Below are positions 1-64,000 of a stretch of DNA of 64,000 bases, in pieces. Position numbers and translations under genes: made by a program. Source of the stretch: Candidatus Nitronauta litoralis (GTDB lineage Bacteria; Nitrospinota; Nitrospinia; Nitrospinales; Nitrospinaceae); NCBI GenBank assembly GCA_015698285.1, contig CP048685.1, positions 2,852,001-2,916,000 on the forward strand. The letters are read 5' to 3'. The notes under the pieces were generated by a model. That model made no database searches. It was not told where the DNA came from and worked only from the letters and a program-made list of their open reading frames with translations. The first letter of the stretch is position 1; each line of letters opens with the position of its first letter.

Positions 1-804
1 TAGTTGAATAAATTCGATTTCCTGTTTCTTTAGTTTTTTAATCAGGAAAGCAAACTCCTTCTGATTAGTCTCCAGAGTGCTGAATTGTGCTTCGAGCACT
101 TGATCTAACTGTGTCCTTTCATCAATATCTTCTTTAAGTTTATTTTCCTGGTTGCTCTGGCTGGCCATTTGTTGGTTTTGCAATTGGGCCAATTCCTTTT
201 TCAGGCGATAAATTTCTTCTTCGTATTTGGATTGCTGGAGATCAAAAGAGTTCTTTAAATCTTCCAGTTGTTCTTTATGAGATTTTCGAAAAGTGAATGC
301 ATTGGTTTCAATTTCGGATTGTTGTGCAATTAGAGAATCTTCTTTTTCTTTTAATGCCTCCAGGCGTTTTTCCTCTTCTTGACTTTGCTCGTTCAACAAT
401 TGAACTTTGGTCTGGATTTCTTCATGCAATGTTTCCGGCAGGCGGAAAGCGAGTTCGGACGGTTTAAACTTGTGCCTCTTTAACTGGATGAAAGAAAACC
501 CATCCCCCACCAGAATTCCAGCCGGGTTTGAGTTTTTATCAAACATTTCCAGAAGATTTTTATTGAGTACTTCCCGAGTGGCTTCAATTTTAACAGCCAT
601 TGAAGCAACAGGCTGGGAGAGTTGTTCTTTATAAAATTCTTTGATGATTTTTTGGGTGGAAAATCCCTGGGGTGATTTCAGGTCCTGAGTTGTGGGAGTA
701 AGATGTCTTAAAACCTTAAGCAGGCGGTGACCTTCAGGATCATGTAATGGATATCGATCGACCAGGTGGTCAATGGTCTGAAGGCTGAACAGTGAATTAG
801 ACAT
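1..804 (-). CDS. Partial coiled-coil protein (3' end outside window)
   Basis: An uninterrupted minus-strand frame of 268 codons starts at the ATG at 802-804 and runs off the window edge, so the C-terminus is missing. The first ~130 residues look globular (begins MSNSLFSLQTIDHLVDRYPL). From about residue 135 the chain is rich in E, K, Q and L with heptad character, typical of a long coiled coil. No enzymatic motif or signal peptide is visible. No strong Shine-Dalgarno precedes the start. It lies 99 bp from the end of the MFS gene on the same strand and could end that transcription unit. Function unknown; a structural or partner-binding role is only a guess. Confidence 0.75.
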   Translation of the reverse strand, partial: MSNSLFSLQTIDHLVDRYPLHDPEGHRLLKVLRHLTPTTQDLKSPQGFSTQKIIKEFYKEQLSQPVASMAVKIEATREVLNKNLLEMFDKNSNPAGILVGDGFSFIQLKRHKFKPSELAFRLPETLHEEIQTKVQLLNEQSQEEEKRLEALKEKEDSLIAQQSEIETNAFTFRKSHKEQLEDLKNSFDLQQSKYEEEIYRLKKELAQLQNQQMASQSNQENKLKEDIDERTQLDQVLEAQFSTLETNQKEFAFLIKKLKKQEIEFIQL

Positions 805-903
805 CAAATCGGTCTCTGGTTTTAAAGAAGAACCTGAAGTTAATGTGCCGATGCTGATTGAGGAAAATTTAGATCTATTTTATCATAACGGCTTAAAATT
901 AAA

Positions 904-2130
904 TCAGTTAAGAGGTTTGTTGGACCTTCCGTGTTTGATCTCAGGAATCAACATAATTGTAGCCAAAACCATCATTCCGCATGAAAGCAAGCCAATATTT
1001 ACAGGGCCAATCTGATGGACCGCCCAAAATCCGATCATAGGCCCAAAGGTGCCCCGAATCCCGGTCAGGCTTACATGGACCGACATGTACGCCGCGACTT
1101 TTCCAGGAGGAGCAAACTTGGTGACCCAAAGTGCCCAGGCCACGCTTCCCCCTCCAAATGCTATTCCAATCAAGGCGGAACCCAAAGCAATGATGCCAGT
1201 ATCTTTTGTGAAAAAGAACAAGGCAATGCCACAGCCGAATGTCAGATTCAACATCATGCGTAGCAAAATGAAATTGACCCGGTCGAACATGCGGGCGAGA
1301 AATGGGATCGACAGCGCCCGCATTCCGTCAGGAATGATTGTTATGAGCAGGGTCACCAACAGGGCGGACCCCTCTATGCCATACTCCGGGTTTGTGACAT
1401 AGTCCACTCTCAGAGGAAGGACCCAGAGGTTGGCAAACCCCATGATGAACCAGGTGAGGAGGACATACCCAAATAACCGGTCTTCAAAAATATATTTAAA
1501 ATTTCCCAGAGGATTAGAAGAAGCTTGCGATTCGATGGGTTTCGAGGGCATGGAGTAAATGGCCCAGGCTTTACCAAGTCCTGCGATTCCCAGAATGCCC
1601 ATGACCCATCGAAAAGTTTCAATATCCTGGTCCATAAACCTGGAAGCAAGAAATCCAAAGATTACACTGAACCCAACCGTCATGACCATTGGCAGGGAAA
1701 AGTAAGCGCCTCGCTTGTCGTCCGGATAATTATCGTTATAGATCGAAGTGATAAACGGAGTGAGAAGGTGCAGGCAGATAAAACCCAATGCTGTCCAGGT
1801 TGTAAAAGAAGCGAGAGAATTGGAAAAAGATGACAGGAACAGAAACATCCCGCACAGAGCTGCAGGGATGGCTCCACAAAGGGATTTTCTCCAACCCGTG
1901 CGAGCCAGGTAATGCAACCCGAAAACTGACAGGAACATTCCGAGAAAGGGGGCTGCTCCGATAATTGCTTTGATATTATCGCTCGCCTGGAAATAACGTA
2001 TGGCGATGAACAGGACGAAGGTTTGTGTGCCGGTGGTGAGGATTCCGCGCAATGAGCCGCGTAACAGGTCTAGCCGGTAAGTTTTTTCCGTGATCTGATG
2101 GCTGGTGAGCGGCTGGTTTTTAAACCGCAT
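904..2130 (-). CDS. Major facilitator superfamily transporter
   Basis: A 408-residue polytopic inner-membrane protein with about 12 hydrophobic segments, the usual MFS length and pattern. It has a central cytoplasmic loop near residues 200-215 and short charged loops such as YPDDKRGAYFSLP after the fourth helix. Substrate cannot be read from the sequence. The start ATG is preceded by an AGGAA-like site. It follows the TPR gene by 39 bp on the same strand, so the two are probably co-transcribed. MFS family assignment is secure; the transported compound is unknown. Confidence 0.85.
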   Translation of the reverse strand: MRFKNQPLTSHQITEKTYRLDLLRGSLRGILTTGTQTFVLFIAIRYFQASDNIKAIIGAAPFLGMFLSVFGLHYLARTGWRKSLCGAIPAALCGMFLFLSSFSNSLASFTTWTALGFICLHLLTPFITSIYNDNYPDDKRGAYFSLPMVMTVGFSVIFGFLASRFMDQDIETFRWVMGILGIAGLGKAWAIYSMPSKPIESQASSNPLGNFKYIFEDRLFGYVLLTWFIMGFANLWVLPLRVDYVTNPEYGIEGSALLVTLLITIIPDGMRALSIPFLARMFDRVNFILLRMMLNLTFGCGIALFFFTKDTGIIALGSALIGIAFGGGSVAWALWVTKFAPPGKVAAYMSVHVSLTGIRGTFGPMIGFWAVHQIGPVNIGLLSCGMMVLATIMLIPEIKHGRSNKPLN

Positions 2131-2169
2131 GCCGGTTCCTGTAGAAAAACCAGTTTGCTTTTTGCCAGG

Positions 2170-2634
2170 TCAGTTCAGTTTGCCACGACACTTTGCAATG
2201 TAAACCCGATTGGTTTGGGAATAGGGCTGGATTTCCAGGGCTTTTTGAAAGCTTAGAATGGCTTCCTGAAAGCGTCCGGTTTGATACTGACACAAACCGA
2301 GCCCGTTCCAGGCGCCAAAATGATAGGGATTGAGGTCGAGTGTTATTTCGCATTCTTCTATTGAAAGCGCGTAGTTCCCGTTGAGAAAAAGAACTGTCGC
2401 CAGTTTATTGTGGGCTTCAGGGAAATCTGGAAAATCAGAGGCCAGAAGAGAAAATAATTCTTCCGCGTCGTCCAATTGATCTTCGTTTAAAAGCTGAATT
2501 CCCATTTGAAGTCTGGAAGTCGCTTCATCACCAGCCTCTTCATGCCATCGGAGCCAAAGCGCTGCAGTCGCTCTTTTTCGCACTGAAGGGTCGGGCTCTT
2601 TTAAATCATCCAGTAACTTTTGAAGATCGTTCAT
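2170..2634 (-). CDS. Tetratricopeptide-repeat protein
   Basis: A 154-residue protein starting MNDLQKLLDDL. The N-terminal ~40 residues (DPSVRKRATAALWLRWHEE) form a helical lead-in. TPR units follow from about residue 45 to 140, with the usual small/large residue spacing (AEELFSLLASDFPDFPEAHN, FQEAILSFQKALEIQP). An upstream in-frame start at 2682 exists, but the ATG at 2632-2634 fits the family start better and removes a non-conserved leader. No signal peptide, so probably a cytoplasmic adaptor. It is upstream of the MFS gene in a likely two-gene unit. Partner unknown. Confidence 0.8.
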   Translation of the reverse strand: MNDLQKLLDDLKEPDPSVRKRATAALWLRWHEEAGDEATSRLQMGIQLLNEDQLDDAEELFSLLASDFPDFPEAHNKLATVLFLNGNYALSIEECEITLDLNPYHFGAWNGLGLCQYQTGRFQEAILSFQKALEIQPYSQTNRVYIAKCRGKLN

Positions 2635-2790
2635 CAGAATCCATATGGGAAAGATATTGGCATCTTCACATTCCAGTTGCAATCATTACCATGTACCATT
2701 GGATTTAAGGCCAGTTCTGTATAGTATATCAGGGGTGAGGGTAATAAACATCCATTGGAAAGTTTTGCTTTTCTGAAAAAGAAAAAATTG

Positions 2791-4044
2791 ATGAACAATT
2801 TGCAGGCGGAAATCTTGACGATTGGTAATGAAGTGATCAGTGGTTTGATCCAGGATACCAATGCCAGAAAACTGGCTTCCCGGCTAAACGAGATCGGAGT
2901 CTGGGTGTCCCGTTTCACATCGATTGGAGATGACCGGGCAGCCATACTGGAGGAGATTAAAAGAATCCTCTCACGATCAGACATTTTGATTATTACGGGA
3001 GGTCTGGGGGCCACTCACGACGATATAACCAAAGCCGTGCTTGCAGAATATTTTGAGCAACCCCTGGTACATAATGAACGGGTTCATAGCATGGTCGAGT
3101 CCTTTTTTAAAAAAAGAGGCAAGCCCATAAAAGATCGTATTTTGTCGCAGGCTGAGGTGCCTGAAGGTGCCACTGTTTTGTTTAATGAAAAAGGTACTGC
3201 ACCGGGTTTTTTATTTAAGGACGGAAACAGGAAAGTATTCGCTTTGCCAGGAGTCCCGCTTGAGATGGAGCATCTCCTGGAAACCTGGGTTGTGCCAGAG
3301 CTCGAAGGTGAAGGGAAGTCAACCATTGTGCATCGGGTTTTAAATACAACCGGTATAAGCGAGTCGGCCTTATGGGACAAGACAGGTCCCGTAGCAGATT
3401 TTGAAAAGGGGGTGTCGATTGCTTCCCTGCCTTCCCACCTCGGAGTGCGTATTCGGTTGACAGCAAAAGGAAACACAAAAGAAACACTGGTTGCTGATCT
3501 TGACCGCGCAGAAGCATCGTTACGCGATTGTTTGCAACATTATATTTATTCTGTGGATGGTGAAACGCTGGAAGAGGTTGTCGGAGGGTTGTTGCGAGAA
3601 CGCAAATACACTCTGGCTACGGCAGAATCCTGTACGGGCGGCTTGATCTCTTCACGCATTACGAGAGTGCCCGGTAGTTCAGATTATTTCAAGGAAGGCG
3701 CTGTGACTTATAGCAATCAGGCCAAGATGGAGCGATTGTCTGTTCCTTCAAAAATTCTGGACGATCATGGGGCGGTGAGTGAGCCCGTTGCCGCCGCCAT
3801 GGCGCGAGGTATTCGTCTGGCATCAGATTCTGATATTGCCGTATCGGTGACCGGCATTGCGGGGCCAGGGGGCGGCAGTGCGGACAAGCCGGTGGGCTTG
3901 ACCTTCATTGCGGTGAGTGATAAAGAAGGGGAGTTTGTAGAGCAACACGTTTTTCATCAGGATCGTGGACGAAATCAGGATCGTGCGGCCCAGGCAGCTT
4001 TAAACCTGGTGCGGCTAAGACTGTCTGGGGAAAAACTTGAATAA
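2791..4044 (+). CDS. cinA: CinA-family protein (NMN amidohydrolase)
   Basis: 417 residues with two domains. The N-terminal MoaB/MogA-like molybdopterin-binding-type domain has GGLGATHDDITKA. The C-terminal CinA domain (about residues 260-415) has AESCTGGLISSRIT and GIAGPGGGS. In this family the C-terminal domain deamidates nicotinamide mononucleotide for NAD recycling, and the N-terminal domain can act as an ADP-ribose pyrophosphatase. I chose the ATG at 2791; an in-frame TTG at 2755 would add a Lys-rich leader not typical of the family. Monocistronic or paired with the small downstream gene at 4098. Confidence 0.93.
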   Translation: MNNLQAEILTIGNEVISGLIQDTNARKLASRLNEIGVWVSRFTSIGDDRAAILEEIKRILSRSDILIITGGLGATHDDITKAVLAEYFEQPLVHNERVHSMVESFFKKRGKPIKDRILSQAEVPEGATVLFNEKGTAPGFLFKDGNRKVFALPGVPLEMEHLLETWVVPELEGEGKSTIVHRVLNTTGISESALWDKTGPVADFEKGVSIASLPSHLGVRIRLTAKGNTKETLVADLDRAEASLRDCLQHYIYSVDGETLEEVVGGLLRERKYTLATAESCTGGLISSRITRVPGSSDYFKEGAVTYSNQAKMERLSVPSKILDDHGAVSEPVAAAMARGIRLASDSDIAVSVTGIAGPGGGSADKPVGLTFIAVSDKEGEFVEQHVFHQDRGRNQDRAAQAALNLVRLRLSGEKLE

Positions 4045-4097
4045 TCTATTGCGAGATGTTTGGAGAATTAACATAACCTTATCAAGGTGACTTTTGG

Positions 4098-4295
4098 ATG
4101 AGACCGACGGTTTGTTATCAATGTGGAGTTGACTTGGAAGAAACTGGCGAAAATTGCCAGCGTTGTGGTGCACCAATTTCTACCCAGATTCCCAATTATC
4201 CCCGGTTTGGTGGCGGTGGTGTGATTATCACAATTTGGATTTTGTTTGTTGTGCTCGTGATCATGCTCGCTATCTCCTGGTTCACCATGGATTGA
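4098..4295 (+). CDS. Small zinc-ribbon membrane protein
   Basis: 65 residues. Two CxxC knuckles (CYQC at 6-9 and CQRC at 20-23) suggest a structural zinc ribbon. A Gly-rich linker and one C-terminal transmembrane helix (about residues 41-62) follow. Such zinc-ribbon plus TM proteins are usually annotated as hypothetical. It begins 53 bp after cinA on the same strand, and the start ATG follows an AAGGTGA site. Function unknown; the domain reading is well supported by the cysteine spacing and the hydrophobic stretch. Confidence 0.72.
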   Translation: MRPTVCYQCGVDLEETGENCQRCGAPISTQIPNYPRFGGGGVIITIWILFVVLVIMLAISWFTMD

Positions 4296-4310
4296 TTCTG
4301 ATTGCGGTAG

Positions 4311-4961
4311 TCAGGCCCGGCGTCTCAACATTCCCTGAAAGGGCTTTATCAAAATAGCTCCCGCAGCAAACCCGCCAATATGTGCCAGCCAGGCAACCTC
4401 TCCCTCTGCTCCAACTGAAACACTGTTTGCAACCTGCATTAAAATCCAGATTCCCAATAGAATAATTGCGGGGATGCGCACCATGGAAATATAGAATCCG
4501 AGAAAAATAAGGGTGCGAACGCGAACTCCAGGGAACAGGACCAAATAGGCCCCGAGGATACCTGAAATGGCACCGCTGGCACCCACCGCCGGAATAGATG
4601 AAGATGGGTCTGCCACCATATGGCTTATGGCGGCGAGAACTCCACACAGGAAATAGAATAAAACAAAGCCGAATCGGCCGAGGCGATCTTCTATATTGTC
4701 CCCGAATATCCACAGGTAGAGCATGTTTCCAGCCAGATGTGCCGGGCCTCCATGCATGAACATGGAGGTGATTAAAGTCGGATACTGGCTGAACGGATTG
4801 CTCAGGAAATCAGCCGGCACCATGGCATATTGACTGATTGCGGCCGACATGCCCCCAGGAGCCTGTAATTGCATTACAAACCCGGTAATATTGAGGGCAA
4901 TTAATGAAATAGTGAAGATTGGAAACGATCTCCTGGGATTTTCATCATATAGAGGAAGCAT
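4311..4961 (-). CDS. Rhomboid-family intramembrane serine protease
   Basis: 216 residues, six or seven hydrophobic segments. The rhomboid signature is complete: HGGPAHLAGNMLYLWIFGDN in the second helix region, the catalytic-serine motif GASGAISGILGAY, and the catalytic-histidine helix AHIGGFAAGA. It should cleave membrane proteins within or next to the bilayer of the inner membrane. Convergent with the zinc-ribbon gene (15 bp between stops). Substrate cannot be inferred from context. Confidence 0.93.
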   Translation of the reverse strand: MLPLYDENPRRSFPIFTISLIALNITGFVMQLQAPGGMSAAISQYAMVPADFLSNPFSQYPTLITSMFMHGGPAHLAGNMLYLWIFGDNIEDRLGRFGFVLFYFLCGVLAAISHMVADPSSSIPAVGASGAISGILGAYLVLFPGVRVRTLIFLGFYISMVRIPAIILLGIWILMQVANSVSVGAEGEVAWLAHIGGFAAGAILIKPFQGMLRRRA

Positions 4962-5222
4962 AAATTGGGCGTGGCCTGAGTATGTGGTAATATTTTGATT
5001 TAAATGGACATTTTAAATATTTTAACAGTAGTGGACGCCATGGACTGGACTCACTTTACTGATAGACCAGTAGACATTGAGGGCCGTTTCTTGAGAATAT
5101 CTGTCGCATGAAATTTTTACCTCACGTTTTAATAGAAAGCCTATCACCGGTCCAGGAGAAAACTATCCAAAAAGCATCTCACCTCAGGGGACATATTTCT
5201 TCCCAACTTAAGGTTGTGGTAA

Positions 5223-7610
5223 ATGAGTGAAACCGATGACACTTCATTAGCCCGCTCAGAGTCCAGTGCTCCTTCAGTACGTACTCGGCCTGAAGAGGAT
5301 TTCAGCTGGATCATTGCGGCATATTCCCGGCATCGTTTACGTGAATTAACCCAGGAACTGGACAAAGACCTTGGTGAAAACCGTGGGCCCCAGTGCTACC
5401 TGCCCCCTGTGTTACTTGACACAAATCCAGTTCACCATCGTCAAAGTCTGCAGGAACAAATTTTCCCCAATCCCCGTGCGATTAATGAAGATCTTCTTGA
5501 TCTTGGAAAATCGAATTTGCTTCTTGAAGCTCCCGCCGGCATGGGAAAAAGTACTTTCCTGAAAGTTTATCAGGAATCGCGGCTTCAGAGGGGAGAAGCA
5601 GAGGAATACCCACTGACAGTTTATCTGGACCTTGGCCTGCTTCCAAAAGGGTCCGGGTTCAATGAGTTTTATCCGCTTTATTTCAGCCATGTGTCGGAAA
5701 TGATTTTGCGGGAGAAGGAAGAGCAGCCGGACCTGGTTTTAGATGAAGAGATCCTCAAGCAAACCCTGAAGCGGATGGTGCTCACCGGCCAGGTGATGTT
5801 CCTGCTGGATGGCCTGGACCGGATGGCAGCGGATGACCGGTTCCAGTTTTTTTATGACGTTGTGGTCGATGGAGATGCCCTTCATGACAACTTGGCCGTT
5901 ATGGCCATGCGTCCGGTTGGGTTTGGACCCATGGCCACCACGTCTGTGGTTAAACGTGGGCAGGATGCCTGCTTCCGGATGACCTTTCAAAAACTCGATG
6001 AAAAATCGTGCAAAGCCTACCTCGGTGAAATAGGAAACAAACCGCTTATAGACAACATGCGTTTGTTTTCTTCAGAAATTTTCCAGACACCCTATCTGCT
6101 ACGTCTTCTCAGATCGGTAGCCCAGGCCGGGCGACTTGAAGAAGTTAGAAACCAGACCACATTTTTTGAAACCTGGCTTTCTCTTGTCTTGCCTGAGGGA
6201 GAGGATAAAGAAGAGGTGGAACTGAGACACCGGATACTGTCCCGACTGGGCACCATTTCGCTCGAGTTGGCGGAAGCGGATCGATTTCAGCGGTTTGAAG
6301 AGGCCGATACCGGATATGAAATGGATCTTCTTGAAGGTGATCCGTCACTTCTAAATGACGGGACCCTGCTTTGGAATCTGGATCCCATTCTTCGCCAGAC
6401 CCAGCACAAGTGGGAATATCGACACCCTGTTTTCCAGGAGTTTTTCGCCGGGCGCCACCTGGCCCGAAAGCCGGAACGGGATGAATTGATTAAAGCAAGG
6501 GGAAGGGATACTCGCTGGGAAAGTCTGTTGAAATTCAGCATCGGTTCTATTTCTGGCTCCCTTGACACGATTTACGACCTGTTAATTGAAACAGGCGCTC
6601 TGTTTCTCGCAGGTAACGCCCTTCCGGAAGCGCAAAAACTTTCCGAGTCGCGCCGATTAATGGTGGGGCAGTTGCTCAAGTATCAGGACCGCGAGCAGTA
6701 CCCGCAATTTTCGCGCAATCGATTGGTGCAACCCCCTAAAGTGATCAGTGCCTTGGGGCAGGAAAAAACTCGGGAGATGATTTGCGAATTACTCAAAAGA
6801 GAAAACCGGAACACGCGTATCTTGTATGGTGTCCTGGATTTGTTATGCACCCTTCATAAAATAAAGCTTATTGATGTGATCGATTGTCAGGATTTTTCAC
6901 CCGTAAATGCATTGCCGGAGCTCCATGAATTTCTTAAAGAGCGGAGCGACCCGGAAAGTGTAGATCAGAAAGTGATGAAGCGCTGGGGTGAAATGGTCAC
7001 CGTATCGCAGGGGAAATTCATTTACCAGAATGAACGGGATGAAGAAGATCATATTTATTTGAAAGAATTTGCCATCATGAAGTGCCCCGTTACCAATGCC
7101 TTGTGGAAACAGTTCGATCCAGAAGGGGAATTACGACATCCAAAATTTTCCTATGATGATGATCAACCCGTGATTGGAATAAATTACTATGAAGCCACCC
7201 TATTTGCTTTATGGATGGGATTACGGTTGCCGACCGAGAAAGAATGGGAGAAAGCTGCCAGGGGAACAGATGGTCGGGATTACCCCTGGGGTGATGCGTT
7301 GGGATACCAGTCTGGCTTCACCAACACGGCCGATTTTGTTCTGGGCCGGACCAGCGCTGTTGAGTCTTTTGAGGATGGCCTCTCGCCCTACGGCTGCTAT
7401 GACATGGCCGGAAATGTCTGGGAATGGTGTGTCCAATTGTATTCTTCAAAATTCAGCACCCAAAAGGTGGTCCGAGGGGGAGCCTGGATGAATTATATGG
7501 TGCATGCCAAATGCGTGTTCCGGAATTCATTTGATCCCGCAGAGCACCATCCTGGTGTCGGGTTGCGTTGCGTGAGCCCCGATTTAGCTGAAACCGATGA
7601 TGATGAGTAA
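5223..7610 (+). CDS. STAND/NACHT-type NTPase fused to an FGE/SUMF-like domain
   Basis: 795 residues. The Walker A is APAGMGKST (around 103-111) and the Walker B is VMFLLDGLDRM (around 191-201). This is followed by a NACHT-like winged-helix region with HPVFQEFFAGRHLAR near residue 400. From about residue 590 to 785 there is a formylglycine-generating-enzyme (FGE-sulfatase/SUMF1) domain: LPTEKEWEKAARG, YPWGD, YDMAGNVWEW, VVRGGAW and GLRCV. The first FGE catalytic cysteine, expected shortly after RGGAW, is not seen (WMNYM), so the domain is probably a binding module rather than an oxidase. No TM segment. Stand-alone gene between the divergent rhomboid and the response regulator. STAND proteins often sense and signal; an immune or signalling role is inference. 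Confidence 0.85.
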   Translation: MSETDDTSLARSESSAPSVRTRPEEDFSWIIAAYSRHRLRELTQELDKDLGENRGPQCYLPPVLLDTNPVHHRQSLQEQIFPNPRAINEDLLDLGKSNLLLEAPAGMGKSTFLKVYQESRLQRGEAEEYPLTVYLDLGLLPKGSGFNEFYPLYFSHVSEMILREKEEQPDLVLDEEILKQTLKRMVLTGQVMFLLDGLDRMAADDRFQFFYDVVVDGDALHDNLAVMAMRPVGFGPMATTSVVKRGQDACFRMTFQKLDEKSCKAYLGEIGNKPLIDNMRLFSSEIFQTPYLLRLLRSVAQAGRLEEVRNQTTFFETWLSLVLPEGEDKEEVELRHRILSRLGTISLELAEADRFQRFEEADTGYEMDLLEGDPSLLNDGTLLWNLDPILRQTQHKWEYRHPVFQEFFAGRHLARKPERDELIKARGRDTRWESLLKFSIGSISGSLDTIYDLLIETGALFLAGNALPEAQKLSESRRLMVGQLLKYQDREQYPQFSRNRLVQPPKVISALGQEKTREMICELLKRENRNTRILYGVLDLLCTLHKIKLIDVIDCQDFSPVNALPELHEFLKERSDPESVDQKVMKRWGEMVTVSQGKFIYQNERDEEDHIYLKEFAIMKCPVTNALWKQFDPEGELRHPKFSYDDDQPVIGINYYEATLFALWMGLRLPTEKEWEKAARGTDGRDYPWGDALGYQSGFTNTADFVLGRTSAVESFEDGLSPYGCYDMAGNVWEWCVQLYSSKFSTQKVVRGGAWMNYMVHAKCVFRNSFDPAEHHPGVGLRCVSPDLAETDDDE

Positions 7611-7693
7611 TAATAGACAGGATAAAAAATCTTAGGGAGTAACGATATTTGTTTGAGGATTATCGCCTGAATATCTCTAACTATAGGTTTTTC

Positions 7694-7723
7694 TTGACAT
7701 TTTGGGACCCAGGTTTTTAATAT
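7694..7723 (+). promoter_or_regulatory. Putative sigma-70 promoter upstream of the response-regulator gene
   Basis: TTGACA at 7694-7699 and TAATAT at 7718-7723, 18 bp apart, in an AT-rich 292-bp intergenic region. It is about 180 bp from the next start codon, which would leave a long leader. The match is by eye only. Confidence 0.4.
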
Positions 7724-7902
7724 TGTAAGATTCTCCAACATTTTAATTGTTTGTATCAGTATTCAATCTACCGGGTGCAAAGCCTTGATTTTCAGGAAAA
7801 TATTCCGATAGTTAGAGGAGGCTCTTTGTTTTTCTGGTAGGGGGTTGAATGCTGCGGTTTTTACATAAACATTTTCAATAGCTGTTTAAGAAAAGTTGGT
7901 TT

Positions 7903-9249
7903 ATGACGGTTGAGATTAAAACCAAAAAAATCCTTTGTATTGATGATGATGCTGCCCTTTTAAAGGTGGTGCACAGGATATTATCAAAAAATTTCCCACC
8001 GGAAGTTCTGGAAATCCATGAAGCCAATAATGGTGAGCAGGGAATCAAGATGATTCAGGCCCTGCATCCCGATATCGTGCTGTCAGATATCCAAATGCCT
8101 CAAATGGATGGTCTGGAGATTTGTCGGAGGGTCAGACAGCATGGAATTCAGACCGCAATCATTCTGATGTCGGCCTATGATGTTGAAGAGGACAACGCTA
8201 TTAAAGCCAGCAAAGCAGGTGCCGACGCATTTTTATCCAAACCGATTAAAAAAGGGGAATTGTTATTTGCGGTCAATTTTGTGCTCCGGATAGCCAGCCT
8301 GAGTGAAGCAGTAACGACCAAAAACAAGCAATTGGAAAAATCTGTTGAACAACTCAAACAATATCAGCAGAAATTAAATGGTCTGAATGAGGAATTGAAA
8401 TCGGACAAGCGCCGGTTGAATGAAAACCTGAAAGAAGTGGTGACCCTGAACAAGCAGTTGGAATCAAAGAACGGCCAGATCCTGTCCATGAACGAAGAAC
8501 TGGCGGGACGTTTTGAATCCACAGTGAGCCTGATATCCAATATTATCGAATTACATCAGTCAGAACACCGGGGGCATGCCGAGCGGGTTGCTGAAATTTC
8601 CGTGTATATCGCAAAGAAAATAGACCTGCCTGATCAACAGATCCAAAATATCAAAACCTCTGCTCTCATCCATGAACTGGGTATTGTAAGTTTGCCTGAT
8701 GAAAAAAAGATAGAGGAGGCTACGGATGAATTGAGTAACAGGAGTTTCACACACCATCCTCTGGTGGCAGAAATGTTGCTTAAATCATTCCCCGGCTTTG
8801 AGTTGGTTTCAAATATCATCCGCCATTTGCATGAAAATGTGGATGGCTCGGGAATTCCTGACAACCTTTCAGGGGATCGTATTCCGATTGGATCACGGAT
8901 TGTATCGCTTGCGAGTTATTTCGATCATGCCTTGATCTCTGGTGGACAGGATAAATTGGAACAAGCGTTTGCCAAAGTAGAAGACCAAGCCGGTCTCATG
9001 TTCGACGAAAAACTGGTGGGGGTGCTGAGCGACTGGATTGATGAACAGAATCCGGAAAAAATTTCCACCGTAGACTACAACATTTTTGCTTTAAAAGAAG
9101 GGATGGAACTGGCATCGGACATCTATTCCGAGTCGGGGATCAATTTGTTAAGAAAGGGCACGGTGTTAAAAAAGGATATTTTGAGCCGTGTTCTCAAGTT
9201 TCATAATGTGGACCCGATCCTGGGGTCGATCAAGGTCAAGCGAAAGTAG
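7903..9249 (+). CDS. Response regulator with degenerate HD-GYP domain
   Basis: 448 residues. The REC domain spans residues 8-125 (CIDDDAALL; phosphoacceptor Asp in DIVLSDIQMPQMDG; LSKPIKK). A Gln/Lys-rich coiled coil spans about 135-205, followed by an HD-GYP-like domain. The catalytic pair reads HE (ALIHELGIVSLPD) where HD is normal, GIG/GK is altered, and the GYP loop reads GSGIP after HENVD. It may therefore not hydrolyse cyclic di-GMP. It ends 9 bp before motA, suggesting a role in stator or motility control. REC assignment is secure; loss of phosphodiesterase activity is inferred from the substitutions. Confidence 0.88.
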   Translation: MTVEIKTKKILCIDDDAALLKVVHRILSKNFPPEVLEIHEANNGEQGIKMIQALHPDIVLSDIQMPQMDGLEICRRVRQHGIQTAIILMSAYDVEEDNAIKASKAGADAFLSKPIKKGELLFAVNFVLRIASLSEAVTTKNKQLEKSVEQLKQYQQKLNGLNEELKSDKRRLNENLKEVVTLNKQLESKNGQILSMNEELAGRFESTVSLISNIIELHQSEHRGHAERVAEISVYIAKKIDLPDQQIQNIKTSALIHELGIVSLPDEKKIEEATDELSNRSFTHHPLVAEMLLKSFPGFELVSNIIRHLHENVDGSGIPDNLSGDRIPIGSRIVSLASYFDHALISGGQDKLEQAFAKVEDQAGLMFDEKLVGVLSDWIDEQNPEKISTVDYNIFALKEGMELASDIYSESGINLLRKGTVLKKDILSRVLKFHNVDPILGSIKVKRK

Positions 9250-9258
9250 TCAGATAGC

Positions 9259-10047
9259 ATGGATATTACAACTTTAATCGGAATCATACTTGGAATCGGC
9301 CTGGTCCTTTGGTCGATTCTCCTGAACAGCGGCCTGGATTTGTTTATCAATCTACCCTCTGCAGCGGTTGTGTTTGGCGGGACAATTGCCGCCACCGGGA
9401 TCGCCTACCCGATGAATGAATTGTTTCGTGTGGCCGGGTTGTTCATCAAAGTGTTCGTGACCAAAAAAACGGATCTTAACCAGCTGATTGAAAGTATGGT
9501 GATGGTCTGTAACGTGGCGCGTAAAGGTGGTGTATTGGCGATCGAGTCTAAACTGAATGAAATCGACAATGATTTTTTGAAGAAAGGTTTGCAGTTCACT
9601 GTAGATGGAAAAGATGAAGCCACCGTGAGTTCCCTGCTTCGTGGAGAAATCAAACAGATTCAGATGTCTCATAAAGATGGCTGGGAAATCATGAATGAAA
9701 TGGGGAAGTTTGCCCCTGCCTTTGGCATGATTGGAACATTGATCGGTCTGGTACAGATGTTATCTGCTTTGGATGATGTCAGCTCGGTGGGCCCCAAAAT
9801 GGCCGTTGCCCTCATCACTACTTTCTACGGTGCATTGTTAGCTAACCTTATTTTCATTCCGATGACTGTCAAACTGAAGCGCCGAAGTGCTGCTGAAGCA
9901 TTGGAGATGAATCTGGTGCTTGAAGGGATTATATTCATCAGGAAGGGAGTCAACCCACGTTTCATGAAAGAAACGCTGGAAACTTACCTGGAAAATGCGC
10001 TTGGAGTTAAGATCAAGAAAGATGATGATGGCGGCGGCAAAAAGTAA
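9259..10047 (+). CDS. motA: Flagellar motor stator protein MotA (proton/sodium channel)
   Basis: 262 residues with four predicted TM helices (about 5-25, 35-55, 150-172 and 183-205). The large cytoplasmic loop lies between helices 2 and 3, and the conserved MotA/PomA helix-3 motif is FAPAFGMIGTLIGLVQML. With MotB it forms the ion-driven stator that turns the flagellar rotor. Length fits the family. It lies 9 bp after the response regulator and 18 bp before motB, so the three form an operon. Ion specificity cannot be decided by eye. Confidence 0.93.
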   Translation: MDITTLIGIILGIGLVLWSILLNSGLDLFINLPSAAVVFGGTIAATGIAYPMNELFRVAGLFIKVFVTKKTDLNQLIESMVMVCNVARKGGVLAIESKLNEIDNDFLKKGLQFTVDGKDEATVSSLLRGEIKQIQMSHKDGWEIMNEMGKFAPAFGMIGTLIGLVQMLSALDDVSSVGPKMAVALITTFYGALLANLIFIPMTVKLKRRSAAEALEMNLVLEGIIFIRKGVNPRFMKETLETYLENALGVKIKKDDDGGGKK

Positions 10048-10065
10048 TGAGGGAGATTAACGGCC

Positions 10066-10869
10066 ATGGCTGAAGAAGAAAGCCCTCCAGCAGAAGAACC
10101 TGAAGAAGAGGAGCACGAGTGCGAAGAGGGGATACCCGCATGGGTCATGACCTTTGCTGATCTGGTTACCCTGCTCATGGTTTTCTTCATTTTGCTTTTT
10201 GCGATGGGAACCATTGAGCAGGAAAAATGGAAGCAGATTAAAGCCTCCCTTAAATCTGCCCTGGGAACAGACGTAATTCCAGAAACCGGTACCCGTGTGG
10301 GGCTTGATGTCATCAAGGATCCTGATGCAAAATTAGATGAGGATACCATTGCCGCAGTAGACGAGGTGGGTGCAATGGTGGCCAAGGAAGTTGAAGAAAT
10401 CGCTTCCGAGGTTGAGGAGTTTGTCTATAAGAATAAGCTGTCCGGCCAGGTCGAGGTGTCGTCGGATGAACGTGGAGCGGTGATAACCATTTCGGATGTA
10501 GTTCTTTTTCCTCCAGGTCGTTCGCGAATGACTTATGCCGGCAAAAAAACCATTGACCAGGTGTTCGACCTCCTTCAACAGTTCAACTACGATGTGCGGA
10601 TTGAAGGCCACACGGATAACAGCCCGATACATACGGAACAGTTCCCCTCCAACTGGGAACTCTCTGCTTCGCGTGCCGCCGATGTGGCAAGGTTGCTTGT
10701 GGAGAACGGATTTCCTCCTGAAAAACTTTCAGTTGTAGGATTCGCAGAATTTCATCCCAAGGTTCCCAATACATCTGCCAAAAACCGGTCGAAGAACCGG
10801 CGCATTGAAATTGTTTATCAGCGCGGTAGTATCCGAGGTAAAATGGTCGACGTGCTACGTCGCCGTTAG
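10066..10869 (+). CDS. motB: Flagellar motor stator protein MotB (OmpA-like peptidoglycan anchor)
   Basis: 267 residues. A strongly acidic N-terminus precedes a single TM helix carrying the ion-binding aspartate (FADLVTLLMVFFILLF). A plug/linker region follows, then a C-terminal OmpA-family domain (IEGHTDNSPI, WELSASRAADVARLL, NRRIEIVYQRG) that binds peptidoglycan. A GGGAG site precedes the ATG. Directly downstream of motA; together they make the stator. No other flagellar gene is in the window. Confidence 0.93.
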   Translation: MAEEESPPAEEPEEEEHECEEGIPAWVMTFADLVTLLMVFFILLFAMGTIEQEKWKQIKASLKSALGTDVIPETGTRVGLDVIKDPDAKLDEDTIAAVDEVGAMVAKEVEEIASEVEEFVYKNKLSGQVEVSSDERGAVITISDVVLFPPGRSRMTYAGKKTIDQVFDLLQQFNYDVRIEGHTDNSPIHTEQFPSNWELSASRAADVARLLVENGFPPEKLSVVGFAEFHPKVPNTSAKNRSKNRRIEIVYQRGSIRGKMVDVLRRR

Positions 10870-10944
10870 TATATTTCTGAGACCAAATTGATTTATAATG
10901 ACCTGCCTGTAAAATAAAAAAGCCATCGCCAGCCTGGTATATTT

Positions 10945-12048
10945 TTGAATAAAGAAAATGAAAAAAAACAGCAGTGGATGCGTCGTGCCATTGATTTGGC
11001 TCGCAAGGCTGAGGGCCGGACTTCTCCAAACCCTATGGTGGGAGCCTTAATTGTCAAACAGGGAAAAGTTCTGGCAGAGGGGTATCATAAGAGGGCGGGT
11101 GGTCCTCACGCAGAAATCGAAGCCTTGAAGAAACTGGGTGAAAAAGCGAAAGGCGCGATACTGATCGTGACCCTCGAGCCCTGCTGCCATGAGGGGAAAA
11201 CTCCACCCTGCACGGATGCCATCATATCGGCTGGAATAAAGGAAGTGGTGATTGGGGTGCGCGATCCAAATCCGCAGGTCCGAGGTAAAGGAATCCGCAA
11301 ATTAAAATCTGCCGGACTAAAAGTTGAATCTGGAATTTTAAAAGAGGAATGCCAGGCTCTCATTAAGTATTTTTCGAAATTTATTCAGTCGGGCAAACCC
11401 TATGTGATCCTGAAATCCGCCGTTTCCCTGGATGGGAAAATTGCCACATCAATCGGAGAATCGAAATGGATCACAGGGCCAAAAGCGAGAAAACGGGTCC
11501 ATCAGATTCGAGCACGGGTTGACGCAATTCTGGTTGGTGCTCAAACGGTAATAAAAGATAATCCAAGGTTGACCGCCCGGCCCACCCCACAAAGCGAACG
11601 CTATCCCATGCGGGTGCTGGTGGACCCAAACCTGAGAGTTCCTTTGAACGCAAATGTTTTCTATAACGCTAAAAAGGAACGGGTTGCGGTTGTCACCCGC
11701 CCCGGTCACCGGGCGCGTAAAAAGTCACTGGAAAAAAAAGGGGTGTTTGTAATTGAAATCCCGGAAAAACGAGGGACGATTCCGTTTAAAAAAGTTTTGG
11801 AAAATCTTGGAAAAATGAATATCGTCAGCCTTCTTGTAGAAGGTGGTGGCGAAACCAGTAGTCGGATTCTCAAAGATGGTGAGGTGGATCAGGTGATGTG
11901 GTTTCTTGCTCCTATATTAATTGGAGGGCGGGATGCTGTCAGTGGTCTTGGGGGTGAGGGAGCTAAAAAATTGAAAGACGCCTGGCGGTTAAAAAAATTA
12001 AAAGTAGAAAAGGTAGGGCACGATATTTTGATCGAAGGGGAACTCTAG
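10945..12048 (+). CDS. ribD: Riboflavin biosynthesis deaminase/reductase RibD
   Basis: 367 residues, bifunctional. The N-terminal cytidine-deaminase-like zinc domain has HAEIEAL and TLEPCCHEGKTPPCTDAI; it deaminates the pyrimidine intermediate. The C-terminal reductase domain (from about residue 150; SLDGKIATS, GAQTVIKDNPRLTAR, LLVEGGGETSS) uses NADPH. The TTG at 10945 is the best start because family members have a few residues before the WM/YYM motif; the next ATG (10978) would trim them. First gene of ribD-ribE-ribBA-ribH-nusB. No FMN riboswitch fits in the 75 bp upstream. Confidence 0.93.
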   Translation: MNKENEKKQQWMRRAIDLARKAEGRTSPNPMVGALIVKQGKVLAEGYHKRAGGPHAEIEALKKLGEKAKGAILIVTLEPCCHEGKTPPCTDAIISAGIKEVVIGVRDPNPQVRGKGIRKLKSAGLKVESGILKEECQALIKYFSKFIQSGKPYVILKSAVSLDGKIATSIGESKWITGPKARKRVHQIRARVDAILVGAQTVIKDNPRLTARPTPQSERYPMRVLVDPNLRVPLNANVFYNAKKERVAVVTRPGHRARKKSLEKKGVFVIEIPEKRGTIPFKKVLENLGKMNIVSLLVEGGGETSSRILKDGEVDQVMWFLAPILIGGRDAVSGLGGEGAKKLKDAWRLKKLKVEKVGHDILIEGEL

Positions 12049-12662
12049 TGTTTACAGGAATTATTGAAAACTGCGGCAGGATTGAAAAAATTGAACGGGA
12101 TGAAAACAGGGCCCGGTTTGTCATTGCTTTTCAGGAGGAGGTCAATGACCTTAAACTGGGAGAAAGTATTGCGGTTAATGGAGTGTGCTTGACTGTGGTG
12201 ACGCATGACAGCGGAACCTTTGCTGTTGACCTATCCACAGAGACTTTGAATAGAACCAGTTTTGACAAGGTGGGTGAAGGCGAAACAGTCAATCTTGAAC
12301 GGTCGCTCACTCCGAACAAAAAAATGAGTGGCCATTTTGTTATGGGTCATGTGGACGCAGTTGGAACTATCAATTCGATGGATCATCAACCGGGAGAAAC
12401 CTTGATCCGGTTCTCGCATCCTCCAGAACTTGCTGCGCATTTCATCGAAAAAGGGTCGGTCGCGGTTGATGGGATCAGTCTCACCGTTTTCGATTGCCGG
12501 GACAACCAGTTCACCGTGTCTATAATTCCGTTTACCTGGGAGCATACCAATCTGAATGAGAAACGCCCCGGGGATTCGGTAAACCTGGAATGTGATATGA
12601 TTGGCAAATACATCCTTAAAGCCTGCGAAACTGTTATGCAGTCAAAGGGAAATGATTCTTGA
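12048..12662 (+). CDS. ribE: Riboflavin synthase alpha chain
   Basis: 204 residues with the two lumazine-binding repeats of the family. The first starts MFTGIIENCGRI with AVNGVCLTV. The second starts GHFVMGHVDAVGTI with VDGISLTV. It dismutates two 6,7-dimethyl-8-ribityllumazine to riboflavin. GTG start overlapping the ribD stop by one base (TAGTG), so translation is coupled. 25 bp before ribBA. Confidence 0.95.
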   Translation: MFTGIIENCGRIEKIERDENRARFVIAFQEEVNDLKLGESIAVNGVCLTVVTHDSGTFAVDLSTETLNRTSFDKVGEGETVNLERSLTPNKKMSGHFVMGHVDAVGTINSMDHQPGETLIRFSHPPELAAHFIEKGSVAVDGISLTVFDCRDNQFTVSIIPFTWEHTNLNEKRPGDSVNLECDMIGKYILKACETVMQSKGNDS

Positions 12663-12687
12663 TGACCAAAAACATCCTGAGGTTTAA

Positions 12688-13908
12688 GTGACAAACACCG
12701 AAAACGCATTTAGTACAATTGAAGAAGCCATTGAGGAGGTAAGGCAAGGGCGGATGATCGTCATTGTCGATGATGAGGACCGTGAGAACGAAGGGGATCT
12801 CATGATCGCCTCGGAAATGGTCACCCCAGAAGCGATAAATTTCATGGCCAAGTATGGTCGCGGATTGATCTGCCTGACTTTGACCGAAGACCGCACGCGT
12901 GAATTGGGGCTCCCTATGATGGTGGATGACAACCAATCACAATTTGGAACCCCGTTTACCGTATCGATTGACGCAAGAAATGGGGTTTCTACGGGTATAT
13001 CAGCAGCAGACCGATCGCATACTATTAGAGTTTCCATGGACCCCAATACCAGGCCTCAGGACCTGGTGATGCCTGGACATGTGTTTCCCCTGCGAGCCCG
13101 CGAAGGCGGTGTTCTTGTTCGTGCAGGTCAAACTGAAGGTTCGGTAGACATTGCCCGACTTGCTGGATTGATTCCTTCAGGGGTGATCTGCGAGATCATG
13201 AATGAAGATGGCACCATGGCGCGGGTTCCAGAGCTCCGGGAGTTTATCAAAAAACACAACTTGAAAATGATCACCATCAAAGACTTGATGGCCTATCGCC
13301 TGCGGCAGGAAACACTGGTTGAAAAAGTTACGAACACACCTCTGCCAACACATTTTGGAGATTTTCATGCCGTGGCATTCCGGAATGTGCTCAATGAACA
13401 AATTCACGTTTGCCTGGTAAAAGGTGATATAGACCCTGATGTGCCGACTCTCGTACGGGTGCATTCACAATGCCTGACAGGGGATGTGTTTGGTTCCTAT
13501 CGGTGTGACTGTGGCGAACAACTCAGCCATTCCCTGGAAATGATTGAGAAAGAAGGTCACGGGGTGCTCCTCTATCTGTACCAGGAAGGGCGCGGAATTG
13601 GCCTGCTGAATAAATTGAAAGCCTATGAACTCCAGGACTCCGGACACGATACGGTACAGGCTAATGAAGCTTTGGGTTTCAAGGCAGATTTGCGTGACTA
13701 TGGAATTGGAGCTCAAATTTTGCATGAGCTTGGTCTTGGGAAAATCCGGATAATGAGTAACAATCCCCGTAAAATAGTGGGGCTGGAGGCTTACGGGCTG
13801 GAATTAATCGAGCGGGTTCCGATTGAAATTTCTCCAAAACAGGAAAACTTGAAATACCTGAAAACGAAACAGAAAAAAATGGGGCATTTGATCCGCAACG
13901 TTAAGTAA
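12688..13908 (+). CDS. ribBA: Bifunctional DHBP synthase / GTP cyclohydrolase II
   Basis: 406 residues. The N-terminal 3,4-dihydroxy-2-butanone-4-phosphate synthase has the acidic metal motif [11 protein letters not shown], then [10 protein letters not shown] and [10 protein letters not shown]. The C-terminal GTP cyclohydrolase II has the zinc cysteines in [20 protein letters not shown] and the loop [10 protein letters not shown]. It supplies both branches of riboflavin synthesis. GTG start with GAGG a few bases upstream. Sits between ribE and ribH in the same operon. Confidence 0.96.
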
Positions 13909-13940
13909 TTTTTTTTATTGTGACTCATTCTGGAAAAGAA

Positions 13941-14420
13941 ATGGTGAATTTGATTGAAGGTGAGGTAAAGGGAGCCGGATGCAAGGTGGCTATTGTGGTC
14001 AGCCGGTTCAATATTTTCATCACCGAAAAGCTGCTGAACAGTGCGCTCGATTGCTTAAAACAGAATGGAGTGTCTGAGGAAGACATAGATGTCGCCTGGG
14101 TGCCCGGAGCTTTTGAAATTCCTCTGACTGCCAAGAAGTTTTGTGAGCGGAATCAATACGGGGCTGTGATATGTCTGGGGGCAGTGATTCGTGGCGCAAC
14201 ACCACATTTTGATTTTGTCGCCGGGGAATGCGCTCGTGGAGTCAGTGCACTAGCCATGAAGTCCTCTACACCGGTTTTATTTGGTGTGTTGACCACTGAT
14301 TCTGTAGAGCAGGCTGAAGAAAGGTCCGGTGGAAAGTCGGGCGGGAATTCTGGAAACAAGGGTTGGGAAACAGCGTTGGCGGCTCTTGAAATGATCAACT
14401 TGTACGAGAAACTGTCTTAA
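13941..14420 (+). CDS. ribH: 6,7-dimethyl-8-ribityllumazine synthase
   Basis: About 159 residues. Family motifs: VVSRFN near the N-terminus, [14 protein letters not shown], and [20 protein letters not shown] with the substrate-binding loop. It forms lumazine from the two riboflavin precursors, usually as an icosahedral or pentameric assembly. The frame is open from a GTG at 13920, but the ATG at 13941 with GGAAAAG just upstream gives the usual compact N-terminus. The C-terminal Gly/Ser-rich stretch ([13 protein letters not shown]) is typical. Three bases separate it from nusB. Confidence 0.95.
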
Positions 14421-14423
14421 CTT

Positions 14424-14858
14424 ATGGGAAAAAGAAGGTCATCAAGAGAACTCGCCGTAAAATTTTTATATCTTTGTGAATTAAATTCCGGGGAGTGGAA
14501 AGAACAACTGGAGCAATACTGGGAGCGCAATCCCTGTCAAAAAGATATTATTCGATTTTCTGAGGGCTTGCTTGAAAAAGTATTTGAACACCGGGAACAT
14601 GTTGATGTCCTGGTGCAAAAGTTCAGTGATCACTTCGCCCTCTCCCGAATGGGAGTGATCGACCGGAATTTGCTGAGGCTTGCCGTTACGGAAATACTTT
14701 ATTCCCAGGAAACTCCAGCCACGGTTGTGATAAACGAAGCGGTAGAAATTGCCAAGCGGTATGGCAGTGATGAATCACCAGCATTCATCAATGGTGTTCT
14801 GGATAAGATCAAGGGTGAAATAGAGGGTGGTCGCGTTACCACATCGCCTGCCTCCTGA
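14424..14858 (+). CDS. nusB: Transcription antitermination factor NusB
   Basis: 144 residues with the NusB all-helical signature: SSRELAVKFLYLCEL at the start, FSDHFALSRMGVIDRNLLRLAVTEIL in two parts, and AVEIAKRYGSDESPAFINGVLD at the end. It acts in rRNA antitermination with NusE/S10. The ribH-nusB linkage is common across bacteria and supports both calls. Confidence 0.94.
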   Translation: MGKRRSSRELAVKFLYLCELNSGEWKEQLEQYWERNPCQKDIIRFSEGLLEKVFEHREHVDVLVQKFSDHFALSRMGVIDRNLLRLAVTEILYSQETPATVVINEAVEIAKRYGSDESPAFINGVLDKIKGEIEGGRVTTSPAS

Positions 14859-14913
14859 TAGCATTGTTTCCTGAAGGCCTTCTGCTTTCATTTTTTTCGA
14901 AAAAGATCGAAAA

Positions 14914-15660
14914 ATGAAGTACGTCATCATTTCAGATTTGCACAGCAATCTTGAAGCATTGCACGGGTTTCTGGAAGCGTTGGATAGCTTGAAACTCTCA
15001 ACAGGATTTCATTTTGACAAGTTGGTGTGCCTTGGAGATATTGCAGGGTACGGTGCCAACCCTAATGAAGTGATCGCCTGGGTTCGAGAGCATTGTCATA
15101 TCGTGCTTGGGGGCAATCATGATTACGCAGTGGTTGACAAAACCGACGCATCATATTTCAACCAATATGCCTTCGATGCTTGTCAATGGACTTCTGGTGT
15201 ATTGACAGATGAGAACAGGGATTATCTGAAATCACTTTCTGCCAAAGAAGTGCGAGACGAAATTTGCTGGGCTCACTCCTCTCCTTTCGAGCCTGAAGAA
15301 TGGCACTATATTGACAATCGTTACGACGGAATCGATAACTTTCCCCACTTCAAAGAGAAAGTTTGTTTTGTTGGCCATTCGCACCGACCTGTCATTATCG
15401 AGGAAAGGGAGCCGAATAAAGTTCATGAGTATTATGACTCTGATTGGAAGTTAAAAGCAGGGCATCGGTATATTTTCAACGTGGGCAGCCTCGGTCAGCC
15501 TCGGGATGGCAACCCCGATCCGGCCTTCGCCATTTTTGATTCGGATGAAAATACCTATCAGGTGCGGAGGTTCCAATATGATGTCAAAACCGCTCAATCA
15601 AAAATCAAAGCCGCAAGTCTTCCTGCCTATCTATCCGACCGGTTGGCACTTGGAAAATAA
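14914..15660 (+). CDS. Calcineurin-like metallophosphoesterase
   Basis: 248 residues. Metal-binding motifs in order: ISDLHSNLEAL, GDIAGYG, GGNHDY, CWAHSSP and VGHSHRP, the complete set for a two-metal phosphoesterase of the DUF2437/YfcE-like group. Cytoplasmic (no signal peptide). Substrate unknown. It follows nusB by 55 bp and ends just before a promoter for the next unit, so it probably closes the mot/rib transcription block. Confidence 0.87.
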   Translation: MKYVIISDLHSNLEALHGFLEALDSLKLSTGFHFDKLVCLGDIAGYGANPNEVIAWVREHCHIVLGGNHDYAVVDKTDASYFNQYAFDACQWTSGVLTDENRDYLKSLSAKEVRDEICWAHSSPFEPEEWHYIDNRYDGIDNFPHFKEKVCFVGHSHRPVIIEEREPNKVHEYYDSDWKLKAGHRYIFNVGSLGQPRDGNPDPAFAIFDSDENTYQVRRFQYDVKTAQSKIKAASLPAYLSDRLALGK

Positions 15661-15677
15661 GGGATCCTTGTCGTTTG

Positions 15678-15706
15678 TTGACCCTTTTTTTTGAACGTGC
15701 TATAGT
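15678..15706 (+). promoter_or_regulatory. Sigma-70-type promoter for the amidase unit
   Basis: TTGACC at 15678-15683 and TATAGT at 15701-15706 with a 17-bp spacer. The amidase start codon lies 65 bp downstream. It is the best promoter match in this region and falls in the only clear gap between 14424 and 18961. Confidence 0.6.
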
Positions 15707-15770
15707 CAAAAGCGCAATAAATATAATGGTTTAAGTCTAAATTTTTAAGGTTGGATGTTGAGAGGTTCTA

Positions 15771-17600
15771 GTGCCTGTAGTTTCCAAAATTACAAAGTCA
15801 AAAGGGATGGGGATTTTTAAAAGTTTTTTCACTGGAATCCTGATTGCTCTGGTTTGTTTTGTTTCGCCAGAGCCCGGGTTTGCAGCAAAAGGAAAAGCTG
15901 CGAGTCCCGATGCCCTTTACGAGAAAGCCCGAAACTCCTATTATCAGGTGCTCGATTCCCCCACGGCAAAACTGGACCGCCAGAACTGGCTGAAAACAAT
16001 TGCGCTATTTCAGGCAGTAGTGGATCAGTACCCCTCTTCTCATCAGGCTTATAAAGCAACATTCACTCAGGGGTTATTATCCCTGGAAATGAACAAGCTG
16101 AGCGGCAGTGCCGAAGATGAAAACCGAGCCATCGAATACTTTAATCGAGTTGTCACCCGGTTTGCACCGGGAAGATTGACCGATGATGCCCTCATGCATC
16201 AGGCAACACTATTTAAAAACAGGGGGGAGATGGGTGCATCACGTGCACGGCTCCAACTGTTGATTGATAAATTCCCCAAGGGAGATCAGATATCCACGGC
16301 CCGCAAGGAATTGAAGATTCTTTCCAAACTTGCCTCAGTAAAACCCAGCACAACCATTGCGGATAATCCGCCCACACCTTCTGGTAGAAAAAAGGAAGCC
16401 TCAACTGAAACAAAAGTTGATTCGACTCATAGTCATTCCACCCATTCACATGGCAAGGAAATCTCCGGGAAGAAAAAATCAACTGTATCAAAACCCTCTG
16501 CAAGTAAAAAAACTCTGGCGAAAAATGTGCGGTTGTTTGGCCTGGCTTACGAGAATGGAAACCAGATCGCAAGGGTGATGCTTAATGCAGAAGGTCCGGT
16601 CAAGTTTACCCAGCAGCGCCTGGACAACCCGGACAGGGTTCAGGTGACATTCGAAAATGGTACCTGGGACCCCAATATGGAAAAAGTGGTAACGCTGGAG
16701 TCAGGAATATTGACCCACGTGGAGCCGAAAAAAGGAGACAAGAAGTCCTCAATCCTGATGGTTGAGATGACTGGTGCAGGGCCTGTGTCAGTCACGACCA
16801 GGAGTGTTGGGAATCAGTTCGTACTGGAATTTGAAGCGATACAAAAAGCGGCCGAACTCGAACAGGTCATTCCCCGGGCTCCTCCAATTGCGGCAAAACC
16901 TAGAAAGAAAAATGGTAAAACCCTGATTGTTCTGGATCCTGGCCACGGTGGAAAGGACGAGGGTGCCAAGGGGCGAACGGGTATTTTGGAAAAACAGGTT
17001 AACCTTGAAATTTCGAAACGGGTCAGGAAGATTCTGGAAAAACGTTATAAATATCGTGTGGAGTTGACCCGCACTCGGGATACTTTTATTGAATTAAAAG
17101 ATCGTGGTGATCTGGCCAACAAGCTCAATGCAGACCTTTTTGTTTCCATTCATGCCAATGCGGCCCCCCGAAAATCTGCCCGTGGCATTGAAACTTATTA
17201 TCTTGGGGCAGGTGCAGGAGATCGTGCACTTGAAACAGCGGCGCGGGAAAACGGGGAACTGGTGGGGTCTGTTGAAGATGATGAGGTGCAGCAAATACTG
17301 GCCAGCCTTATCAGCACGACAAAAATAAACGAATCCGCCCGGCTTGCAGCTGATGTGCAAAAACGTTTGTCTGGAGTCATGCCCCGAAAATTTTCAAAAG
17401 TACTGGACCTTGGAGTGAAAGAGGGTCCTTTTTATGTTTTGCACCGTACTAATATGCCCAGTATTCTGATTGAAGTCGGCTTTCTCACCAATAAATTTGA
17501 AGAGCGTCGACTGCAGAACACTTCCTACCAATACTGGCTGGCGGAATCCATTGCACAGGGAATCCACCGGTTCATCCGCGAGAAAGGACCCTCCATTTAA
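15771..17600 (+). CDS. N-acetylmuramoyl-L-alanine amidase with TPR and AMIN domains
   Basis: 609 residues. Signal peptide within about residues 13-40 (FFTGILIALVCFVSPEPGFA). TPR/tol-pal-like helical repeats span about 45-185, a low-complexity Ser/His/Lys linker 200-250, and an AMIN domain 255-350 for envelope targeting. Amidase_3 spans about 384-605, with zinc ligands in LDPGHGGKDEG, FVSIHANA and the catalytic Glu in SILIEVGFL. It cleaves the amide between MurNAc and the stem peptide in the periplasm. GTG start; an ATG at codon 13 is an alternative. The following der gene starts 14 bp later. Confidence 0.9.
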   Translation: MPVVSKITKSKGMGIFKSFFTGILIALVCFVSPEPGFAAKGKAASPDALYEKARNSYYQVLDSPTAKLDRQNWLKTIALFQAVVDQYPSSHQAYKATFTQGLLSLEMNKLSGSAEDENRAIEYFNRVVTRFAPGRLTDDALMHQATLFKNRGEMGASRARLQLLIDKFPKGDQISTARKELKILSKLASVKPSTTIADNPPTPSGRKKEASTETKVDSTHSHSTHSHGKEISGKKKSTVSKPSASKKTLAKNVRLFGLAYENGNQIARVMLNAEGPVKFTQQRLDNPDRVQVTFENGTWDPNMEKVVTLESGILTHVEPKKGDKKSSILMVEMTGAGPVSVTTRSVGNQFVLEFEAIQKAAELEQVIPRAPPIAAKPRKKNGKTLIVLDPGHGGKDEGAKGRTGILEKQVNLEISKRVRKILEKRYKYRVELTRTRDTFIELKDRGDLANKLNADLFVSIHANAAPRKSARGIETYYLGAGAGDRALETAARENGELVGSVEDDEVQQILASLISTTKINESARLAADVQKRLSGVMPRKFSKVLDLGVKEGPFYVLHRTNMPSILIEVGFLTNKFEERRLQNTSYQYWLAESIAQGIHRFIREKGPSI

Positions 17601-17614
17601 GGGAGGGTAGAAAC

Positions 17615-18961
17615 ATGGCCCCACCACTGCCCGTCGTGGCAATTATTGGCCGCGCCAACGTTGGTAAATCCACCCTGTTTAACCGATTGGTCGGGGAACG
17701 GCGGTCTATTGTCAATAACCAGTCAGGCGTGACCCGTGACCGAATTTATGGTCAGGTAACTTTTTATAAAAAACCCTTCATGTTGATTGATACAGGTGGG
17801 ATCGATATCGACGGGGGTGGAAAAATCGAGGATATGGTTCTCGTGCAGGGGGATCTTGCATTGGCGGAAGCCGATGTTGTCGTGTTTATTGCTGATGGAC
17901 GACAGGGCTTGACTCCGCAGGATGAAGAAGTAATCCAGAAGCTAAGGAGGTCAGGCAAACCTTTTTACATTGGGGTCAACAAGATCGATTCTCAAAAACA
18001 GGAATTGGACACCAACGAATTCTTCAGATTAGGTCTGGATTCTGTCTATCCTATTTCTGCAGAACATGGGCTCGGGATAGATGATTTGATGTTGCCTTTG
18101 GTTGAAGCATTGCCGTTGCAGGAATCAGAAGAAACAGAACAGGAAGGAATTCGGTTGGCGATCATAGGGCGGCCTAACGTCGGAAAATCGTCACTGATCA
18201 ATCAGTTTCTTGAAAAAGAACGTTGCATTGTTTCCGAAATTCCCGGGACGACCCGTGATTCAGTGGATACGGTTCTTGAATATGAAGACACTACATTTAT
18301 TTTGACCGATACTGCAGGAATCCGGCGTAAGGGGAAAACTCACCAGGTTCTGGAAAAGTTCAGTGTCATAATGTCCCTGAAAGTTTTAGAGCGAAGCGAC
18401 ATCGCGGTTCTACTCATCGATGCGGTTGAAGGAGTCACGGATCAGGATGCAACCATTGCAGGTTATGCGCATGAGGAAGGTCGGGGAGTGATCGTATGTG
18501 TGAATAAATGGGATCTTGCTTATTCGGAAGACCTTGATTGGAAAGAGGTTGAAGCGAGAGTCAGAAACAAATTGAAATTTCTCGAATTTGCACCCATAAT
18601 GCCGGTTTCCGCCAAAACGGGTAAGGGGCTTCAAAGGTTATTACCTGAAGTGGAGAAGGTGTATAAGGAGTACACACGCACCATCACCACATCTCGTTTG
18701 AACGATTGTTTCGCTAAGGCGATACAGAGGCGGCCAATGAGCAGTTTTCGAGGCAAGTTTTTAAAGCTGTTTTATGCAACTCAGATTAAAAGCCGGCCTC
18801 CCACGTTCCAGTGTTTTGTGAATTACCCGGAAGGAATTCACTTTTCCTACGAACGTTATCTCTTAAACAGCCTTCGAAATTCCTTTGGTTTTGAAGGAAC
18901 TCCAATCCGGCTATTATTCGCAAGCCGGCATCCTGGTTCTCGGCGTGAGGGTTCTCGATAA
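17615..18961 (+). CDS. der: Ribosome-assembly GTPase Der (EngA)
   Basis: 448 residues with two tandem G domains. The first has GRANVGKSTLFNRL, DTGG and NKID. The second has GRPNVGKSSLINQF, GTTRDS, DTAG and NKWD. A C-terminal KH-like domain follows. Family length is 430-490. Der acts in 50S subunit maturation. GGGAGGG precedes the ATG. Its 3' end overlaps the beginning of the next frame. Confidence 0.96.
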   Translation: MAPPLPVVAIIGRANVGKSTLFNRLVGERRSIVNNQSGVTRDRIYGQVTFYKKPFMLIDTGGIDIDGGGKIEDMVLVQGDLALAEADVVVFIADGRQGLTPQDEEVIQKLRRSGKPFYIGVNKIDSQKQELDTNEFFRLGLDSVYPISAEHGLGIDDLMLPLVEALPLQESEETEQEGIRLAIIGRPNVGKSSLINQFLEKERCIVSEIPGTTRDSVDTVLEYEDTTFILTDTAGIRRKGKTHQVLEKFSVIMSLKVLERSDIAVLLIDAVEGVTDQDATIAGYAHEEGRGVIVCVNKWDLAYSEDLDWKEVEARVRNKLKFLEFAPIMPVSAKTGKGLQRLLPEVEKVYKEYTRTITTSRLNDCFAKAIQRRPMSSFRGKFLKLFYATQIKSRPPTFQCFVNYPEGIHFSYERYLLNSLRNSFGFEGTPIRLLFASRHPGSRREGSR

Positions 18962-21344
18962 AAAAGTAAAGATTTATAAAGGGTATAATTTTCGTGTTCT
19001 GGATATCCCGGGGTACGAGAAAATTACGTTTGGTTGTCCGCCAGGAATTGTCAAAGACTTTGCAAGGCGAGAAGAAGACCTCACCTCTCACTATATTCTT
19101 CCGACCCGGACCCTGGTAAAAGGGAAGAATAACTTCGACTTCGAATTTATTGTTTATAACTTCCTGTTTATTCGCAGTCAAAAATCAAAAATAAATATCT
19201 ATTGTACGCAGGACCAGAAAGAACGTTTCCATGCCATCATGAGCGAAACACTTTTTGGTCCGACCCTGCATCAAATGCTATGTGCCCAATTCCGTAGTTT
19301 TATGAAGCGTTCGGGTTTTACCTCAGGTGAGAATACCCGGTTTGAAAAATACCTTTTAAGCCTTTCGCGCGATAAAAAACTGCTAGGTAAGCTACAGGGA
19401 ATGATGGAAACGCAGGTGTCTGCCGAGGTTCTGCTGAAAGAGCTTTCCAGTCATTTCAAGAAGATTTTAAAAACCAAAGCCTGGATGCAGAAACAGTCCA
19501 AAAGCCCGGCAAACCTGTTTGCGAAAAATACTCTTCAATGCTTTCAGTTACAGCGTGAAATGGAGTTATTCAGTCTGACTCGTGATTGCACCCGAGAGGA
19601 ATTTCTGGATCGTCTGGTGGAGTTCCACCTGTTTGGAAAAGATAAGACGGTCACCTTGCAAAGCAAGGAAAGTTCGAGGAAAAAACTGAATGTGGTTCAA
19701 GTGAGTCCATCCTATTTCGAAATCTACGAAGGGAAAAAACTCAAAGCAGAGTTGGATTTTAATGAAATAGACTCCCCCTTAATCCCGGAAACAATCAATC
19801 TCCTTGATCGGCCTTTTTTAGGTGCGACGTTTCTTGGAGTGGGGTCAGGGTTTTCTGCTAACCGTCGTAACAGCTGTATGATCCTTTGGGCTGAGGGAAA
19901 AGGCCTGATGGTGGATGCTTTTAGCGATAATAATGAAGCTCTGCTGGCGCACGGTATTACGGAAAACGATGTGGGCTCAATGTTTTTATCTCATGTGCAT
20001 TCTGATCATGATGCCGGTTTTATTGAAAAAATTCTTTCAGGACAACGCCTGAAAGTGATGACCTCCCGCATCATTTTTGAAAGTTTTCTTCGAAAAATTG
20101 AAGCGATCACACTGTTTCCATGCGAAGTCATAGAAAGCTTTATTGATTTTATCGAATTAGAACCCAAGAAAAAAATAAAGCTGCCGGAATGTAAAAATAC
20201 CTACATTGAGTTCGATTATTCCTTTCATTCAATTCCTTCAGGAAGGCTGGTCCTGACCTATAAAGATAAAAATGGGAAGGAAAAGAGTATCAGCCATTCG
20301 GGTGATACAAAGTATGATCGAGAGTTGATTCACCGTTGGTATGAACAGGGGATTTTTTCCCGGAACCGCTACCAGGCCATTATGGGGTTTATCTGGGATG
20401 CGGATTTGATCATACATGAGGTGGGAGGGGGGCAGCTGCATACCGAATTCGGTGCCTTAACGGAATTGAAGCCGGAAATAGCAAAGAAAATGATTCTGAC
20501 CCATCAGCATAAAAGCTCCATCAACCACCCGTATTTCCATTTTGCTGATGAAGGCGAAACCAGGGCTGTGATCCCAATGCCAAAAAAGAAGGGACCCACT
20601 ACGCTTGAGTTTTTAAAGGAGATCAGCCTTTTTCAGGGAGTGGGAGCTTCGGCTTTAAAAAACCTTGAAAAGAAATCCAAAGCAGTTCATTACAACCCGG
20701 GTGATACTGTTTTTACCAAAAATGATATTGGAGAAACTTTTTACGTTATTCTCGATGGGTTTGCGGAAATCATCCTGGGTGGGAAGATGAATGCGATTTA
20801 TGAAAAAGGGATGTTTTTTGGTGAACTTGCGATCACTACCGATAATCCATTAAGACGAGGTACCGTTCGTGCCTTGTCAAAGCTGACGTTGCTTGAAATA
20901 TCCAAAAAACTTTATCTGGATTCCGGATTACCTACCATCATGGATGATTTTTACCGTCTTGATAATCATTTCAGTGAAGTGGTGAGACCTAGTCTTGTCG
21001 CATCCCTGGGGTTTGGCAGCCTGGCCCACTGGAAAAAAGGAGAACATATTTTCCCAAAGAAAAGTGAAGAGGCTCCTGTCTATTTGTTATTGTCCGGGCA
21101 GGTTAAGGTGTCCTGTGGAAAGGGGAAAAAGATTGCATTTCTATCCAGCGGGGATATTATGGGTGAAATTTCTGAATGGAAAACAATCGTTAAAAAGGCT
21201 GATATTCTTGCAGATTCCGATAAGGTTTTTGCTGTGCAACTTGAACCGGATCAGATTACCCAGATATTCAAGCTGTATCCGTCATTTTACGGAACGGTAT
21301 ACCAGAAGATAAAAAAGTTGGAAGCAAGGTTGTCCAAAAACTGA
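18885..21344 (+). CDS. Metallo-beta-lactamase-fold protein with two cyclic-nucleotide-binding domains
   Basis: Up to 819 residues. The N-terminal ~290 residues are unrecognised and helical in the middle. An MBL-fold hydrolase domain follows (about 315-560), with the metal motif SHVHSDHDAG, the SHSGDTKYD metal-bridging region and a late HQH. A cNMP-binding domain spans about 575-700 (NPGDTVFTKNDIGETFYVIL, FFGELAITTDNPLRRGTVRA). A second, weaker cNMP-like domain spans 715-815 (KKGEHIF, YLLLSGQVKVS). The TTG at 18885 overlaps der by 77 bp; a GTG at 18945 is an equally good start. This suggests a ligand-controlled hydrolase or phosphodiesterase. Function unknown. Confidence 0.78.
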   Translation: MVLKELQSGYYSQAGILVLGVRVLDKKVKIYKGYNFRVLDIPGYEKITFGCPPGIVKDFARREEDLTSHYILPTRTLVKGKNNFDFEFIVYNFLFIRSQKSKINIYCTQDQKERFHAIMSETLFGPTLHQMLCAQFRSFMKRSGFTSGENTRFEKYLLSLSRDKKLLGKLQGMMETQVSAEVLLKELSSHFKKILKTKAWMQKQSKSPANLFAKNTLQCFQLQREMELFSLTRDCTREEFLDRLVEFHLFGKDKTVTLQSKESSRKKLNVVQVSPSYFEIYEGKKLKAELDFNEIDSPLIPETINLLDRPFLGATFLGVGSGFSANRRNSCMILWAEGKGLMVDAFSDNNEALLAHGITENDVGSMFLSHVHSDHDAGFIEKILSGQRLKVMTSRIIFESFLRKIEAITLFPCEVIESFIDFIELEPKKKIKLPECKNTYIEFDYSFHSIPSGRLVLTYKDKNGKEKSISHSGDTKYDRELIHRWYEQGIFSRNRYQAIMGFIWDADLIIHEVGGGQLHTEFGALTELKPEIAKKMILTHQHKSSINHPYFHFADEGETRAVIPMPKKKGPTTLEFLKEISLFQGVGASALKNLEKKSKAVHYNPGDTVFTKNDIGETFYVILDGFAEIILGGKMNAIYEKGMFFGELAITTDNPLRRGTVRALSKLTLLEISKKLYLDSGLPTIMDDFYRLDNHFSEVVRPSLVASLGFGSLAHWKKGEHIFPKKSEEAPVYLLLSGQVKVSCGKGKKIAFLSSGDIMGEISEWKTIVKKADILADSDKVFAVQLEPDQITQIFKLYPSFYGTVYQKIKKLEARLSKN

Positions 21345-21427
21345 TTAGAGTGTTTTTTTAATCAGTGGTTTCGCCGATGTGTTGCCGGGGATTGAAAACG
21401 GTCCCTGTATCTTCCCGGGAGTAAAAA

Positions 21428-23524
21428 ATGAAATCTTACAATGCGGAGCATATCAGGAACGTCGGATTAATCGGGCATGGTGGATCAGGGAAGACTTCTA
21501 CCGCCGAAGCTGTTTTGTATATTGCCGGGGTGTCCGACCGGCTGGGTAAAGTTGGAGACAACTCCTCCGTCATGGACTTTGATCCTGACGAAATCAAACG
21601 CGGTAATTCAACAAACGCCTCCCTTGCAACATTTGAATTTCAAAAACATAAAATCAATCTGATCGACACTCCCGGAACCAATAATTTCGTAGGGGATACC
21701 GTGGGGTGTGTTCGAGTGGTTGACGGTGCCGTCGTGGTGATTGCTGCAGATACGGGGGTTCAGTTTTACACTGAGAAAACATGGAAATGGGCGAATGACC
21801 AGGGAATACCCAGGATTCTGTTTATTAACAAGATGGATTCCGAGGAGTCCCAGGTCGATAGTATCCTGGAAGTGGTTCGAAAAAAATTTTCAATCAAACC
21901 GGTATTGCTGGACCTCCCAGTGGGCAGCGGCGATGGGTTCAAGGGTATTGTGGACCTGGTAGAACAAAAATACTTTGAATATGAAAAAGGCGGTAAAGGG
22001 GTTGGAAAAGTGACCGCCATACCTGATGACCTGGCAGACGAGGTGGAAACGGCGCGGATGGAGTTGGTTGAATCTGTCGCCGAAGCTGATGATGAGCTCA
22101 TCGAAATTTATCTCGAAACGGGTGAGCTTTCCGAAGAAGAATTTTTAAAGGGGCTAAAGGGTGGAATAGCGAGTGGGAACCTTGTACCGGTTTTGCTGGG
22201 AGCCGCTCTTCACAATATCGGTGTCGATCGATTGATGAATGCTATGGTCGAATACATTCCTTCCCCGGATAAACGGAATGCTCAATTGGCAACCCAAGTG
22301 GAAAGCGGAGAAACAACAGAAATTTCTCCTGACGCTTCGGGGCCTTTCACCGCTCAGGTTTTTAAAACCATTGCTGACCCCTACGCAGGTAAGTTGACGT
22401 TGTTTCGGGTTTTTTCTGGTAAGCTGACAGGAGATTCGTCTGTTTATAATACGAATCATGAAGCCAATGAGCGAGTGGGGCAACTCATGTCGCTCCAGGG
22501 CAAAAAACAGGTCCAATTACCTGAAGTGGTTGCAGGGGATATTGCCTGCGTGGCAAAATTAAAAGTGACCGGTACTGGTGATTCGCTGGGTCCCGATGCT
22601 AAAGGGGCAGTAAAATTCGAAGACATACCCTTTCCCAACGCAGTTCTAGCTCGTGGTATGGTCCCCAAAACCCGTGCCGATGAAGAAAAAATAAGTAATG
22701 CCCTGAACCGCCTTTGTGAAGAGGACCCGACTATAAAAGTAGAAAGGGATGCCCAGACGCACGAATTAATAGTTTCCGGTATGGGCGCAGTCCATTTAGA
22801 TGTTATTCTGGAAAGGCTGAAGCGACGCTTTGGAGTGGAAGTAGATGTTAAGCCACCGAAGGTACCGTATCTGGAAACGATCAGAAAGAGCACAAAGGTA
22901 CAGGGAAAGTATAAAAAGCAGACCGGGGGTAGAGGCCAATACGGAGATTGCTGGTTGGAGATCGGGCCGCTTGCAAAGGGCGCTGGTTTTCAATTCGAAA
23001 ACAAGATTGTTGGTGGTGCGATCCCTAAAACCTATATTCCGGCTGTGGAAAAGGGAGTGCAGGAAGCCATGGCAGGAGGCGTGGTCGCTCATTACCCGAT
23101 GGTGGACATCAGGGTTGCGGTTTATGATGGTTCTTACCATGATGTCGACTCATCTGAAATGGCTTTTAAGATCGCGGGATCGATGGGCTTCAAAAAAGGT
23201 GTGTTGGATTGCAAACCGATCCTGCTTGAGCCTGTAATGCTCTTGAATGTCGTTGTGCCGAGTGAATCTATGGGCGATATCATTGGTGACCTCAACTCAA
23301 AACGTGGGAAGGTGTTGGGTGTTGAAGCTGATGAAGATACACAGAATATCCGGGCACACGTTCCGATGGCTTCTTTATTAAACTATGCTCCCGAATTACG
23401 GGCGATCACCGGAGGGCGTGGCGAGTTTGAAATGGAATTCGACCACTACGATGATGTTCCTGAACACATTGCCTCTAAAATTATTGAAGAAGCTCAATCG
23501 AAAAAAGTTGAAAGTAAGGAGTAA
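21428..23524 (+). CDS. Elongation factor G-like GTPase (EF-G paralogue)
   Basis: 698 residues with the EF-G domain order and length. G1 is GHGGSGKT (16-23) instead of the canonical AHIDAGKT. Switch I reads RGNSTNASL instead of RGITI. DTPG (80-83) and NKMD (134-137) are intact. These changes mark the EF-G-like/EF-G2 subgroup, whose exact role (translocation under special conditions or recycling) varies. GGGAG precedes the ATG. It is not next to rpsL/rpsG/tuf, which supports a paralogue rather than the main fusA. Confidence 0.88.
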   Translation: MKSYNAEHIRNVGLIGHGGSGKTSTAEAVLYIAGVSDRLGKVGDNSSVMDFDPDEIKRGNSTNASLATFEFQKHKINLIDTPGTNNFVGDTVGCVRVVDGAVVVIAADTGVQFYTEKTWKWANDQGIPRILFINKMDSEESQVDSILEVVRKKFSIKPVLLDLPVGSGDGFKGIVDLVEQKYFEYEKGGKGVGKVTAIPDDLADEVETARMELVESVAEADDELIEIYLETGELSEEEFLKGLKGGIASGNLVPVLLGAALHNIGVDRLMNAMVEYIPSPDKRNAQLATQVESGETTEISPDASGPFTAQVFKTIADPYAGKLTLFRVFSGKLTGDSSVYNTNHEANERVGQLMSLQGKKQVQLPEVVAGDIACVAKLKVTGTGDSLGPDAKGAVKFEDIPFPNAVLARGMVPKTRADEEKISNALNRLCEEDPTIKVERDAQTHELIVSGMGAVHLDVILERLKRRFGVEVDVKPPKVPYLETIRKSTKVQGKYKKQTGGRGQYGDCWLEIGPLAKGAGFQFENKIVGGAIPKTYIPAVEKGVQEAMAGGVVAHYPMVDIRVAVYDGSYHDVDSSEMAFKIAGSMGFKKGVLDCKPILLEPVMLLNVVVPSESMGDIIGDLNSKRGKVLGVEADEDTQNIRAHVPMASLLNYAPELRAITGGRGEFEMEFDHYDDVPEHIASKIIEEAQSKKVESKE

Positions 23525-23553
23525 TCTCCCAACAAAAGGAGAAAAGACCATCT

Positions 23554-23877
23554 ATGGCACTTGAACAGGAAACGGTGGTCAAAGCCGATCTGGTAGATCA
23601 TGTCTATGAGCGAGTCGGGTTCACCCGGTCTGAAGCGCTCAATGCCGTAGAAGTGATTCTTGAAGAAATAAAATCCGCGTTGGGGCGTGGAGAGAATGTT
23701 CGAATCGTTGGATTCGCTAGCTTCAACCTCCGGCGGAAAAATGCGCGTAGAGCGCGCAACCCCAAAACAGGCGAGCCCATTACGATTCAGCCCCGGACCG
23801 TCCTTACCTTTAAACCAAGCCGCCATTTATTGGAGGCAACCAACCGAACTACCCATGAGTCAGATGATTCCGGATAA
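23554..23877 (+). CDS. IHF/HU-family DNA-binding protein
   Basis: 107 residues. The central HU fold is clear: [41 protein letters not shown], then [20 protein letters not shown] with the DNA-intercalating arm proline. The sequence is closer to IHF alpha than to HU. It bends DNA in the nucleoid. AGGAG lies 12 bp upstream. Its last codons overlap the MerR gene, and an ihfA-merR pair is common. Confidence 0.92.
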
Positions 23878-24208
23878 ATTATTTTTTAAAATTGGGGAAG
23901 TAGCAGAGATTGCTGGGTTGGAACAGCATGTTCTTCGTTATTGGGAGGACGAGTTTGATCAGTTGAAGCCAACAAAAAACCGATCCGGGCAGCGCTTGTA
24001 CCAGAAAAAGGATGTTGAAATGGTGCTGGAAATTCAAAGACTTCTATACACTGATAAGTTTACTCTGGCTGGAGCCAAGCAAAAGCTGAAAGAGCGTAAA
24101 AAACCCGGATCCCAACTGGACTTTGGCTTTGACCGCGAAAAATTCCATGGGTGGAAAGATCAGATCAAATCTGAATTAAAATCTATTTTAAAAATTCTGG
24201 AAAGCTAA
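23855..24208 (+). CDS. MerR-family transcriptional regulator
   Basis: About 117 residues from ATG 23855 ([16 protein letters not shown]). The MerR winged helix occupies residues 8-78: [40 protein letters not shown] and [14 protein letters not shown] short basic/coiled C-terminus ([15 protein letters not shown]) lacks an effector domain, as in the short MerR proteins found after ihfA. A longer frame begins inside the IHF gene but is not credible. It overlaps IHF by 23 bp, so they are translated together. Confidence 0.88.
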
Positions 24209-24336
24209 TCTCCCTTCCTTTTCCCCCCGCTTTATTTCTCACAATCTGGCTGTAAACCAATTCCCTTTTTATTTCCTTGTAGTTGGACGGTTCGTTTTGG
24301 TAACTTGGAAGTAAGGCTCTTTTTCCGAGGTGAAAC

Positions 24337-25962
24337 ATGCTCCGAATGGTTCGATCATCAATAGGTGTGTTTGGGTTTTTGTTTTTCTCCATGGCTTTTT
24401 GCGTTTCTACTCTTGCGCAGTCGCCTCCTTCCACCAAGCCCGAAACCCAAAAGCGAAAGTTTTACGAATATAAAGGGAATTATCGGGAAGAAATAGAAAC
24501 ACTCCGTAAGAAATTCAAAGATGCTTTTGGTTATGAACTTATGGATGCTTCACCGGGATGGAAGGCGGATGAGATAAGAACCATGCACCGGGTGTTTGAG
24601 CGACTGCCAGACAGTTTTTACAGACTACCAGGACTTACAAAATTGATACGGCTTTCGGCCTTCCCATCAAAACATCAGCAGGGGGCCGGTGGAAGAATTC
24701 CCGCAGCCACTTTTCCGAAGTTCACAACTGTTTACCGCCAGGTCTTGAAATCTCACATGGCGGTGTTTCAGGATGATACTTTCAGGCTGGAGTTTTATGA
24801 TTCCCTGTTTTCCGAAGAAGAAGCGGATCTGGAAAATATTGTGCACCATGAAATGGGACACGCAATGGATATTTCGAGAGGCATGCTGAGTTTTGGTAAA
24901 GATTGGCTCGAAATTGCCGGTTTCAGTATTTTAAATTTGCCGCCTCTTGATGCGCGACCTGATGGAGATTATATCTACACCCTGAAAAATGACCCTGAAA
25001 TACCCAACTATGCTCCCGTGTCGGGTAGACATCTCCCAACCTATTCCAGGGAAAATCCACAAGAAGATTTTGCTAATTCAATTGCAGCGTACATTCATTA
25101 TCCCTACTTCAAGTATTCCCATCCGGCGCGATACAAATTTTTAAAACAAACTGTGTTCGATGGCAAGGATGTGGTCATGTCATCGCCTGGGCCGTCTGTA
25201 TTTAAAGACAAGGTGATTGCCGATGCGAAAGCTCTGGTTGCATCAGGACAATGGGAACAATTGTTCAAACTTGTCACAGAAATGGGGCGCAACACTTTTC
25301 CTGAAGTTGAAAAGGCCTTGATGTCAGTTTTATACGAGGCGGCCGACCCTTCCAGAGGCAACGAAGGCGCTGACTGGATTGCGCGTTCAACCTGTTACCT
25401 CAATGACCCCGAAGCTCTGAAGTTAAGACGAAGTCTTGCAGCGGACAGACGAATAAAAGTGTCCGAGATCATGAAACATGAACGCTGTTTTCGAATGGCT
25501 AAAAAAGTTTTTGAAGAAGACCAGGTCAAATGGCCGCTACTGAACCTTTATTTTTTCCTGGAAAATGGAAGGCCGATGGTCCAGTTTCTCGATCCCATTG
25601 GATTGAACGCCCGGGCCAGAGGATTTAAAACCCGTTACCTCTGGACGTTAAACTTTCCAAAAAATACGGGGAAGGTGGTTTTAAACGGAAGTGAGGAGGG
25701 CCCTGAGTTTGTGACAGGAGCCGCGAGCCTTGACCTCAAGAAATCTGCATTTCGGTTATTCACTCTGCCTGAAGGAGCGGAACTTGAGCTTCAAGTAACA
25801 GCTGAGCGTTATAACGAATTGGGACAGCGGTTTGTGTCGACTCCAAGTGCTATCAAATTTGTTGTTCACCCCTGGTTTCCTTACACACCCACTTCGGAAG
25901 AAACAGTTAAAGTTAGATATCCACCGAGTATGATGCAACTGGAAAAGAGGGCAGGGCTTTAA
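24337..25962 (+). CDS. Secreted zinc metallopeptidase-like protein (M34/PPEP-like HExxH)
   Basis: 541 residues. Signal peptide at 1-28 (VFGFLFFSMAFCVSTLAQS). A gluzincin-like HEMGH is at 171-175 and a plausible third ligand Glu at 243 (PQEDFANSIAAYI). This is the layout of the anthrax-lethal-factor/Pro-Pro endopeptidase-like clan. The C-terminal half (about 280-540) has no motif I recognise and may hold a beta-sandwich. GAGG precedes the ATG. Stand-alone gene; its stop overlaps the convergent DUF1566 stop. Periplasmic or secreted proteolysis is inferred; inactive homologues exist. Confidence 0.7.
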   Translation: MLRMVRSSIGVFGFLFFSMAFCVSTLAQSPPSTKPETQKRKFYEYKGNYREEIETLRKKFKDAFGYELMDASPGWKADEIRTMHRVFERLPDSFYRLPGLTKLIRLSAFPSKHQQGAGGRIPAATFPKFTTVYRQVLKSHMAVFQDDTFRLEFYDSLFSEEEADLENIVHHEMGHAMDISRGMLSFGKDWLEIAGFSILNLPPLDARPDGDYIYTLKNDPEIPNYAPVSGRHLPTYSRENPQEDFANSIAAYIHYPYFKYSHPARYKFLKQTVFDGKDVVMSSPGPSVFKDKVIADAKALVASGQWEQLFKLVTEMGRNTFPEVEKALMSVLYEAADPSRGNEGADWIARSTCYLNDPEALKLRRSLAADRRIKVSEIMKHERCFRMAKKVFEEDQVKWPLLNLYFFLENGRPMVQFLDPIGLNARARGFKTRYLWTLNFPKNTGKVVLNGSEEGPEFVTGAASLDLKKSAFRLFTLPEGAELELQVTAERYNELGQRFVSTPSAIKFVVHPWFPYTPTSEETVKVRYPPSMMQLEKRAGL

Positions 25963-26381
25963 GACAGGTCTCGAACAAGACGGACAGCCATGTTCAGGTT
26001 GGCATACTGGGAGGGCCAGACTTTCATGCCATCTTCATACTGGATGATGAGGGCGGATGAATCTTTCGTATCTTCTGTCCAGGTCACCCCTGCACTACCG
26101 GGCTCGAAAATGGGGTCGATATAAATAGAGTCACCATATTTATCAGTATTGCTTTTCTCAAGATCAAGAAGGTTAAAGGCCTCAAACTCCCAGGGAAACC
26201 GCCAGTCCTCATGTCCGGCAAATCGTTCCAGGTTTACGATTTGCATATATTCATGACCGGTAAACCAGTTCTTCCATTTTTTTGTGTCCTGGAAAGAATC
26301 TGTTTTTTTCCACATCAGGTTTTGCTTCTTGTCAGTTATGGTGCCGTTTCCGTTGTCAATAAATCGTTCATCCTGGCTCAT
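25959..26381 (-). CDS. DUF1566 (Lcl-type) domain protein
   Basis: 140 residues matching the DUF1566 pattern from its first strand: RFIDNGNGTITDKKQNLMW, then WRFPWEFEAFNLL and AVRLVRDL at the end. The fold is C-type-lectin-like and often lies in surface-exposed proteins. No signal peptide is visible here. The 3' end overlaps the convergent metallopeptidase gene by 4 bp. Separated from the aldehyde dehydrogenase by 57 bp. Function unknown. Confidence 0.78.
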   Translation of the reverse strand: MSQDERFIDNGNGTITDKKQNLMWKKTDSFQDTKKWKNWFTGHEYMQIVNLERFAGHEDWRFPWEFEAFNLLDLEKSNTDKYGDSIYIDPIFEPGSAGVTWTEDTKDSSALIIQYEDGMKVWPSQYANLNMAVRLVRDLS

Positions 26382-26438
26382 GAATAGGTCCTTGAAGGGT
26401 TAGCAGATGGATTGGGAAAGTTTTTATTTCGAGTTTTA

Positions 26439-27878
26439 TTATAAGTCGTTCCCCAGGTATTGGTCCATGACCAGTAGTTTGATTTCAGTCATTTCTTCAA
26501 TGGTGTACTTGATGCCTTCGCGACCCATTCCCGAATCTTTGACACCTCCATAGGGCATGTTGTCGACACGAAATGTGGGAACATCATTTAGCACAACCCC
26601 TCCGACTTCGAGTTCGTTAAAAGCATTGAAAGCCTTGTCCAGTTGGTTAGTGAAGACACCTGCCTGCAGACCAAACGCCGAATCATTGACTGAACGCAAT
26701 GCGTCTTGAAAATCCCCATACGGTTCAAGAATCATCAGGGGGCCAAAAGCTTCCTGGCAGACAGCCTGGTATTTTGGATTGACCTGAGTCAATACAGCAG
26801 GCTCTACAAAAGTACCATCGCGTTTTCCGCCAGTGAGAAGCTTGGCACCGCCACTGACCGCTTCGTCAATCCATTGTTCAATTCGTTTCGCATTTTCGAG
26901 ATCAATGAGAGGGCCGATGGTGGTCGTGTCCAGCAAAGTATCCCCTCGTTTCAGAGTTGAAACTTCATTCAGAAGTTTATCTTTAAAAGAATCAATAATT
27001 GATTCATGTACAAAGGTGCGTTGGACGGAAATGCAAACCTGACCAGAATAGGCAAAGGCTCCGAAGCATACGCGTTTGGCTGTAGTTTCCAGATCAGCAT
27101 CCGGTTCGATGATCACACCGGCGTTGCCACCAAGCTCCAGTGTGACGCGTTTCCTTCCGGCTCGCGATTTGATATCCCACCCGACTGGAGGGCTGCCTGT
27201 AAATGTCACCATTTGGAGCCGGTCATCTTCAACTAGTGCCGTGGCATCGGATGATCGACAGGGTAAAATACTGATTGATCCTTCTGGAGCATCCGTTTCG
27301 GCAATCACCCTTCCCAATAGCAAAGCGGTGAGGGGTGTCAGCGAAGAAGGTTTTAACACAATGGGATTGCCAACCGCTAAAGCGGGGGCAACTTTGTGAG
27401 CCACCAGATTCAGGGGAAAGTTGAAAGGAGAAATACCGGAAACAGGCCCAAGAGGAAAACGCTTTACGATTCCTGTTTTTCCCTGCGCGGCTTCGGTGAT
27501 ATCCAGGTTAAGCATTTCCCCTGGAATACGGGTCGCTTCTTCAGCAGCAAGATTAAATGTTGAAATGGATCGGGCGACTTCACCTCGCGAATACAGTAAG
27601 GGTTTTCCGGATTCAATGGTTATGGTTTCGGCAAACTCTTCCTGTCGTTTCTTTATCCCTTTGGCAATTTGAGAGCATATGCTGGCTCGCTTATGAGAGG
27701 GCAACCGTCGAGTGGTTTCGAAGGCATCCCCTGCAAGCGCAATAGCTCGGTCAATCGTAGATGGGTTGGCCAGGCTCACTTCTGCGAATACCTGTTGTGT
27801 GTAGGGATTGGTTACCGGGATGGTGTGGTCTGCATTTTCCCAGGACCTTCCAATCATAAAGGGATGTTTTTGCGTCAT
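26439..27878 (-). CDS. NAD(P)-dependent aldehyde dehydrogenase
   Basis: 479 residues, normal ALDH length. PFNFPLNLVAHKVAPALAVG is in the cofactor domain, VTLELGGNAG carries the general-base Glu, and GQVCISVQR the nucleophilic Cys. EAFGPLM is in the C-terminal region. The sequence resembles the lactaldehyde/non-phosphorylating glyceraldehyde-3-phosphate type, but the substrate cannot be fixed. It is alone on the minus strand, 159 bp after ntrY. Confidence 0.9.
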   Translation of the reverse strand: MTQKHPFMIGRSWENADHTIPVTNPYTQQVFAEVSLANPSTIDRAIALAGDAFETTRRLPSHKRASICSQIAKGIKKRQEEFAETITIESGKPLLYSRGEVARSISTFNLAAEEATRIPGEMLNLDITEAAQGKTGIVKRFPLGPVSGISPFNFPLNLVAHKVAPALAVGNPIVLKPSSLTPLTALLLGRVIAETDAPEGSISILPCRSSDATALVEDDRLQMVTFTGSPPVGWDIKSRAGRKRVTLELGGNAGVIIEPDADLETTAKRVCFGAFAYSGQVCISVQRTFVHESIIDSFKDKLLNEVSTLKRGDTLLDTTTIGPLIDLENAKRIEQWIDEAVSGGAKLLTGGKRDGTFVEPAVLTQVNPKYQAVCQEAFGPLMILEPYGDFQDALRSVNDSAFGLQAGVFTNQLDKAFNAFNELEVGGVVLNDVPTFRVDNMPYGGVKDSGMGREGIKYTIEEMTEIKLLVMDQYLGNDL

Positions 27879-28037
27879 TTGAAAATCCTGAAGTTTATTT
27901 ACTCGCAGGCCGGTTGTCAGGGCCTTTATTCGTTTTTAGAAAGTTGTGGTACCTATTGTAAGAAAAAACTGAAATGTTTCAAGGGGAGCTGCGCTTATTC
28001 AAAAATAAGATTTTGAGTAGGTTAATGACAAAATGGT

Positions 28038-30317
28038 TCAGGCCACTCTTTCCGGGATGTCCTGTGAACTTGAAACCGGAAGTTCGATAATGAAGGTGGT
28101 GCCCCTTGGGTGGTTGTCTCGGACCTGAATTAATCCGTTATGGTCGATAATGATTCGGCTGACAATCGCAAGTCCCAACCCCGTGCCTCGTTTTTTGGTT
28201 GTGAAATGCGGTAAGAACAACTTTTCCCTGTTTTGAGGCTGGATTCCCTTGCCATCGTCGGAAAATTCTATTCGGACTCGCCCGGTATCGGAATGAAGCC
28301 AGGTGTTGATGATGATATTACCTTCTGCAGACAGGGCATCAAGAGCATTATCAAACAGGTTGATGAATACCCGACGAATCTGATCCGGGTCCAGGAACAG
28401 GTTCTGCAGATTAGGATCAAAACGAGTGGTGATGCGTATATTTTTTTCATGTCCTTCGTATAGTCGAATCACATCTTTGATCAATGGGTGTATCGGGGTC
28501 GCCCTGGGGCTTGGTGTCGGCATGCGGGAAAATCTCAGGAATTCATTGAGGAGTTGTTTCATCCCTTCCACTTCCTGGGTGATGATGTCAATACTTTCAT
28601 CAAAGACCTTGGAGAACGTAACCTTGTCCTCATAGTATTTCTTTTTTAGTCGTTGTGTGTTTAGTTGAATCGGGGTTAGCGGGTTTTTGATTTCATGTGC
28701 AATTCCCTGTGCCACTTCCTGCCAGGCAGCTACCTTTTGCGCTTTGATCAGTTGTGTCAGGTCCTCGAACACGATCAACAACCCAAGATATTTTTTGGAG
28801 TGGTCGAGCATAAAATTCAGATTCACAAGCAGATTCAACGGGGCGTCTCCCAAGGTTATTTCAACCTGCTCCTGCATAAGCCTGCTATTTTCCCGACTCA
28901 TCTTTCTGATCATTTGTCGGATAGGGTCGTGAAAGGAGGGTGGAAATGCATCCTTGTAAGTGGAGCCCATGGGATTGTTTTTGGAATACCCCAGAATTCT
29001 TTTCGCAGCATTGTTGAATGTAGTGACAAGCCCTTTCTTGTCGATAGAAATTACTCCGGCACCCACGTTTTCAAGTACCGTTTCAATATAGTTTCGCCGA
29101 CGCTCCAGCTCAAAATTTGTTGATTTTAAATCTTCATTAGCTTGCTCAATCCGCTTTCTGTTTTCCTGCAGCTCACCGGTCATTTGATTGAATGAAGTCA
29201 CGAGTATTCCGATTTCATCCGTGGTGTCGAGTCGAATACGGACGTTAAGGTCACCACTCGCAACGCGCCGCGTACCTTCAGCCAACTGTTGAATGGGGAT
29301 GGTGATTCCACGTGCGAGATAAATTCCAAGCCAGATGGCTGAAAATAAAATCAACAGGGTGATCAGGAGGAATGTGAAATAATAATTGGCACTGACAGGG
29401 AGTTTAAGCAAGCTTTGCTTTTTATATTGCTCAAACATGTTTTGTATATTGCCGATTTTCATCAAAGACGATTTCGGGATTTCAGAGAGGGTCACAATAT
29501 AGCCCCAGACTGTGGACCCATCTTCTACTTTCTGCGTAAGAGGAACCAGGACTGAAAGATAGTTTTCTCCCCTGTAAGAACGAACTTCAGAGATTCTTTC
29601 ATCTCCTGTGCTGGCCCGGATCAAACTCAGAAAATCTTCGGGTTCAGAATTTAATTTAGAATCAGGATGGGTTCTTGCCGCAACCAGTTGCCCGGCATTA
29701 TCGTAAATGAAAAGGGCTCCAAGATTGTAATCCACTACCTTGTTAGCAACGAGTTGATCCAGGTCTACCCGCTTTTCCTGGCGATACAATTGATTTCCGG
29801 TGATCTGTTTTTCCAATTGTTGAGCATGGAAGTGACTCTGTTTTTCTACATAGGAATAATATTCCCGTGCCACTTCCATGGATTGCTGCAGCGAATCTTC
29901 GACCTGAAAACTGAACCAGTTTCCTACGCTGTAGCTGAAAAGCTTACTGGCAACAAAAAACAGGAGAATGGAAGGTACCAGCGCCAGTGTCAGGAACGCG
30001 ACAATCAGTTTTGTCTGGAAACGGGAACCCAGAATGCGGCTTTTTCGTTCGTTGTGGAGTTTGACAAAGTTTCGAACGATCAGGACGATCAGGAGAAACA
30101 GCAGGATCAGGATTATATTGAAAAGCAGCAGAACAGGAATATTGTCCGATATTGAAGAACGTTCCTGTAGCAGATAGACTTCAAGCCCCGTCAGGCCGAC
30201 CAGAGCAAGGAAAATAAGCGCAAGGCGCCATCGTGCGCGTGAACGTTTTTTTCTTATCTCAGCTTCAGTGAGGGTGGTGTTAAACGGATTAGAACTAATT
30301 GAAGGACCGGACGACAT
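28038..30317 (-). CDS. ntrY: NtrY-type sensor histidine kinase
   Basis: 759 residues. Three N-terminal TM helices (about 30-50, 60-82 and 103-125), a periplasmic sensor (130-310) and a fourth TM (315-338). HAMP spans 340-390 and PAS about 415-525. HisKA carries H541 in AHEIKNPLTPIQ. HATPase_c has FINLFDNALDAL, DDGKGI and GTGLGLAIV. This is the NtrY architecture of nitrogen- or redox-responsive systems. The usual partner NtrX is not adjacent, so the kinase is an orphan here. It overlaps the DUF4390 gene by 23 bp. Confidence 0.9.
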   Translation of the reverse strand: MSSGPSISSNPFNTTLTEAEIRKKRSRARWRLALIFLALVGLTGLEVYLLQERSSISDNIPVLLLFNIILILLFLLIVLIVRNFVKLHNERKSRILGSRFQTKLIVAFLTLALVPSILLFFVASKLFSYSVGNWFSFQVEDSLQQSMEVAREYYSYVEKQSHFHAQQLEKQITGNQLYRQEKRVDLDQLVANKVVDYNLGALFIYDNAGQLVAARTHPDSKLNSEPEDFLSLIRASTGDERISEVRSYRGENYLSVLVPLTQKVEDGSTVWGYIVTLSEIPKSSLMKIGNIQNMFEQYKKQSLLKLPVSANYYFTFLLITLLILFSAIWLGIYLARGITIPIQQLAEGTRRVASGDLNVRIRLDTTDEIGILVTSFNQMTGELQENRKRIEQANEDLKSTNFELERRRNYIETVLENVGAGVISIDKKGLVTTFNNAAKRILGYSKNNPMGSTYKDAFPPSFHDPIRQMIRKMSRENSRLMQEQVEITLGDAPLNLLVNLNFMLDHSKKYLGLLIVFEDLTQLIKAQKVAAWQEVAQGIAHEIKNPLTPIQLNTQRLKKKYYEDKVTFSKVFDESIDIITQEVEGMKQLLNEFLRFSRMPTPSPRATPIHPLIKDVIRLYEGHEKNIRITTRFDPNLQNLFLDPDQIRRVFINLFDNALDALSAEGNIIINTWLHSDTGRVRIEFSDDGKGIQPQNREKLFLPHFTTKKRGTGLGLAIVSRIIIDHNGLIQVRDNHPRGTTFIIELPVSSSQDIPERVA

Positions 30318-30981
30318 TCTTTATTCCCCTCGAATCGGTTTCGTTCGGTGAGCTTTTTTCACCTTCATTTGCTTCGATGGAAAACGTCAGGTCAGGATCC
30401 AGTATGAGCGGAGAAGATTCGGCCCAGTCGGTTTCAAATTCATCGAAAGGAACGAAAAACAACAGGTAGTTGAAGGGAAAGCCGAATCCTTCGGCCTCCA
30501 TTTCGGCACGGACTCGCACAAAATATTGTACATCTTCGTCAAGTTTATGAACGGGTGCGAGTGGGATATTCTGTAGTGTCAGCATTAACTCCTGAAAACG
30601 TTTTGGTCTTTTGGTAACGACTTTACGTTTCACTCCCTTACCGTTTGAGGTGAAAGTGTAAACGCCCTTTAAGCTGTCATACTGGACCGTATTCACAACA
30701 GTATTCCTGCTGACGGTTCTGTCTGGCAGAACATCTACTTTTTCAACCAGTTCAACTTCATAGGTGAACGTTAAGGGAACACCGCTTTCCACCGCTTCCA
30801 TGGTACTTTCGGTAAAAGCCTCAATGAGTAACGCATCGACCATAACCAGGCGTTCACTTGCTTTGACACCAATATTCACAATGCCAGGGTCTTCGTCCGC
30901 AAAAGACGGAGTGACGAATATCAGCATACTTGCGAGAAGAGCCAGGCAGATTTTGGATCGGGTTGATTCAGGAGTTTTCAA
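30295..30981 (-). CDS. DUF4390 exported protein
   Basis: About 228 residues. A TTG start at 30981 gives a textbook signal peptide (MKTPESTRSKICLALLASML then FVTPSFA before DEDPG). A longer frame from 31038 would bury this signal. The mature part (about 200 residues) is beta-rich without catalytic motifs. DUF4390 genes typically sit next to ntrY, as here, so a periplasmic accessory role in the kinase signal is a reasonable inference. It overlaps the epimerase by 14 bp and ntrY by 23 bp. Confidence 0.8.
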   Translation of the reverse strand: MKTPESTRSKICLALLASMLIFVTPSFADEDPGIVNIGVKASERLVMVDALLIEAFTESTMEAVESGVPLTFTYEVELVEKVDVLPDRTVSRNTVVNTVQYDSLKGVYTFTSNGKGVKRKVVTKRPKRFQELMLTLQNIPLAPVHKLDEDVQYFVRVRAEMEAEGFGFPFNYLLFFVPFDEFETDWAESSPLILDPDLTFSIEANEGEKSSPNETDSRGIKNVVRSFN

Positions 30982-31882
30982 AGTATCGATATGTTTCAAG
31001 TAAGCCGTCCTTAAGGCTGTGTTCAGATGACCAGCCAAGGTTGTTAAATCGTTTGGGGTTGATGGCGCTTCGTATCAAATCACCCGCTTTAGCAGGTTGA
31101 TAGTCTATTTCCGTCTCTTTTCCGGAGATATCAATAAGGGTTTTGGTCAGCTCGTTTACCGATGTTTCCCGACCGGTTCCTACATTGAAAACCCCTGTAA
31201 TGTTTTCATCCAGAGCCTTTATATTGGCAGAGACCACATCCTGGACAAAAATGAAATCCCGTGTTTGCTCTCCATCTCCAAAAATGATGGGTTGATCTCC
31301 CCTGGCTAACCGGTGGCAGTGGATGGCAACCACCCCCGCTTCCCCCTGGGGGTTTTGTCTTGGGCCAAAAACATTGCTGTACCGCAAAATTACCCGGTCC
31401 AGCCCATGCACATTTTTAAAGAAGTCTAGATAATGTTCAGCGCACAGTTTTGAAATGGCATAAGGACTGTAGGGAGCAGGGGGTGTAGATTCATCAGCCG
31501 ATACACTGTTCAATTCTCCGTAAATTGCGCCCCCCGTTGAGGCAAAGACAACCCTCGCAACTTTAAAAGATATAGCATTTTGGAGTAATTGTAAAGTCCC
31601 GATAATATTGGAGTTAGCGTCCTTATCCGGGTTTTGGACCGACTCCTGAATCGAAATCTGGGCCGCGTGGTGGTTGATGACCTCAATCTTTTCATCACCC
31701 ATGATCTGATAAATATCCGAAGACGTGATATCGACAGGGTAAAAAATTGCGCCTTTTGGGACCAATTCTCTATTTCCGGTAGACAGGTTATCGACTACTA
31801 CCACCTTATGGCCTTCGGCAAGATAGGCATCTGCGACATGTGAACCTATGAACCCTGCGCCCCCTGTGAGCAGGATATTCAT
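30968..31882 (-). CDS. NAD-dependent epimerase/dehydratase (UDP-glucose 4-epimerase-like)
   Basis: 304 residues, extended short-chain dehydrogenase. NAD-binding TGGAGFIGSHVADAYL is at the N-terminus, the active-site YxxxK in SPYAISK, and FASTGGAIYGE supplies the Ser/Thr. RDFIFVQDVV is in the sugar-binding part. Similar to GalE/WbpP-type enzymes that modify nucleotide sugars. Overlaps mutS by 4 bp (ATGA), so it is co-translated in the phoH-ntrY run. Substrate not determined. Confidence 0.88.
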   Translation of the reverse strand: MNILLTGGAGFIGSHVADAYLAEGHKVVVVDNLSTGNRELVPKGAIFYPVDITSSDIYQIMGDEKIEVINHHAAQISIQESVQNPDKDANSNIIGTLQLLQNAISFKVARVVFASTGGAIYGELNSVSADESTPPAPYSPYAISKLCAEHYLDFFKNVHGLDRVILRYSNVFGPRQNPQGEAGVVAIHCHRLARGDQPIIFGDGEQTRDFIFVQDVVSANIKALDENITGVFNVGTGRETSVNELTKTLIDISGKETEIDYQPAKAGDLIRSAINPKRFNNLGWSSEHSLKDGLLETYRYFENS

Positions 31883-34539
31883 GGTTTGTCCATTTTGATG
31901 AGCCGTGTTAATTCGTACAGCTTGTCGAGCGCTTCACGCGGTGTAAGGCTATCCGGGTCCACTTCTTGGATGGCTTTGACAAGAGGAGAGGCAGACTCCT
32001 GGAAGAGACCTAATTGCTGCGGTATTTCTTCATGGGGTCTTTCTTTAAGTCCTCGCTTGGGGAATCCGGCGGCATCGAACTCATTGTTTTCGTGGTTTCC
32101 AAGAATCTCTCTGGCTCGCTGCAGGACCGATTCCGGAAGACCAGCCAGGCGGGCGACCTGAATGCCGTAACTTCTGTCAGCCCCGCCTTCAGCGATTTTG
32201 TGTAGAAAAATGATTTCGTCGTTCCATTCCTTGACCTGAACCTGCCTGTTTTGCACGCCTTGGTGAAGTATCGCCAGTTCGGTCAATTCATGGTAATGCG
32301 TCGCAAATAAGGTCCGGGCCCCAAGCCCATCTGATCCATGCAGATATTCAACAATGGCCCAGGCCAGGCTTAGGCCGTCGAAGGTGCTGGTGCCGCGTCC
32401 GATTTCATCAAGAATGATGAGGCTGCGGGAAGTGGCATTGTTCAGGATATTCGCTGTCTCGTTCATTTCCACCATGAAGGTGGACTGACCTCTAACCAGA
32501 TGGTCCTGCGCTCCCACCCGTGAAAAAATCCGGTCGACCAGCCCCACCTTTGCCGCGTCGGCAGGAACAAAGCAGCCAATCTGAGCCATCAAAGCGATCA
32601 ATGCAATCTGTCTCAAATAGGTAGATTTACCGGCCATGTTGGGGCCAGTGATGATAATCACCTGGTGGTCCTGGCAGTCGAGGTGGCAATCGTTGGGAGT
32701 GAAATTTTGAGAGGGGTCTATTGATTCTACCAGGGGATGCCTTCCATTTTCTATAATGAGTCGGTCGTCGTTATTCATTTGCGGTCGATTGTATCCGCTG
32801 CGGTGGGATAGTTCGGCAAATCCAGCGAGTGCATCGAGTTGACTGATTATCCGGGTCATATCCTGAATGCGTCTGCCTTCAGCAGAGATTTGTTCCCGTA
32901 CTTTCTGGAACAACACTTGTTCCATTTCTTTTATTTTTTCCTCAGCCCCACTGATGTCTTCCTCAAGTTTCTTTAACTCAGGACAGATGAATCGCTCCGC
33001 ATTCACCAGCGATTGTTTGCGGATGTAGTCGTCGGGTACGCGGTCCAGGTTTTTTTTGGTGACCTCAAGAAAGTATCCATAAATTTTGTTGTAGCCGACT
33101 TTAAGCTGGGTAATGCGTGTTCTTTCGCGTTCACGCGATTCAAGAGCGGCGATTTCCTGGTTCCCTGTTCGCGAAACCGTTTTTAATCGGTCAAGTTCCG
33201 GATCCTGGCCTTCTTTTATAATATGCCCGCCCTTGGATGCCAGAGGAGGGTCATCGACAATGAATCGATCAATGATGTCGTGGACTTCCTGCAAGTTATC
33301 CCAATGGTCCAGAAAACTTTTTAAGACAGGAGAGGAAACGGAATCAAGGGTTTGTTGCAGTAAGGGAAAGCGGGCGACGGAGGTTTTCAGGGAAACCAGT
33401 TCGCGTGGATTGCAGGTGACAAGTGAGATGCGGGCCAGCAATCGCTCGAGGTCGAGGACCCCGGACAGGTGCTCCCGGATTTCCTGGCGGAGCATAGGGT
33501 TCTCCGTGAACAAACCCACTTTATCCAGACGCGACTCCACCTGTTCGCAGTGGACAAGAGGTTTTAAAATCCATTCACGAACCGTGCGAGCTCCCATGGG
33601 CGTTAACGTTTGATCAAGCAGCCCCAGCAGAGAGTGTTTTCTTTCACCATTGCTTGAGCGCACCAGTTCGAGACTGTGGACCGTGGCTTCATCCAGTAAC
33701 ATGAAGTCGTCCAGATGAACTGTGGAAATCCGGTTGATGTGTTGGAGCGTAGTTTTTTGAGTTTCAATCAGGTAGTGGATCAGGCCCCCGGCTGCACAAA
33801 TGGCAAGGGGCAGATGACTGCATCCGAAGCCATCCAGAGATTGCGTTTTAAAATGTTCGAGCAAACTGCGTTTGGCTTGTGCGGCGTGAAAGGTCCAACT
33901 CTCCCGGGGACGCCAGTTTTCGCACAAGGTTGATAAAGTGCTCATTCCATTTCCGTTTGACGGCAGAAGTGATTCCGGGCAAATAATTTCCCTGGGCTCC
34001 ATTCGAGCCAGTTCATCCTGCAGGAGATGAAGTGCATCCTTTCCCTCAATTTGTGTGACCTGGAAATGTCCGGTAGAGATATCCACCGAGGCCAGACCGG
34101 TGCCCTTTTCATCCTGATAAATTGAAACAAGGTAGTGATTGTTCTTTGGGTCGAGCAGGTGATCTTCAAGGACGGTTCCCGGTGTAATCACGCGTACGAC
34201 TTCGCGTTTAACAATTCCCTTGGTCTGTTTCGGGTCTTCTACCTGTTCACAGATAGCAATGCTCTGTCCCTTTTTAATGAGCTTGGCAATATAAAGTGCA
34301 GATGAATGGTGGGGGATGCCACACATGGGGATCGGCTGCTCTTTATTTTTATTGCGGCTGGTCAGAGCGATTTCAAGAATAGATGCTGCTTTTTTTGCGT
34401 CCTCAAAAAACATTTCATAAAAATCACCCATCCTGAAGAACAGAATCGAATCGGGATGTTCTCCTTTGATGCTCATGTACTGTTGCATCATAGGTGTATC
34501 TTCAACAGACGAAGACGTCTTGTTTTTGACCTTGCTCAT
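31879..34539 (-). CDS. mutS: DNA mismatch repair protein MutS
   Basis: 886 residues. The N-terminal mismatch-binding domain begins TPMMQQYMSIK and contains the clamp motif FRMGDFYEMFFEDA. The ATPase domain has GPNMAGKSTYLRQ (around residue 631), DEIGRGTSTFDGLSLAWA and ATHYHELTEL. It recognises mismatches and recruits MutL. The order hit-mutS-epimerase with 8-bp and overlapping junctions puts it in the phoH operon. mutL is not in the window. Confidence 0.97.
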   Translation of the reverse strand: MSKVKNKTSSSVEDTPMMQQYMSIKGEHPDSILFFRMGDFYEMFFEDAKKAASILEIALTSRNKNKEQPIPMCGIPHHSSALYIAKLIKKGQSIAICEQVEDPKQTKGIVKREVVRVITPGTVLEDHLLDPKNNHYLVSIYQDEKGTGLASVDISTGHFQVTQIEGKDALHLLQDELARMEPREIICPESLLPSNGNGMSTLSTLCENWRPRESWTFHAAQAKRSLLEHFKTQSLDGFGCSHLPLAICAAGGLIHYLIETQKTTLQHINRISTVHLDDFMLLDEATVHSLELVRSSNGERKHSLLGLLDQTLTPMGARTVREWILKPLVHCEQVESRLDKVGLFTENPMLRQEIREHLSGVLDLERLLARISLVTCNPRELVSLKTSVARFPLLQQTLDSVSSPVLKSFLDHWDNLQEVHDIIDRFIVDDPPLASKGGHIIKEGQDPELDRLKTVSRTGNQEIAALESRERERTRITQLKVGYNKIYGYFLEVTKKNLDRVPDDYIRKQSLVNAERFICPELKKLEEDISGAEEKIKEMEQVLFQKVREQISAEGRRIQDMTRIISQLDALAGFAELSHRSGYNRPQMNNDDRLIIENGRHPLVESIDPSQNFTPNDCHLDCQDHQVIIITGPNMAGKSTYLRQIALIALMAQIGCFVPADAAKVGLVDRIFSRVGAQDHLVRGQSTFMVEMNETANILNNATSRSLIILDEIGRGTSTFDGLSLAWAIVEYLHGSDGLGARTLFATHYHELTELAILHQGVQNRQVQVKEWNDEIIFLHKIAEGGADRSYGIQVARLAGLPESVLQRAREILGNHENNEFDAAGFPKRGLKERPHEEIPQQLGLFQESASPLVKAIQEVDPDSLTPREALDKLYELTRLIKMDKP

Positions 34540-34547
34540 CAGCTTGA

Positions 34548-35036
34548 CTAGAGGGAGAGGTTTTGAAAGTGGGGTTGTAAACGGGAATAGGTGGCTTCGA
34601 GATGCTCAGGGTGAACTTTAGTTTCGCTCAACACGGGCATGAAGTTAGTATCGCCTGCCCAACGGGGAACGATATGGGCATGGATGTGTTCATCAAACCC
34701 TGCCCCCGCGCTTTTTCCAATGTTGTATCCGACATTGAAACCATCGGGGTTGTAAGCTTCCCGAAGTATTTCTACAGTTTTCTGAATCAGCTTTCCGGAC
34801 TCTTCGAGTTCTTCCGGGTTGACCTTGGTGAGGCAGGAAAGATGTCGGTAAGGGGTGACCATCAGGTGACCGTTTGAATACGGGAATGTGTTGATTATGA
34901 TAAAACAAGTTGTACCGCGATAGAGAATCTTGTTCTTGTGATCGTCGTTCTGGGGAGGGAGCGTGCAAAAAATGCATTCACCGGATTTGATACTTTGAAT
35001 GTATTCCATTCTCCATGGAGCCCAGAGGGATTCCAT
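34548..35036 (-). CDS. HIT-family hydrolase
   Basis: 162 residues. The histidine triad is HIHAHIVPRW (around 115-124) with a zinc-type CIFC near residue 21. The N-terminus is LWAPWRMEYI, as in the Ap4A phosphorylase-like/HIT branch. Predicted nucleotidyl hydrolase or transferase acting on dinucleotide polyphosphates. 8 bp upstream of mutS and 30 bp after ybeY. Confidence 0.9.
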   Translation of the reverse strand: MESLWAPWRMEYIQSIKSGECIFCTLPPQNDDHKNKILYRGTTCFIIINTFPYSNGHLMVTPYRHLSCLTKVNPEELEESGKLIQKTVEILREAYNPDGFNVGYNIGKSAGAGFDEHIHAHIVPRWAGDTNFMPVLSETKVHPEHLEATYSRLQPHFQNLSL

Positions 35037-35066
35037 TTCTCAGTTCTTTCCGGGGCAATGCCCCAT

Positions 35067-35534
35067 TCAGAAATTGCTGGTTCCGGAGGGTAGCACTCCG
35101 GGAAACAATTCCAGGAATAAAGTTTTGGTTTTCTTTTTCATAAAAGCCGCATCCTTACGTGACTGTTCATGGTCGTACCCTAAAAGATGTAAAACGCCAT
35201 GAATGATGAGCAACATCAACTCCTGATCGAGAGTCAGGTGATGTTCTTCAGCCTGCTTTTTTGCGGTCTCAGCCGAGAGCACTACGTCACCTAATAGCCG
35301 GTACCCGTTTTCGTCTATTGCATCCTCTTCCTGAGGAAAAGAAAGGACATCGGTTGGTTTGTCCTGCTCCCGGTAATTGTAGTTCAGTTCCCTGATTTTA
35401 ACATCGTTTGTGATCAGTACACTGAGTTCTATTTTTTCAAGTTTTAATGCCTTTAGCACCTTAATTGTTCTGGACTTTACCTGAGCCTTATCCAGCGCTA
35501 TTTTCCTCTGAGCGTTTCTGACCAGTACTTCCAT
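35067..35534 (-). CDS. ybeY: Endoribonuclease YbeY (16S rRNA maturation)
   Basis: 155 residues. The zinc-binding signature HGVLHLLGYDHE is near residue 112-123, with NYREQDKPTDVLSFP and LGDVVLSAET upstream, all diagnostic. YbeY processes the 16S rRNA 3' end and takes part in 70S quality control. It abuts phoH with no gap; the phoH-ybeY pair is widely conserved. Confidence 0.95.
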   Translation of the reverse strand: MEVLVRNAQRKIALDKAQVKSRTIKVLKALKLEKIELSVLITNDVKIRELNYNYREQDKPTDVLSFPQEEDAIDENGYRLLGDVVLSAETAKKQAEEHHLTLDQELMLLIIHGVLHLLGYDHEQSRKDAAFMKKKTKTLFLELFPGVLPSGTSNF

Positions 35535-36575
35535 TTATTCCGGGCGTTTCTCAACCGGCGCAAAACCGGCACCTCTTTGTCCGGAATTGGAACCACTGTC
35601 TTTTCGATCGTAGGCCCGAACGATTTTCTTAACCAGTTCGTGCCGGACAACATCCCTTTCTGTGAACTTGATGACCTTGATCCCTTCGATCCCTTTCAGG
35701 ATTTCATGGGCTTCTATCAGGCCTGACAGGGTACCTCTGGGAAGATCCACCTGGGTGATGTCTCCGGTCACTACCATTTTAGAGCGGAAGCCGAGCCGGG
35801 TGAGGAACATTTTCATTTGTTCCGGAGTTGTGTTTTGCCCTTCGTCAAGAATGATAAATGAATCGTTCAACGTACGGCCCCGCATATAGGCAAGAGGGGC
35901 GATCTCGATATAACCTTCCCGGATCATTTGCTGAACCTGATTGAACTCTACCATGTCATAAAGAGCGTCGTACAATGGCATGAGGTAAGGATTAATTTTT
36001 TCTGATATGTCTCCGGGAAGAAATCCCAGTTTTTCACCAGCTTCTACCGCTGGGCGCGCCAGAATAATGCGCTGAAACTGACGTTTTAGGAAACCTTCCA
36101 CAGCGAGAGCCACAGCGAGATAAGTTTTGCCTGTTCCAGCCGGCCCAACTACCAGTGCGATATCATTTTCACGGATAGCGTGAATTAACTCGCGCTGCCC
36201 TGGAGTTTTAGGTGTGATGTAACCAATCTTTGGGGAAACCGAGATGCGTTCGTTGAACAGGCCAACCAAATCTACATCCGGATCATCAGCCATAAGCCGG
36301 ATAGCGAATTTGATATCGCCATTGACCAGCTGTACCCCCTTTCCCATCAAAGTGTGCAGTTGGACAAGGAGACGGTCGACTGTTTCAACTGCTTTTTCAG
36401 GACCGTTGATCCGGATCTGGTTTTCACGTGTTGTGATACGGACGTCAAATTTTTTTTCGATGGCCTTCAGGTTTGTGTCCTGGGTCCCGAAAATTTCGGG
36501 AATGAACTCATTGGATTCCAGGACCCGTTCCCGGGTGGTGGAAGAGGGTGGTGAGGTTTGGTTTTTAGCAGTCAT
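35535..36575 (-). CDS. PhoH-like ATPase
   Basis: 346 residues. A KH-like N-terminal part (about 25-110) precedes a P-loop ATPase with VGPAGTGKTYLAVA (around 145-155), ILARPAVEAGEKLGFLPGD, FIILDEGQNTTPEQMKMFLT and GDITQVDLPRG. This is the PhoH/YbeZ group linked to RNA metabolism with YbeY. First gene of a seven-gene minus-strand run. The ATG lies only 8 bp after a strong -10 box, so transcripts may be leaderless; there is no Shine-Dalgarno. No internal ATG nearby competes as start. Confidence 0.93.
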   Translation of the reverse strand: MTAKNQTSPPSSTTRERVLESNEFIPEIFGTQDTNLKAIEKKFDVRITTRENQIRINGPEKAVETVDRLLVQLHTLMGKGVQLVNGDIKFAIRLMADDPDVDLVGLFNERISVSPKIGYITPKTPGQRELIHAIRENDIALVVGPAGTGKTYLAVALAVEGFLKRQFQRIILARPAVEAGEKLGFLPGDISEKINPYLMPLYDALYDMVEFNQVQQMIREGYIEIAPLAYMRGRTLNDSFIILDEGQNTTPEQMKMFLTRLGFRSKMVVTGDITQVDLPRGTLSGLIEAHEILKGIEGIKVIKFTERDVVRHELVKKIVRAYDRKDSGSNSGQRGAGFAPVEKRPE

Positions 36576-36583
36576 TTACTGCT

Positions 36584-36613
36584 ATTATAGCGGGCGCGGC
36601 TTTCACTTGTCAA
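36584..36613 (-). promoter_or_regulatory. Near-consensus sigma-70 promoter abutting the phoH start
   Basis: On the minus strand, TTGACA (36608-36613) and TATAAT (36584-36589) are separated by 18 bp; both hexamers match consensus exactly. The phoH ATG is at 36573-36575, so a normal start point 6-8 bp after the -10 falls at or within a base or two of the start codon. Confidence 0.75.
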
Positions 36614-36658
36614 AGCGGGGAATCTTCTAATTTATTTTAAATAAAAGGTTTGAGCGGG

Positions 36659-37222
36659 CTACCAGGAGGGACCTGTGGTGCCTCGGATTAGAGAAAGGAA
36701 TTCCCCCCGGGTTCGAGGATCCTCTTTAAAAAGGCCCAGCATTGAACTTGTGGTGGTGTAGGAATTTTGTTTCTGGACACCGCGCATGGCCATGCAAAGA
36801 TGATGGGCCTCGATCACAACAGCCACCCCTTGTGGGTCCAGAGTTTCCTGCAGGCAGTTGGCGATCTGGGTGGTGAGATTTTCCTGTACCTGCAAGCGGC
36901 GACTGAAAGCATCGACAATCCTGGGGATTTTACTGAGACCAATGATGCGGCCCTTCGGCAGGTAGGCTACCTGGGCTTTCCCAAAAAAAGGCAACATATG
37001 GTGCTCACACAGGCTGTAGAGCTCGATATCCCGGACAATGACCATTTCGTCGGTTTCATGGTTTTCAAACAGGGCATCATTGACGATTTCCTTGATATTG
37101 GTCATGTAGCCGCTGGTTAAAAATTTGAGAGACTTTTGAACCCGTTCCGGCGTGTTCTGCAGGCCTTCCCGGGAAGGGTCTTCTCCAAGTTGCAACAGAA
37201 TATCTCTAATCAAGTCTTTCAC
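36659..37222 (-). CDS. folE: GTP cyclohydrolase I
   Basis: 187 residues. Zinc-binding [20 protein letters not shown] and the later [10 protein letters not shown], plus [20 protein letters not shown], are diagnostic for FolE. It makes 7,8-dihydroneopterin triphosphate, the entry to folate, biopterin and queuosine-type pathways. Overlaps the upstream PTPS gene by 17 bp, so the two are coupled. Confidence 0.96.
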
Positions 37223-37631
37223 AGTGTTCCCCTCGATATATTACAAAGTTGCGTTCGGATTCGAATAATTTGATCTGGTACAGCTTCCCCCCATGTATGT
37301 GAGGCTCAAGAATATCCCAGAATTTTACTGCCAGATTTTCTGCTGTCGGGATGACACCGTTGAGAAAAGAGACATCCACATTCAGGTTCTTGTGGTCCAC
37401 CTTGTCGATGACTTCCTTTTGAACAAGCCCTTTAAGTGACTTTAAATCGAGAACCATCCCAGTATCTTCTGCTACCTCACCACAAACGGTTACTTCGAGA
37501 ACGTAGTTGTGGCCATGCCCGTTCGGGTTGTTGCAAAGCCCAAATATCTCCTGATTTTTTTCATCAGAAAAAGCAGGGTTGTAGAGTCGATGGCTGGCAC
37601 AGAAGTCCAGTTTTTTAGTAATAAATACCAT
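37206..37631 (-). CDS. 6-pyruvoyltetrahydropterin synthase-like protein
   Basis: 141 residues, T-fold. Zinc ligands are in FCASHRL and NGHGHNY. The catalytic Cys in [13 protein letters not shown] matches the animal-type PTPS motif rather than the QueD motif. DHKNLN and [11 protein letters not shown] complete the set. It acts on dihydroneopterin triphosphate made by FolE, whose gene it overlaps. Product may be tetrahydropterin or, less likely, the queuosine precursor. No sepiapterin reductase or quorum of queuosine genes is in the window. Confidence 0.85.
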
Positions 37632-37674
37632 GTCAGTTTTTTTGAGTTTGGATTGTTAAACCTGGTGTTCCAGA

Positions 37675-37884
37675 TTATTTAAGGTATTTTCTTTTATTAT
37701 CTGTTGAGTAAAACCCGGGACCATATAAATGAAAATTTGTACCGGTGATGATTTTCTTAACCTTTCCCCCGCCGCCGTGTTTGCAGGTTTCCGGGTCACA
37801 CATTTCCAATGGTGGGTCGCTGGGTTTTTGAAGTGCTTCGAATGTTTCCTTACATTTTTCACATTCGTATTCATAAAATGGCAT
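37675..37884 (-). CDS. FmdB-type zinc-ribbon protein
   Basis: 69 residues starting MPFYEYECEKCKETFEALQ. A zinc ribbon is formed by CEKC and a second pair (CDPETC), followed by a basic tail. This is the FmdB/CxxC_CxxC_SSSS regulatory-protein family start. Lies 43 bp upstream of the PTPS gene. Function of the family is poorly defined. Confidence 0.82.
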   Translation of the reverse strand: MPFYEYECEKCKETFEALQKPSDPPLEMCDPETCKHGGGGKVKKIITGTNFHLYGPGFYSTDNKRKYLK

Positions 37885-37967
37885 GTTCTTGGCCTTTCTT
37901 ACATTCGACTCGACCGTTTGTCTTTATAGGGCAGGGCGGACAGGGGTGAGTCTGCTGTTTTCAACAG

Positions 37968-38435
37968 TCAGGTTTTTCGTTGACCATCCTGATCCCTGAA
38001 CAGGTCGAGAGTCTTTGGGATATTCTTTTTAATGTCTTCCAGTTTGTAAATCGTAGGTGGAAGTGTCAGTCCATATTGCTGCTCGTAGATTCCCACCAAA
38101 ATGCCCTTTTTAGCTGCCAGAATTTGCAGGATGATGAACTTTTTTATTCCATGCTTTTCCTGAACTTCCAGTGGCATCATTTTGGTCATGTTTTCTTTCT
38201 TTTCACCAAAACGCATGACTGCATTGCCAGAGGCTACAGGGATAAAATCCAAGGTCCCTATGAATTCTTCAAGTTCCCTGGATGCAGCTCCCTTTGGAAA
38301 AATAAGGAGGCCGTAATTTTCGGGATTTTTGAATAGGTGGTATTCAGTTTTTTCCTCAACGGCAAAAGCTGCTGAACTGAAGCCTGCGATTAAAAGAAAA
38401 AGAAAGAACTTTAAAACAAAATTTGAAGTTTTCAT
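37968..38435 (-). CDS. Exported protein of unknown function
   Basis: 155 residues. Signal peptide at 1-25 (FVLKFFLFLLIAGFSSAAFA). The mature ~130 residues are soluble with alternating beta/alpha character and Lys-rich (FGEKKENMTKMMPLEVQEKH). I recognise no family. It lies between ndk (33 bp) and the FmdB gene (83 bp), all on the minus strand. Confidence 0.7.
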   Translation of the reverse strand: MKTSNFVLKFFLFLLIAGFSSAAFAVEEKTEYHLFKNPENYGLLIFPKGAASRELEEFIGTLDFIPVASGNAVMRFGEKKENMTKMMPLEVQEKHGIKKFIILQILAAKKGILVGIYEQQYGLTLPPTIYKLEDIKKNIPKTLDLFRDQDGQRKT

Positions 38436-38468
38436 GGAAGTGTCCTCAAAAGTAGAGATACTCCCAGT

Positions 38469-38885
38469 TTATCGTAGGATTTCAGTTTGGCTAAAGAAAT
38501 ATGATATTTCAAAAGCTGCATTTTCAGCCGAATCGGACCCGTGAACCGAGTTTTTTTCGATATCAACGGCAAAATCCTTTCGAATGGTACCTTCAGCCGC
38601 GTCTTTGGGGTTGGTAGCTCCCATCAGGTCACGCCACTTTTTGATGGCCCCTTCTGCTTCAAGGACAAGTAAGGTGACAGGCCCGGAAGCCATGAAGGTT
38701 GTGAGGTCCTTGAAAAACGGGCGTTCCTTATGGACGTAATAAAATCCTTCAGCAACGGACTGGGTAAGCCGGGCTCTTTTCATCGCAGCGATTTTGAACC
38801 CGTTGGATTCAATCCGTTCGAGAATTTTTCCATTGAGGTTACGTTCTACGGCATCAGGTTTGATAATAGCGAAGGTGAGTTCCAT
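38469..38885 (-). CDS. ndk: Nucleoside diphosphate kinase
   Basis: 138 residues, the usual length. [13 protein letters not shown] at the start; the phosphohistidine motif is NSVHGSDS near residue 115-122. It equilibrates NTP pools. Downstream of the oxidoreductase terminator and separately transcribed from it. The reading is unambiguous. Confidence 0.97.
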
Positions 38886-38929
38886 AGTGTTGAATTGAAT
38901 CCTTTTGATAGGTGGTTTCTAAAACAAAA

Positions 38930-38963
38930 AAAAGGCATTTGGGCTTGTGCCCAAATGCCTTTT
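38930..38963 (-). terminator. Rho-independent terminator of the 2-oxoacid oxidoreductase operon
   Basis: A perfect 15-bp stem (left arm 38930-38944, right arm 38949-38963) with a 4-base loop. On the minus strand the stem is followed by a run of seven T. It lies just after the stop of the ferredoxin-like subunit gene and before ndk. The plus strand also ends in T, so it could work in both directions. Confidence 0.9.
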
Positions 38964-38976
38964 TAAAAGATCGTGC

Positions 38977-39240
38977 TCAGCGGATGACAACTCCGACTTT
39001 TTTAATAACAAACTTGTCGCTAAGATCATTGATCCATTTCATTTCAATGGCATTGTTCTTGGCAACATCCCGACAAATGTAAACGCATATTTCGCAGGAC
39101 TTGCAACGGTCCACGGATACATAAGCGGATTTGTCTTCCTCGCTGTAATTGATACAGTTTGCTTCGGGGCAATACTGGGTACACAGGTGACAGTTGGTCG
39201 CCCCACAAATCTCTTTATTTACGTCTGCAATGTAGTACAT
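38977..39240 (-). CDS. 2-oxoacid:ferredoxin oxidoreductase, ferredoxin-like (delta) subunit
   Basis: 87 residues. Two cysteine clusters (CGATNCHLCTQYCPEANC and CKSCEICVYIC) fit two [4Fe-4S] sites, though the first is not the plain CxxCxxCxxxC. It would carry electrons between ferredoxin and the TPP subunit. Last gene of the alpha-beta-gamma-delta run, directly before the terminator at 38930-38963. Confidence 0.9.
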   Translation of the reverse strand: MYYIADVNKEICGATNCHLCTQYCPEANCINYSEEDKSAYVSVDRCKSCEICVYICRDVAKNNAIEMKWINDLSDKFVIKKVGVVIR

Positions 39241-39261
39241 GGTTACTCCAGTTAAGAGAGA

Positions 39262-39975
39262 TTACACCAGAACGGGTTTTCCGTCGACTGAGTCTTTTTG
39301 AGCGCCCCATTTATGGTCTACGGCATACTGGTAGGATGCTTTAATGGTTTTAAAATTCGCTTCGAGCAATTTCTGCTTCTTGGCAAATTTCTTTTCAATA
39401 ACGGAGTCGAGAGCAGCCGTACCACCGGATACCACGATTCCCTTACCGATAAAGCGATCCTGTACAGAGGCTTCCAATGACTTCATGTCAGGCATTCCAA
39501 AAATGGCAGCCATGGCACCACACATGGCCATGTTGGTTGCTAGTTCAGTTCCGGCGACCTCATTGGCCATTTCAGTTGCAGGCAGGTAATAAATATTGGC
39601 TTCTTTCTCTTCCAACTCACGCTGTTCATCCGCTACAAATGGAAGGGGCTTGTTGTTGTTGATGAGAATTTCACCACCCTGCTTCAACCCGGTGTAAAAA
39701 GGCATCGTATAAGATTTACCCAAGGTGATGACCTGTGCGCTGAAAATCATCAGAACATTGGGATAAACGATTTCCCCGATCTCATAGATTTCGTTATTTG
39801 AGATGCGGACATAACTTTCAACCGGAGCGTTCCTTTTTTCAGACCCGAAAAATGGGACCAGTGAACTGTGTCCTCCGGAGATAACTACCGCATTACTGAT
39901 GATGTGGGATGCGGTAACAACTCCCTGACCACCGAGACCGGCCATTCGGACGTTATAACGTTTAACTTGTGACAT
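39262..39975 (-). CDS. 2-oxoacid:ferredoxin oxidoreductase, gamma subunit
   Basis: 237 residues. GLGGQGVVTASHIISNA at the N-terminus and NAPVESYVRIS are typical of the gamma domain of 2-oxoacid:acceptor oxidoreductases, which contacts CoA and the thiamine site. Lies 18 bp after beta and 21 bp before delta. Confidence 0.92.
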   Translation of the reverse strand: MSQVKRYNVRMAGLGGQGVVTASHIISNAVVISGGHSSLVPFFGSEKRNAPVESYVRISNNEIYEIGEIVYPNVLMIFSAQVITLGKSYTMPFYTGLKQGGEILINNNKPLPFVADEQRELEEKEANIYYLPATEMANEVAGTELATNMAMCGAMAAIFGMPDMKSLEASVQDRFIGKGIVVSGGTAALDSVIEKKFAKKQKLLEANFKTIKASYQYAVDHKWGAQKDSVDGKPVLV

Positions 39976-39993
39976 GAAAAAATGCCTCCTTGT

Positions 39994-40863
39994 TTAAGCC
40001 TTGGCTTTTTGTTTCGCTTCTTTTTCAATACGGGTGATATATTCCTTGGCTTCATCGGTCATTTCTTCATGGAACCCATAACGCTCTTTTTCAATATCAA
40101 AAGCGTCCTGCATGACTTCAGGAGTTGGAATAGCGTACTCGATATTACAGGAAGTGTAGGCCTGAATGTAAGTCGGCCCGATCTCGCGAGCGATCAGGAT
40201 TGCCCGGCGGACAGTGCGAACTACACGAGCTGGGTTGGTTGGAGCGATACGTGCAATGTAAGCACAACCGGCTGTTCGAGCCAGGCCCAATGCATCAATT
40301 TTCTCAACAACCTTGCCACGTGGAGCCATCTTCAATACAGCACCTTGCATGGTCATACCACTTTCCTGCCCACCAGTATTGCCGTAAACTTCGTTGTCCA
40401 GCATGATGGTCGTGAATCTTTCTTTCCGGAACCAGCTATGCATCAATCCCTGGAACCCGATATCGATGAGTCCACCGTCACCCGCCATCACGACAACGTC
40501 CTTGGCCTGATTGGGGAAACGAAGTTCCAGTCCGCGCTTCAGGCCTGATGCTACCGAGTTGGTATCACCATAATTGCCATAAATAAACGGGATATTAGCC
40601 TGACTGATAGCCAAACGTCCACACCCGGCGGTTCCTACATTAATAGTGTGCTCAGGATTGGGCAGTGCGATCATGACCAGACGAATGAACAGGGTCATTG
40701 CACAGCCTGCGCACATGGGATGTTCTTCAATCAATTCTTTAAATTTGCCCATTTCGGTCACCTTGACATCGCGACCGTACTGTCCATGCTCGATCAGATC
40801 TCTGTACTCAATTGGGAGAATGTCTTCATAACCGGGGGAAGGACGAATGGTTTCAAATGACAT
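39994..40863 (-). CDS. 2-oxoacid:ferredoxin oxidoreductase, beta (TPP-binding) subunit
   Basis: 289 residues. The thiamine-pyrophosphate motif is AGDGGLIDIGFQGLMHS followed by DNEVYGNTGGQ. Cys residues MCAGCAM and AGCGRL are near the N-terminus. The GDG...N spacing and family length fit. It should catalyse reversible decarboxylation or carboxylation of a 2-oxoacid with ferredoxin. Followed by gamma after an 18-bp gap. Confidence 0.94.
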   Translation of the reverse strand: MSFETIRPSPGYEDILPIEYRDLIEHGQYGRDVKVTEMGKFKELIEEHPMCAGCAMTLFIRLVMIALPNPEHTINVGTAGCGRLAISQANIPFIYGNYGDTNSVASGLKRGLELRFPNQAKDVVVMAGDGGLIDIGFQGLMHSWFRKERFTTIMLDNEVYGNTGGQESGMTMQGAVLKMAPRGKVVEKIDALGLARTAGCAYIARIAPTNPARVVRTVRRAILIAREIGPTYIQAYTSCNIEYAIPTPEVMQDAFDIEKERYGFHEEMTDEAKEYITRIEKEAKQKAKA

Positions 40864-40980
40864 GGGATATTCCCTTTCTATATGTTTAACTGGATTTATT
40901 AAAATTTATGGAAGCCACCACATTCATGACTTCTGGAATCTACTAAGAAACAGGCCCGGTTATTTTCGAGCCTGACGGTA

Positions 40981-42201
40981 TTAGACTTTTTCGCCAGCTG
41001 CTTTACGGGTTTCTTTCAGCCAGTCCAGCAGCATTTCAGTTGGCATGGTCATTCCACCATAAACACGAGGACCGCCAATGATGTCTGCTTTAATATTGCC
41101 ATACATGGTAGAGCAGAGTTCTTTGTGAAACCAGCCAGCCTGATTGAATTCTGGAACCAGAATTCGCTTGCAGTTCTTAAGAGCTGCAATGAGTTCGTTT
41201 TTAGGCCATGGCCGTGTGGTCTTGACTTTAACCAGCCCGACCTTGCGGCCTTTTTCTTCTTCCTGGCGAACCGCTTCACGTGCCTGGGAAACCGCTGATC
41301 CTGAGGAAACAAAGAACTCTTCTGCATCAGGGTTGACCACTTCAACCAGATCGCCGATATACCTGCGCCAGTATTTGGCTGAGCGCTCAACTGCTGCGAA
41401 TACTTCCTGTTGCCAGGAAGCGTGCATGTGGTAGCTGATGAAGTTACTTTTCTGAATAGGAGCGTCACGCGAGATGCGCGCCGGAGGATTTTCGTTGTCC
41501 ATTGCCGGGACAGCGGAACGCCAGCCATCGCGTGGTGGAATTTTATATTTCTCGTCAAAGAGCTTTACGTTGCCGCGAGCGTGGGTTACGAAGAACCCGT
41601 CCACGGAAACAACAGCAGGAAGTGTTACGTCAACCTCTTCTGAAACGAGGAACGCTGCAATCGAGTAATCAAAGAAGTCCTGTTGGTTTTCGGCATGTGC
41701 GTGCAGGATACCGGTGTTCAGCAGGAAAGAAATTTCAATGTTATCCGGTTGAATCGCGAGTGGGGTGTTGATGACGCGACACATATTAAGCAGGACAAGC
41801 GGGGTGCGTGCACCAGGCCAGGAGGAGATCGCTTCCAGGCCACGCATCAGGCCAGGGCCGGATGTTGCCGTGAGTGAACGAACACCTGCACGTGAGGACC
41901 CACCCAATGCGGACATAACCCCAATTTCCTCTTCACCGCGATAGTATTCCTTGATAAAGCCTTCATCATAAAGGTAACCACACTGCTGCATGGTTTCTGA
42001 CTGCGGGGTGATCGGGTAGGAAATGGCAATGTCAACGTTGCTCCTTCGAATAGCTTCACGGGCGGCTTCTGAGCCGGTGATAAAAATCTGCTCCCGAGGA
42101 GCTTCATGAAAAAGCCATTCCGGGTCTTTTACTTCCTGTAAATCACCTGCGGGAACCCAGTCAGCGGGTTTTCCGGCTACTTGCGCTGTCGTATTGGACA
42201 T
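40981..42201 (-). CDS. 2-oxoacid:ferredoxin oxidoreductase, alpha subunit
   Basis: About 406 residues from ATG 42201. SYPITPQSETMQQ is the conserved pyrimidine-binding segment, and EEEIGVMSALGGSSRAG and TATSGPGLMRGLEAIS follow. The alpha/beta/gamma/delta set as separate genes resembles the enzymes of reductive-TCA bacteria. 2-oxoglutarate or pyruvate as substrate cannot be told by eye; nearby sucCD favours 2-oxoglutarate. A GTG two codons upstream is open too, but the GAGGAG at 42207-42212 is placed for this ATG. First gene of the operon. Confidence 0.93.
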   Translation of the reverse strand: MSNTTAQVAGKPADWVPAGDLQEVKDPEWLFHEAPREQIFITGSEAAREAIRRSNVDIAISYPITPQSETMQQCGYLYDEGFIKEYYRGEEEIGVMSALGGSSRAGVRSLTATSGPGLMRGLEAISSWPGARTPLVLLNMCRVINTPLAIQPDNIEISFLLNTGILHAHAENQQDFFDYSIAAFLVSEEVDVTLPAVVSVDGFFVTHARGNVKLFDEKYKIPPRDGWRSAVPAMDNENPPARISRDAPIQKSNFISYHMHASWQQEVFAAVERSAKYWRRYIGDLVEVVNPDAEEFFVSSGSAVSQAREAVRQEEEKGRKVGLVKVKTTRPWPKNELIAALKNCKRILVPEFNQAGWFHKELCSTMYGNIKADIIGGPRVYGGMTMPTEMLLDWLKETRKAAGEKV

Positions 42202-42206
42202 GTCCA

Positions 42207-42212
42207 CTCCTC
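42207..42212 (-). promoter_or_regulatory. Ribosome-binding site that fixes the alpha-subunit start
   Basis: GAGGAG on the minus strand lies 5 bases before the ATG at 42199-42201 and overlaps the competing GTG codon at 42205-42207. This argues for translation from the ATG. Confidence 0.7.
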
Positions 42213-42584
42213 ATGTTCTTGGATGTCTATCGTATTTATTTCAATTCACTAACTGTGAAATTCTAAATAGATTTCACGCAAACCGGGCTATTTTGCCCCG
42301 GTCAGCGATTTCAGCCCCTAAAATTACCATGTTTGTCAGGGCATTACAAACAATTTGAACCTTGGATTTGAAAATTTTAGTAATGAATTCAACATTCCGC
42401 TGGTCGCATTAATAATTCTGGTTTTTTATTTTCAATTCTATATTCAAGTCATTGATTTGAATGGGGTTAAGTTGTCTTTCCTTTTTTGTGAATGTTTTCG
42501 GGGCTCGTTGAGTTTTTTATGATTTGGCAGTTTTCGCAGAGAAAACTAAGGAGTGGGGTGGAAATCCGTTCTTTTAAAACCACC
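42213..42584. other. Intergenic region upstream of the oxidoreductase operon
   Basis: About 370 AT-rich bases with no gene. A GC-rich inverted repeat around 42286-42304 (accgggc ... gccccggt) could fold into a short stem. It should contain the operon promoter, but I cannot place convincing hexamers. Confidence 0.5.
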
Positions 42585-42884
42585 TTAGCTTTGCTGGATT
42601 TGCTTGAAATGGTCAAATGCGTTTTGAAGAAATTCGTTCATGGCCTTGTCATTCCTCAAGCTCAGTGTCTTTTTTGCCAGATCGGTTGTATGGCACAGGT
42701 CATATTGCACGGTCGTGTCGTTTTTATATTTTATGACATCGACCTCCCAATTAATATGGGCGACATCTTCCTGCGGGCGACTGACGCAAGCTACTCCGTA
42801 TTTGCCTACTCTATATAAAAATTGAACCCCGCCATGGCCGCTGGGCTCTGCCCGGCTTAAAATTAAGTTATCCTGAATCAGCAT
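42585..42884 (-). CDS. Small protein of unknown function upstream of the oxidoreductase operon
   Basis: 99 residues (starts MLIQDNLILSRAEPSGHGG). A good AGGAG lies about 10 bases before the ATG. No signal peptide or TM. Central VSRPQEDVAHINWEVDVIKY, then a helical C-terminus (MNEFLQNAFDHFKQI). No family recognised. It is the nearest minus-strand gene upstream of the four-subunit oxidoreductase, which in some reductive-TCA bacteria has a fifth small subunit; that link is a guess. Confidence 0.62.
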   Translation of the reverse strand: MLIQDNLILSRAEPSGHGGVQFLYRVGKYGVACVSRPQEDVAHINWEVDVIKYKNDTTVQYDLCHTTDLAKKTLSLRNDKAMNEFLQNAFDHFKQIQQS

Positions 42885-43037
42885 GCTTTAATGCTCCTGA
42901 AGGTTATTGTCTGCGCTCAAAATATTGTTCCGGGTTGTGGTGTCGGCTCAAATTCCTTATTATTTGGACAGCGTAATGAACCATAAGGTTCAAAAAATTT
43001 GCAACTATTATCCACATTTTGCCTCTAATTTTTAACT

Positions 43038-43325
43038 ATGGAACCTTTAGAGTTAAACGACCCAGCAAAAATACAGGAGTTTCTGGCTAAAATCAGCTTG
43101 GAGGGGCAGGGGTTTACCTCGGATGCTCTTTTAGGCGATGTCTTCGAGGCCGGCCTGGATTGGCCGGATTTTCTCAAGGCGGAAGGCGAGGACCCCGGTG
43201 CCTTCTACGATGGAAAATCACCTGCGTGGGCCAAGTACCATGTGCGCCAGGGCAAACGGGTGTTCATGGTTTATGGGGGTGCCGATGGAAAACCCAGGCG
43301 CACCCACTTCTCAGAAACTCCATGA
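43038..43325 (+). CDS. Small hypothetical protein
   Basis: 95 residues, acidic. Begins MEPLELNDPAKIQEFLAKIS; contains LDWPDFLKAEGEDPGAFYDG and a C-terminal beta-hairpin-like RVFMVYGGADGKPRRTHF. No membrane segment or signal. No clear ribosome-binding site before the ATG. Followed 56 bp later by the DUF1841 gene on the same strand. Function unknown. Confidence 0.55.
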   Translation: MEPLELNDPAKIQEFLAKISLEGQGFTSDALLGDVFEAGLDWPDFLKAEGEDPGAFYDGKSPAWAKYHVRQGKRVFMVYGGADGKPRRTHFSETP

Positions 43326-43381
43326 TGAAATAATTCTAGCGCCTTGATTTCAAAGGTGTTTTTAACTGAAAGTAATTTGAC

Positions 43382-43822
43382 ATGCAATTTGATAAGGAAA
43401 CCCAGCAACGTATCTTGCGCGTTGCCGGTCAGCGAATAGAAGGGCAGGACATTGACGAAATTGATGAGCGCATTGCTCATGTAATGGACCTGCATCCTGA
43501 ATACGAAGAAATCTGGAAGATGGGCGAAATGGCGGTCTATCCGCAGGAGATAGATGGCAAAGTGGTCAACCCGTTTGTTCATACTGTCTTACACGTGACC
43601 GTAGATAAGCAGATAGCAGACGAGACTCCAGACTTTGTCCTTGAAACATTCAACCGGCTGAAAAATGAAGGCGGTGAGGAGCATGAAATCCTGCATGCCA
43701 TCATTGGAGTTTATGCTGATATGTATTTTAAGAACTTCAGGCGGGGGGATACTTTCAGTAACCTGGACTACAAGGCTGAACTGGACCAACTGTACCTAAA
43801 TAAAGAAAAGCAGGAGGGTTAG
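43382..43822 (+). CDS. DUF1841 family protein
   Basis: 146 residues, soluble, acidic. Recognised by VNPFVHTVLHVTVDKQIADETP and the final HEILHAIIGVYADMYF. DUF1841 proteins are about this length and have no known function. The stop codon lies in the loop of the terminator hairpin at 43808-43834. Convergent with sucD. Confidence 0.82.
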   Translation: MQFDKETQQRILRVAGQRIEGQDIDEIDERIAHVMDLHPEYEEIWKMGEMAVYPQEIDGKVVNPFVHTVLHVTVDKQIADETPDFVLETFNRLKNEGGEEHEILHAIIGVYADMYFKNFRRGDTFSNLDYKAELDQLYLNKEKQEG

Positions 43823-43834
43823 GCCCTCCTGCTT
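43808..43834 (-). terminator. Terminator between the DUF1841 gene and sucCD
   Basis: An 11-bp perfect stem (43808-43818 with 43824-43834) and a 5-base loop holding the DUF1841 stop codon. On the minus strand it is followed by TTTTCTTTATTT, so it suits the sucCD transcript best. It also follows the plus-strand gene. Confidence 0.8.
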
Positions 43835-43865
43835 CAAGTGTTACTTTAGGTTTTATTTGGGGTTT

Positions 43866-44735
43866 TTAAAGAACTTTTGCAATGGTCGCGCCCATATCCG
43901 CAGGGCTCTTGACCACTTTAATGCCGCACTTTTTCATCACCTTCATCTTGCCTTCTGCTGTTCCCTGGCCACCGGAGATAATCGCTCCAGCATGACCCAT
44001 CCTTCGACCGGGAGGCGCGGTTTGCCCTGCGATGAATCCGACCACGGGCTTGGTGATGTTCTTTTTAATGAAGTAAGCCGCTTCGTCCTCAGCTGTCCCG
44101 CCAATTTCACCGATCATGCAGATCGCTTTGGTTGAGCGGTCCTTCTGGAACATTTTCAAAACATCAATATAGCGGGTGCCGATAATGGGGTCACCGCCGA
44201 TGCCGACACAGGTGGACTGCCCAATACCGCGTCCGGTGAGCTGGCTCACGCATTCGTAAGTCAAGGTTCCACTGCGGGAAATGATGCCCACGTTGCCTTT
44301 TTTGTGAATCCGGGCAGGCATGATGCCGATTTTGGCCTTGCCGGGGGAAATAACGCCCGGGCAGTTCGGCCCGATCAGCCTGGAATCCGAATTTTCAATA
44401 TAACGGTAGACATTGATCATGTCGTTGACCGGGATGCCCTCGGTGATGCAGATGATCAGCTCAACTCCTGCATCCGCCGCTTCCAGAATTGCATCGGCAG
44501 CGAAAGGCGGCGGTACGAAGATCATCGTGGCATTGGCCTTTTTCTTGTCGACCGCATCTTTCACTGTATTGAAAACAGGAACGCTGTCTAGGACGTTTTG
44601 TCCGCCTTTGCCGGGGGTCACTCCGCCCACAACATTGGTTCCGTATTTCATGCATTGCTCGGCATGGAACATGCCTTCACGCCCCGTAATACCCTGGACG
44701 ATCAACCGGGTTTTTTCATCGACTAGAATGCTCAT
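43866..44735 (-). CDS. sucD: Succinyl-CoA synthetase alpha subunit
   Basis: 289 residues. CoA-binding Rossmann start ([20 protein letters not shown]), [11 protein letters not shown], and the phosphohistidine motif [18 protein letters not shown] near the C-terminus. Converts succinate and CoA to succinyl-CoA, reversible. Overlaps sucC by 4 bp (ATGA). In a reductive TCA cycle it feeds 2-oxoglutarate synthase. Confidence 0.97.
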
Positions 44736-45895
44736 TTTTTCAGTGCCTGTACCGCTTTTTTGGCAGCGTCTTTCATGCCTTCACCCATTGTGAAATCGAG
44801 GCCGGAGTTGTGCAGAATCTCCCGACCCTCTTCCTGGTTGGTGCCTTCCATACGCACCACAATAGGACAATCGACATTTAACTTTTTAGCTGCGGAAACC
44901 ACCCCGTTGGCCAGGATGTCGCACCGCAGAATGCCGCCAAGTATGTTGATAAAAATTACTTTGACTCGTGGGTCTGCATTGAGAATCCTGAAAGCATTCT
45001 CAATCATCTCCTCATCGGCTCCACCGCCGACATCGAGGAAATTGGCTGGTTCCCCGCCACTGTGCTTGATGATGTCCATCGTCGCCATGGCAAGTCCCGC
45101 ACCGTTGACCATGCAGCCGATGTTGCCATCAAGCTGGATGTAATTCAGGTGATGCTTGGATGCTTCAATTTCATTGGGATCTTCTTCGTCCAGATCACGA
45201 AACTCTTTGGTCTCGGGATGCCGGAACAGGGCGTTGTCTTCCACTTCGACCTTTGCGTCGAGAGCGATCAGTTTGTCGTCACCTGTCACCACCAGCGGAT
45301 TGATTTCCAGCATCGCCAGATCCTCTTCAATGAAACACTTGTAGAGGTTGATGAAAAATGGAATTGCTGCTTTAAGGGATGCTCCGCTGAGGCCCAGTGC
45401 GAACGCGATTTTCCGTGCCAGGTAAGGATGGACCCCGATGATCGGATCGACCTGTTCAATGATGATCTTTTCAGGGGTCTCTTCAGCAACTTCCTCGATC
45501 TCCATGCCGCCCGCCTGTGAAGCCATGATCATGACGCGGCTGGTCTGCCGGTCGAGCAACATACTGAAGTAGAGCTCGCGGGCGATGTCTGTGCCTTCTT
45601 CGATCCATACCTTTTTCACCAGGCGACCTTCCGGCCCGGTCTGGTGGGTTTTCAGCGTCATGCCGAGAATCTTCTTGGCGTGCTGTTCCGCTTCCTTGGG
45701 GCTTTTGGCGAGTTTTACACCGCCGCCCTTGCCGCGTCCACCAGCGTGAATCTGTGCCTTGACTACGGTGATTTTGGTGCCGACTTTGGTAGCCGCCTTG
45801 GCCGCATCCTTCGCATCGTGGATGAGAACGCCATTGGGAACCGGAACGCCGTATTTGCCTAACAGTTGTTTGCCCTGATACTCGTGAATTTTCAT
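44732..45895 (-). CDS. sucC: Succinyl-CoA synthetase beta subunit
   Basis: 387 residues. ATP-grasp start [38 protein letters not shown], then EINPLVVT and the C-terminal CoA-ligase part with [13 protein letters not shown] and GGILRCD. It binds nucleotide and completes the active site with SucD. First gene of the two-gene operon. Confidence 0.97.
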
Positions 45896-46296
45896 AGGTG
45901 TGTTTTCAGTGGTTTTTGTCGTGAAATGGAAGGCCGATTTTTATCACATGCCACCCGGATTGTCAAAAAGTTTCCAGCCTGCGGTGGGGCAGATTGCAAA
46001 AGCGATTTCGAGCCTGAATTAACTCCTGCGCGGATTTCAGCAGACATCTCCCTGACCGTACACCAGTACCCTGCCGAAGGGGTGACAAAAAACCATAGCT
46101 TGTTTTTCTGAGTTTAACGTATTGAATAGAAGAACCTCGCCCTGGGCTTTAGTTTTTTGGGGAGTACAATATTCCCTCTTCTCCGAAGAGGGACGCGAAG
46201 CAGGGTGATTCTCCACTTGTAGTGAATATATGGATTTGCCTTCTTTTTATTGCTTTGTATGCCCAGGCTCCTTATGTCCGACTGTAAGTCGAAGCC
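45896..46296. other. Intergenic region upstream of sucC, entering the repeat array
   Basis: No credible gene. Around 46223-46250 there is a degenerate look-alike of the REP element (acttgtagt, then diverged). The rest shows nothing I recognise. Confidence 0.5.
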
Positions 46297-46365
46297 GATT
46301 TTCATGCAAACCAGTCCCTCATGGGAGCCGCAATGAAATTCCAAGTCCCAAAGTCGTACTATTAA
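46297..46365 (+). pseudogene. Remnant copy 1: 3' end of the zinc-ribbon gene
   Basis: The last 22 codons plus stop of a gene whose other copies are at 46441 and 46781 (encodes NQSLMGAAMKFQVPKSYY). The frame is stopped just upstream (a TAA three codons before), so nothing longer is encoded. It is followed by a spacer that also follows copy 2. Confidence 0.75.
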
Positions 46366-46417
46366 TGGAAGAAAACATTGGAGAGCGGTTTTGCGGAGGT
46401 TGTATAATTTTAACTTG

Positions 46418-46440
46418 TAGTCAAGTAAAGACTTGACCCC
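46418..46440 (+). repeat. REP palindrome 1
   Basis: Hairpin gtcaagt-aaag-acttgac with flanking TA and CCC; the same 23-base element occurs at 46753, and variants bracket the RAYT. Its CCC end abuts the truncated 5' end of copy 2. Confidence 0.85.
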
Positions 46441-46695
46441 TTTATCTGCAGGCAATGCAATCAAGTGCTTTATACCAGTCAGATGGAGAACGAAATGGAT
46501 CGGGCAACCAGGCGGGCAGACAAGATTCGAGAACGACTGGGATGGGAACCTGGAATATTGAACGGCAATGGATTAAAACCCAAAGGAATGCACTGGCGGA
46601 CTTTTGAGCGTTTATCCACCGAACACGATTTTTACGTGAACCAGTCCCTCATGGAAGCAGCTTTGAAATTCAAAATACCTATGACTTACTTTTAA
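46441..46695 (+). pseudogene. Remnant copy 2: 3' part of a zinc-ribbon mobile-gene family
   Basis: The frame is open from the REP edge to a TAA. It starts with the second zinc knuckle CRQC, then LYTSQMENEMDRATRRADKI, LGWEPGILNGNG, KPKGMHWRTFERLSTEHD and QSLMEAALKF. I recall proteins with this C-terminal pattern preceded by a zinc ribbon; here the first CxxC is gone, cut at the REP. A 76-residue product from GTG 46465 is possible, but a functional protein is unlikely. Confidence 0.72.
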
Positions 46696-46752
46696 GGATA
46701 GAAAGAGAATAATGGAGAATGGTTTTCTGGAGGAGTGTGTTTTTTCAACTTG

Positions 46753-46775
46753 TAGTCAAGTAAAGACTTGACCCC
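46753..46775 (+). repeat. REP palindrome 2
   Basis: Identical in all 23 bases to REP 1 at 46418-46440, and 335 bp further on. It abuts the truncated 5' end of copy 3. The preceding ~45 bases (GGAGAATGG...CAACTTG) resemble those before REP 1. Confidence 0.85.
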
Positions 46776-46780
46776 TTTAC

Positions 46781-46969
46781 AGGCGGGCAGACAAGATTCG
46801 AGATCGACTGGGATGGGAACCTGGAATATTGAACGGCAATGGATTAAAACCCAAAGGAATGCACTGGCGGACATTTGAGCGTTTATCCACCGAACACGAT
46901 TTTTACCTGAACCAGTCCCTTATGGGAGCCGCCATGAAATTCAAAGTGCCGATGGATTATTTTGGGTGA
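46781..46969 (+). pseudogene. Remnant copy 3: 3' part of the zinc-ribbon gene
   Basis: 62 codons plus TGA, open in frame (RRADKIRDRLGWEPGILNGN to MKFKVPMDYFG). For about 130 bases it is almost identical to copy 2, then it drifts. It lacks the zinc ribbon entirely; the fusion to REP 2 falls inside the RRADK codons. No start codon suits translation. Confidence 0.75.
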
Positions 46970-47145
46970 CTGATGCGTATCCGTCAAGGAACGACATCAA
47001 CCAGAACGAAAACCAGAACGCGTAACATCAACTCCGGCCTGTTAAACTGAATATTAACTTCGGGAAGAATTTACATCTGGAGGATAGGGGCACGTTCGCT
47101 CCTTGACACGGAGCCTGCTAATGGGTAGCTCTTTACCAAAAATAA

Positions 47146-47412
47146 TCAATCAAGTTTATGTATTACTTTAAACTTAGAATTCCTTTCAACTAGCTCAAAT
47201 TCATCAGAGGGTTCAGAGTAGTGTACAAGTCCTCCCCAAGTAGTATCGATCATCACTCCCTTTTCTAAATACTCCCATCCTTTTTTTGGATATTCGGCAC
47301 TATATTCATCTGTATCAATACTAAAAACAACGATTCCATAAGAATCTGGAACTTCCCTTGGAAAAACCACCTTGTCGCCTAGCCTAATTTCTTGACCGTC
47401 TAAATAATTCAT
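47146..47412 (-). CDS. Probable immunity protein of a polymorphic toxin
   Basis: About 88 residues. Pattern: YLDGQEIRLGDKVVF, GIVVFSIDTDEYSAEYPKKG, WEYLEKGVMIDTTWGGLVHY. I recognise this as the small immunity-protein type (GVVV-SIDT-EYS...GVMI...GLIHY) encoded after toxin C-termini. The ATG at 47412 is 3 bases after the toxin-fragment stop; a TTG two codons earlier overlaps it. No signal peptide. Confidence 0.6.
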   Translation of the reverse strand: MNYLDGQEIRLGDKVVFPREVPDSYGIVVFSIDTDEYSAEYPKKGWEYLEKGVMIDTTWGGLVHYSEPSDEFELVERNSKFKVIHKLD

Positions 47413-47414
47413 AA

Positions 47415-47708
47415 TCAATTTTTAAAAGGTTCTGCTTCAATCCACTGAGGCTGTGGAGGAGGCGGCACAGCCTTGTTTTGTGGAGCCCAAAAACATTTAC
47501 AACCCTCTTCAGGGTTTTGGTTTGCAATTAATAGATTTAAATGGTCTCCTGCAACACCATGCGAAATTACATGAGGAGGTTGTGGGTCGAACCGATATCC
47601 AACAGTCCCCACAGGAACAATTCTACCAGATATTGTTTCACATGGGGGACAATGATCAAGTTTACCTTTCATTCTTTCTGCCAATCTATTTCCGCAATAA
47701 TAAAGGGG
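47415..47708 (-). pseudogene. Truncated toxin C-terminus (polymorphic/PAAR-RHS type)
   Basis: The frame is open from the REP-like TGACCCC edge (stop at 47709-47711) to a TGA at 47415. It encodes MKGKLDHCPPCETISGRIVP, FDPQPPHVISHGVAGDHLNL, and NQNPEEGCKCFWAPQNKAVP PPP at the end. This C-terminal pattern occurs in effector proteins near PAAR/RHS. No N-terminal domain remains. First internal ATG is 47672. Probably non-functional except perhaps as a short peptide. Confidence 0.6.
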
Positions 47709-47729
47709 TCATTAAAGTAAAGGGGTCAA
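47701..47729 (+). repeat. Short tandem repeat at the RAYT left end
   Basis: TAAAGGGGTCA occurs at 47701-47711 and again at 47718-47728, i.e. a 17-bp step, the second copy forming the outer edge of the left REP. Confidence 0.6.
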
Positions 47730-47744
47730 ATCTTTATTTGACTA
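47722..47744 (-). repeat. REP palindrome 3 (left end of RAYT)
   Basis: On the minus strand it carries the same TA-GTCAAAT-AAAG-...-GACCCC outline as REP 1 and 2; the stem gtcaaat/atttgac is perfect here. Confidence 0.8.
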
Positions 47745-47772
47745 TTTGTTATTGTTTTTTTAATATTAGAGT

Positions 47773-48756
47773 ATGTCTCGACCTCTACGACTTGAAATAG
47801 CGGGCGGCTGGTACCACGTGATGAATCGTGGGTTGCGTCGTCATGCCACCTTCAAGGATCCCGAGGACCACACTCTTTTCCTCAATACACTGAGCCAGGC
47901 CTGCCGGATGTTTGGGATAAAAATTGGCGCTTACTGCCTGATGCCCAACCATTATCACCTTCTGGTGAATACTCCGAACGCCAACCTGTCCCGTTTCATG
48001 CGACACGTCAATGGGGTCTACACGCAAAGATTCAATCGTAAAAACGGCAAAGACGGCCCCTTGTTTCGAGGGCGGTATCGGGCTCTCATTATAGATGCGG
48101 ATGCTTACCTGCTTCAAGTGGTCCGATATATTCATATGAACCCGGTCAAGGCCAGGTTGTGTTTGAAGCCGGAGTCGTATCGTTGGTGCAGTCACAAGGG
48201 ATATATTAAACCTAAAACTGCACCGGACTGGCTTTGCAACAGGGAAGTGTTGACCTGGTTTTCAGCAAAGCCGGGCAAAGCCTTGGAGCAATATAAGGGG
48301 TTTATGAAAGAACCTCAGGATCCCCGGTTAGAAGAATTTTATAAACGCAAAAAAATAGGATGGCTGTTAGGCGATGAAGGCTTTATGGAGAAGATGAAGC
48401 AAAGGGTGGCCGACATAGAGGCGGGAACGGAGGAAATTCCTCAAGGTCGTAAAGCTCAGGGGGAAATTGGAATAAAGACTGTAATCAGGGTCGTGAGGCG
48501 AGAGTTCAAAGTGCCACTGAGTGCCTTAATGGAATCAAAACGCGGCGAACTCAACATGGCCAGGAATATGGCGTTATATTTGTCCTGGGAGTTGACGGGG
48601 TTAACCCAACGAGAAATTGCAGAGACATTTGGAGCGCGTTCTTATCGGACAGTAGCATCACATCATTTCCGTATCAAAAATGAGATGAATAAAGATAAAA
48701 AATTGAAACGGCTTGCAGATAAGCTCAGGAAAAAATGTAGTCAAATAAAGACTTGA
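47773..48756 (+). CDS. REP-associated tyrosine transposase (Y1/HUH) with DnaA-like C-terminus
   Basis: 327 residues. The HUH motif is in YCLMPNHYHLLV (around 56-67) and the catalytic Tyr in VVRYIHMNPVKARL (around 120-132). The C-terminal third carries a DnaA-C-like helix-turn-helix (LSWELTGLTQREIAETFG, YRTVASHH), as in longer RAYTs. It nicks single-stranded DNA at REP hairpins. Stop codon TGA and the last five residues (SQIKT) lie inside the right REP, so the REP is also coding. No upstream Shine-Dalgarno. Confidence 0.88.
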   Translation: MSRPLRLEIAGGWYHVMNRGLRRHATFKDPEDHTLFLNTLSQACRMFGIKIGAYCLMPNHYHLLVNTPNANLSRFMRHVNGVYTQRFNRKNGKDGPLFRGRYRALIIDADAYLLQVVRYIHMNPVKARLCLKPESYRWCSHKGYIKPKTAPDWLCNREVLTWFSAKPGKALEQYKGFMKEPQDPRLEEFYKRKKIGWLLGDEGFMEKMKQRVADIEAGTEEIPQGRKAQGEIGIKTVIRVVRREFKVPLSALMESKRGELNMARNMALYLSWELTGLTQREIAETFGARSYRTVASHHFRIKNEMNKDKKLKRLADKLRKKCSQIKT

Positions 48757-48760
48757 CCCC
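48738..48760 (+). repeat. REP palindrome 4 (right end of RAYT)
   Basis: TA-GTCAAAT-AAAG-ACTTGAC-CCC, with one stem mismatch relative to REP 3. It contains the transposase stop at 48754-48756. Confidence 0.8.
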
Positions 48761-48858
48761 AATGGTCTGGCGCAAAAATTCTGGGGGAGGTGGTTGATCG
48801 ATCAGATCAGGGTGTTGTGTTCAACACTGGATGGGGCCAGTGATAGCGAGCAGGTGAG

Positions 48859-50304
48859 TTATTGAATTCTGAGTTTACTTTCTGTCTCGGGTGCAGGAGA
48901 TTTGATATGGGTTCCGAGGACGCGAAACAGGGTGGCAATCTGGGTTGCGTAGTTGGTGCGTTCTGCAGCCAGCTGCTGTTCACCGTTGGCCAGTACACGC
49001 TGGGCGTCTACCACGTCGATAAAGCTGATTAATCCCTGTTTGTAAAGCGTCTCCGCCTGGTAAAAACTGATGCCACTGGCATCGACCGCTTTGCGCAGCG
49101 AGCTCTGGCGAGACAAGGATGCCTGGATAGCTGCCAGCGAGTTTTCCACTTCTTCACTGGCTCCGCGCAAAAGTTGTTTGTAGTTCGCCAGGGCTTCTTC
49201 CGCCTGGGCCTTGGCGATATCCAGATTCGCCTGGCGGGTTCCTCCCCCTGTGATGATCTGGTTTATCAATGTTCCCAGCGATGCGATCAGGATGTCCATC
49301 GTTGGGGCGCCTACCACCCCTGCGGCGCCGATGCCGATTCCTCCGATCAGTTCAAAAGTGGGGTAGTAGTCCGCTTCTGCCACGCCGATCCTCGCTACCG
49401 CCGCCTTCAGCTTTTCTTCGCTTCCGCGAATGTCCGGCCGCATTGAAAGCACTTCAACAGGAACAAACTCGGGTATTTTCCCCTGGTAGACGGGGATGTC
49501 CTGGTGCTTTTCCAACAGGTCTTCATAAGCTCCGGGATACTGTCCGGTCAGGCTGGCGAGGCGGTTTCGGGAATTGAGAAGGGATTGCTCAAGCGAGGGT
49601 ACTCCTGCGCGCAGGTTTTCAACCGAGGTTTGCGCGCGGCGCATGTCCAGTTCTGGAGACAGACCGGCTTCATAGCGACTTCGAACGATGGACAGTGTTT
49701 TAGCCTGCAGGTCCACTGACTCCTTCAGCAGATCAAGTTGGCGCTGGTTGCCCCGCAGTCGTAGATATTCGCGGGTGATTTCGGAACTGATTCCGAGAAC
49801 GCTGGCACGGAGGTCTGCCTGTGCTGCGTGGAAACCAGCTCGTGCAGCCTGAACGCTGCGCTCGAACCGCCCCGCTACGTCCAGCGGAAGGCTCAAGGCC
49901 AGGGTACTGAGTACACTGCCTGTCGGGGTATTAGTTCCGTTGTCTAGAGATAATTCCTCGTCAATAACGTTGTCCAGTCCGGCGTTGACTTTCAGGTTGT
50001 CGCCTGCATCGGCAAGAACAATGCGGGCGTGGGCCTCTTTCACGCGAGCCTGGGCGGCAGCCACGCTGTAGTTGTTTTCCAACCCCTTGCGCACGAGTTC
50101 GTTGAGGGTGTTGTCGGCAAAGCCATTCCACCAGTCGGCGGCTATGGCGGTGTCATTTTTACCTTCATTAAGTTGGGCGAGTACCTTTTGCGACACAAAC
50201 AATTCGGGCGCTTCCATTTCTGGTTTTTGGTAATCGGGACCAACGACACAGGCGGAACAAGACAGAATCAGCATCAGAAAAACTGACACGCAGATCCTCT
50301 TCAT
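48859..50304 (-). CDS. RND efflux outer-membrane lipoprotein (NodT/OprM type)
   Basis: 481 residues. Lipoprotein signal with lipobox LSCSAC. Two OEP repeats of alternating beta-barrel and coiled coil, each with long heptad-rich helices (about 60-270 and 280-475). It forms the outer-membrane exit duct. Starts one base inside the permease stop (TAATG) and is the third gene of the operon. Substrate unknown. Confidence 0.92.
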   Translation of the reverse strand: MKRICVSVFLMLILSCSACVVGPDYQKPEMEAPELFVSQKVLAQLNEGKNDTAIAADWWNGFADNTLNELVRKGLENNYSVAAAQARVKEAHARIVLADAGDNLKVNAGLDNVIDEELSLDNGTNTPTGSVLSTLALSLPLDVAGRFERSVQAARAGFHAAQADLRASVLGISSEITREYLRLRGNQRQLDLLKESVDLQAKTLSIVRSRYEAGLSPELDMRRAQTSVENLRAGVPSLEQSLLNSRNRLASLTGQYPGAYEDLLEKHQDIPVYQGKIPEFVPVEVLSMRPDIRGSEEKLKAAVARIGVAEADYYPTFELIGGIGIGAAGVVGAPTMDILIASLGTLINQIITGGGTRQANLDIAKAQAEEALANYKQLLRGASEEVENSLAAIQASLSRQSSLRKAVDASGISFYQAETLYKQGLISFIDVVDAQRVLANGEQQLAAERTNYATQIATLFRVLGTHIKSPAPETESKLRIQ

Positions 50305-53300
50305 TATGCGTTCTCCATTTTCAGGCCATCTTGTTCCACCCTTTCCAGCTGGGCTTTGAGTTCATCGCCTGCTTGCGCTCGGGGTTTGATAAAGGGCGCG
50401 ATCCAGTAATAACCCACCGGTGCGAGGTACAAAGTGAACAGAGTGGACAGCCCCAGCCCCCCGAAGACGACCCAGCCGATGGCTTCGCGGGCTTCCGCTC
50501 CCGGACCGGTGCTGAGTATGAGTGGTAAGGCACCCACCACGGTAGACATGACGGTCATGGTCACTGGACGGAGGCGTACTCGCACGCCTTCCATAATGGC
50601 ATCGTGGACGCTCATGCCTTCGTCACGCATCTGGTCCATGAACTCTACAAGCAGAATAGCGTTTTTTGTCATGAGACCAACCAGCATCACCAAGCCGATC
50701 TGACTGTACAGGTTAATGGACTGGCCGCTTTTGAGCAGGGCAAAAATGGCCGCGGCAAGACCAAAGGGAACGGTGAAAATGACAATGAGGGCGCTGCCCA
50801 GGCTTTCGAACTGGGCTGCAAGAACCAGCAGGACCACGGCCAATGCAATGGCAAAGGTTACCGCCACATCGTAAGACGATTCTTCGAGCGTCGCCGCTTC
50901 ACCCAGAAACAGGATGTTGACTTCCTTGGGCAACACATCGGCTGCAACACTGCGAACCTGATTGAGGACTTTACCAAGTGCGGTACCTGGGGGAACGCCG
51001 AGGTCCATCTCAATGGCGCGGCGCTGGGCGTGGCGATCGAGCTCAGCGGCTACGCCGGTTTCCCTCACATTGATCATGGTGCTGAGCGGAACCAGTTCAT
51101 TGTCCAAATTTGTGACGAAGATATTAAGCAGGTCGCCGGGGTCGTTTATCGCCCCCTGGGTAGACCCCACCATGATGGGAACCGCCTGGTCTTCGATGCT
51201 AAGATCGATCAGTTCGAATTTATCGACCATCACACGGAGAGTCTGGGAGATGCGGTCCATGGGTACCCGGAGATCCCGGGCCTTTTCCCGGTCAATATTA
51301 AAAGCAAGCTCGGGTTGAGAGGTATCGAAATCAATCCGGATATCATCGATTTCCGGCACGCGGTTTTTCAGGGCATCGGCCATGAGGTCCGCCGCCTTAC
51401 TGAGGGTTTTGTAGTCATTTCCCACGAGAGCGATTTCCAGGCCGGAACCGGCCCCCCGCACGTTGAGGCTGTTGCTTCGGCGGAGCCTTACCTGGGCCCC
51501 GGGCATGTCCTTCAGGGCACCGGTAACTTCTTTCGCGAGCGCCATTTGGGTTACTTTACGGTCTTCCCAGGGAATCAACGTCGCCTCGGTGTACGTACGG
51601 TTTTTGTCCCAGCGGCCGACAATGGTGTAGATATCGGTGATCAGCCCTTGAGCCTGGTAGGGCTGGAGAACGGCTTCCACTTTACGTGACTGCCGGTCGG
51701 AATATGCAAGGGAAGCACCGTCTGGACCGGTTAATATAATACTCAAAGAACCTCTGTCCTCCTGTGGCAGGAGTTCCTGATTCAGCATTTGAAATCCGAG
51801 AACCCCGCCTCCGGCTATCAACAACGAAAGGGGAATCGCCAGCCACGACCAGGACAGGAGCAGGTTCAAAGTCTTGAAGTAGAAAGCGCCAAAACCTCTC
51901 CCCAAGGCATTCAGGCCATTGCGAACCAATGTCGCGATAATGTTTGGTTTTTTTGAGTCGGGAATGCGGGAGGCCAGCATTGGGCATAGGGTAACAGCAA
52001 CGAACGAACTGATTGTTACCGCGATGGCGAGAACGAGCCCGAATTCCCGAAATAAACGCCCGGTCTCCCCTGGAAGAAAAGCAATGGGGAAAAACACGGC
52101 GACGAGGGTGATTGTGGTGGCGATCACCGCGAAAAATACCTGTCGCGTTCCAAACACTGCCGCAACCAGACTTTCGTATCCCTTTGACCGCAGACGCTGG
52201 ATATTTTCCAGGACCACGATTGCATCATCTACAATCAGGCCAGTCGCAAGAACCAGCGCGAGCAAGGTGAGGAGGTTGATGGAAAACCCCAACAGCCAGA
52301 TGGCCACCAGGGTACCCACCAGAGAGATGGGCATGGTCACTGCGGGAACCAGTACCGCCCGCCACTGGCCGAGAAAAACGGCGATGACAATTAGCACGAT
52401 CAGGATGGCGAATCCAAGGGTCCACAATACTTCTTCAAGGGCTCCGCGAATATAAATCGAATCGTCTGAAATAATCGACAGAGTAAAGTCGCGGGATCGT
52501 TCGTTGATACGCTGGACGCGATTGTTGACTTCATTGGATATCGCTATGGTGTTCGCCCCGGCCTGACGGACGACTCCGAGTCCGATCACCATACGTCCGT
52601 TCAACAGAGAATAGGATTCTGCTTCCATCGGTGAGTAGAATACAGTGCCCACATCACTGACCCGGATGGTGTCGCGGATGTGCAGACGTTCCACCTTTTC
52701 AGGCTCGACCACCGATGCGTAAGCACGGACGATGAGTTCCTGATCGTTTGACTCGTAACTCCCGGCGGGGACATCGAACCGGGCCTGCCGCAATACCTCC
52801 ACCACCTCGGATACAGACAGGCGATATCCGGCCATGCGCGCCGGGTCCAGTAATACCCGGAGGACGCGGGGTTGGTCGCCGTTTAGTTGAACATCGGCTA
52901 CACCGGATATGGAAAGAAGTTCGGGAGAAACATCCTTTTCGATCCGTTTGGCCAATGCTTGTTTTGACAATGTGCCGCTAAACGCGGCGATCTGGACGAT
53001 TGCAGAGGCGTCGTCATCCGCTTTCAGCACAACCAGTTGATCGATGTCTTCCGGCAGTTCGCGCTGGACCCGGCTTACTGCCTCCCGTACATCGCTGGCG
53101 GCATCGTTGAGGTCAATCTCCGGTTGAAATTCAACATGAAGGCGCATGTTGTTTTCCTCGCTGGAAGACTTGATGTTCTTGACACCGGAAACGCGGGCCA
53201 CCGCGCCTTCAAGAATGCTGGTGACTTCGGTGTCCATCGTCTCAGGCGAGGCACCTTCATAAATGGCGCGCACACTGACGACCGGGCGATCCACATCCGG

Positions 53301-53426
53301 CAATTCGCGGACATCAATGCCCATGAGACTGCCGAGACCGGCCAGCATAATCAGAAGGTTGATAACTGTGATGAGAACCGGACGGCGGACGCCGAGTTCG
53401 GTCAGGTTGTTCCCCAGGTTTTTCAT
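50304..53426 (-). CDS. RND efflux pump inner-membrane permease (HAE1/AcrB type)
   Basis: 1040 residues, the usual AcrB-family length: two TM bundles (about 10-30 with 340-545, and 860-1030) separated by periplasmic porter domains. The conserved TM4 aspartates lie in ATGLIVDDAIVVLENI. VGLMTKNAILLVEF and SISEVNNRV-type docking segments are present. It exports small molecules in exchange for protons. Overlaps the adaptor stop by 4 bp. Middle gene of the tripartite operon. Confidence 0.95.
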   Translation of the reverse strand: MKNLGNNLTELGVRRPVLITVINLLIMLAGLGSLMGIDVRELPDVDRPVVSVRAIYEGASPETMDTEVTSILEGAVARVSGVKNIKSSSEENNMRLHVEFQPEIDLNDAASDVREAVSRVQRELPEDIDQLVVLKADDDASAIVQIAAFSGTLSKQALAKRIEKDVSPELLSISGVADVQLNGDQPRVLRVLLDPARMAGYRLSVSEVVEVLRQARFDVPAGSYESNDQELIVRAYASVVEPEKVERLHIRDTIRVSDVGTVFYSPMEAESYSLLNGRMVIGLGVVRQAGANTIAISNEVNNRVQRINERSRDFTLSIISDDSIYIRGALEEVLWTLGFAILIVLIVIAVFLGQWRAVLVPAVTMPISLVGTLVAIWLLGFSINLLTLLALVLATGLIVDDAIVVLENIQRLRSKGYESLVAAVFGTRQVFFAVIATTITLVAVFFPIAFLPGETGRLFREFGLVLAIAVTISSFVAVTLCPMLASRIPDSKKPNIIATLVRNGLNALGRGFGAFYFKTLNLLLSWSWLAIPLSLLIAGGGVLGFQMLNQELLPQEDRGSLSIILTGPDGASLAYSDRQSRKVEAVLQPYQAQGLITDIYTIVGRWDKNRTYTEATLIPWEDRKVTQMALAKEVTGALKDMPGAQVRLRRSNSLNVRGAGSGLEIALVGNDYKTLSKAADLMADALKNRVPEIDDIRIDFDTSQPELAFNIDREKARDLRVPMDRISQTLRVMVDKFELIDLSIEDQAVPIMVGSTQGAINDPGDLLNIFVTNLDNELVPLSTMINVRETGVAAELDRHAQRRAIEMDLGVPPGTALGKVLNQVRSVAADVLPKEVNILFLGEAATLEESSYDVAVTFAIALAVVLLVLAAQFESLGSALIVIFTVPFGLAAAIFALLKSGQSINLYSQIGLVMLVGLMTKNAILLVEFMDQMRDEGMSVHDAIMEGVRVRLRPVTMTVMSTVVGALPLILSTGPGAEAREAIGWVVFGGLGLSTLFTLYLAPVGYYWIAPFIKPRAQAGDELKAQLERVEQDGLKMENA

Positions 53427-54580
53427 GACTCTGCTTCACCGACTATCTGCAGGGGCACACCAGGGCGCATACGCTGGATCCCTTCCACCACCACGGGCTC
53501 CCGGATCGATAGTTTTCCTTGCACAAGGACGTTGCCCGCCTTGCGTGCGATGACCTGCACGGGCACCTGGACTGCTTTTTTCTTGCGCACAAGCCAGACG
53601 AATGAGCCATGCCGCCCCCACTGCAGAGCAATTTCCGGAATGGTCGGATAATTTTTTCCAGGAATTGTCCAGCGAGTGGTGAATGACATGCCCGGGCGAA
53701 GCAGATCTTCTTCGTTTTCTATGCTGACACGGGTGAGGATGGTCCGCCGGTCGGCGTTCACCCGGCTCTCTTGCGCGGATATAGTGGCAACAAAAGTACG
53801 TCCGGGATAAGCGGGGGTGGTGGCGGTGATCGGCCGTTTTTTGGACTGGGAGTTTCTGAGCGCCCCAGCCAATGCTTCGGGAACTTCAAAGTCGACGTGG
53901 AGGATTTTACGATCGTCCAGACTGGTGATGATGGTGGTCGTGGTAATCCGTTGACCAGGGTCGATTTTGGGGATGCCGACGACACCGTCGAACGGGGCTT
54001 TCACGCGTCGGTCCTCCAGCGCCAGTTTCGCCTGGTCCAAGGCAACTTTTGCGGCTTCGAAATCGGCCCGCGCGGTGTCGACTTCGCTCTCGGGAACGGC
54101 TCCCTCCTTTACTGCTTTTTCATAACGGTTCAATAAACTGCGGGAATTCTTCAACTGGATTTCCGCTCGGCGGACGGCAAGTATTTCTTCCCGGTCGTCG
54201 AGCTGTACCAAGAGGTCCCCTTGGGATACCCGGTCACCCGCCTTGAACAAAACCTGGGTAACTTCCTCCGCAACGGACGGATAGACCTGGAGAGATAAAC
54301 GGGCTCTACCTGTGCCAACGGCTTCGAAAATACGATTATTAGAGATCAGACGCACGGGTTGAACCAGAACCTTGACGGCTTTGGATGCTTTTCCCGGCTT
54401 TATTTTCTGTTGCGTATCCTGCCCACTGGCCAGCCAGAGACGTGCTTCATCCAGTATAGGGCGGGCCAATTTACCTATTTCATTGGTTTGCCGAGCCAAT
54501 ACCTCGAAATCTTCATTATCCAGAAAAAAAAGACCCAGTGAGACAATGAACAGTATGAACAAAAAAACCTTTTTGATAAT
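53423..54580 (-). CDS. RND efflux periplasmic adaptor (membrane-fusion protein)
   Basis: 379 residues when counted from TTG 54562. Membrane anchor at the N-terminus. Lipoyl/biotinyl halves are FKAGDRVSQGDLLVQLDDRE and VKAPFDGVVGIPKIDPGQRI, with a helical hairpin between, and then beta-barrel and MP domains. No ATG/GTG lies upstream in frame. An ATT at 54578-54580, preceded by GAGG, would give MIKKVFLFILFIVSLGLFFL, a far better membrane anchor than the uncharged TTG start. First gene of the pump operon. Confidence 0.88.
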   Translation of the reverse strand: MIKKVFLFILFIVSLGLFFLDNEDFEVLARQTNEIGKLARPILDEARLWLASGQDTQQKIKPGKASKAVKVLVQPVRLISNNRIFEAVGTGRARLSLQVYPSVAEEVTQVLFKAGDRVSQGDLLVQLDDREEILAVRRAEIQLKNSRSLLNRYEKAVKEGAVPESEVDTARADFEAAKVALDQAKLALEDRRVKAPFDGVVGIPKIDPGQRITTTTIITSLDDRKILHVDFEVPEALAGALRNSQSKKRPITATTPAYPGRTFVATISAQESRVNADRRTILTRVSIENEEDLLRPGMSFTTRWTIPGKNYPTIPEIALQWGRHGSFVWLVRKKKAVQVPVQVIARKAGNVLVQGKLSIREPVVVEGIQRMRPGVPLQIVGEAES

Positions 54581-55268
54581 TCCGTACCTCGAAAAATTTT
54601 AAAATAAAACCTGGGCGGATGCCCAAATCACCATTGGGTTACCCTCTACACAGATCAACAATTTTGATTTGTTCCTCAGGCGGAGTCGATGGAACAATCG
54701 GAAATTTATTGTTTCGCTAATTGTATCTAATTATTTACTACTTTGTAAAACAATTAGTTATTTGAAGTTGACGAGGGAAGTATTCAATGAAAAAAAGGGG
54801 CTATTCTTTAGGTTTAGGGACAAATCAGGTTATCGATGCCGTCCAATATCACATTTTGGGAGAGATGGCTTAGGTGATGAAATATCTTGCGAAGTTTGAG
54901 GATAACTATTGAGAGGCTCCGTTTCGATGGAAAAGTGAGTCCAGTTTCTCAAAAAGGATTTTACTTTATAAAAGGGGGTGCTGGTATTTAGGTGTCCTGT
55001 TCTTTTTTAACAAGGACGCAAAAACGGTTCCATCAAACAAGTCACCTTTACTTTATTCATCTTTCCGGTGATGAAAAAATAATCTTTAATCGGTCGTTGG
55101 CTTTTGCCCGTGTCCTGCCATATCAGGAATATGGCCATACTTCACGAAAAACCGGCTTCCCCGGGTTTATATCAACTTTTCATTTATGGTTTTTTCTGGA
55201 AGATAATCATAAGTGCTTTAAAAATAAAAAGTTAAAAATATTTTCAAAAAAAAATAATTCCGGAGGTC
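54581..55268. other. AT-rich region without a confident gene
   Basis: About 690 bases. Plus-strand frames at 54669 and 54992 have no family resemblance and odd composition. A 28-codon frame (54787-54873, MKKRGYSLGLGTNQVIDAVQ then YHILGEMA) has GAGGGAAG upstream and could be a small peptide. Otherwise nothing recognisable. Confidence 0.4.
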
Positions 55269-55296
55269 TTGACAGAATATCAATTAAGTCTAATAT
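55269..55296 (+). promoter_or_regulatory. Putative promoter of the small secreted-protein gene
   Basis: TTGACA at 55269-55274 and TAATAT at 55291-55296, 16 bp apart, 117 bp before the ATG. Confidence 0.5.
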
Positions 55297-55412
55297 TATT
55301 TCTAGACAAAAGCCTGGTTAATTCAAGGCAACATAAACTATTTTGAACCCATCGGAGACTAGTTAAAAACCGAGGGTCGAAATGGATTAAAGACCAAGAA
55401 GGAGAATCCAAA

Positions 55413-55766
55413 ATGAAAACGACGACAAGAAAATCTATATTGAGTCTCATAGTTGTAACAGCATTTTTGCTTCTTGTTAGTCCGGTAGAGGCAGAAATTC
55501 ATCACGAAAACCCCACAGATTCCTGGTATCAGAATGATCCGGTTAACAATAACCCAAATGTCCAGATTTTCGAAAATGACAACATCTTCTGGGGTTTGAC
55601 TCACAATAATCCGACTTATACCTGGTACGAGGGTGGGACGCCTGTGGATAAAGACATGAAGGAAATTCCCAAAAATCCTGTTGCTGGTATGGATAGAATG
55701 GACTTGCCCGAAGATCCAACTCTGGACTGGTATTACAACGGTGTTTCAGAAACCAGAAGCAATTAA
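55413..55766 (+). CDS. Small secreted protein with three [N/D]PTxxWY repeats
   Basis: 117 residues. Signal peptide 1-27 (SILSLIVVTAFLLLVSPVEA). The mature part repeats a short unit: NPTDSWYQND, NPTYTWYEGG and DPTLDWYYNG. A GGAGAA site lies before the ATG. No family recognised. The gene is monocistronic, with its own promoter and terminator-like hairpin. It may be a small periplasmic or outer-envelope protein. Confidence 0.72.
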   Translation: MKTTTRKSILSLIVVTAFLLLVSPVEAEIHHENPTDSWYQNDPVNNNPNVQIFENDNIFWGLTHNNPTYTWYEGGTPVDKDMKEIPKNPVAGMDRMDLPEDPTLDWYYNGVSETRSN

Positions 55767-55813
55767 ATGATGTCTTAGTTTTAATCTATACTTAGCTTAG
55801 ACATTGCATTTTC

Positions 55814-55840
55814 GGGGAACGCTTCAGTGAAGCGTTCCCC
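55814..55840. terminator. Stem-loop between convergent genes
   Basis: A 12-bp perfect stem (55814-55825 with 55829-55840) and a 3-base loop. It is 48 bp after the secreted-protein stop and 50 bp before the convergent stop at 55890. No immediate T run, so a weak or factor-assisted terminator. Confidence 0.5.
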
Positions 55841-55889
55841 ATTTGTTCCCGGTTTTTTACTGAGTGCCCAGCAAAATTGATTTGAAAAT

Positions 55890-56939
55890 TTAAATGGACC
55901 GGTTGTTTGAGTCGATCGCAAATCTCTCCATGAAATACCCCAGACAATCCTGATGCACAATGTTCTCATTGGTCGTGAACATGGATGGAACCACCGACCG
56001 TTTTAACCGGATCTCTTTTTCAACATAATCAAAAATATCGGACTCAATTTCTTCATCACTCTCGTTTATCACCGAAAGTTTCATGTCAGGGTTGCTACGC
56101 CAGCCGATCAGTGAGTTGGCAGGCAGTTCGTGAAAGTTTTTCTGGTCCAGCTTTTCAATAAAACAAAAATCCTTGTCCTGAGAATCGTCGCCAAAACCTA
56201 TTTTGCTTTCGGGAGGGACGCGAACACGGGCGATGGTGTGATAAACCTGTGGATCGTATTGTCCTTTCCAGTCCAGTGGAATTTTTTCCAGGCGCAGGCA
56301 TTTTTTCAGGAACTCATAAACATGCTGAATTCCTGACGGATCTCCGGGTTGTCCGGCCTCTATTGTTATAGAAGGACAAAATTCTGCCATGGCATTGGAG
56401 AGCACTTCTTTGGGGCGGGTGAAGTACACCAGGGTTTCGCTGAATAAGTTTGCCAGGTTGATGAAAGGCGCATCCAGTTTATTGACACAGGAATAGTGAG
56501 GATTCTGGCCTGATGTGTTGTGGATGTCAATTGACGCGAATGGCCCGGAATTTTTTACTAAGGAAATCACTTCCTGTGCAAATTTATTTTCTTTTAAATC
56601 GCCTCCGTTCCAGATCCGGTTGTAATCAGGTTGGTGTTCAAGGTGTCTTTCTTTGGTCCTGGCTGCCTCAACGTTACCCACCAGAATGTTCAGCGGTTTT
56701 GGAAGCCTCATTCCATTTTCATTGTAAAATTTTATCACCTTCTGAATCGCCTGGATTCCGGTAGATTCATTGCCATGCAGGAGTGTGGCCAGGAAAAGTG
56801 GGGGACCCGGCTCGCCTTCTATTTGAATCAAAGAAGGGCCGTCCAATATTTTGTACATTTCCTCAGGGACAGTATCCAGAAATCCATCGGGAATGGAGTC
56901 CAGAATATTTAATTTCATATCAGAGCTCAAATAGTCCAT
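55890..56939 (-). CDS. Succinylglutamate desuccinylase/aspartoacylase-family enzyme
   Basis: 349 residues. Zinc ligands are in LLHGNESTG and SIDIHNTSG, and the catalytic Glu in SITIEAGQP. This is the AstE/AspA branch of M14-type deacylases. Predicted to remove an acyl or aminoacyl group from an amino-acid conjugate in the cytoplasm. Its ATG lies within the last codons of the GCS2 gene (overlap 13 bp); a second ATG at 56918 just after that stop is also possible. Substrate unknown. Confidence 0.85.
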   Translation of the reverse strand: MDYLSSDMKLNILDSIPDGFLDTVPEEMYKILDGPSLIQIEGEPGPPLFLATLLHGNESTGIQAIQKVIKFYNENGMRLPKPLNILVGNVEAARTKERHLEHQPDYNRIWNGGDLKENKFAQEVISLVKNSGPFASIDIHNTSGQNPHYSCVNKLDAPFINLANLFSETLVYFTRPKEVLSNAMAEFCPSITIEAGQPGDPSGIQHVYEFLKKCLRLEKIPLDWKGQYDPQVYHTIARVRVPPESKIGFGDDSQDKDFCFIEKLDQKNFHELPANSLIGWRSNPDMKLSVINESDEEIESDIFDYVEKEIRLKRSVVPSMFTTNENIVHQDCLGYFMERFAIDSNNRSI

Positions 56940-58363
56940 TGATAAACGGGCCGGTTCCGTTTCTGGTTTTCGTAATAGGCGCCAGTCATTTGCTGGAAAC
57001 CGGGGCCATTTTTCGCGATGTACCCTCTTTGCCAGGCGGTACCGTTTTGTCGTGATTTAATTCGGTTTTCAATAACATCTCCCAGATAGTAATCGATATC
57101 GACCTGATGCACACCGGATTTTTGCAACCCTTCTTTTGCTATGGGAAGAAGGGTTTGTTCAAGTAGGGTTTGTATGAGAATTGATTTGCCCCCGATCCAT
57201 TTTATTTCAGCCCTGAGGCCATGTTGTGCCGCCTTATAAAAATTTTCTTTCGCATGGTCAAATGGAATTTCCAATTCAAGCGGCGTTTCTCTTTCCGCCA
57301 GGTGTTCTTTCATCCCTATAAAAAAGGCAATATTGGCGATGGTGTCTGTAATACTCGGTCCGGCTGCGGGAGTACGGTGTTCCAGTCGAAGGTGCGGATT
57401 GCCCGAACTGGTTAAGCCGATCAAAGGGCGTGTCCATCGCCAGATAGTTCCGTTTTGCAAACGCAGGTGACTGAGCCAGGCGGGGTCGTCATCCAGAACC
57501 ATGGGGAGTAATACCGGGAACCCGTCCAGATTCTCCAGGAATGGTTCGAACAGGGAATGCCGTGCATAGCCGGTCCCGAACGTCACGCGGTTGATATTCT
57601 GTCCGTGGCAGTCGGGAAAACTGGCGACAGACACGGATTGTTCAAATAGAGGAATCCGTGTTTCATCCCACAGGTCTTTACCAAAGAGATAAGGGGAGTT
57701 TGCCGCTACCGCGACCATGGGTGCTGATAGAATCTGGGAAAGGTTGTATTGTCGCACCGCTTTATCTGCCTTTACCTGGCAATGGATTTGAAGTGAAGTG
57801 GCGACTGCTTCCAGCATGACATCGTAATGCCGGGCATGGAGAGAATCCTTGCCTTCAATTTTGAGTTCGAGTGGTTCTCCTTGACGTAAGTGAAGTACCT
57901 GCCGATTCAAAGCGAGGTACCGGTTCAAGGAAGACATATGCTCGAGCGTCAACATCTTGTCCTCAATCGTAGGCAAAATTCCAATTGCGAGAATATTGGA
58001 ATTCAATTTTTCTGCCTGGGCGGCACACTTCGACCAGCAACTGGACAACTCCGATTCCAAATGACTCAGAAAATTTCCTTCGATGGAGCAGGGAATACTA
58101 TTGAGTTCAAAGTTGAATTTGGATAGCTCCGGGACAACGAGAGGATCGGCCAGGTTATCAAGAAAGGTTTCATTTATGGGTGAGGGCTGAAATTGGGGGT
58201 TCATCAGCCAGGCTTCCAATTCAAAACCACATTTGCCATCGGTGGATTCAAAGCTTTTGTTTTCGAACCAGCCTTTTAAAATACGAGATTCGTTTCTCAG
58301 CCTGTTTTTGAATTCCTTGTAATCTTCGCTGGAGAATTCCCAACGCGAAATTTCATCTCCCAT
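56927..58363 (-). CDS. GCS2-family carboxylate-amine ligase
   Basis: 478 residues. N-terminal FELEAWLMN, where the glutamate-binding GxExE motif of glutamate-cysteine ligases lies, then LEHRTPAAGPSITD and a C-terminal metal/nucleotide region. It should join a carboxylate to an amine using ATP. Could be a gamma-glutamyl or related ligase; not the standard GshA from E. coli. Upstream gene of the two-gene operon with the deacylase at 55890. Confidence 0.83.
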   Translation of the reverse strand: MGDEISRWEFSSEDYKEFKNRLRNESRILKGWFENKSFESTDGKCGFELEAWLMNPQFQPSPINETFLDNLADPLVVPELSKFNFELNSIPCSIEGNFLSHLESELSSCWSKCAAQAEKLNSNILAIGILPTIEDKMLTLEHMSSLNRYLALNRQVLHLRQGEPLELKIEGKDSLHARHYDVMLEAVATSLQIHCQVKADKAVRQYNLSQILSAPMVAVAANSPYLFGKDLWDETRIPLFEQSVSVASFPDCHGQNINRVTFGTGYARHSLFEPFLENLDGFPVLLPMVLDDDPAWLSHLRLQNGTIWRWTRPLIGLTSSGNPHLRLEHRTPAAGPSITDTIANIAFFIGMKEHLAERETPLELEIPFDHAKENFYKAAQHGLRAEIKWIGGKSILIQTLLEQTLLPIAKEGLQKSGVHQVDIDYYLGDVIENRIKSRQNGTAWQRGYIAKNGPGFQQMTGAYYENQKRNRPVYQWTI

Positions 58364-58544
58364 ATAAAATCCAAAAAAAATATTTTAAGAACTTGAAATG
58401 GACTACTTTCCCTACCATTTTACTATTAAATGGAAAGGAGTGGAGAAGAGCTTGATAATTTAACTGAAGATTAAATAAAAATGAGAAATCAGGGAATAAA
58501 CTAGGAACTGGTGAGAACGAAACTCCAGTGTACCCGAAAAAACT

Positions 58545-59513
58545 TCAAAAGCGATAATCAAGGGCGATACCCTGGCGGGCAGAGCTGACCATGGGCCGCA
58601 CCATGAGTTTAGGTACATTGGGGTTGCTGTGTAGTTTGTGTAACGCGGCTGCGGTAAAGTAACCTATTGCGGCTCCAAAAAACACATCGGAGGTCCAGTG
58701 AACATTCTCGTTGACCCTTGAGAGCGCGGTCATGGTTGCTAGCGTGTAAGCCAGGGGAGGGACCCAGATGTGACGCTCGTACTGCTTGGCAAACACCGTT
58801 GCGATGGCGAACGCTGTGGTGGTGTGCCCGGAGGGGAAAGCCAAACCCTCACCGGCAAATGGACCGGCAAAGTCATCAGCCTCTGTCGTATTGTTGGGGC
58901 GTTCCCTGCCTATCAGGTGTTTCAACGTCAATGTGAACGCGCCTGAGATTAAAAAACTTTCAGTTGCAAGCAGAGCTGTGCTCTTCAGTTCTTCATCGTC
59001 CCTGAATAAGCCCGTTAAATAGAAAAGGGACAAATACGCTGCGGCGTATCCTCCATCACCGACAACTTCACCCACTTTCAAAAAATCTTTCCGGGCCTTG
59101 CTGGGGTTTTCTTCAATTTCCTCATGCACCTTTTCATCCAGAAACCCGAGCGCTACAGTGGTTCCCCCGATCAATCCCGCTGTTAACCAGTCCCTGGTTT
59201 CCCAGTGGAGGGGAGAGGTGACCAGTTTAATGCCGTCTGTGACAATCCCTTTAAAGTAATCCGTATTGAGTTTTACATCCGGGTAGGGGTGAGGGGCAAC
59301 CTCTGGCTTCACTGATTGCCTTGTGAGCCTTGGCGAATGACGCCTGAGCGGCTGAAGTTTTGAGGTCGCTTTTTTTACCTTATAAGTTTTTTTCGAAGAT
59401 GCAGGTTTTTTTATTTTGAGGCGGGAATTTATTTCCGGTTTATGGGGTTTTGTTTTTTGGTGTATCTTCCCGGCACAACCAGAGGTCAAGATCAATGTGC
59501 CTATCAATACCAC
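58545..59513 (-). CDS. PAP2-family phosphatase lipoprotein
   Basis: 322 residues from GTG 59513. Lipobox LTSGCAG. A Lys/Ser-rich linker is followed by PAP2 signatures KHLIGRERPN, FPSGHTTTAF and SRVNENVHWTSDVFFGAAIGY with the catalytic His residues. Predicted lipid-phosphate phosphatase at the membrane. The GTG start leaves no positive n-region. The frame stays open upstream to about 59705 without ATG/GTG/TTG, including NLHRGLFRSLA right before the signal, so the true start may lie upstream at a rare codon. Confidence 0.82.
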   Translation of the reverse strand: MVLIGTLILTSGCAGKIHQKTKPHKPEINSRLKIKKPASSKKTYKVKKATSKLQPLRRHSPRLTRQSVKPEVAPHPYPDVKLNTDYFKGIVTDGIKLVTSPLHWETRDWLTAGLIGGTTVALGFLDEKVHEEIEENPSKARKDFLKVGEVVGDGGYAAAYLSLFYLTGLFRDDEELKSTALLATESFLISGAFTLTLKHLIGRERPNNTTEADDFAGPFAGEGLAFPSGHTTTAFAIATVFAKQYERHIWVPPLAYTLATMTALSRVNENVHWTSDVFFGAAIGYFTAAALHKLHSNPNVPKLMVRPMVSSARQGIALDYRF

Positions 59514-60023
59514 GGCAAGCGAACGAAATAATCCACGATGAAGGTTGAAAGGTATCCCTGGGCTGCCTTTTTCAGAAACTTCCAGATCGTCTATATGGGA
59601 CCCGGAAAAAGGTGACCTCCTATGAAAAGCTTGTTCAAAGACAATCGGAAATAAACTCAGATGAAGGCGAGATTTGATGACAAAGATTCCCCTGAAAATT
59701 GATCACGATTGAAAAATTTCGGGCGTGTGATGTCAATTTATTATTAATGAAAGGATTTGGATTAAAGTGTCTCACGGTTTAGCAAACTTTACAATTACTT
59801 AGGGGAGGGGTGCTTGACGGTATTCTGTGTTTTTTAACCAAAGAAAAGAGGTTAATGGTTAATCCCTTTAGTTAAATAGGCAATGGGGTTGGTGATTGTT
59901 CCTGGATTGAGGATTTTAAAAAGAATATTTGTCTGGGTACACAAAGATATGGATTGAAATGGGGGGGCTAGGAAAGATTAGGAGTGCTTGCATGTAGGAG
60001 AGGAAAATAAATCAGACTAAAAT
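59514..60023. other. Intergenic region (about 510 bp)
   Basis: No gene recognised. The minus frame of the PAP2 gene is open to about 59705. The rest is AT-rich without repeats I can see. Confidence 0.5.
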
Positions 60024-60438
60024 TTAATCAATAATTTTTAAGAATTTTGGGACGTTGATGGGTTTGGTTATATAGGATTGAAATCCCAAATTCAGGGCTC
60101 TTTTTATATCAGCATCCATAGCGTCGGCAGACAACGCGATTACTGGAATACTATTGATTGATTCTACGGTTTGTGTTTTTTTCAAAAGCGGAAAGGCCAT
60201 CCATTTTGGGTAAATGGATATCCATTTATATCAAATCGGGTTGAATTAAATTTGCATTTTCAATCCCCGCAATGGGATTGGGAAAATTGTAAAGTTTCAA
60301 ATGAGGTCTTTTCTTTAAAATATTTTTTACCAATTCTACGTTCGTTTCAATATCCTCTATATATAGAATTTTTCTGTCTACAACAGGACCATTAGATTTG
60401 TTGATGGGTAGTGCTCGATTATTGGCAGGGGTTTCGAA
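60024..60438 (-). pseudogene. Decayed receiver domain of a hybrid histidine kinase
   Basis: The minus-strand translation reads VVDRKILYIEDIETNVELVK, then QPDLI, an in-frame TAA, and MDIHLPKMDGLSAFEK. A one-base shift in an A run (plus strand ~60182-60188) then gives INSIPVIALSADAMDADIKR, LGFQSYITKPINVPKFLKII and a TAA at 60024-60026. This is the C-terminal REC domain of a hybrid kinase. Two lesions make it non-functional unless the sequence is wrong. The kinase part is missing; a TAA precedes the remnant. Confidence 0.75.
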
Positions 60439-60501
60439 TTAATTTATTGGGTGAGAATGGATAAGGCCACTCTTTTTTCCGCAGTCTGATTCTAACTGAT
60501 T

Positions 60502-61590
60502 CTAAAATATGTTTTGTTTCAGGAGTTTTGTAAATCGTTTTGTAAATTCCGTCGCGTCCTTTCGGCTGAGGTGTGACCACTCAGGGCAATCGAATCCCGA
60601 AAGTTCTTCGTAATCTTCGAAATGAATTCCCGGTGCGCCTGTTTTTTCAAGCAACCGATCCCAGTAATCCTCTCGTGGTGTGTATTTATTTTCGATAGTC
60701 CTCAATTCTCCGGTTGAGGGCAATCGTACAAAAATTACCCGGCCGCCTTTTGTTCTGATTTTTTCAACCCGGGACCTGGTGTCTTCCAGGATTTTATCGG
60801 TATTCTTTTTTACATTCTCCATATGCTCTTCGTGGCTTACGCCCTTTTCTTTTGGAGGAGGGGTGAACAGAGGGAGCCATATCTGCTGAATCCGATGCTG
60901 CAGGCTTTGATCAGTCGCGGCGAGCTGTGTCATTCCGGCCTGTCGTTCTTCGTTGATCTCATGAAAATACGGCGGTAATTCCGGTGGCGTTTTAATGCCT
61001 TCGCGATTTGGAATTTTCAGTTCTAGTAACAACTTGTTCAACGTCAGATCGTCCTGATTCAAAAACGCGAATCGGTTTTCAAGAATCATCGCCAGTTGAT
61101 GTCCCGCGCGCTGGGTCGGACTCCATTCCCGGTACCGTCTGAGATGATTGTTCGGGCTTTTAACCGGAGGACCCCCGGGTGCGAAAAATAAACTGGGGAC
61201 GACCCCGACGATCACTGTTCCATGGTATTCAGAGTGATTCGCGAGGTCTTCGAGATAAGGGCCCGGGTTGGTGCCAACAGTAGAAAGTTGTAAGGGGCGC
61301 TCCCCAAATTCTTTTTCATAAACATCCATATCGAAATCAAACAGCATGCGCGAAGAACCAATGAGTACTGTGCGTCCAGGGTCCTTGTCTACTAAGGCTC
61401 GGCGACTGGCCCATAAATCTTCTGTATCGTTCAGGGTTGGACGATAGCCTTTAGTCCAGACCATCATTTCCCATCCCAACACCAGCATGGAAGTCAAGCC
61501 AACGGTCACCATTGCCAATAGCACCCAGTGCTTTTGGGGGACAATGCGTTCAAGTTTATAGGTTTTAAAACTGGAAGTAGATGAAGGCAT
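60502..61590 (-). CDS. SGNH/alginate-acetylation-type partner of the MBOAT protein
   Basis: 362 residues. One TM anchor near residue 22-45, then an extracytoplasmic part with TVLIGSSRMLFDFD (nucleophile Ser region) and EWSHLSRKDATEFTKRF near the C-terminus, an SGNH-like Asp/His end. It overlaps the MBOAT gene by 26 bp. The pair resembles AlgI with AlgX/AlgJ-like proteins that acylate exported glycans. Substrate not determined. Confidence 0.75.
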   Translation of the reverse strand: MPSSTSSFKTYKLERIVPQKHWVLLAMVTVGLTSMLVLGWEMMVWTKGYRPTLNDTEDLWASRRALVDKDPGRTVLIGSSRMLFDFDMDVYEKEFGERPLQLSTVGTNPGPYLEDLANHSEYHGTVIVGVVPSLFFAPGGPPVKSPNNHLRRYREWSPTQRAGHQLAMILENRFAFLNQDDLTLNKLLLELKIPNREGIKTPPELPPYFHEINEERQAGMTQLAATDQSLQHRIQQIWLPLFTPPPKEKGVSHEEHMENVKKNTDKILEDTRSRVEKIRTKGGRVIFVRLPSTGELRTIENKYTPREDYWDRLLEKTGAPGIHFEDYEELSGFDCPEWSHLSRKDATEFTKRFTKLLKQNIF

Positions 61591-62986
61591 TTGCCCCTCC
61601 CTGCATCAGGATTAAACCAAACAACATGGCGGTCCAGACTGTCACGATCCACCAGGACGGCATATTTTGTATTGCGTGTTCCAGTTTCTTTTCATGCAGA
61701 AACCAATGCGACGCGAGCAGGCCACCGACTACGACGGAAACTTGAATCATGTCCAGCGTGGGCAGCAGCAGTGCGCCACCGCCGGAAAAATTAAATAAAG
61801 AACCGAACATCATGCAGGCGGTTTTGAAATCGCCCGCCCGGAAAAATACCCAGGCCAGACTCACCAGGATGAAGGTGAGTATTCCCAGAAAGAAGCGGCC
61901 AGCAACAGTTTTGACCCATGCGATGTCCTTGTACCATTGGCGCAGGAGGTGCTCGACCACCAGGTAACCCCCATGCAACACACCCCAGGCAACAAATGTC
62001 CACGATGCACCGTGCCAGAGTCCGCCGAGGAACATGGTGAACATCAGATTAAACAGGGTACGCGAAGTGCCGTGCCGGTTGCCGCCCAGCGGGATGTAGA
62101 GATAGTCACGCAGCCAGGTTGAGAGCGTGATGTGCCAGCGTCGCCAGAAATCTGAAAACCCGATAGCCGCGTAGGGAGAACGAAAGTTATCCGGCAGGAT
62201 GAATCCGAGACAAAGCGCTACCCCGATGGCACAAGTGGAATAACCGGCGAAGTCACAAAAAATTTGAGCCGAAAAAGCCAGCAGTCCAAGCCAGGCATCG
62301 AGTACAAAGATGCTGCCACTGTGGCTGAATACCTTGTCGGTAGCAGAAGACAGCATCCCATCCGCGAGCACCACCTTCTGGAACAAACCGAGTGTAATGA
62401 AGTAAAGGCCCCAGCCGAATTGATCGCGCGTGGCACGGCGCGGTTTGAGGCACTGCGGAAGAAAATCGGTAGCACGGACGATGGGCCCCGCCACCAGTTG
62501 CGGGAAAAAGGTGACGTACAACGCGAAGTCGAGGAACGAATGGCAGTGCGGTGTTTTGCGGAAGTACACATCCAGCGTGTAAGACAGGGTCTGGAACGTG
62601 TAAAACGATATCCCAACCGGCAAAATGATGTTGGGTGCCGCCGCTTCAAACGGAATGCCCATCATATTCATGGCTTCGATAAAGTTTTCCAGCAGGAAGG
62701 TGCCGTATTTGAAAAACCCCAGTAACCCGAGATTGACCGCAAGGCTTATTGAAAGCAGGAGGCGACGCTTGGCTTTGACCTCTTCCGTTTCAAGTCCCTT
62801 GGCGACGTACCAGTCGACCAGTGTAGAGATCCAGAGGAGAATGACGAACGGAGGATTCCACGCCGCATAGAAAAGATAACTTGCCAGGAGCAGGATGGTC
62901 TTCTGAATTCTCCAAGACGATACGGAATAATGCAACGCCAGCACGATGACGAAGAAAACGACGAATGTCAGGGAGTTAAACAGCAT
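61565..62986 (-). CDS. MBOAT-family O-acyltransferase (AlgI-like)
   Basis: 473 residues with about 10-12 hydrophobic segments. AlgI/DltB signatures: LPVGISFYTFQTLSYTLDVY, FPQLVAGPIVRA, GFSDFWRRWHITLSTWLRDY, and the catalytic His in GGLWHGASWTFVAWG. It moves acyl groups across the inner membrane for extracytoplasmic acetylation. Upstream member of a two-gene operon. No polysaccharide synthase is nearby. Confidence 0.92.
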   Translation of the reverse strand: MLFNSLTFVVFFVIVLALHYSVSSWRIQKTILLLASYLFYAAWNPPFVILLWISTLVDWYVAKGLETEEVKAKRRLLLSISLAVNLGLLGFFKYGTFLLENFIEAMNMMGIPFEAAAPNIILPVGISFYTFQTLSYTLDVYFRKTPHCHSFLDFALYVTFFPQLVAGPIVRATDFLPQCLKPRRATRDQFGWGLYFITLGLFQKVVLADGMLSSATDKVFSHSGSIFVLDAWLGLLAFSAQIFCDFAGYSTCAIGVALCLGFILPDNFRSPYAAIGFSDFWRRWHITLSTWLRDYLYIPLGGNRHGTSRTLFNLMFTMFLGGLWHGASWTFVAWGVLHGGYLVVEHLLRQWYKDIAWVKTVAGRFFLGILTFILVSLAWVFFRAGDFKTACMMFGSLFNFSGGGALLLPTLDMIQVSVVVGGLLASHWFLHEKKLEHAIQNMPSWWIVTVWTAMLFGLILMQGGANAFIYFQF

Positions 62987-63408
62987 ATTGGAGGTAAGGT
63001 TGGGGTGTGATAGGCAGAAATTAACAACCTCTTCATTCTACATATTATGTTGACGGTTAGAAAGGAGACCTTTAAATAACTCAAAGACCTGAAGTAAAGG
63101 TGAGATTATTCGAGGAGTTTATCCTTAGCGAAGAAGGGCTTATAAAGACATTGCCCTAATTTAATGTGTCACACTGAGCTTGTCGAAGTGCGGCTATCAC
63201 TGCTATCACCTCCGTACTCAAACGGGATATTGGCTCTGGCTGGTCTTACCATAACGGGAAACCTTAGTTCGTTTAAGTGGGCTAAATTGAATGGTTTTCG
63301 GGAGGGGTGTTCGTAGGCTGACGCAAGCGTATATCGTGGCGCGGAATTGTCGTTCGGGTACATTATTTTTTTCGAAACCATTCTCCGATTTAGCCTTCGC
63401 TTGAAGTT
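62987..63408. other. Intergenic region with a dispersed-repeat-like motif
   Basis: No gene. CACTGAGCTTGTCGAAGTG at 63172-63190 is an imperfect palindrome of a sequence I recall as a common environmental-genome repeat. A short GCTATCAC direct repeat follows. The minus frame at 63169 runs through this repeat and is judged spurious. Confidence 0.45.
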
Positions 63409-63436
63409 TTGATCTTCTCCACGAGTTTTGTATAGT
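63409..63436 (+). promoter_or_regulatory. Putative promoter of the secreted hydrolase gene
   Basis: TTGATC at 63409-63414 and TATAGT at 63431-63436 with 16-bp spacing, 52 bp before the ATG at 63489. Confidence 0.45.
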
Positions 63437-63488
63437 AGGGACGTTAGTCAGAGGCTTCCTTAATTTACAAGTTCAATCTGGAGACATC

Positions 63489-64000
63489 ATGTCCTGCCCA
63501 CGCGTTTTCAAACTTGCTTTCAATATTGTCCTACTTGTTTTCCTTGTCCTGCCTTCGGTTTCTTTTGGCGTCGAATCCGACAATACCAGTAATGAAACTC
63601 CGTCAAATATCAGGGCGGTAGTCAGCAATCAGGAAATTCATCTGTCGTGGGATCATCTTGATATAACTGTTGATCAATACAGAATTGATATTGCAGAGGT
63701 GGATCAGGATACAGGAACCATCTCTCCAAAAGGTTTTTATGAGTTTACTCCAGAAACGATCCGTGATTTGGGTGGAGACAAGCAGGAAGCTTCCCTTGCC
63801 ATTCAATTCCTGCCGGATGGTGTGACTCCGTTACAAAATTCAAAAAAATATTCATTGTCGGTTCGGGCCGTGACCAACGGGCAATTGAGCGATTCGAGTG
63901 AAGTCGTGACCGCCGTTCCCCATGTGATATCGGCGGATCCTCCCGCAACTCCCATTTTGTTTCTCCATGGTTTCACGGGCAGCTCTGGCGGCACGTTTGG
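63489..64000 (+). CDS. Secreted alpha/beta-hydrolase (lipase-like), 5' part only
   Basis: 170 codons up to the window edge. A GGAG site precedes the ATG. Signal peptide at 1-24 (LAFNIVLLVFLVLPSVSFG). An FnIII-like beta-sandwich follows (NIRAVVSNQEIHLSWDHLD, KKYSLSVRAVTNGQLSDSSE). Then ATPILFLHGFTGSSGGTFG, the oxyanion-hole HG motif of an alpha/beta hydrolase or lipase. The catalytic Ser, Asp and His lie beyond the window. Confidence 0.75.
   Translation, partial: MSCPRVFKLAFNIVLLVFLVLPSVSFGVESDNTSNETPSNIRAVVSNQEIHLSWDHLDITVDQYRIDIAEVDQDTGTISPKGFYEFTPETIRDLGGDKQEASLAIQFLPDGVTPLQNSKKYSLSVRAVTNGQLSDSSEVVTAVPHVISADPPATPILFLHGFTGSSGGTF

Follow-up and report, generated by a model that had tools for sequence, protein, structure and literature searches.

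Bacterial proteins resembling the NLR immune receptors of animals are generally regarded as immune receptors that occur sporadically and evolve fast. Among them, the STAND–FGS fusion has been described as widespread, with a bDLD3-STAND-FGS/TIR pair reported in some proteobacteria and Nitrospinae (PMC8195603, eLife 2021). The gene considered here lies in a 64,000-nucleotide stretch of the Candidatus Nitronauta litoralis genome (hereafter the window, whose numbering is used throughout); the genome itself is one contig of 3.92 Mb. It occupies an open reading frame (ORF) at 5223-7610 on the plus strand and encodes a protein of 795 amino acids, a NACHT-type STAND NTPase followed by a C-terminal FGE-sulfatase domain, which is a bacterial relative of the animal NLR immune receptors.

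Each of the closest described systems shares part of this design. Like the STAND NTPase-FGS conflict fusions (PMC8195603), the NACHT–FGE protein joins a central NACHT/STAND NTPase to a C-terminal PF03781 domain; unlike them, it is single-copy and order-wide, and it is free of the EAD, bDLD3 or effector N-termini, the multiple copies and the links to diversity-generating retroelements (DGRs) that are often seen in those fusions. The STAND-FGE/CLec proteins of Thiohalocapsa PB-PSB1, which are diversified by DGRs (PMC10907252), also pair an NTPase with an FGE/C-type-lectin fold, whereas the present gene has neither a DGR nor a template repeat. The anti-phage bNACHT proteins (PMC12169576) share the NACHT module, and some of them (bNACHT02/12) likewise have no discernible effector; in the present protein, however, an FGE-like domain replaces the C-terminal SNaCT or NCH1, and the gene is a fixed core gene. 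The animal receptors NLRC4, NOD2 and NLRP3 show the same order and fold of NACHT, winged-helix and helical domains, but the NACHT–FGE protein lacks their CARD/PYD and LRRs. Finally, SUMF2 (pFGE), the human FGE paralogue, has the FGE fold without formylglycine activity; unlike the NACHT–FGE protein, it stands alone with no fused NTPase.

The STAND–FGE fusion itself is already known (PMC8195603, PMC10907252). For a form that is single-copy, order-wide, effector-less and DGR-free, and whose FGE-like domain is frozen, no description was found in the open-access literature searched, with distribution beyond the phylum partly covered. With a fixed single-copy NLR-like protein whose presumed sensor is its most conserved part across an order, one can ask whether NACHT switches also serve a constant physiology or guard a constant host process. 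The order that carries it belongs to the group in which the main marine nitrite oxidisers are found.

Architecture of the NACHT–FGE protein

The gene, its parts and its conserved neighbours are as follows.

4311 to 4961, minus strand: rhomboid-like protein (named from sequence), the divergent neighbour, adjoining in 32 of the 40 genomes examined
5223 to 7610, plus strand: whole NACHT–FGE gene, NACHT-type STAND NTPase with C-terminal FGE-like domain (ORF call, Pfam, full-length orthologues)
5223 to 5492, plus strand: N-terminal segment, residues 1-90, with a disordered start, one helix (27-50) and a conserved LLDxNPxxxRQS motif (orthologue alignment, Pfam, structure model)
5493 to 5927, plus strand: NTPase core, residues 91-235, with Walker A GMGKST at 106-111 and Walker B FLLDGLD at 193-199 (Pfam, alignment, structure match)
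5928 to 6497, plus strand: helical and winged-helix region, residues 236-425, with the motif RHPVFQEFF (NLRC4 profile match at 185-418, structure match)
6498 to 6986, plus strand: all-helical arm, residues 426-588, linking NTPase module and FGE-like domain (secondary structure of the AlphaFold model, pLDDT mostly >90)
6987 to 7592, plus strand: FGE-like (FGE-sulfatase, C-type-lectin fold) domain, residues 589-790 (Pfam, alignment, domain model)
7903 to 10869, plus strand: response regulator with an HD-GYP-like domain, MotA-like and MotB-like proteins, conserved downstream (named from sequence)

The position of the start codon (MSE...) is common to most orthologues. A 40-amino-acid ORF at 5108-5230, which overlaps the gene start by 8 bases, was rejected as a gene, being absent from the relatives inspected.

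An initial sequence-only reading had proposed a STAND/NACHT NTPase fused to an FGE-like domain at this position, and both domains were recovered by profile search, with further support from the family profile and structure model. In this sequence alone, the Pfam NACHT match (residues 100-207, E 1.5e-3) falls under the Pfam cut-off. Since the domain is matched in 39 of 39 aligned orthologues (best E 2.5e-8) and about 50 genomes of the order hold a NACHT match above the cut-off, the weak score is a peculiarity of this sequence. The family profile matches NLRC4 over residues 185-418 (E 2.5e-6), and the top solved folds for the full-length structure model (mean pLDDT 79.7, with the FGE part poor) are NLRC4, NOD2 and NLRP3 (Foldseek, E down to 3e-12, probability 1.00). 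Whole-chain TM values against the NLRs reach only about 0.3, since NLRs contain nothing comparable to the FGE part and the domains are placed differently; both profile and structure model show the NACHT, helical and winged-helix parts in NLR-like order. The Walker motifs first read from the letters are genuine and kept throughout the orthologues: Walker A (G106, G108, K109), the Walker B aspartates of its DxxD (D196, D199) and the winged-helix HP..QE motif (401-406), which together mark a NACHT-clade STAND NTPase, show little or no variation across 39-46 orthologues. Motifs of the RHPVFQEFF type are typical of NACHT proteins. The sole other NACHT-like match in the genome (G000:C1:1186435, a frame of 1322 amino acids) is also under Pfam's cut-off.

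Turning to the C-terminal domain, Pfam places FGE-sulfatase (PF03781) on residues 590-784 with an E-value of 6.5e-42. Because the full-length model is poor in this part, the domain was modelled separately with paralogues before the fold search; its residues 110-136 are still of low confidence. The isolated model matches CalU17, SUMF2 and FGE structures as well as Treponema variable protein 1. An active formylglycine-generating enzyme has two copper-binding cysteines (human C336 and C341). With the human FGE active-site strand, confirmed in PDB entries, as the anchor of the alignment, both catalytic positions are replaced: the first is asparagine (N757) in 44 of 44 sequences, as had been suspected, the second cysteine is missing as well, and no orthologue has any cysteine within residues 751-763. 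C764 aligns with the third, non-catalytic cysteine of the human enzyme. The alignment supports the view that the domain has lost formylglycine chemistry and that recognition, as originally suggested, is a better inference than catalysis.

Distribution, neighbourhood and selection

The distribution sample comprised 64 genomes of the order and 13 of other orders in the class, searched with the NTPase part as query. A match was found in 57 of the 64, always as one gene per genome. The seven genomes without a match are all less than 90% complete, and one of them has a contig-edge fragment by profile; all 28 high-quality genomes (completeness 90% or more, contamination 5% or less) hold a single copy. 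No family member occurs in the 13 genomes of other orders. One of these, G003, shows generic NACHT similarity only, with six NACHT matches over the cut-off that belong to a different family; most genomes of the NACHT–FGE order have a single such match. The nearest named relatives come from Nitrospina sp. and Nitrospinaceae MAGs, and one scan of genome contigs, with partial coverage beyond the phylum, matched just the two nearest relatives. Pairwise distances follow those of RibBA and CinA (r 0.90-0.94), which fits the expectation for vertical descent. A mobile origin was rejected: plasmid sequences gave no match to the NTPase part and viral contigs no relative of the gene, the phage matches being weak hits to the FGE fold only. 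Within its order the NACHT–FGE gene is a core gene, present in single copy and passed on vertically. In distribution, it behaves as would a housekeeping gene shared by all relatives, which the sequence-only reading had named as evidence against itself.

The sequence-only reading also took the gene to stand alone behind a long leader region, and neither description holds. The order CinA, rhomboid (divergent), NACHT–FGE, HD-GYP-like regulator, MotA, MotB, RibD is conserved, with the downstream neighbourhood kept in 38 of 40 genomes and the upstream in 32 of 40. The 261-bp gap to the rhomboid gene is conserved in neither length nor sequence, and in a same-genus relative the rhomboid match starts 91 bp upstream. 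Promoter- and terminator-like matches near the gene are no more frequent than in shuffled sequence. Downstream, a 292-bp gap suggests that the HD-GYP–MotAB genes probably form a separate transcription unit.

Within the protein, conservation peaks in the FGE domain, where mean pairwise identity is 0.70-0.71 (41-46 genomes). The corresponding value for residues 1-588 is 0.48, and those for neighbouring proteins are 0.58 (CinA), 0.57 (RibD) and 0.77-0.78 (MotA, RibBA). Because dS is high or saturated even between same-genus relatives, dN was compared by domain in place of dN/dS; against the same-genus relative it is 0.043 in the last 100 residues, the lowest in the protein, and 0.139 in the helical arm. 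These comparisons show the gene to be under strong purifying selection, and a conserved FGE domain with low C-terminal dN is the opposite of a diversifying sensor. The proposal of a conflict system with a variable sensor fares poorly on this evidence, as the gene is present in one copy at one syntenic site and has no DGR or effector. Across 39 orthologues, the only Pfam hit to a domain of the effector or EAD kind was one to bDLD1 (E 0.09), which is at chance level. An effector, EAD or TIR is absent from the protein, and none is evident as a partner in the conserved neighbourhood (CinA, rhomboid, HD-GYP, MotAB, rib); neither the effector component nor the several copies of STAND-FGS conflict systems are present.

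Possible functions

We consider it slightly better than an even bet that the protein works as an NTP-driven molecular switch of the NLR type, encoded by a core gene that has become fixed in the order, and that its FGE-like domain recognises an unvarying ligand or partner in the service of lineage-specific physiology. The domain, its formylglycine chemistry gone, would bind a constant ligand or protein partner. The helical arm would pass the binding signal on to the NACHT module, and this module may then exchange nucleotide and change conformation or oligomerise. As the protein has no built-in effector, its output would have to pass through a partner, which could dock on the N-terminal helix and LLDxNPxxxRQS segment or on an assembled ring. 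The role would be one in lineage-specific cell physiology and not that of an arms-race immune receptor. This reading draws on the single copy, synteny, RibBA- and CinA-like distances, FGE identity and low dN, together with the non-mobile character of the gene, the lack of a DGR, the invariant NTPase motifs, the NLR folds and retention without MotA. Against it, bacterial NACHT proteins have been studied mainly as anti-phage factors, and the effector-less bNACHT02/12 still defend (PMC12169576); moreover, vertical fixation and purifying selection alone are compatible with defence against an invariant signal. A more specific and more tentative proposal, which we hold at somewhat less than even confidence, is that an NLR-type switch was taken from a conflict system for order-wide core physiology, with the frozen, dead FGE-like domain, possibly bearing a three-cysteine site, acting as the sensor of a constant ligand.

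The main rival to such a switch is a fixed immune sensor, a possible but rather unlikely alternative. Here the protein would be an innate receptor of the pattern-recognition or guard type, with the FGE-like domain binding an invariant phage pattern or monitoring a conserved host protein and an effector recruited in trans. The NACHT fold and tripartite-like layout are in keeping with this role, and a sensing role against invaders has been put forward for STAND-FGS fusions (PMC8195603). In addition, sensing by bNACHT25 is indirect and runs through the host protein DnaJ (PMC12169576), conservation would be expected of a guard sensor, and it has been suggested that phages prey on Nitrospinae (PMC8026999). 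Several features weigh against an immune receptor: the gene is fixed across the order in single copy and at one site, effector, EAD and TIR are missing, plasmids and viral contigs do not carry it, and it has no PADLOC match. Taken together, the sequence data argue against an arms-race receptor and accommodate a physiological switch and a fixed immune sensor alike.

It is improbable that the FGE-like domain is still an enzyme, with a non-canonical site built from C725, C736, C764 or other residues and regulated by the NACHT module. In its favour, C725, C736, C764 and C783 (window 7395-7571) are invariant in all family sequences covering them, and among seven FGE paralogues of the same genome a cysteine occurs at 736 in only one and at 725 or 764 in none. 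A family-specific metal or redox site from the first three is possible on this pattern, and the superfamily includes other chemistries (EgtB, OvsA, PvdO). No orthologue, however, has a cysteine at either canonical copper-ligand position, and the closest solved folds include SUMF2, a paralogue known to be inactive as an FGE. The iron ligands of EgtB are carried by its DinB-type part, and Pfam shows no such part in the orthologues.

More doubtful still is a role within a flagellar or c-di-GMP module together with the adjoining HD-GYP-like regulator and MotAB. Such a module would account for the gene order conserved across the order, but the 292-bp gap precedes the regulator, and the NACHT–FGE gene is kept in three genomes without a MotA match (G029, G030 and G049, 95-98% complete); MotA is dispensable for its retention. 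A DGR-type or otherwise hypervariable antigen receptor, as the Thiohalocapsa proteins (PMC10907252) and the fold match to Treponema variable protein 1 might suggest, has almost no probability left and is already contradicted by a nearly invariant C-terminal region and by a genome in which no reverse transcriptase scores over threshold and the gene's 3' end has no further copy to act as a template repeat.

The genome is rich in FGE-type loci beyond this gene. It holds 31 FGE-sulfatase (PF03781) loci above Pfam's cut-off, four of them clustered at G000:C1:2483559-2490593, and any such locus was found in only 4 of 14 control genomes. Six of the seven same-genome paralogues compared above likewise lack the catalytic cysteines in the aligned strand; catalytic cysteine loss is common in the FGE superfamily. 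One paralogue, L005 (G000:C1:239865-240527, a 393-amino-acid frame), carries a pair of cysteines, five residues apart, just downstream of GGSW. This pair lies near the position of the catalytic pair of true FGE, and the locus would be the best lead among the paralogues examined for an active enzyme.
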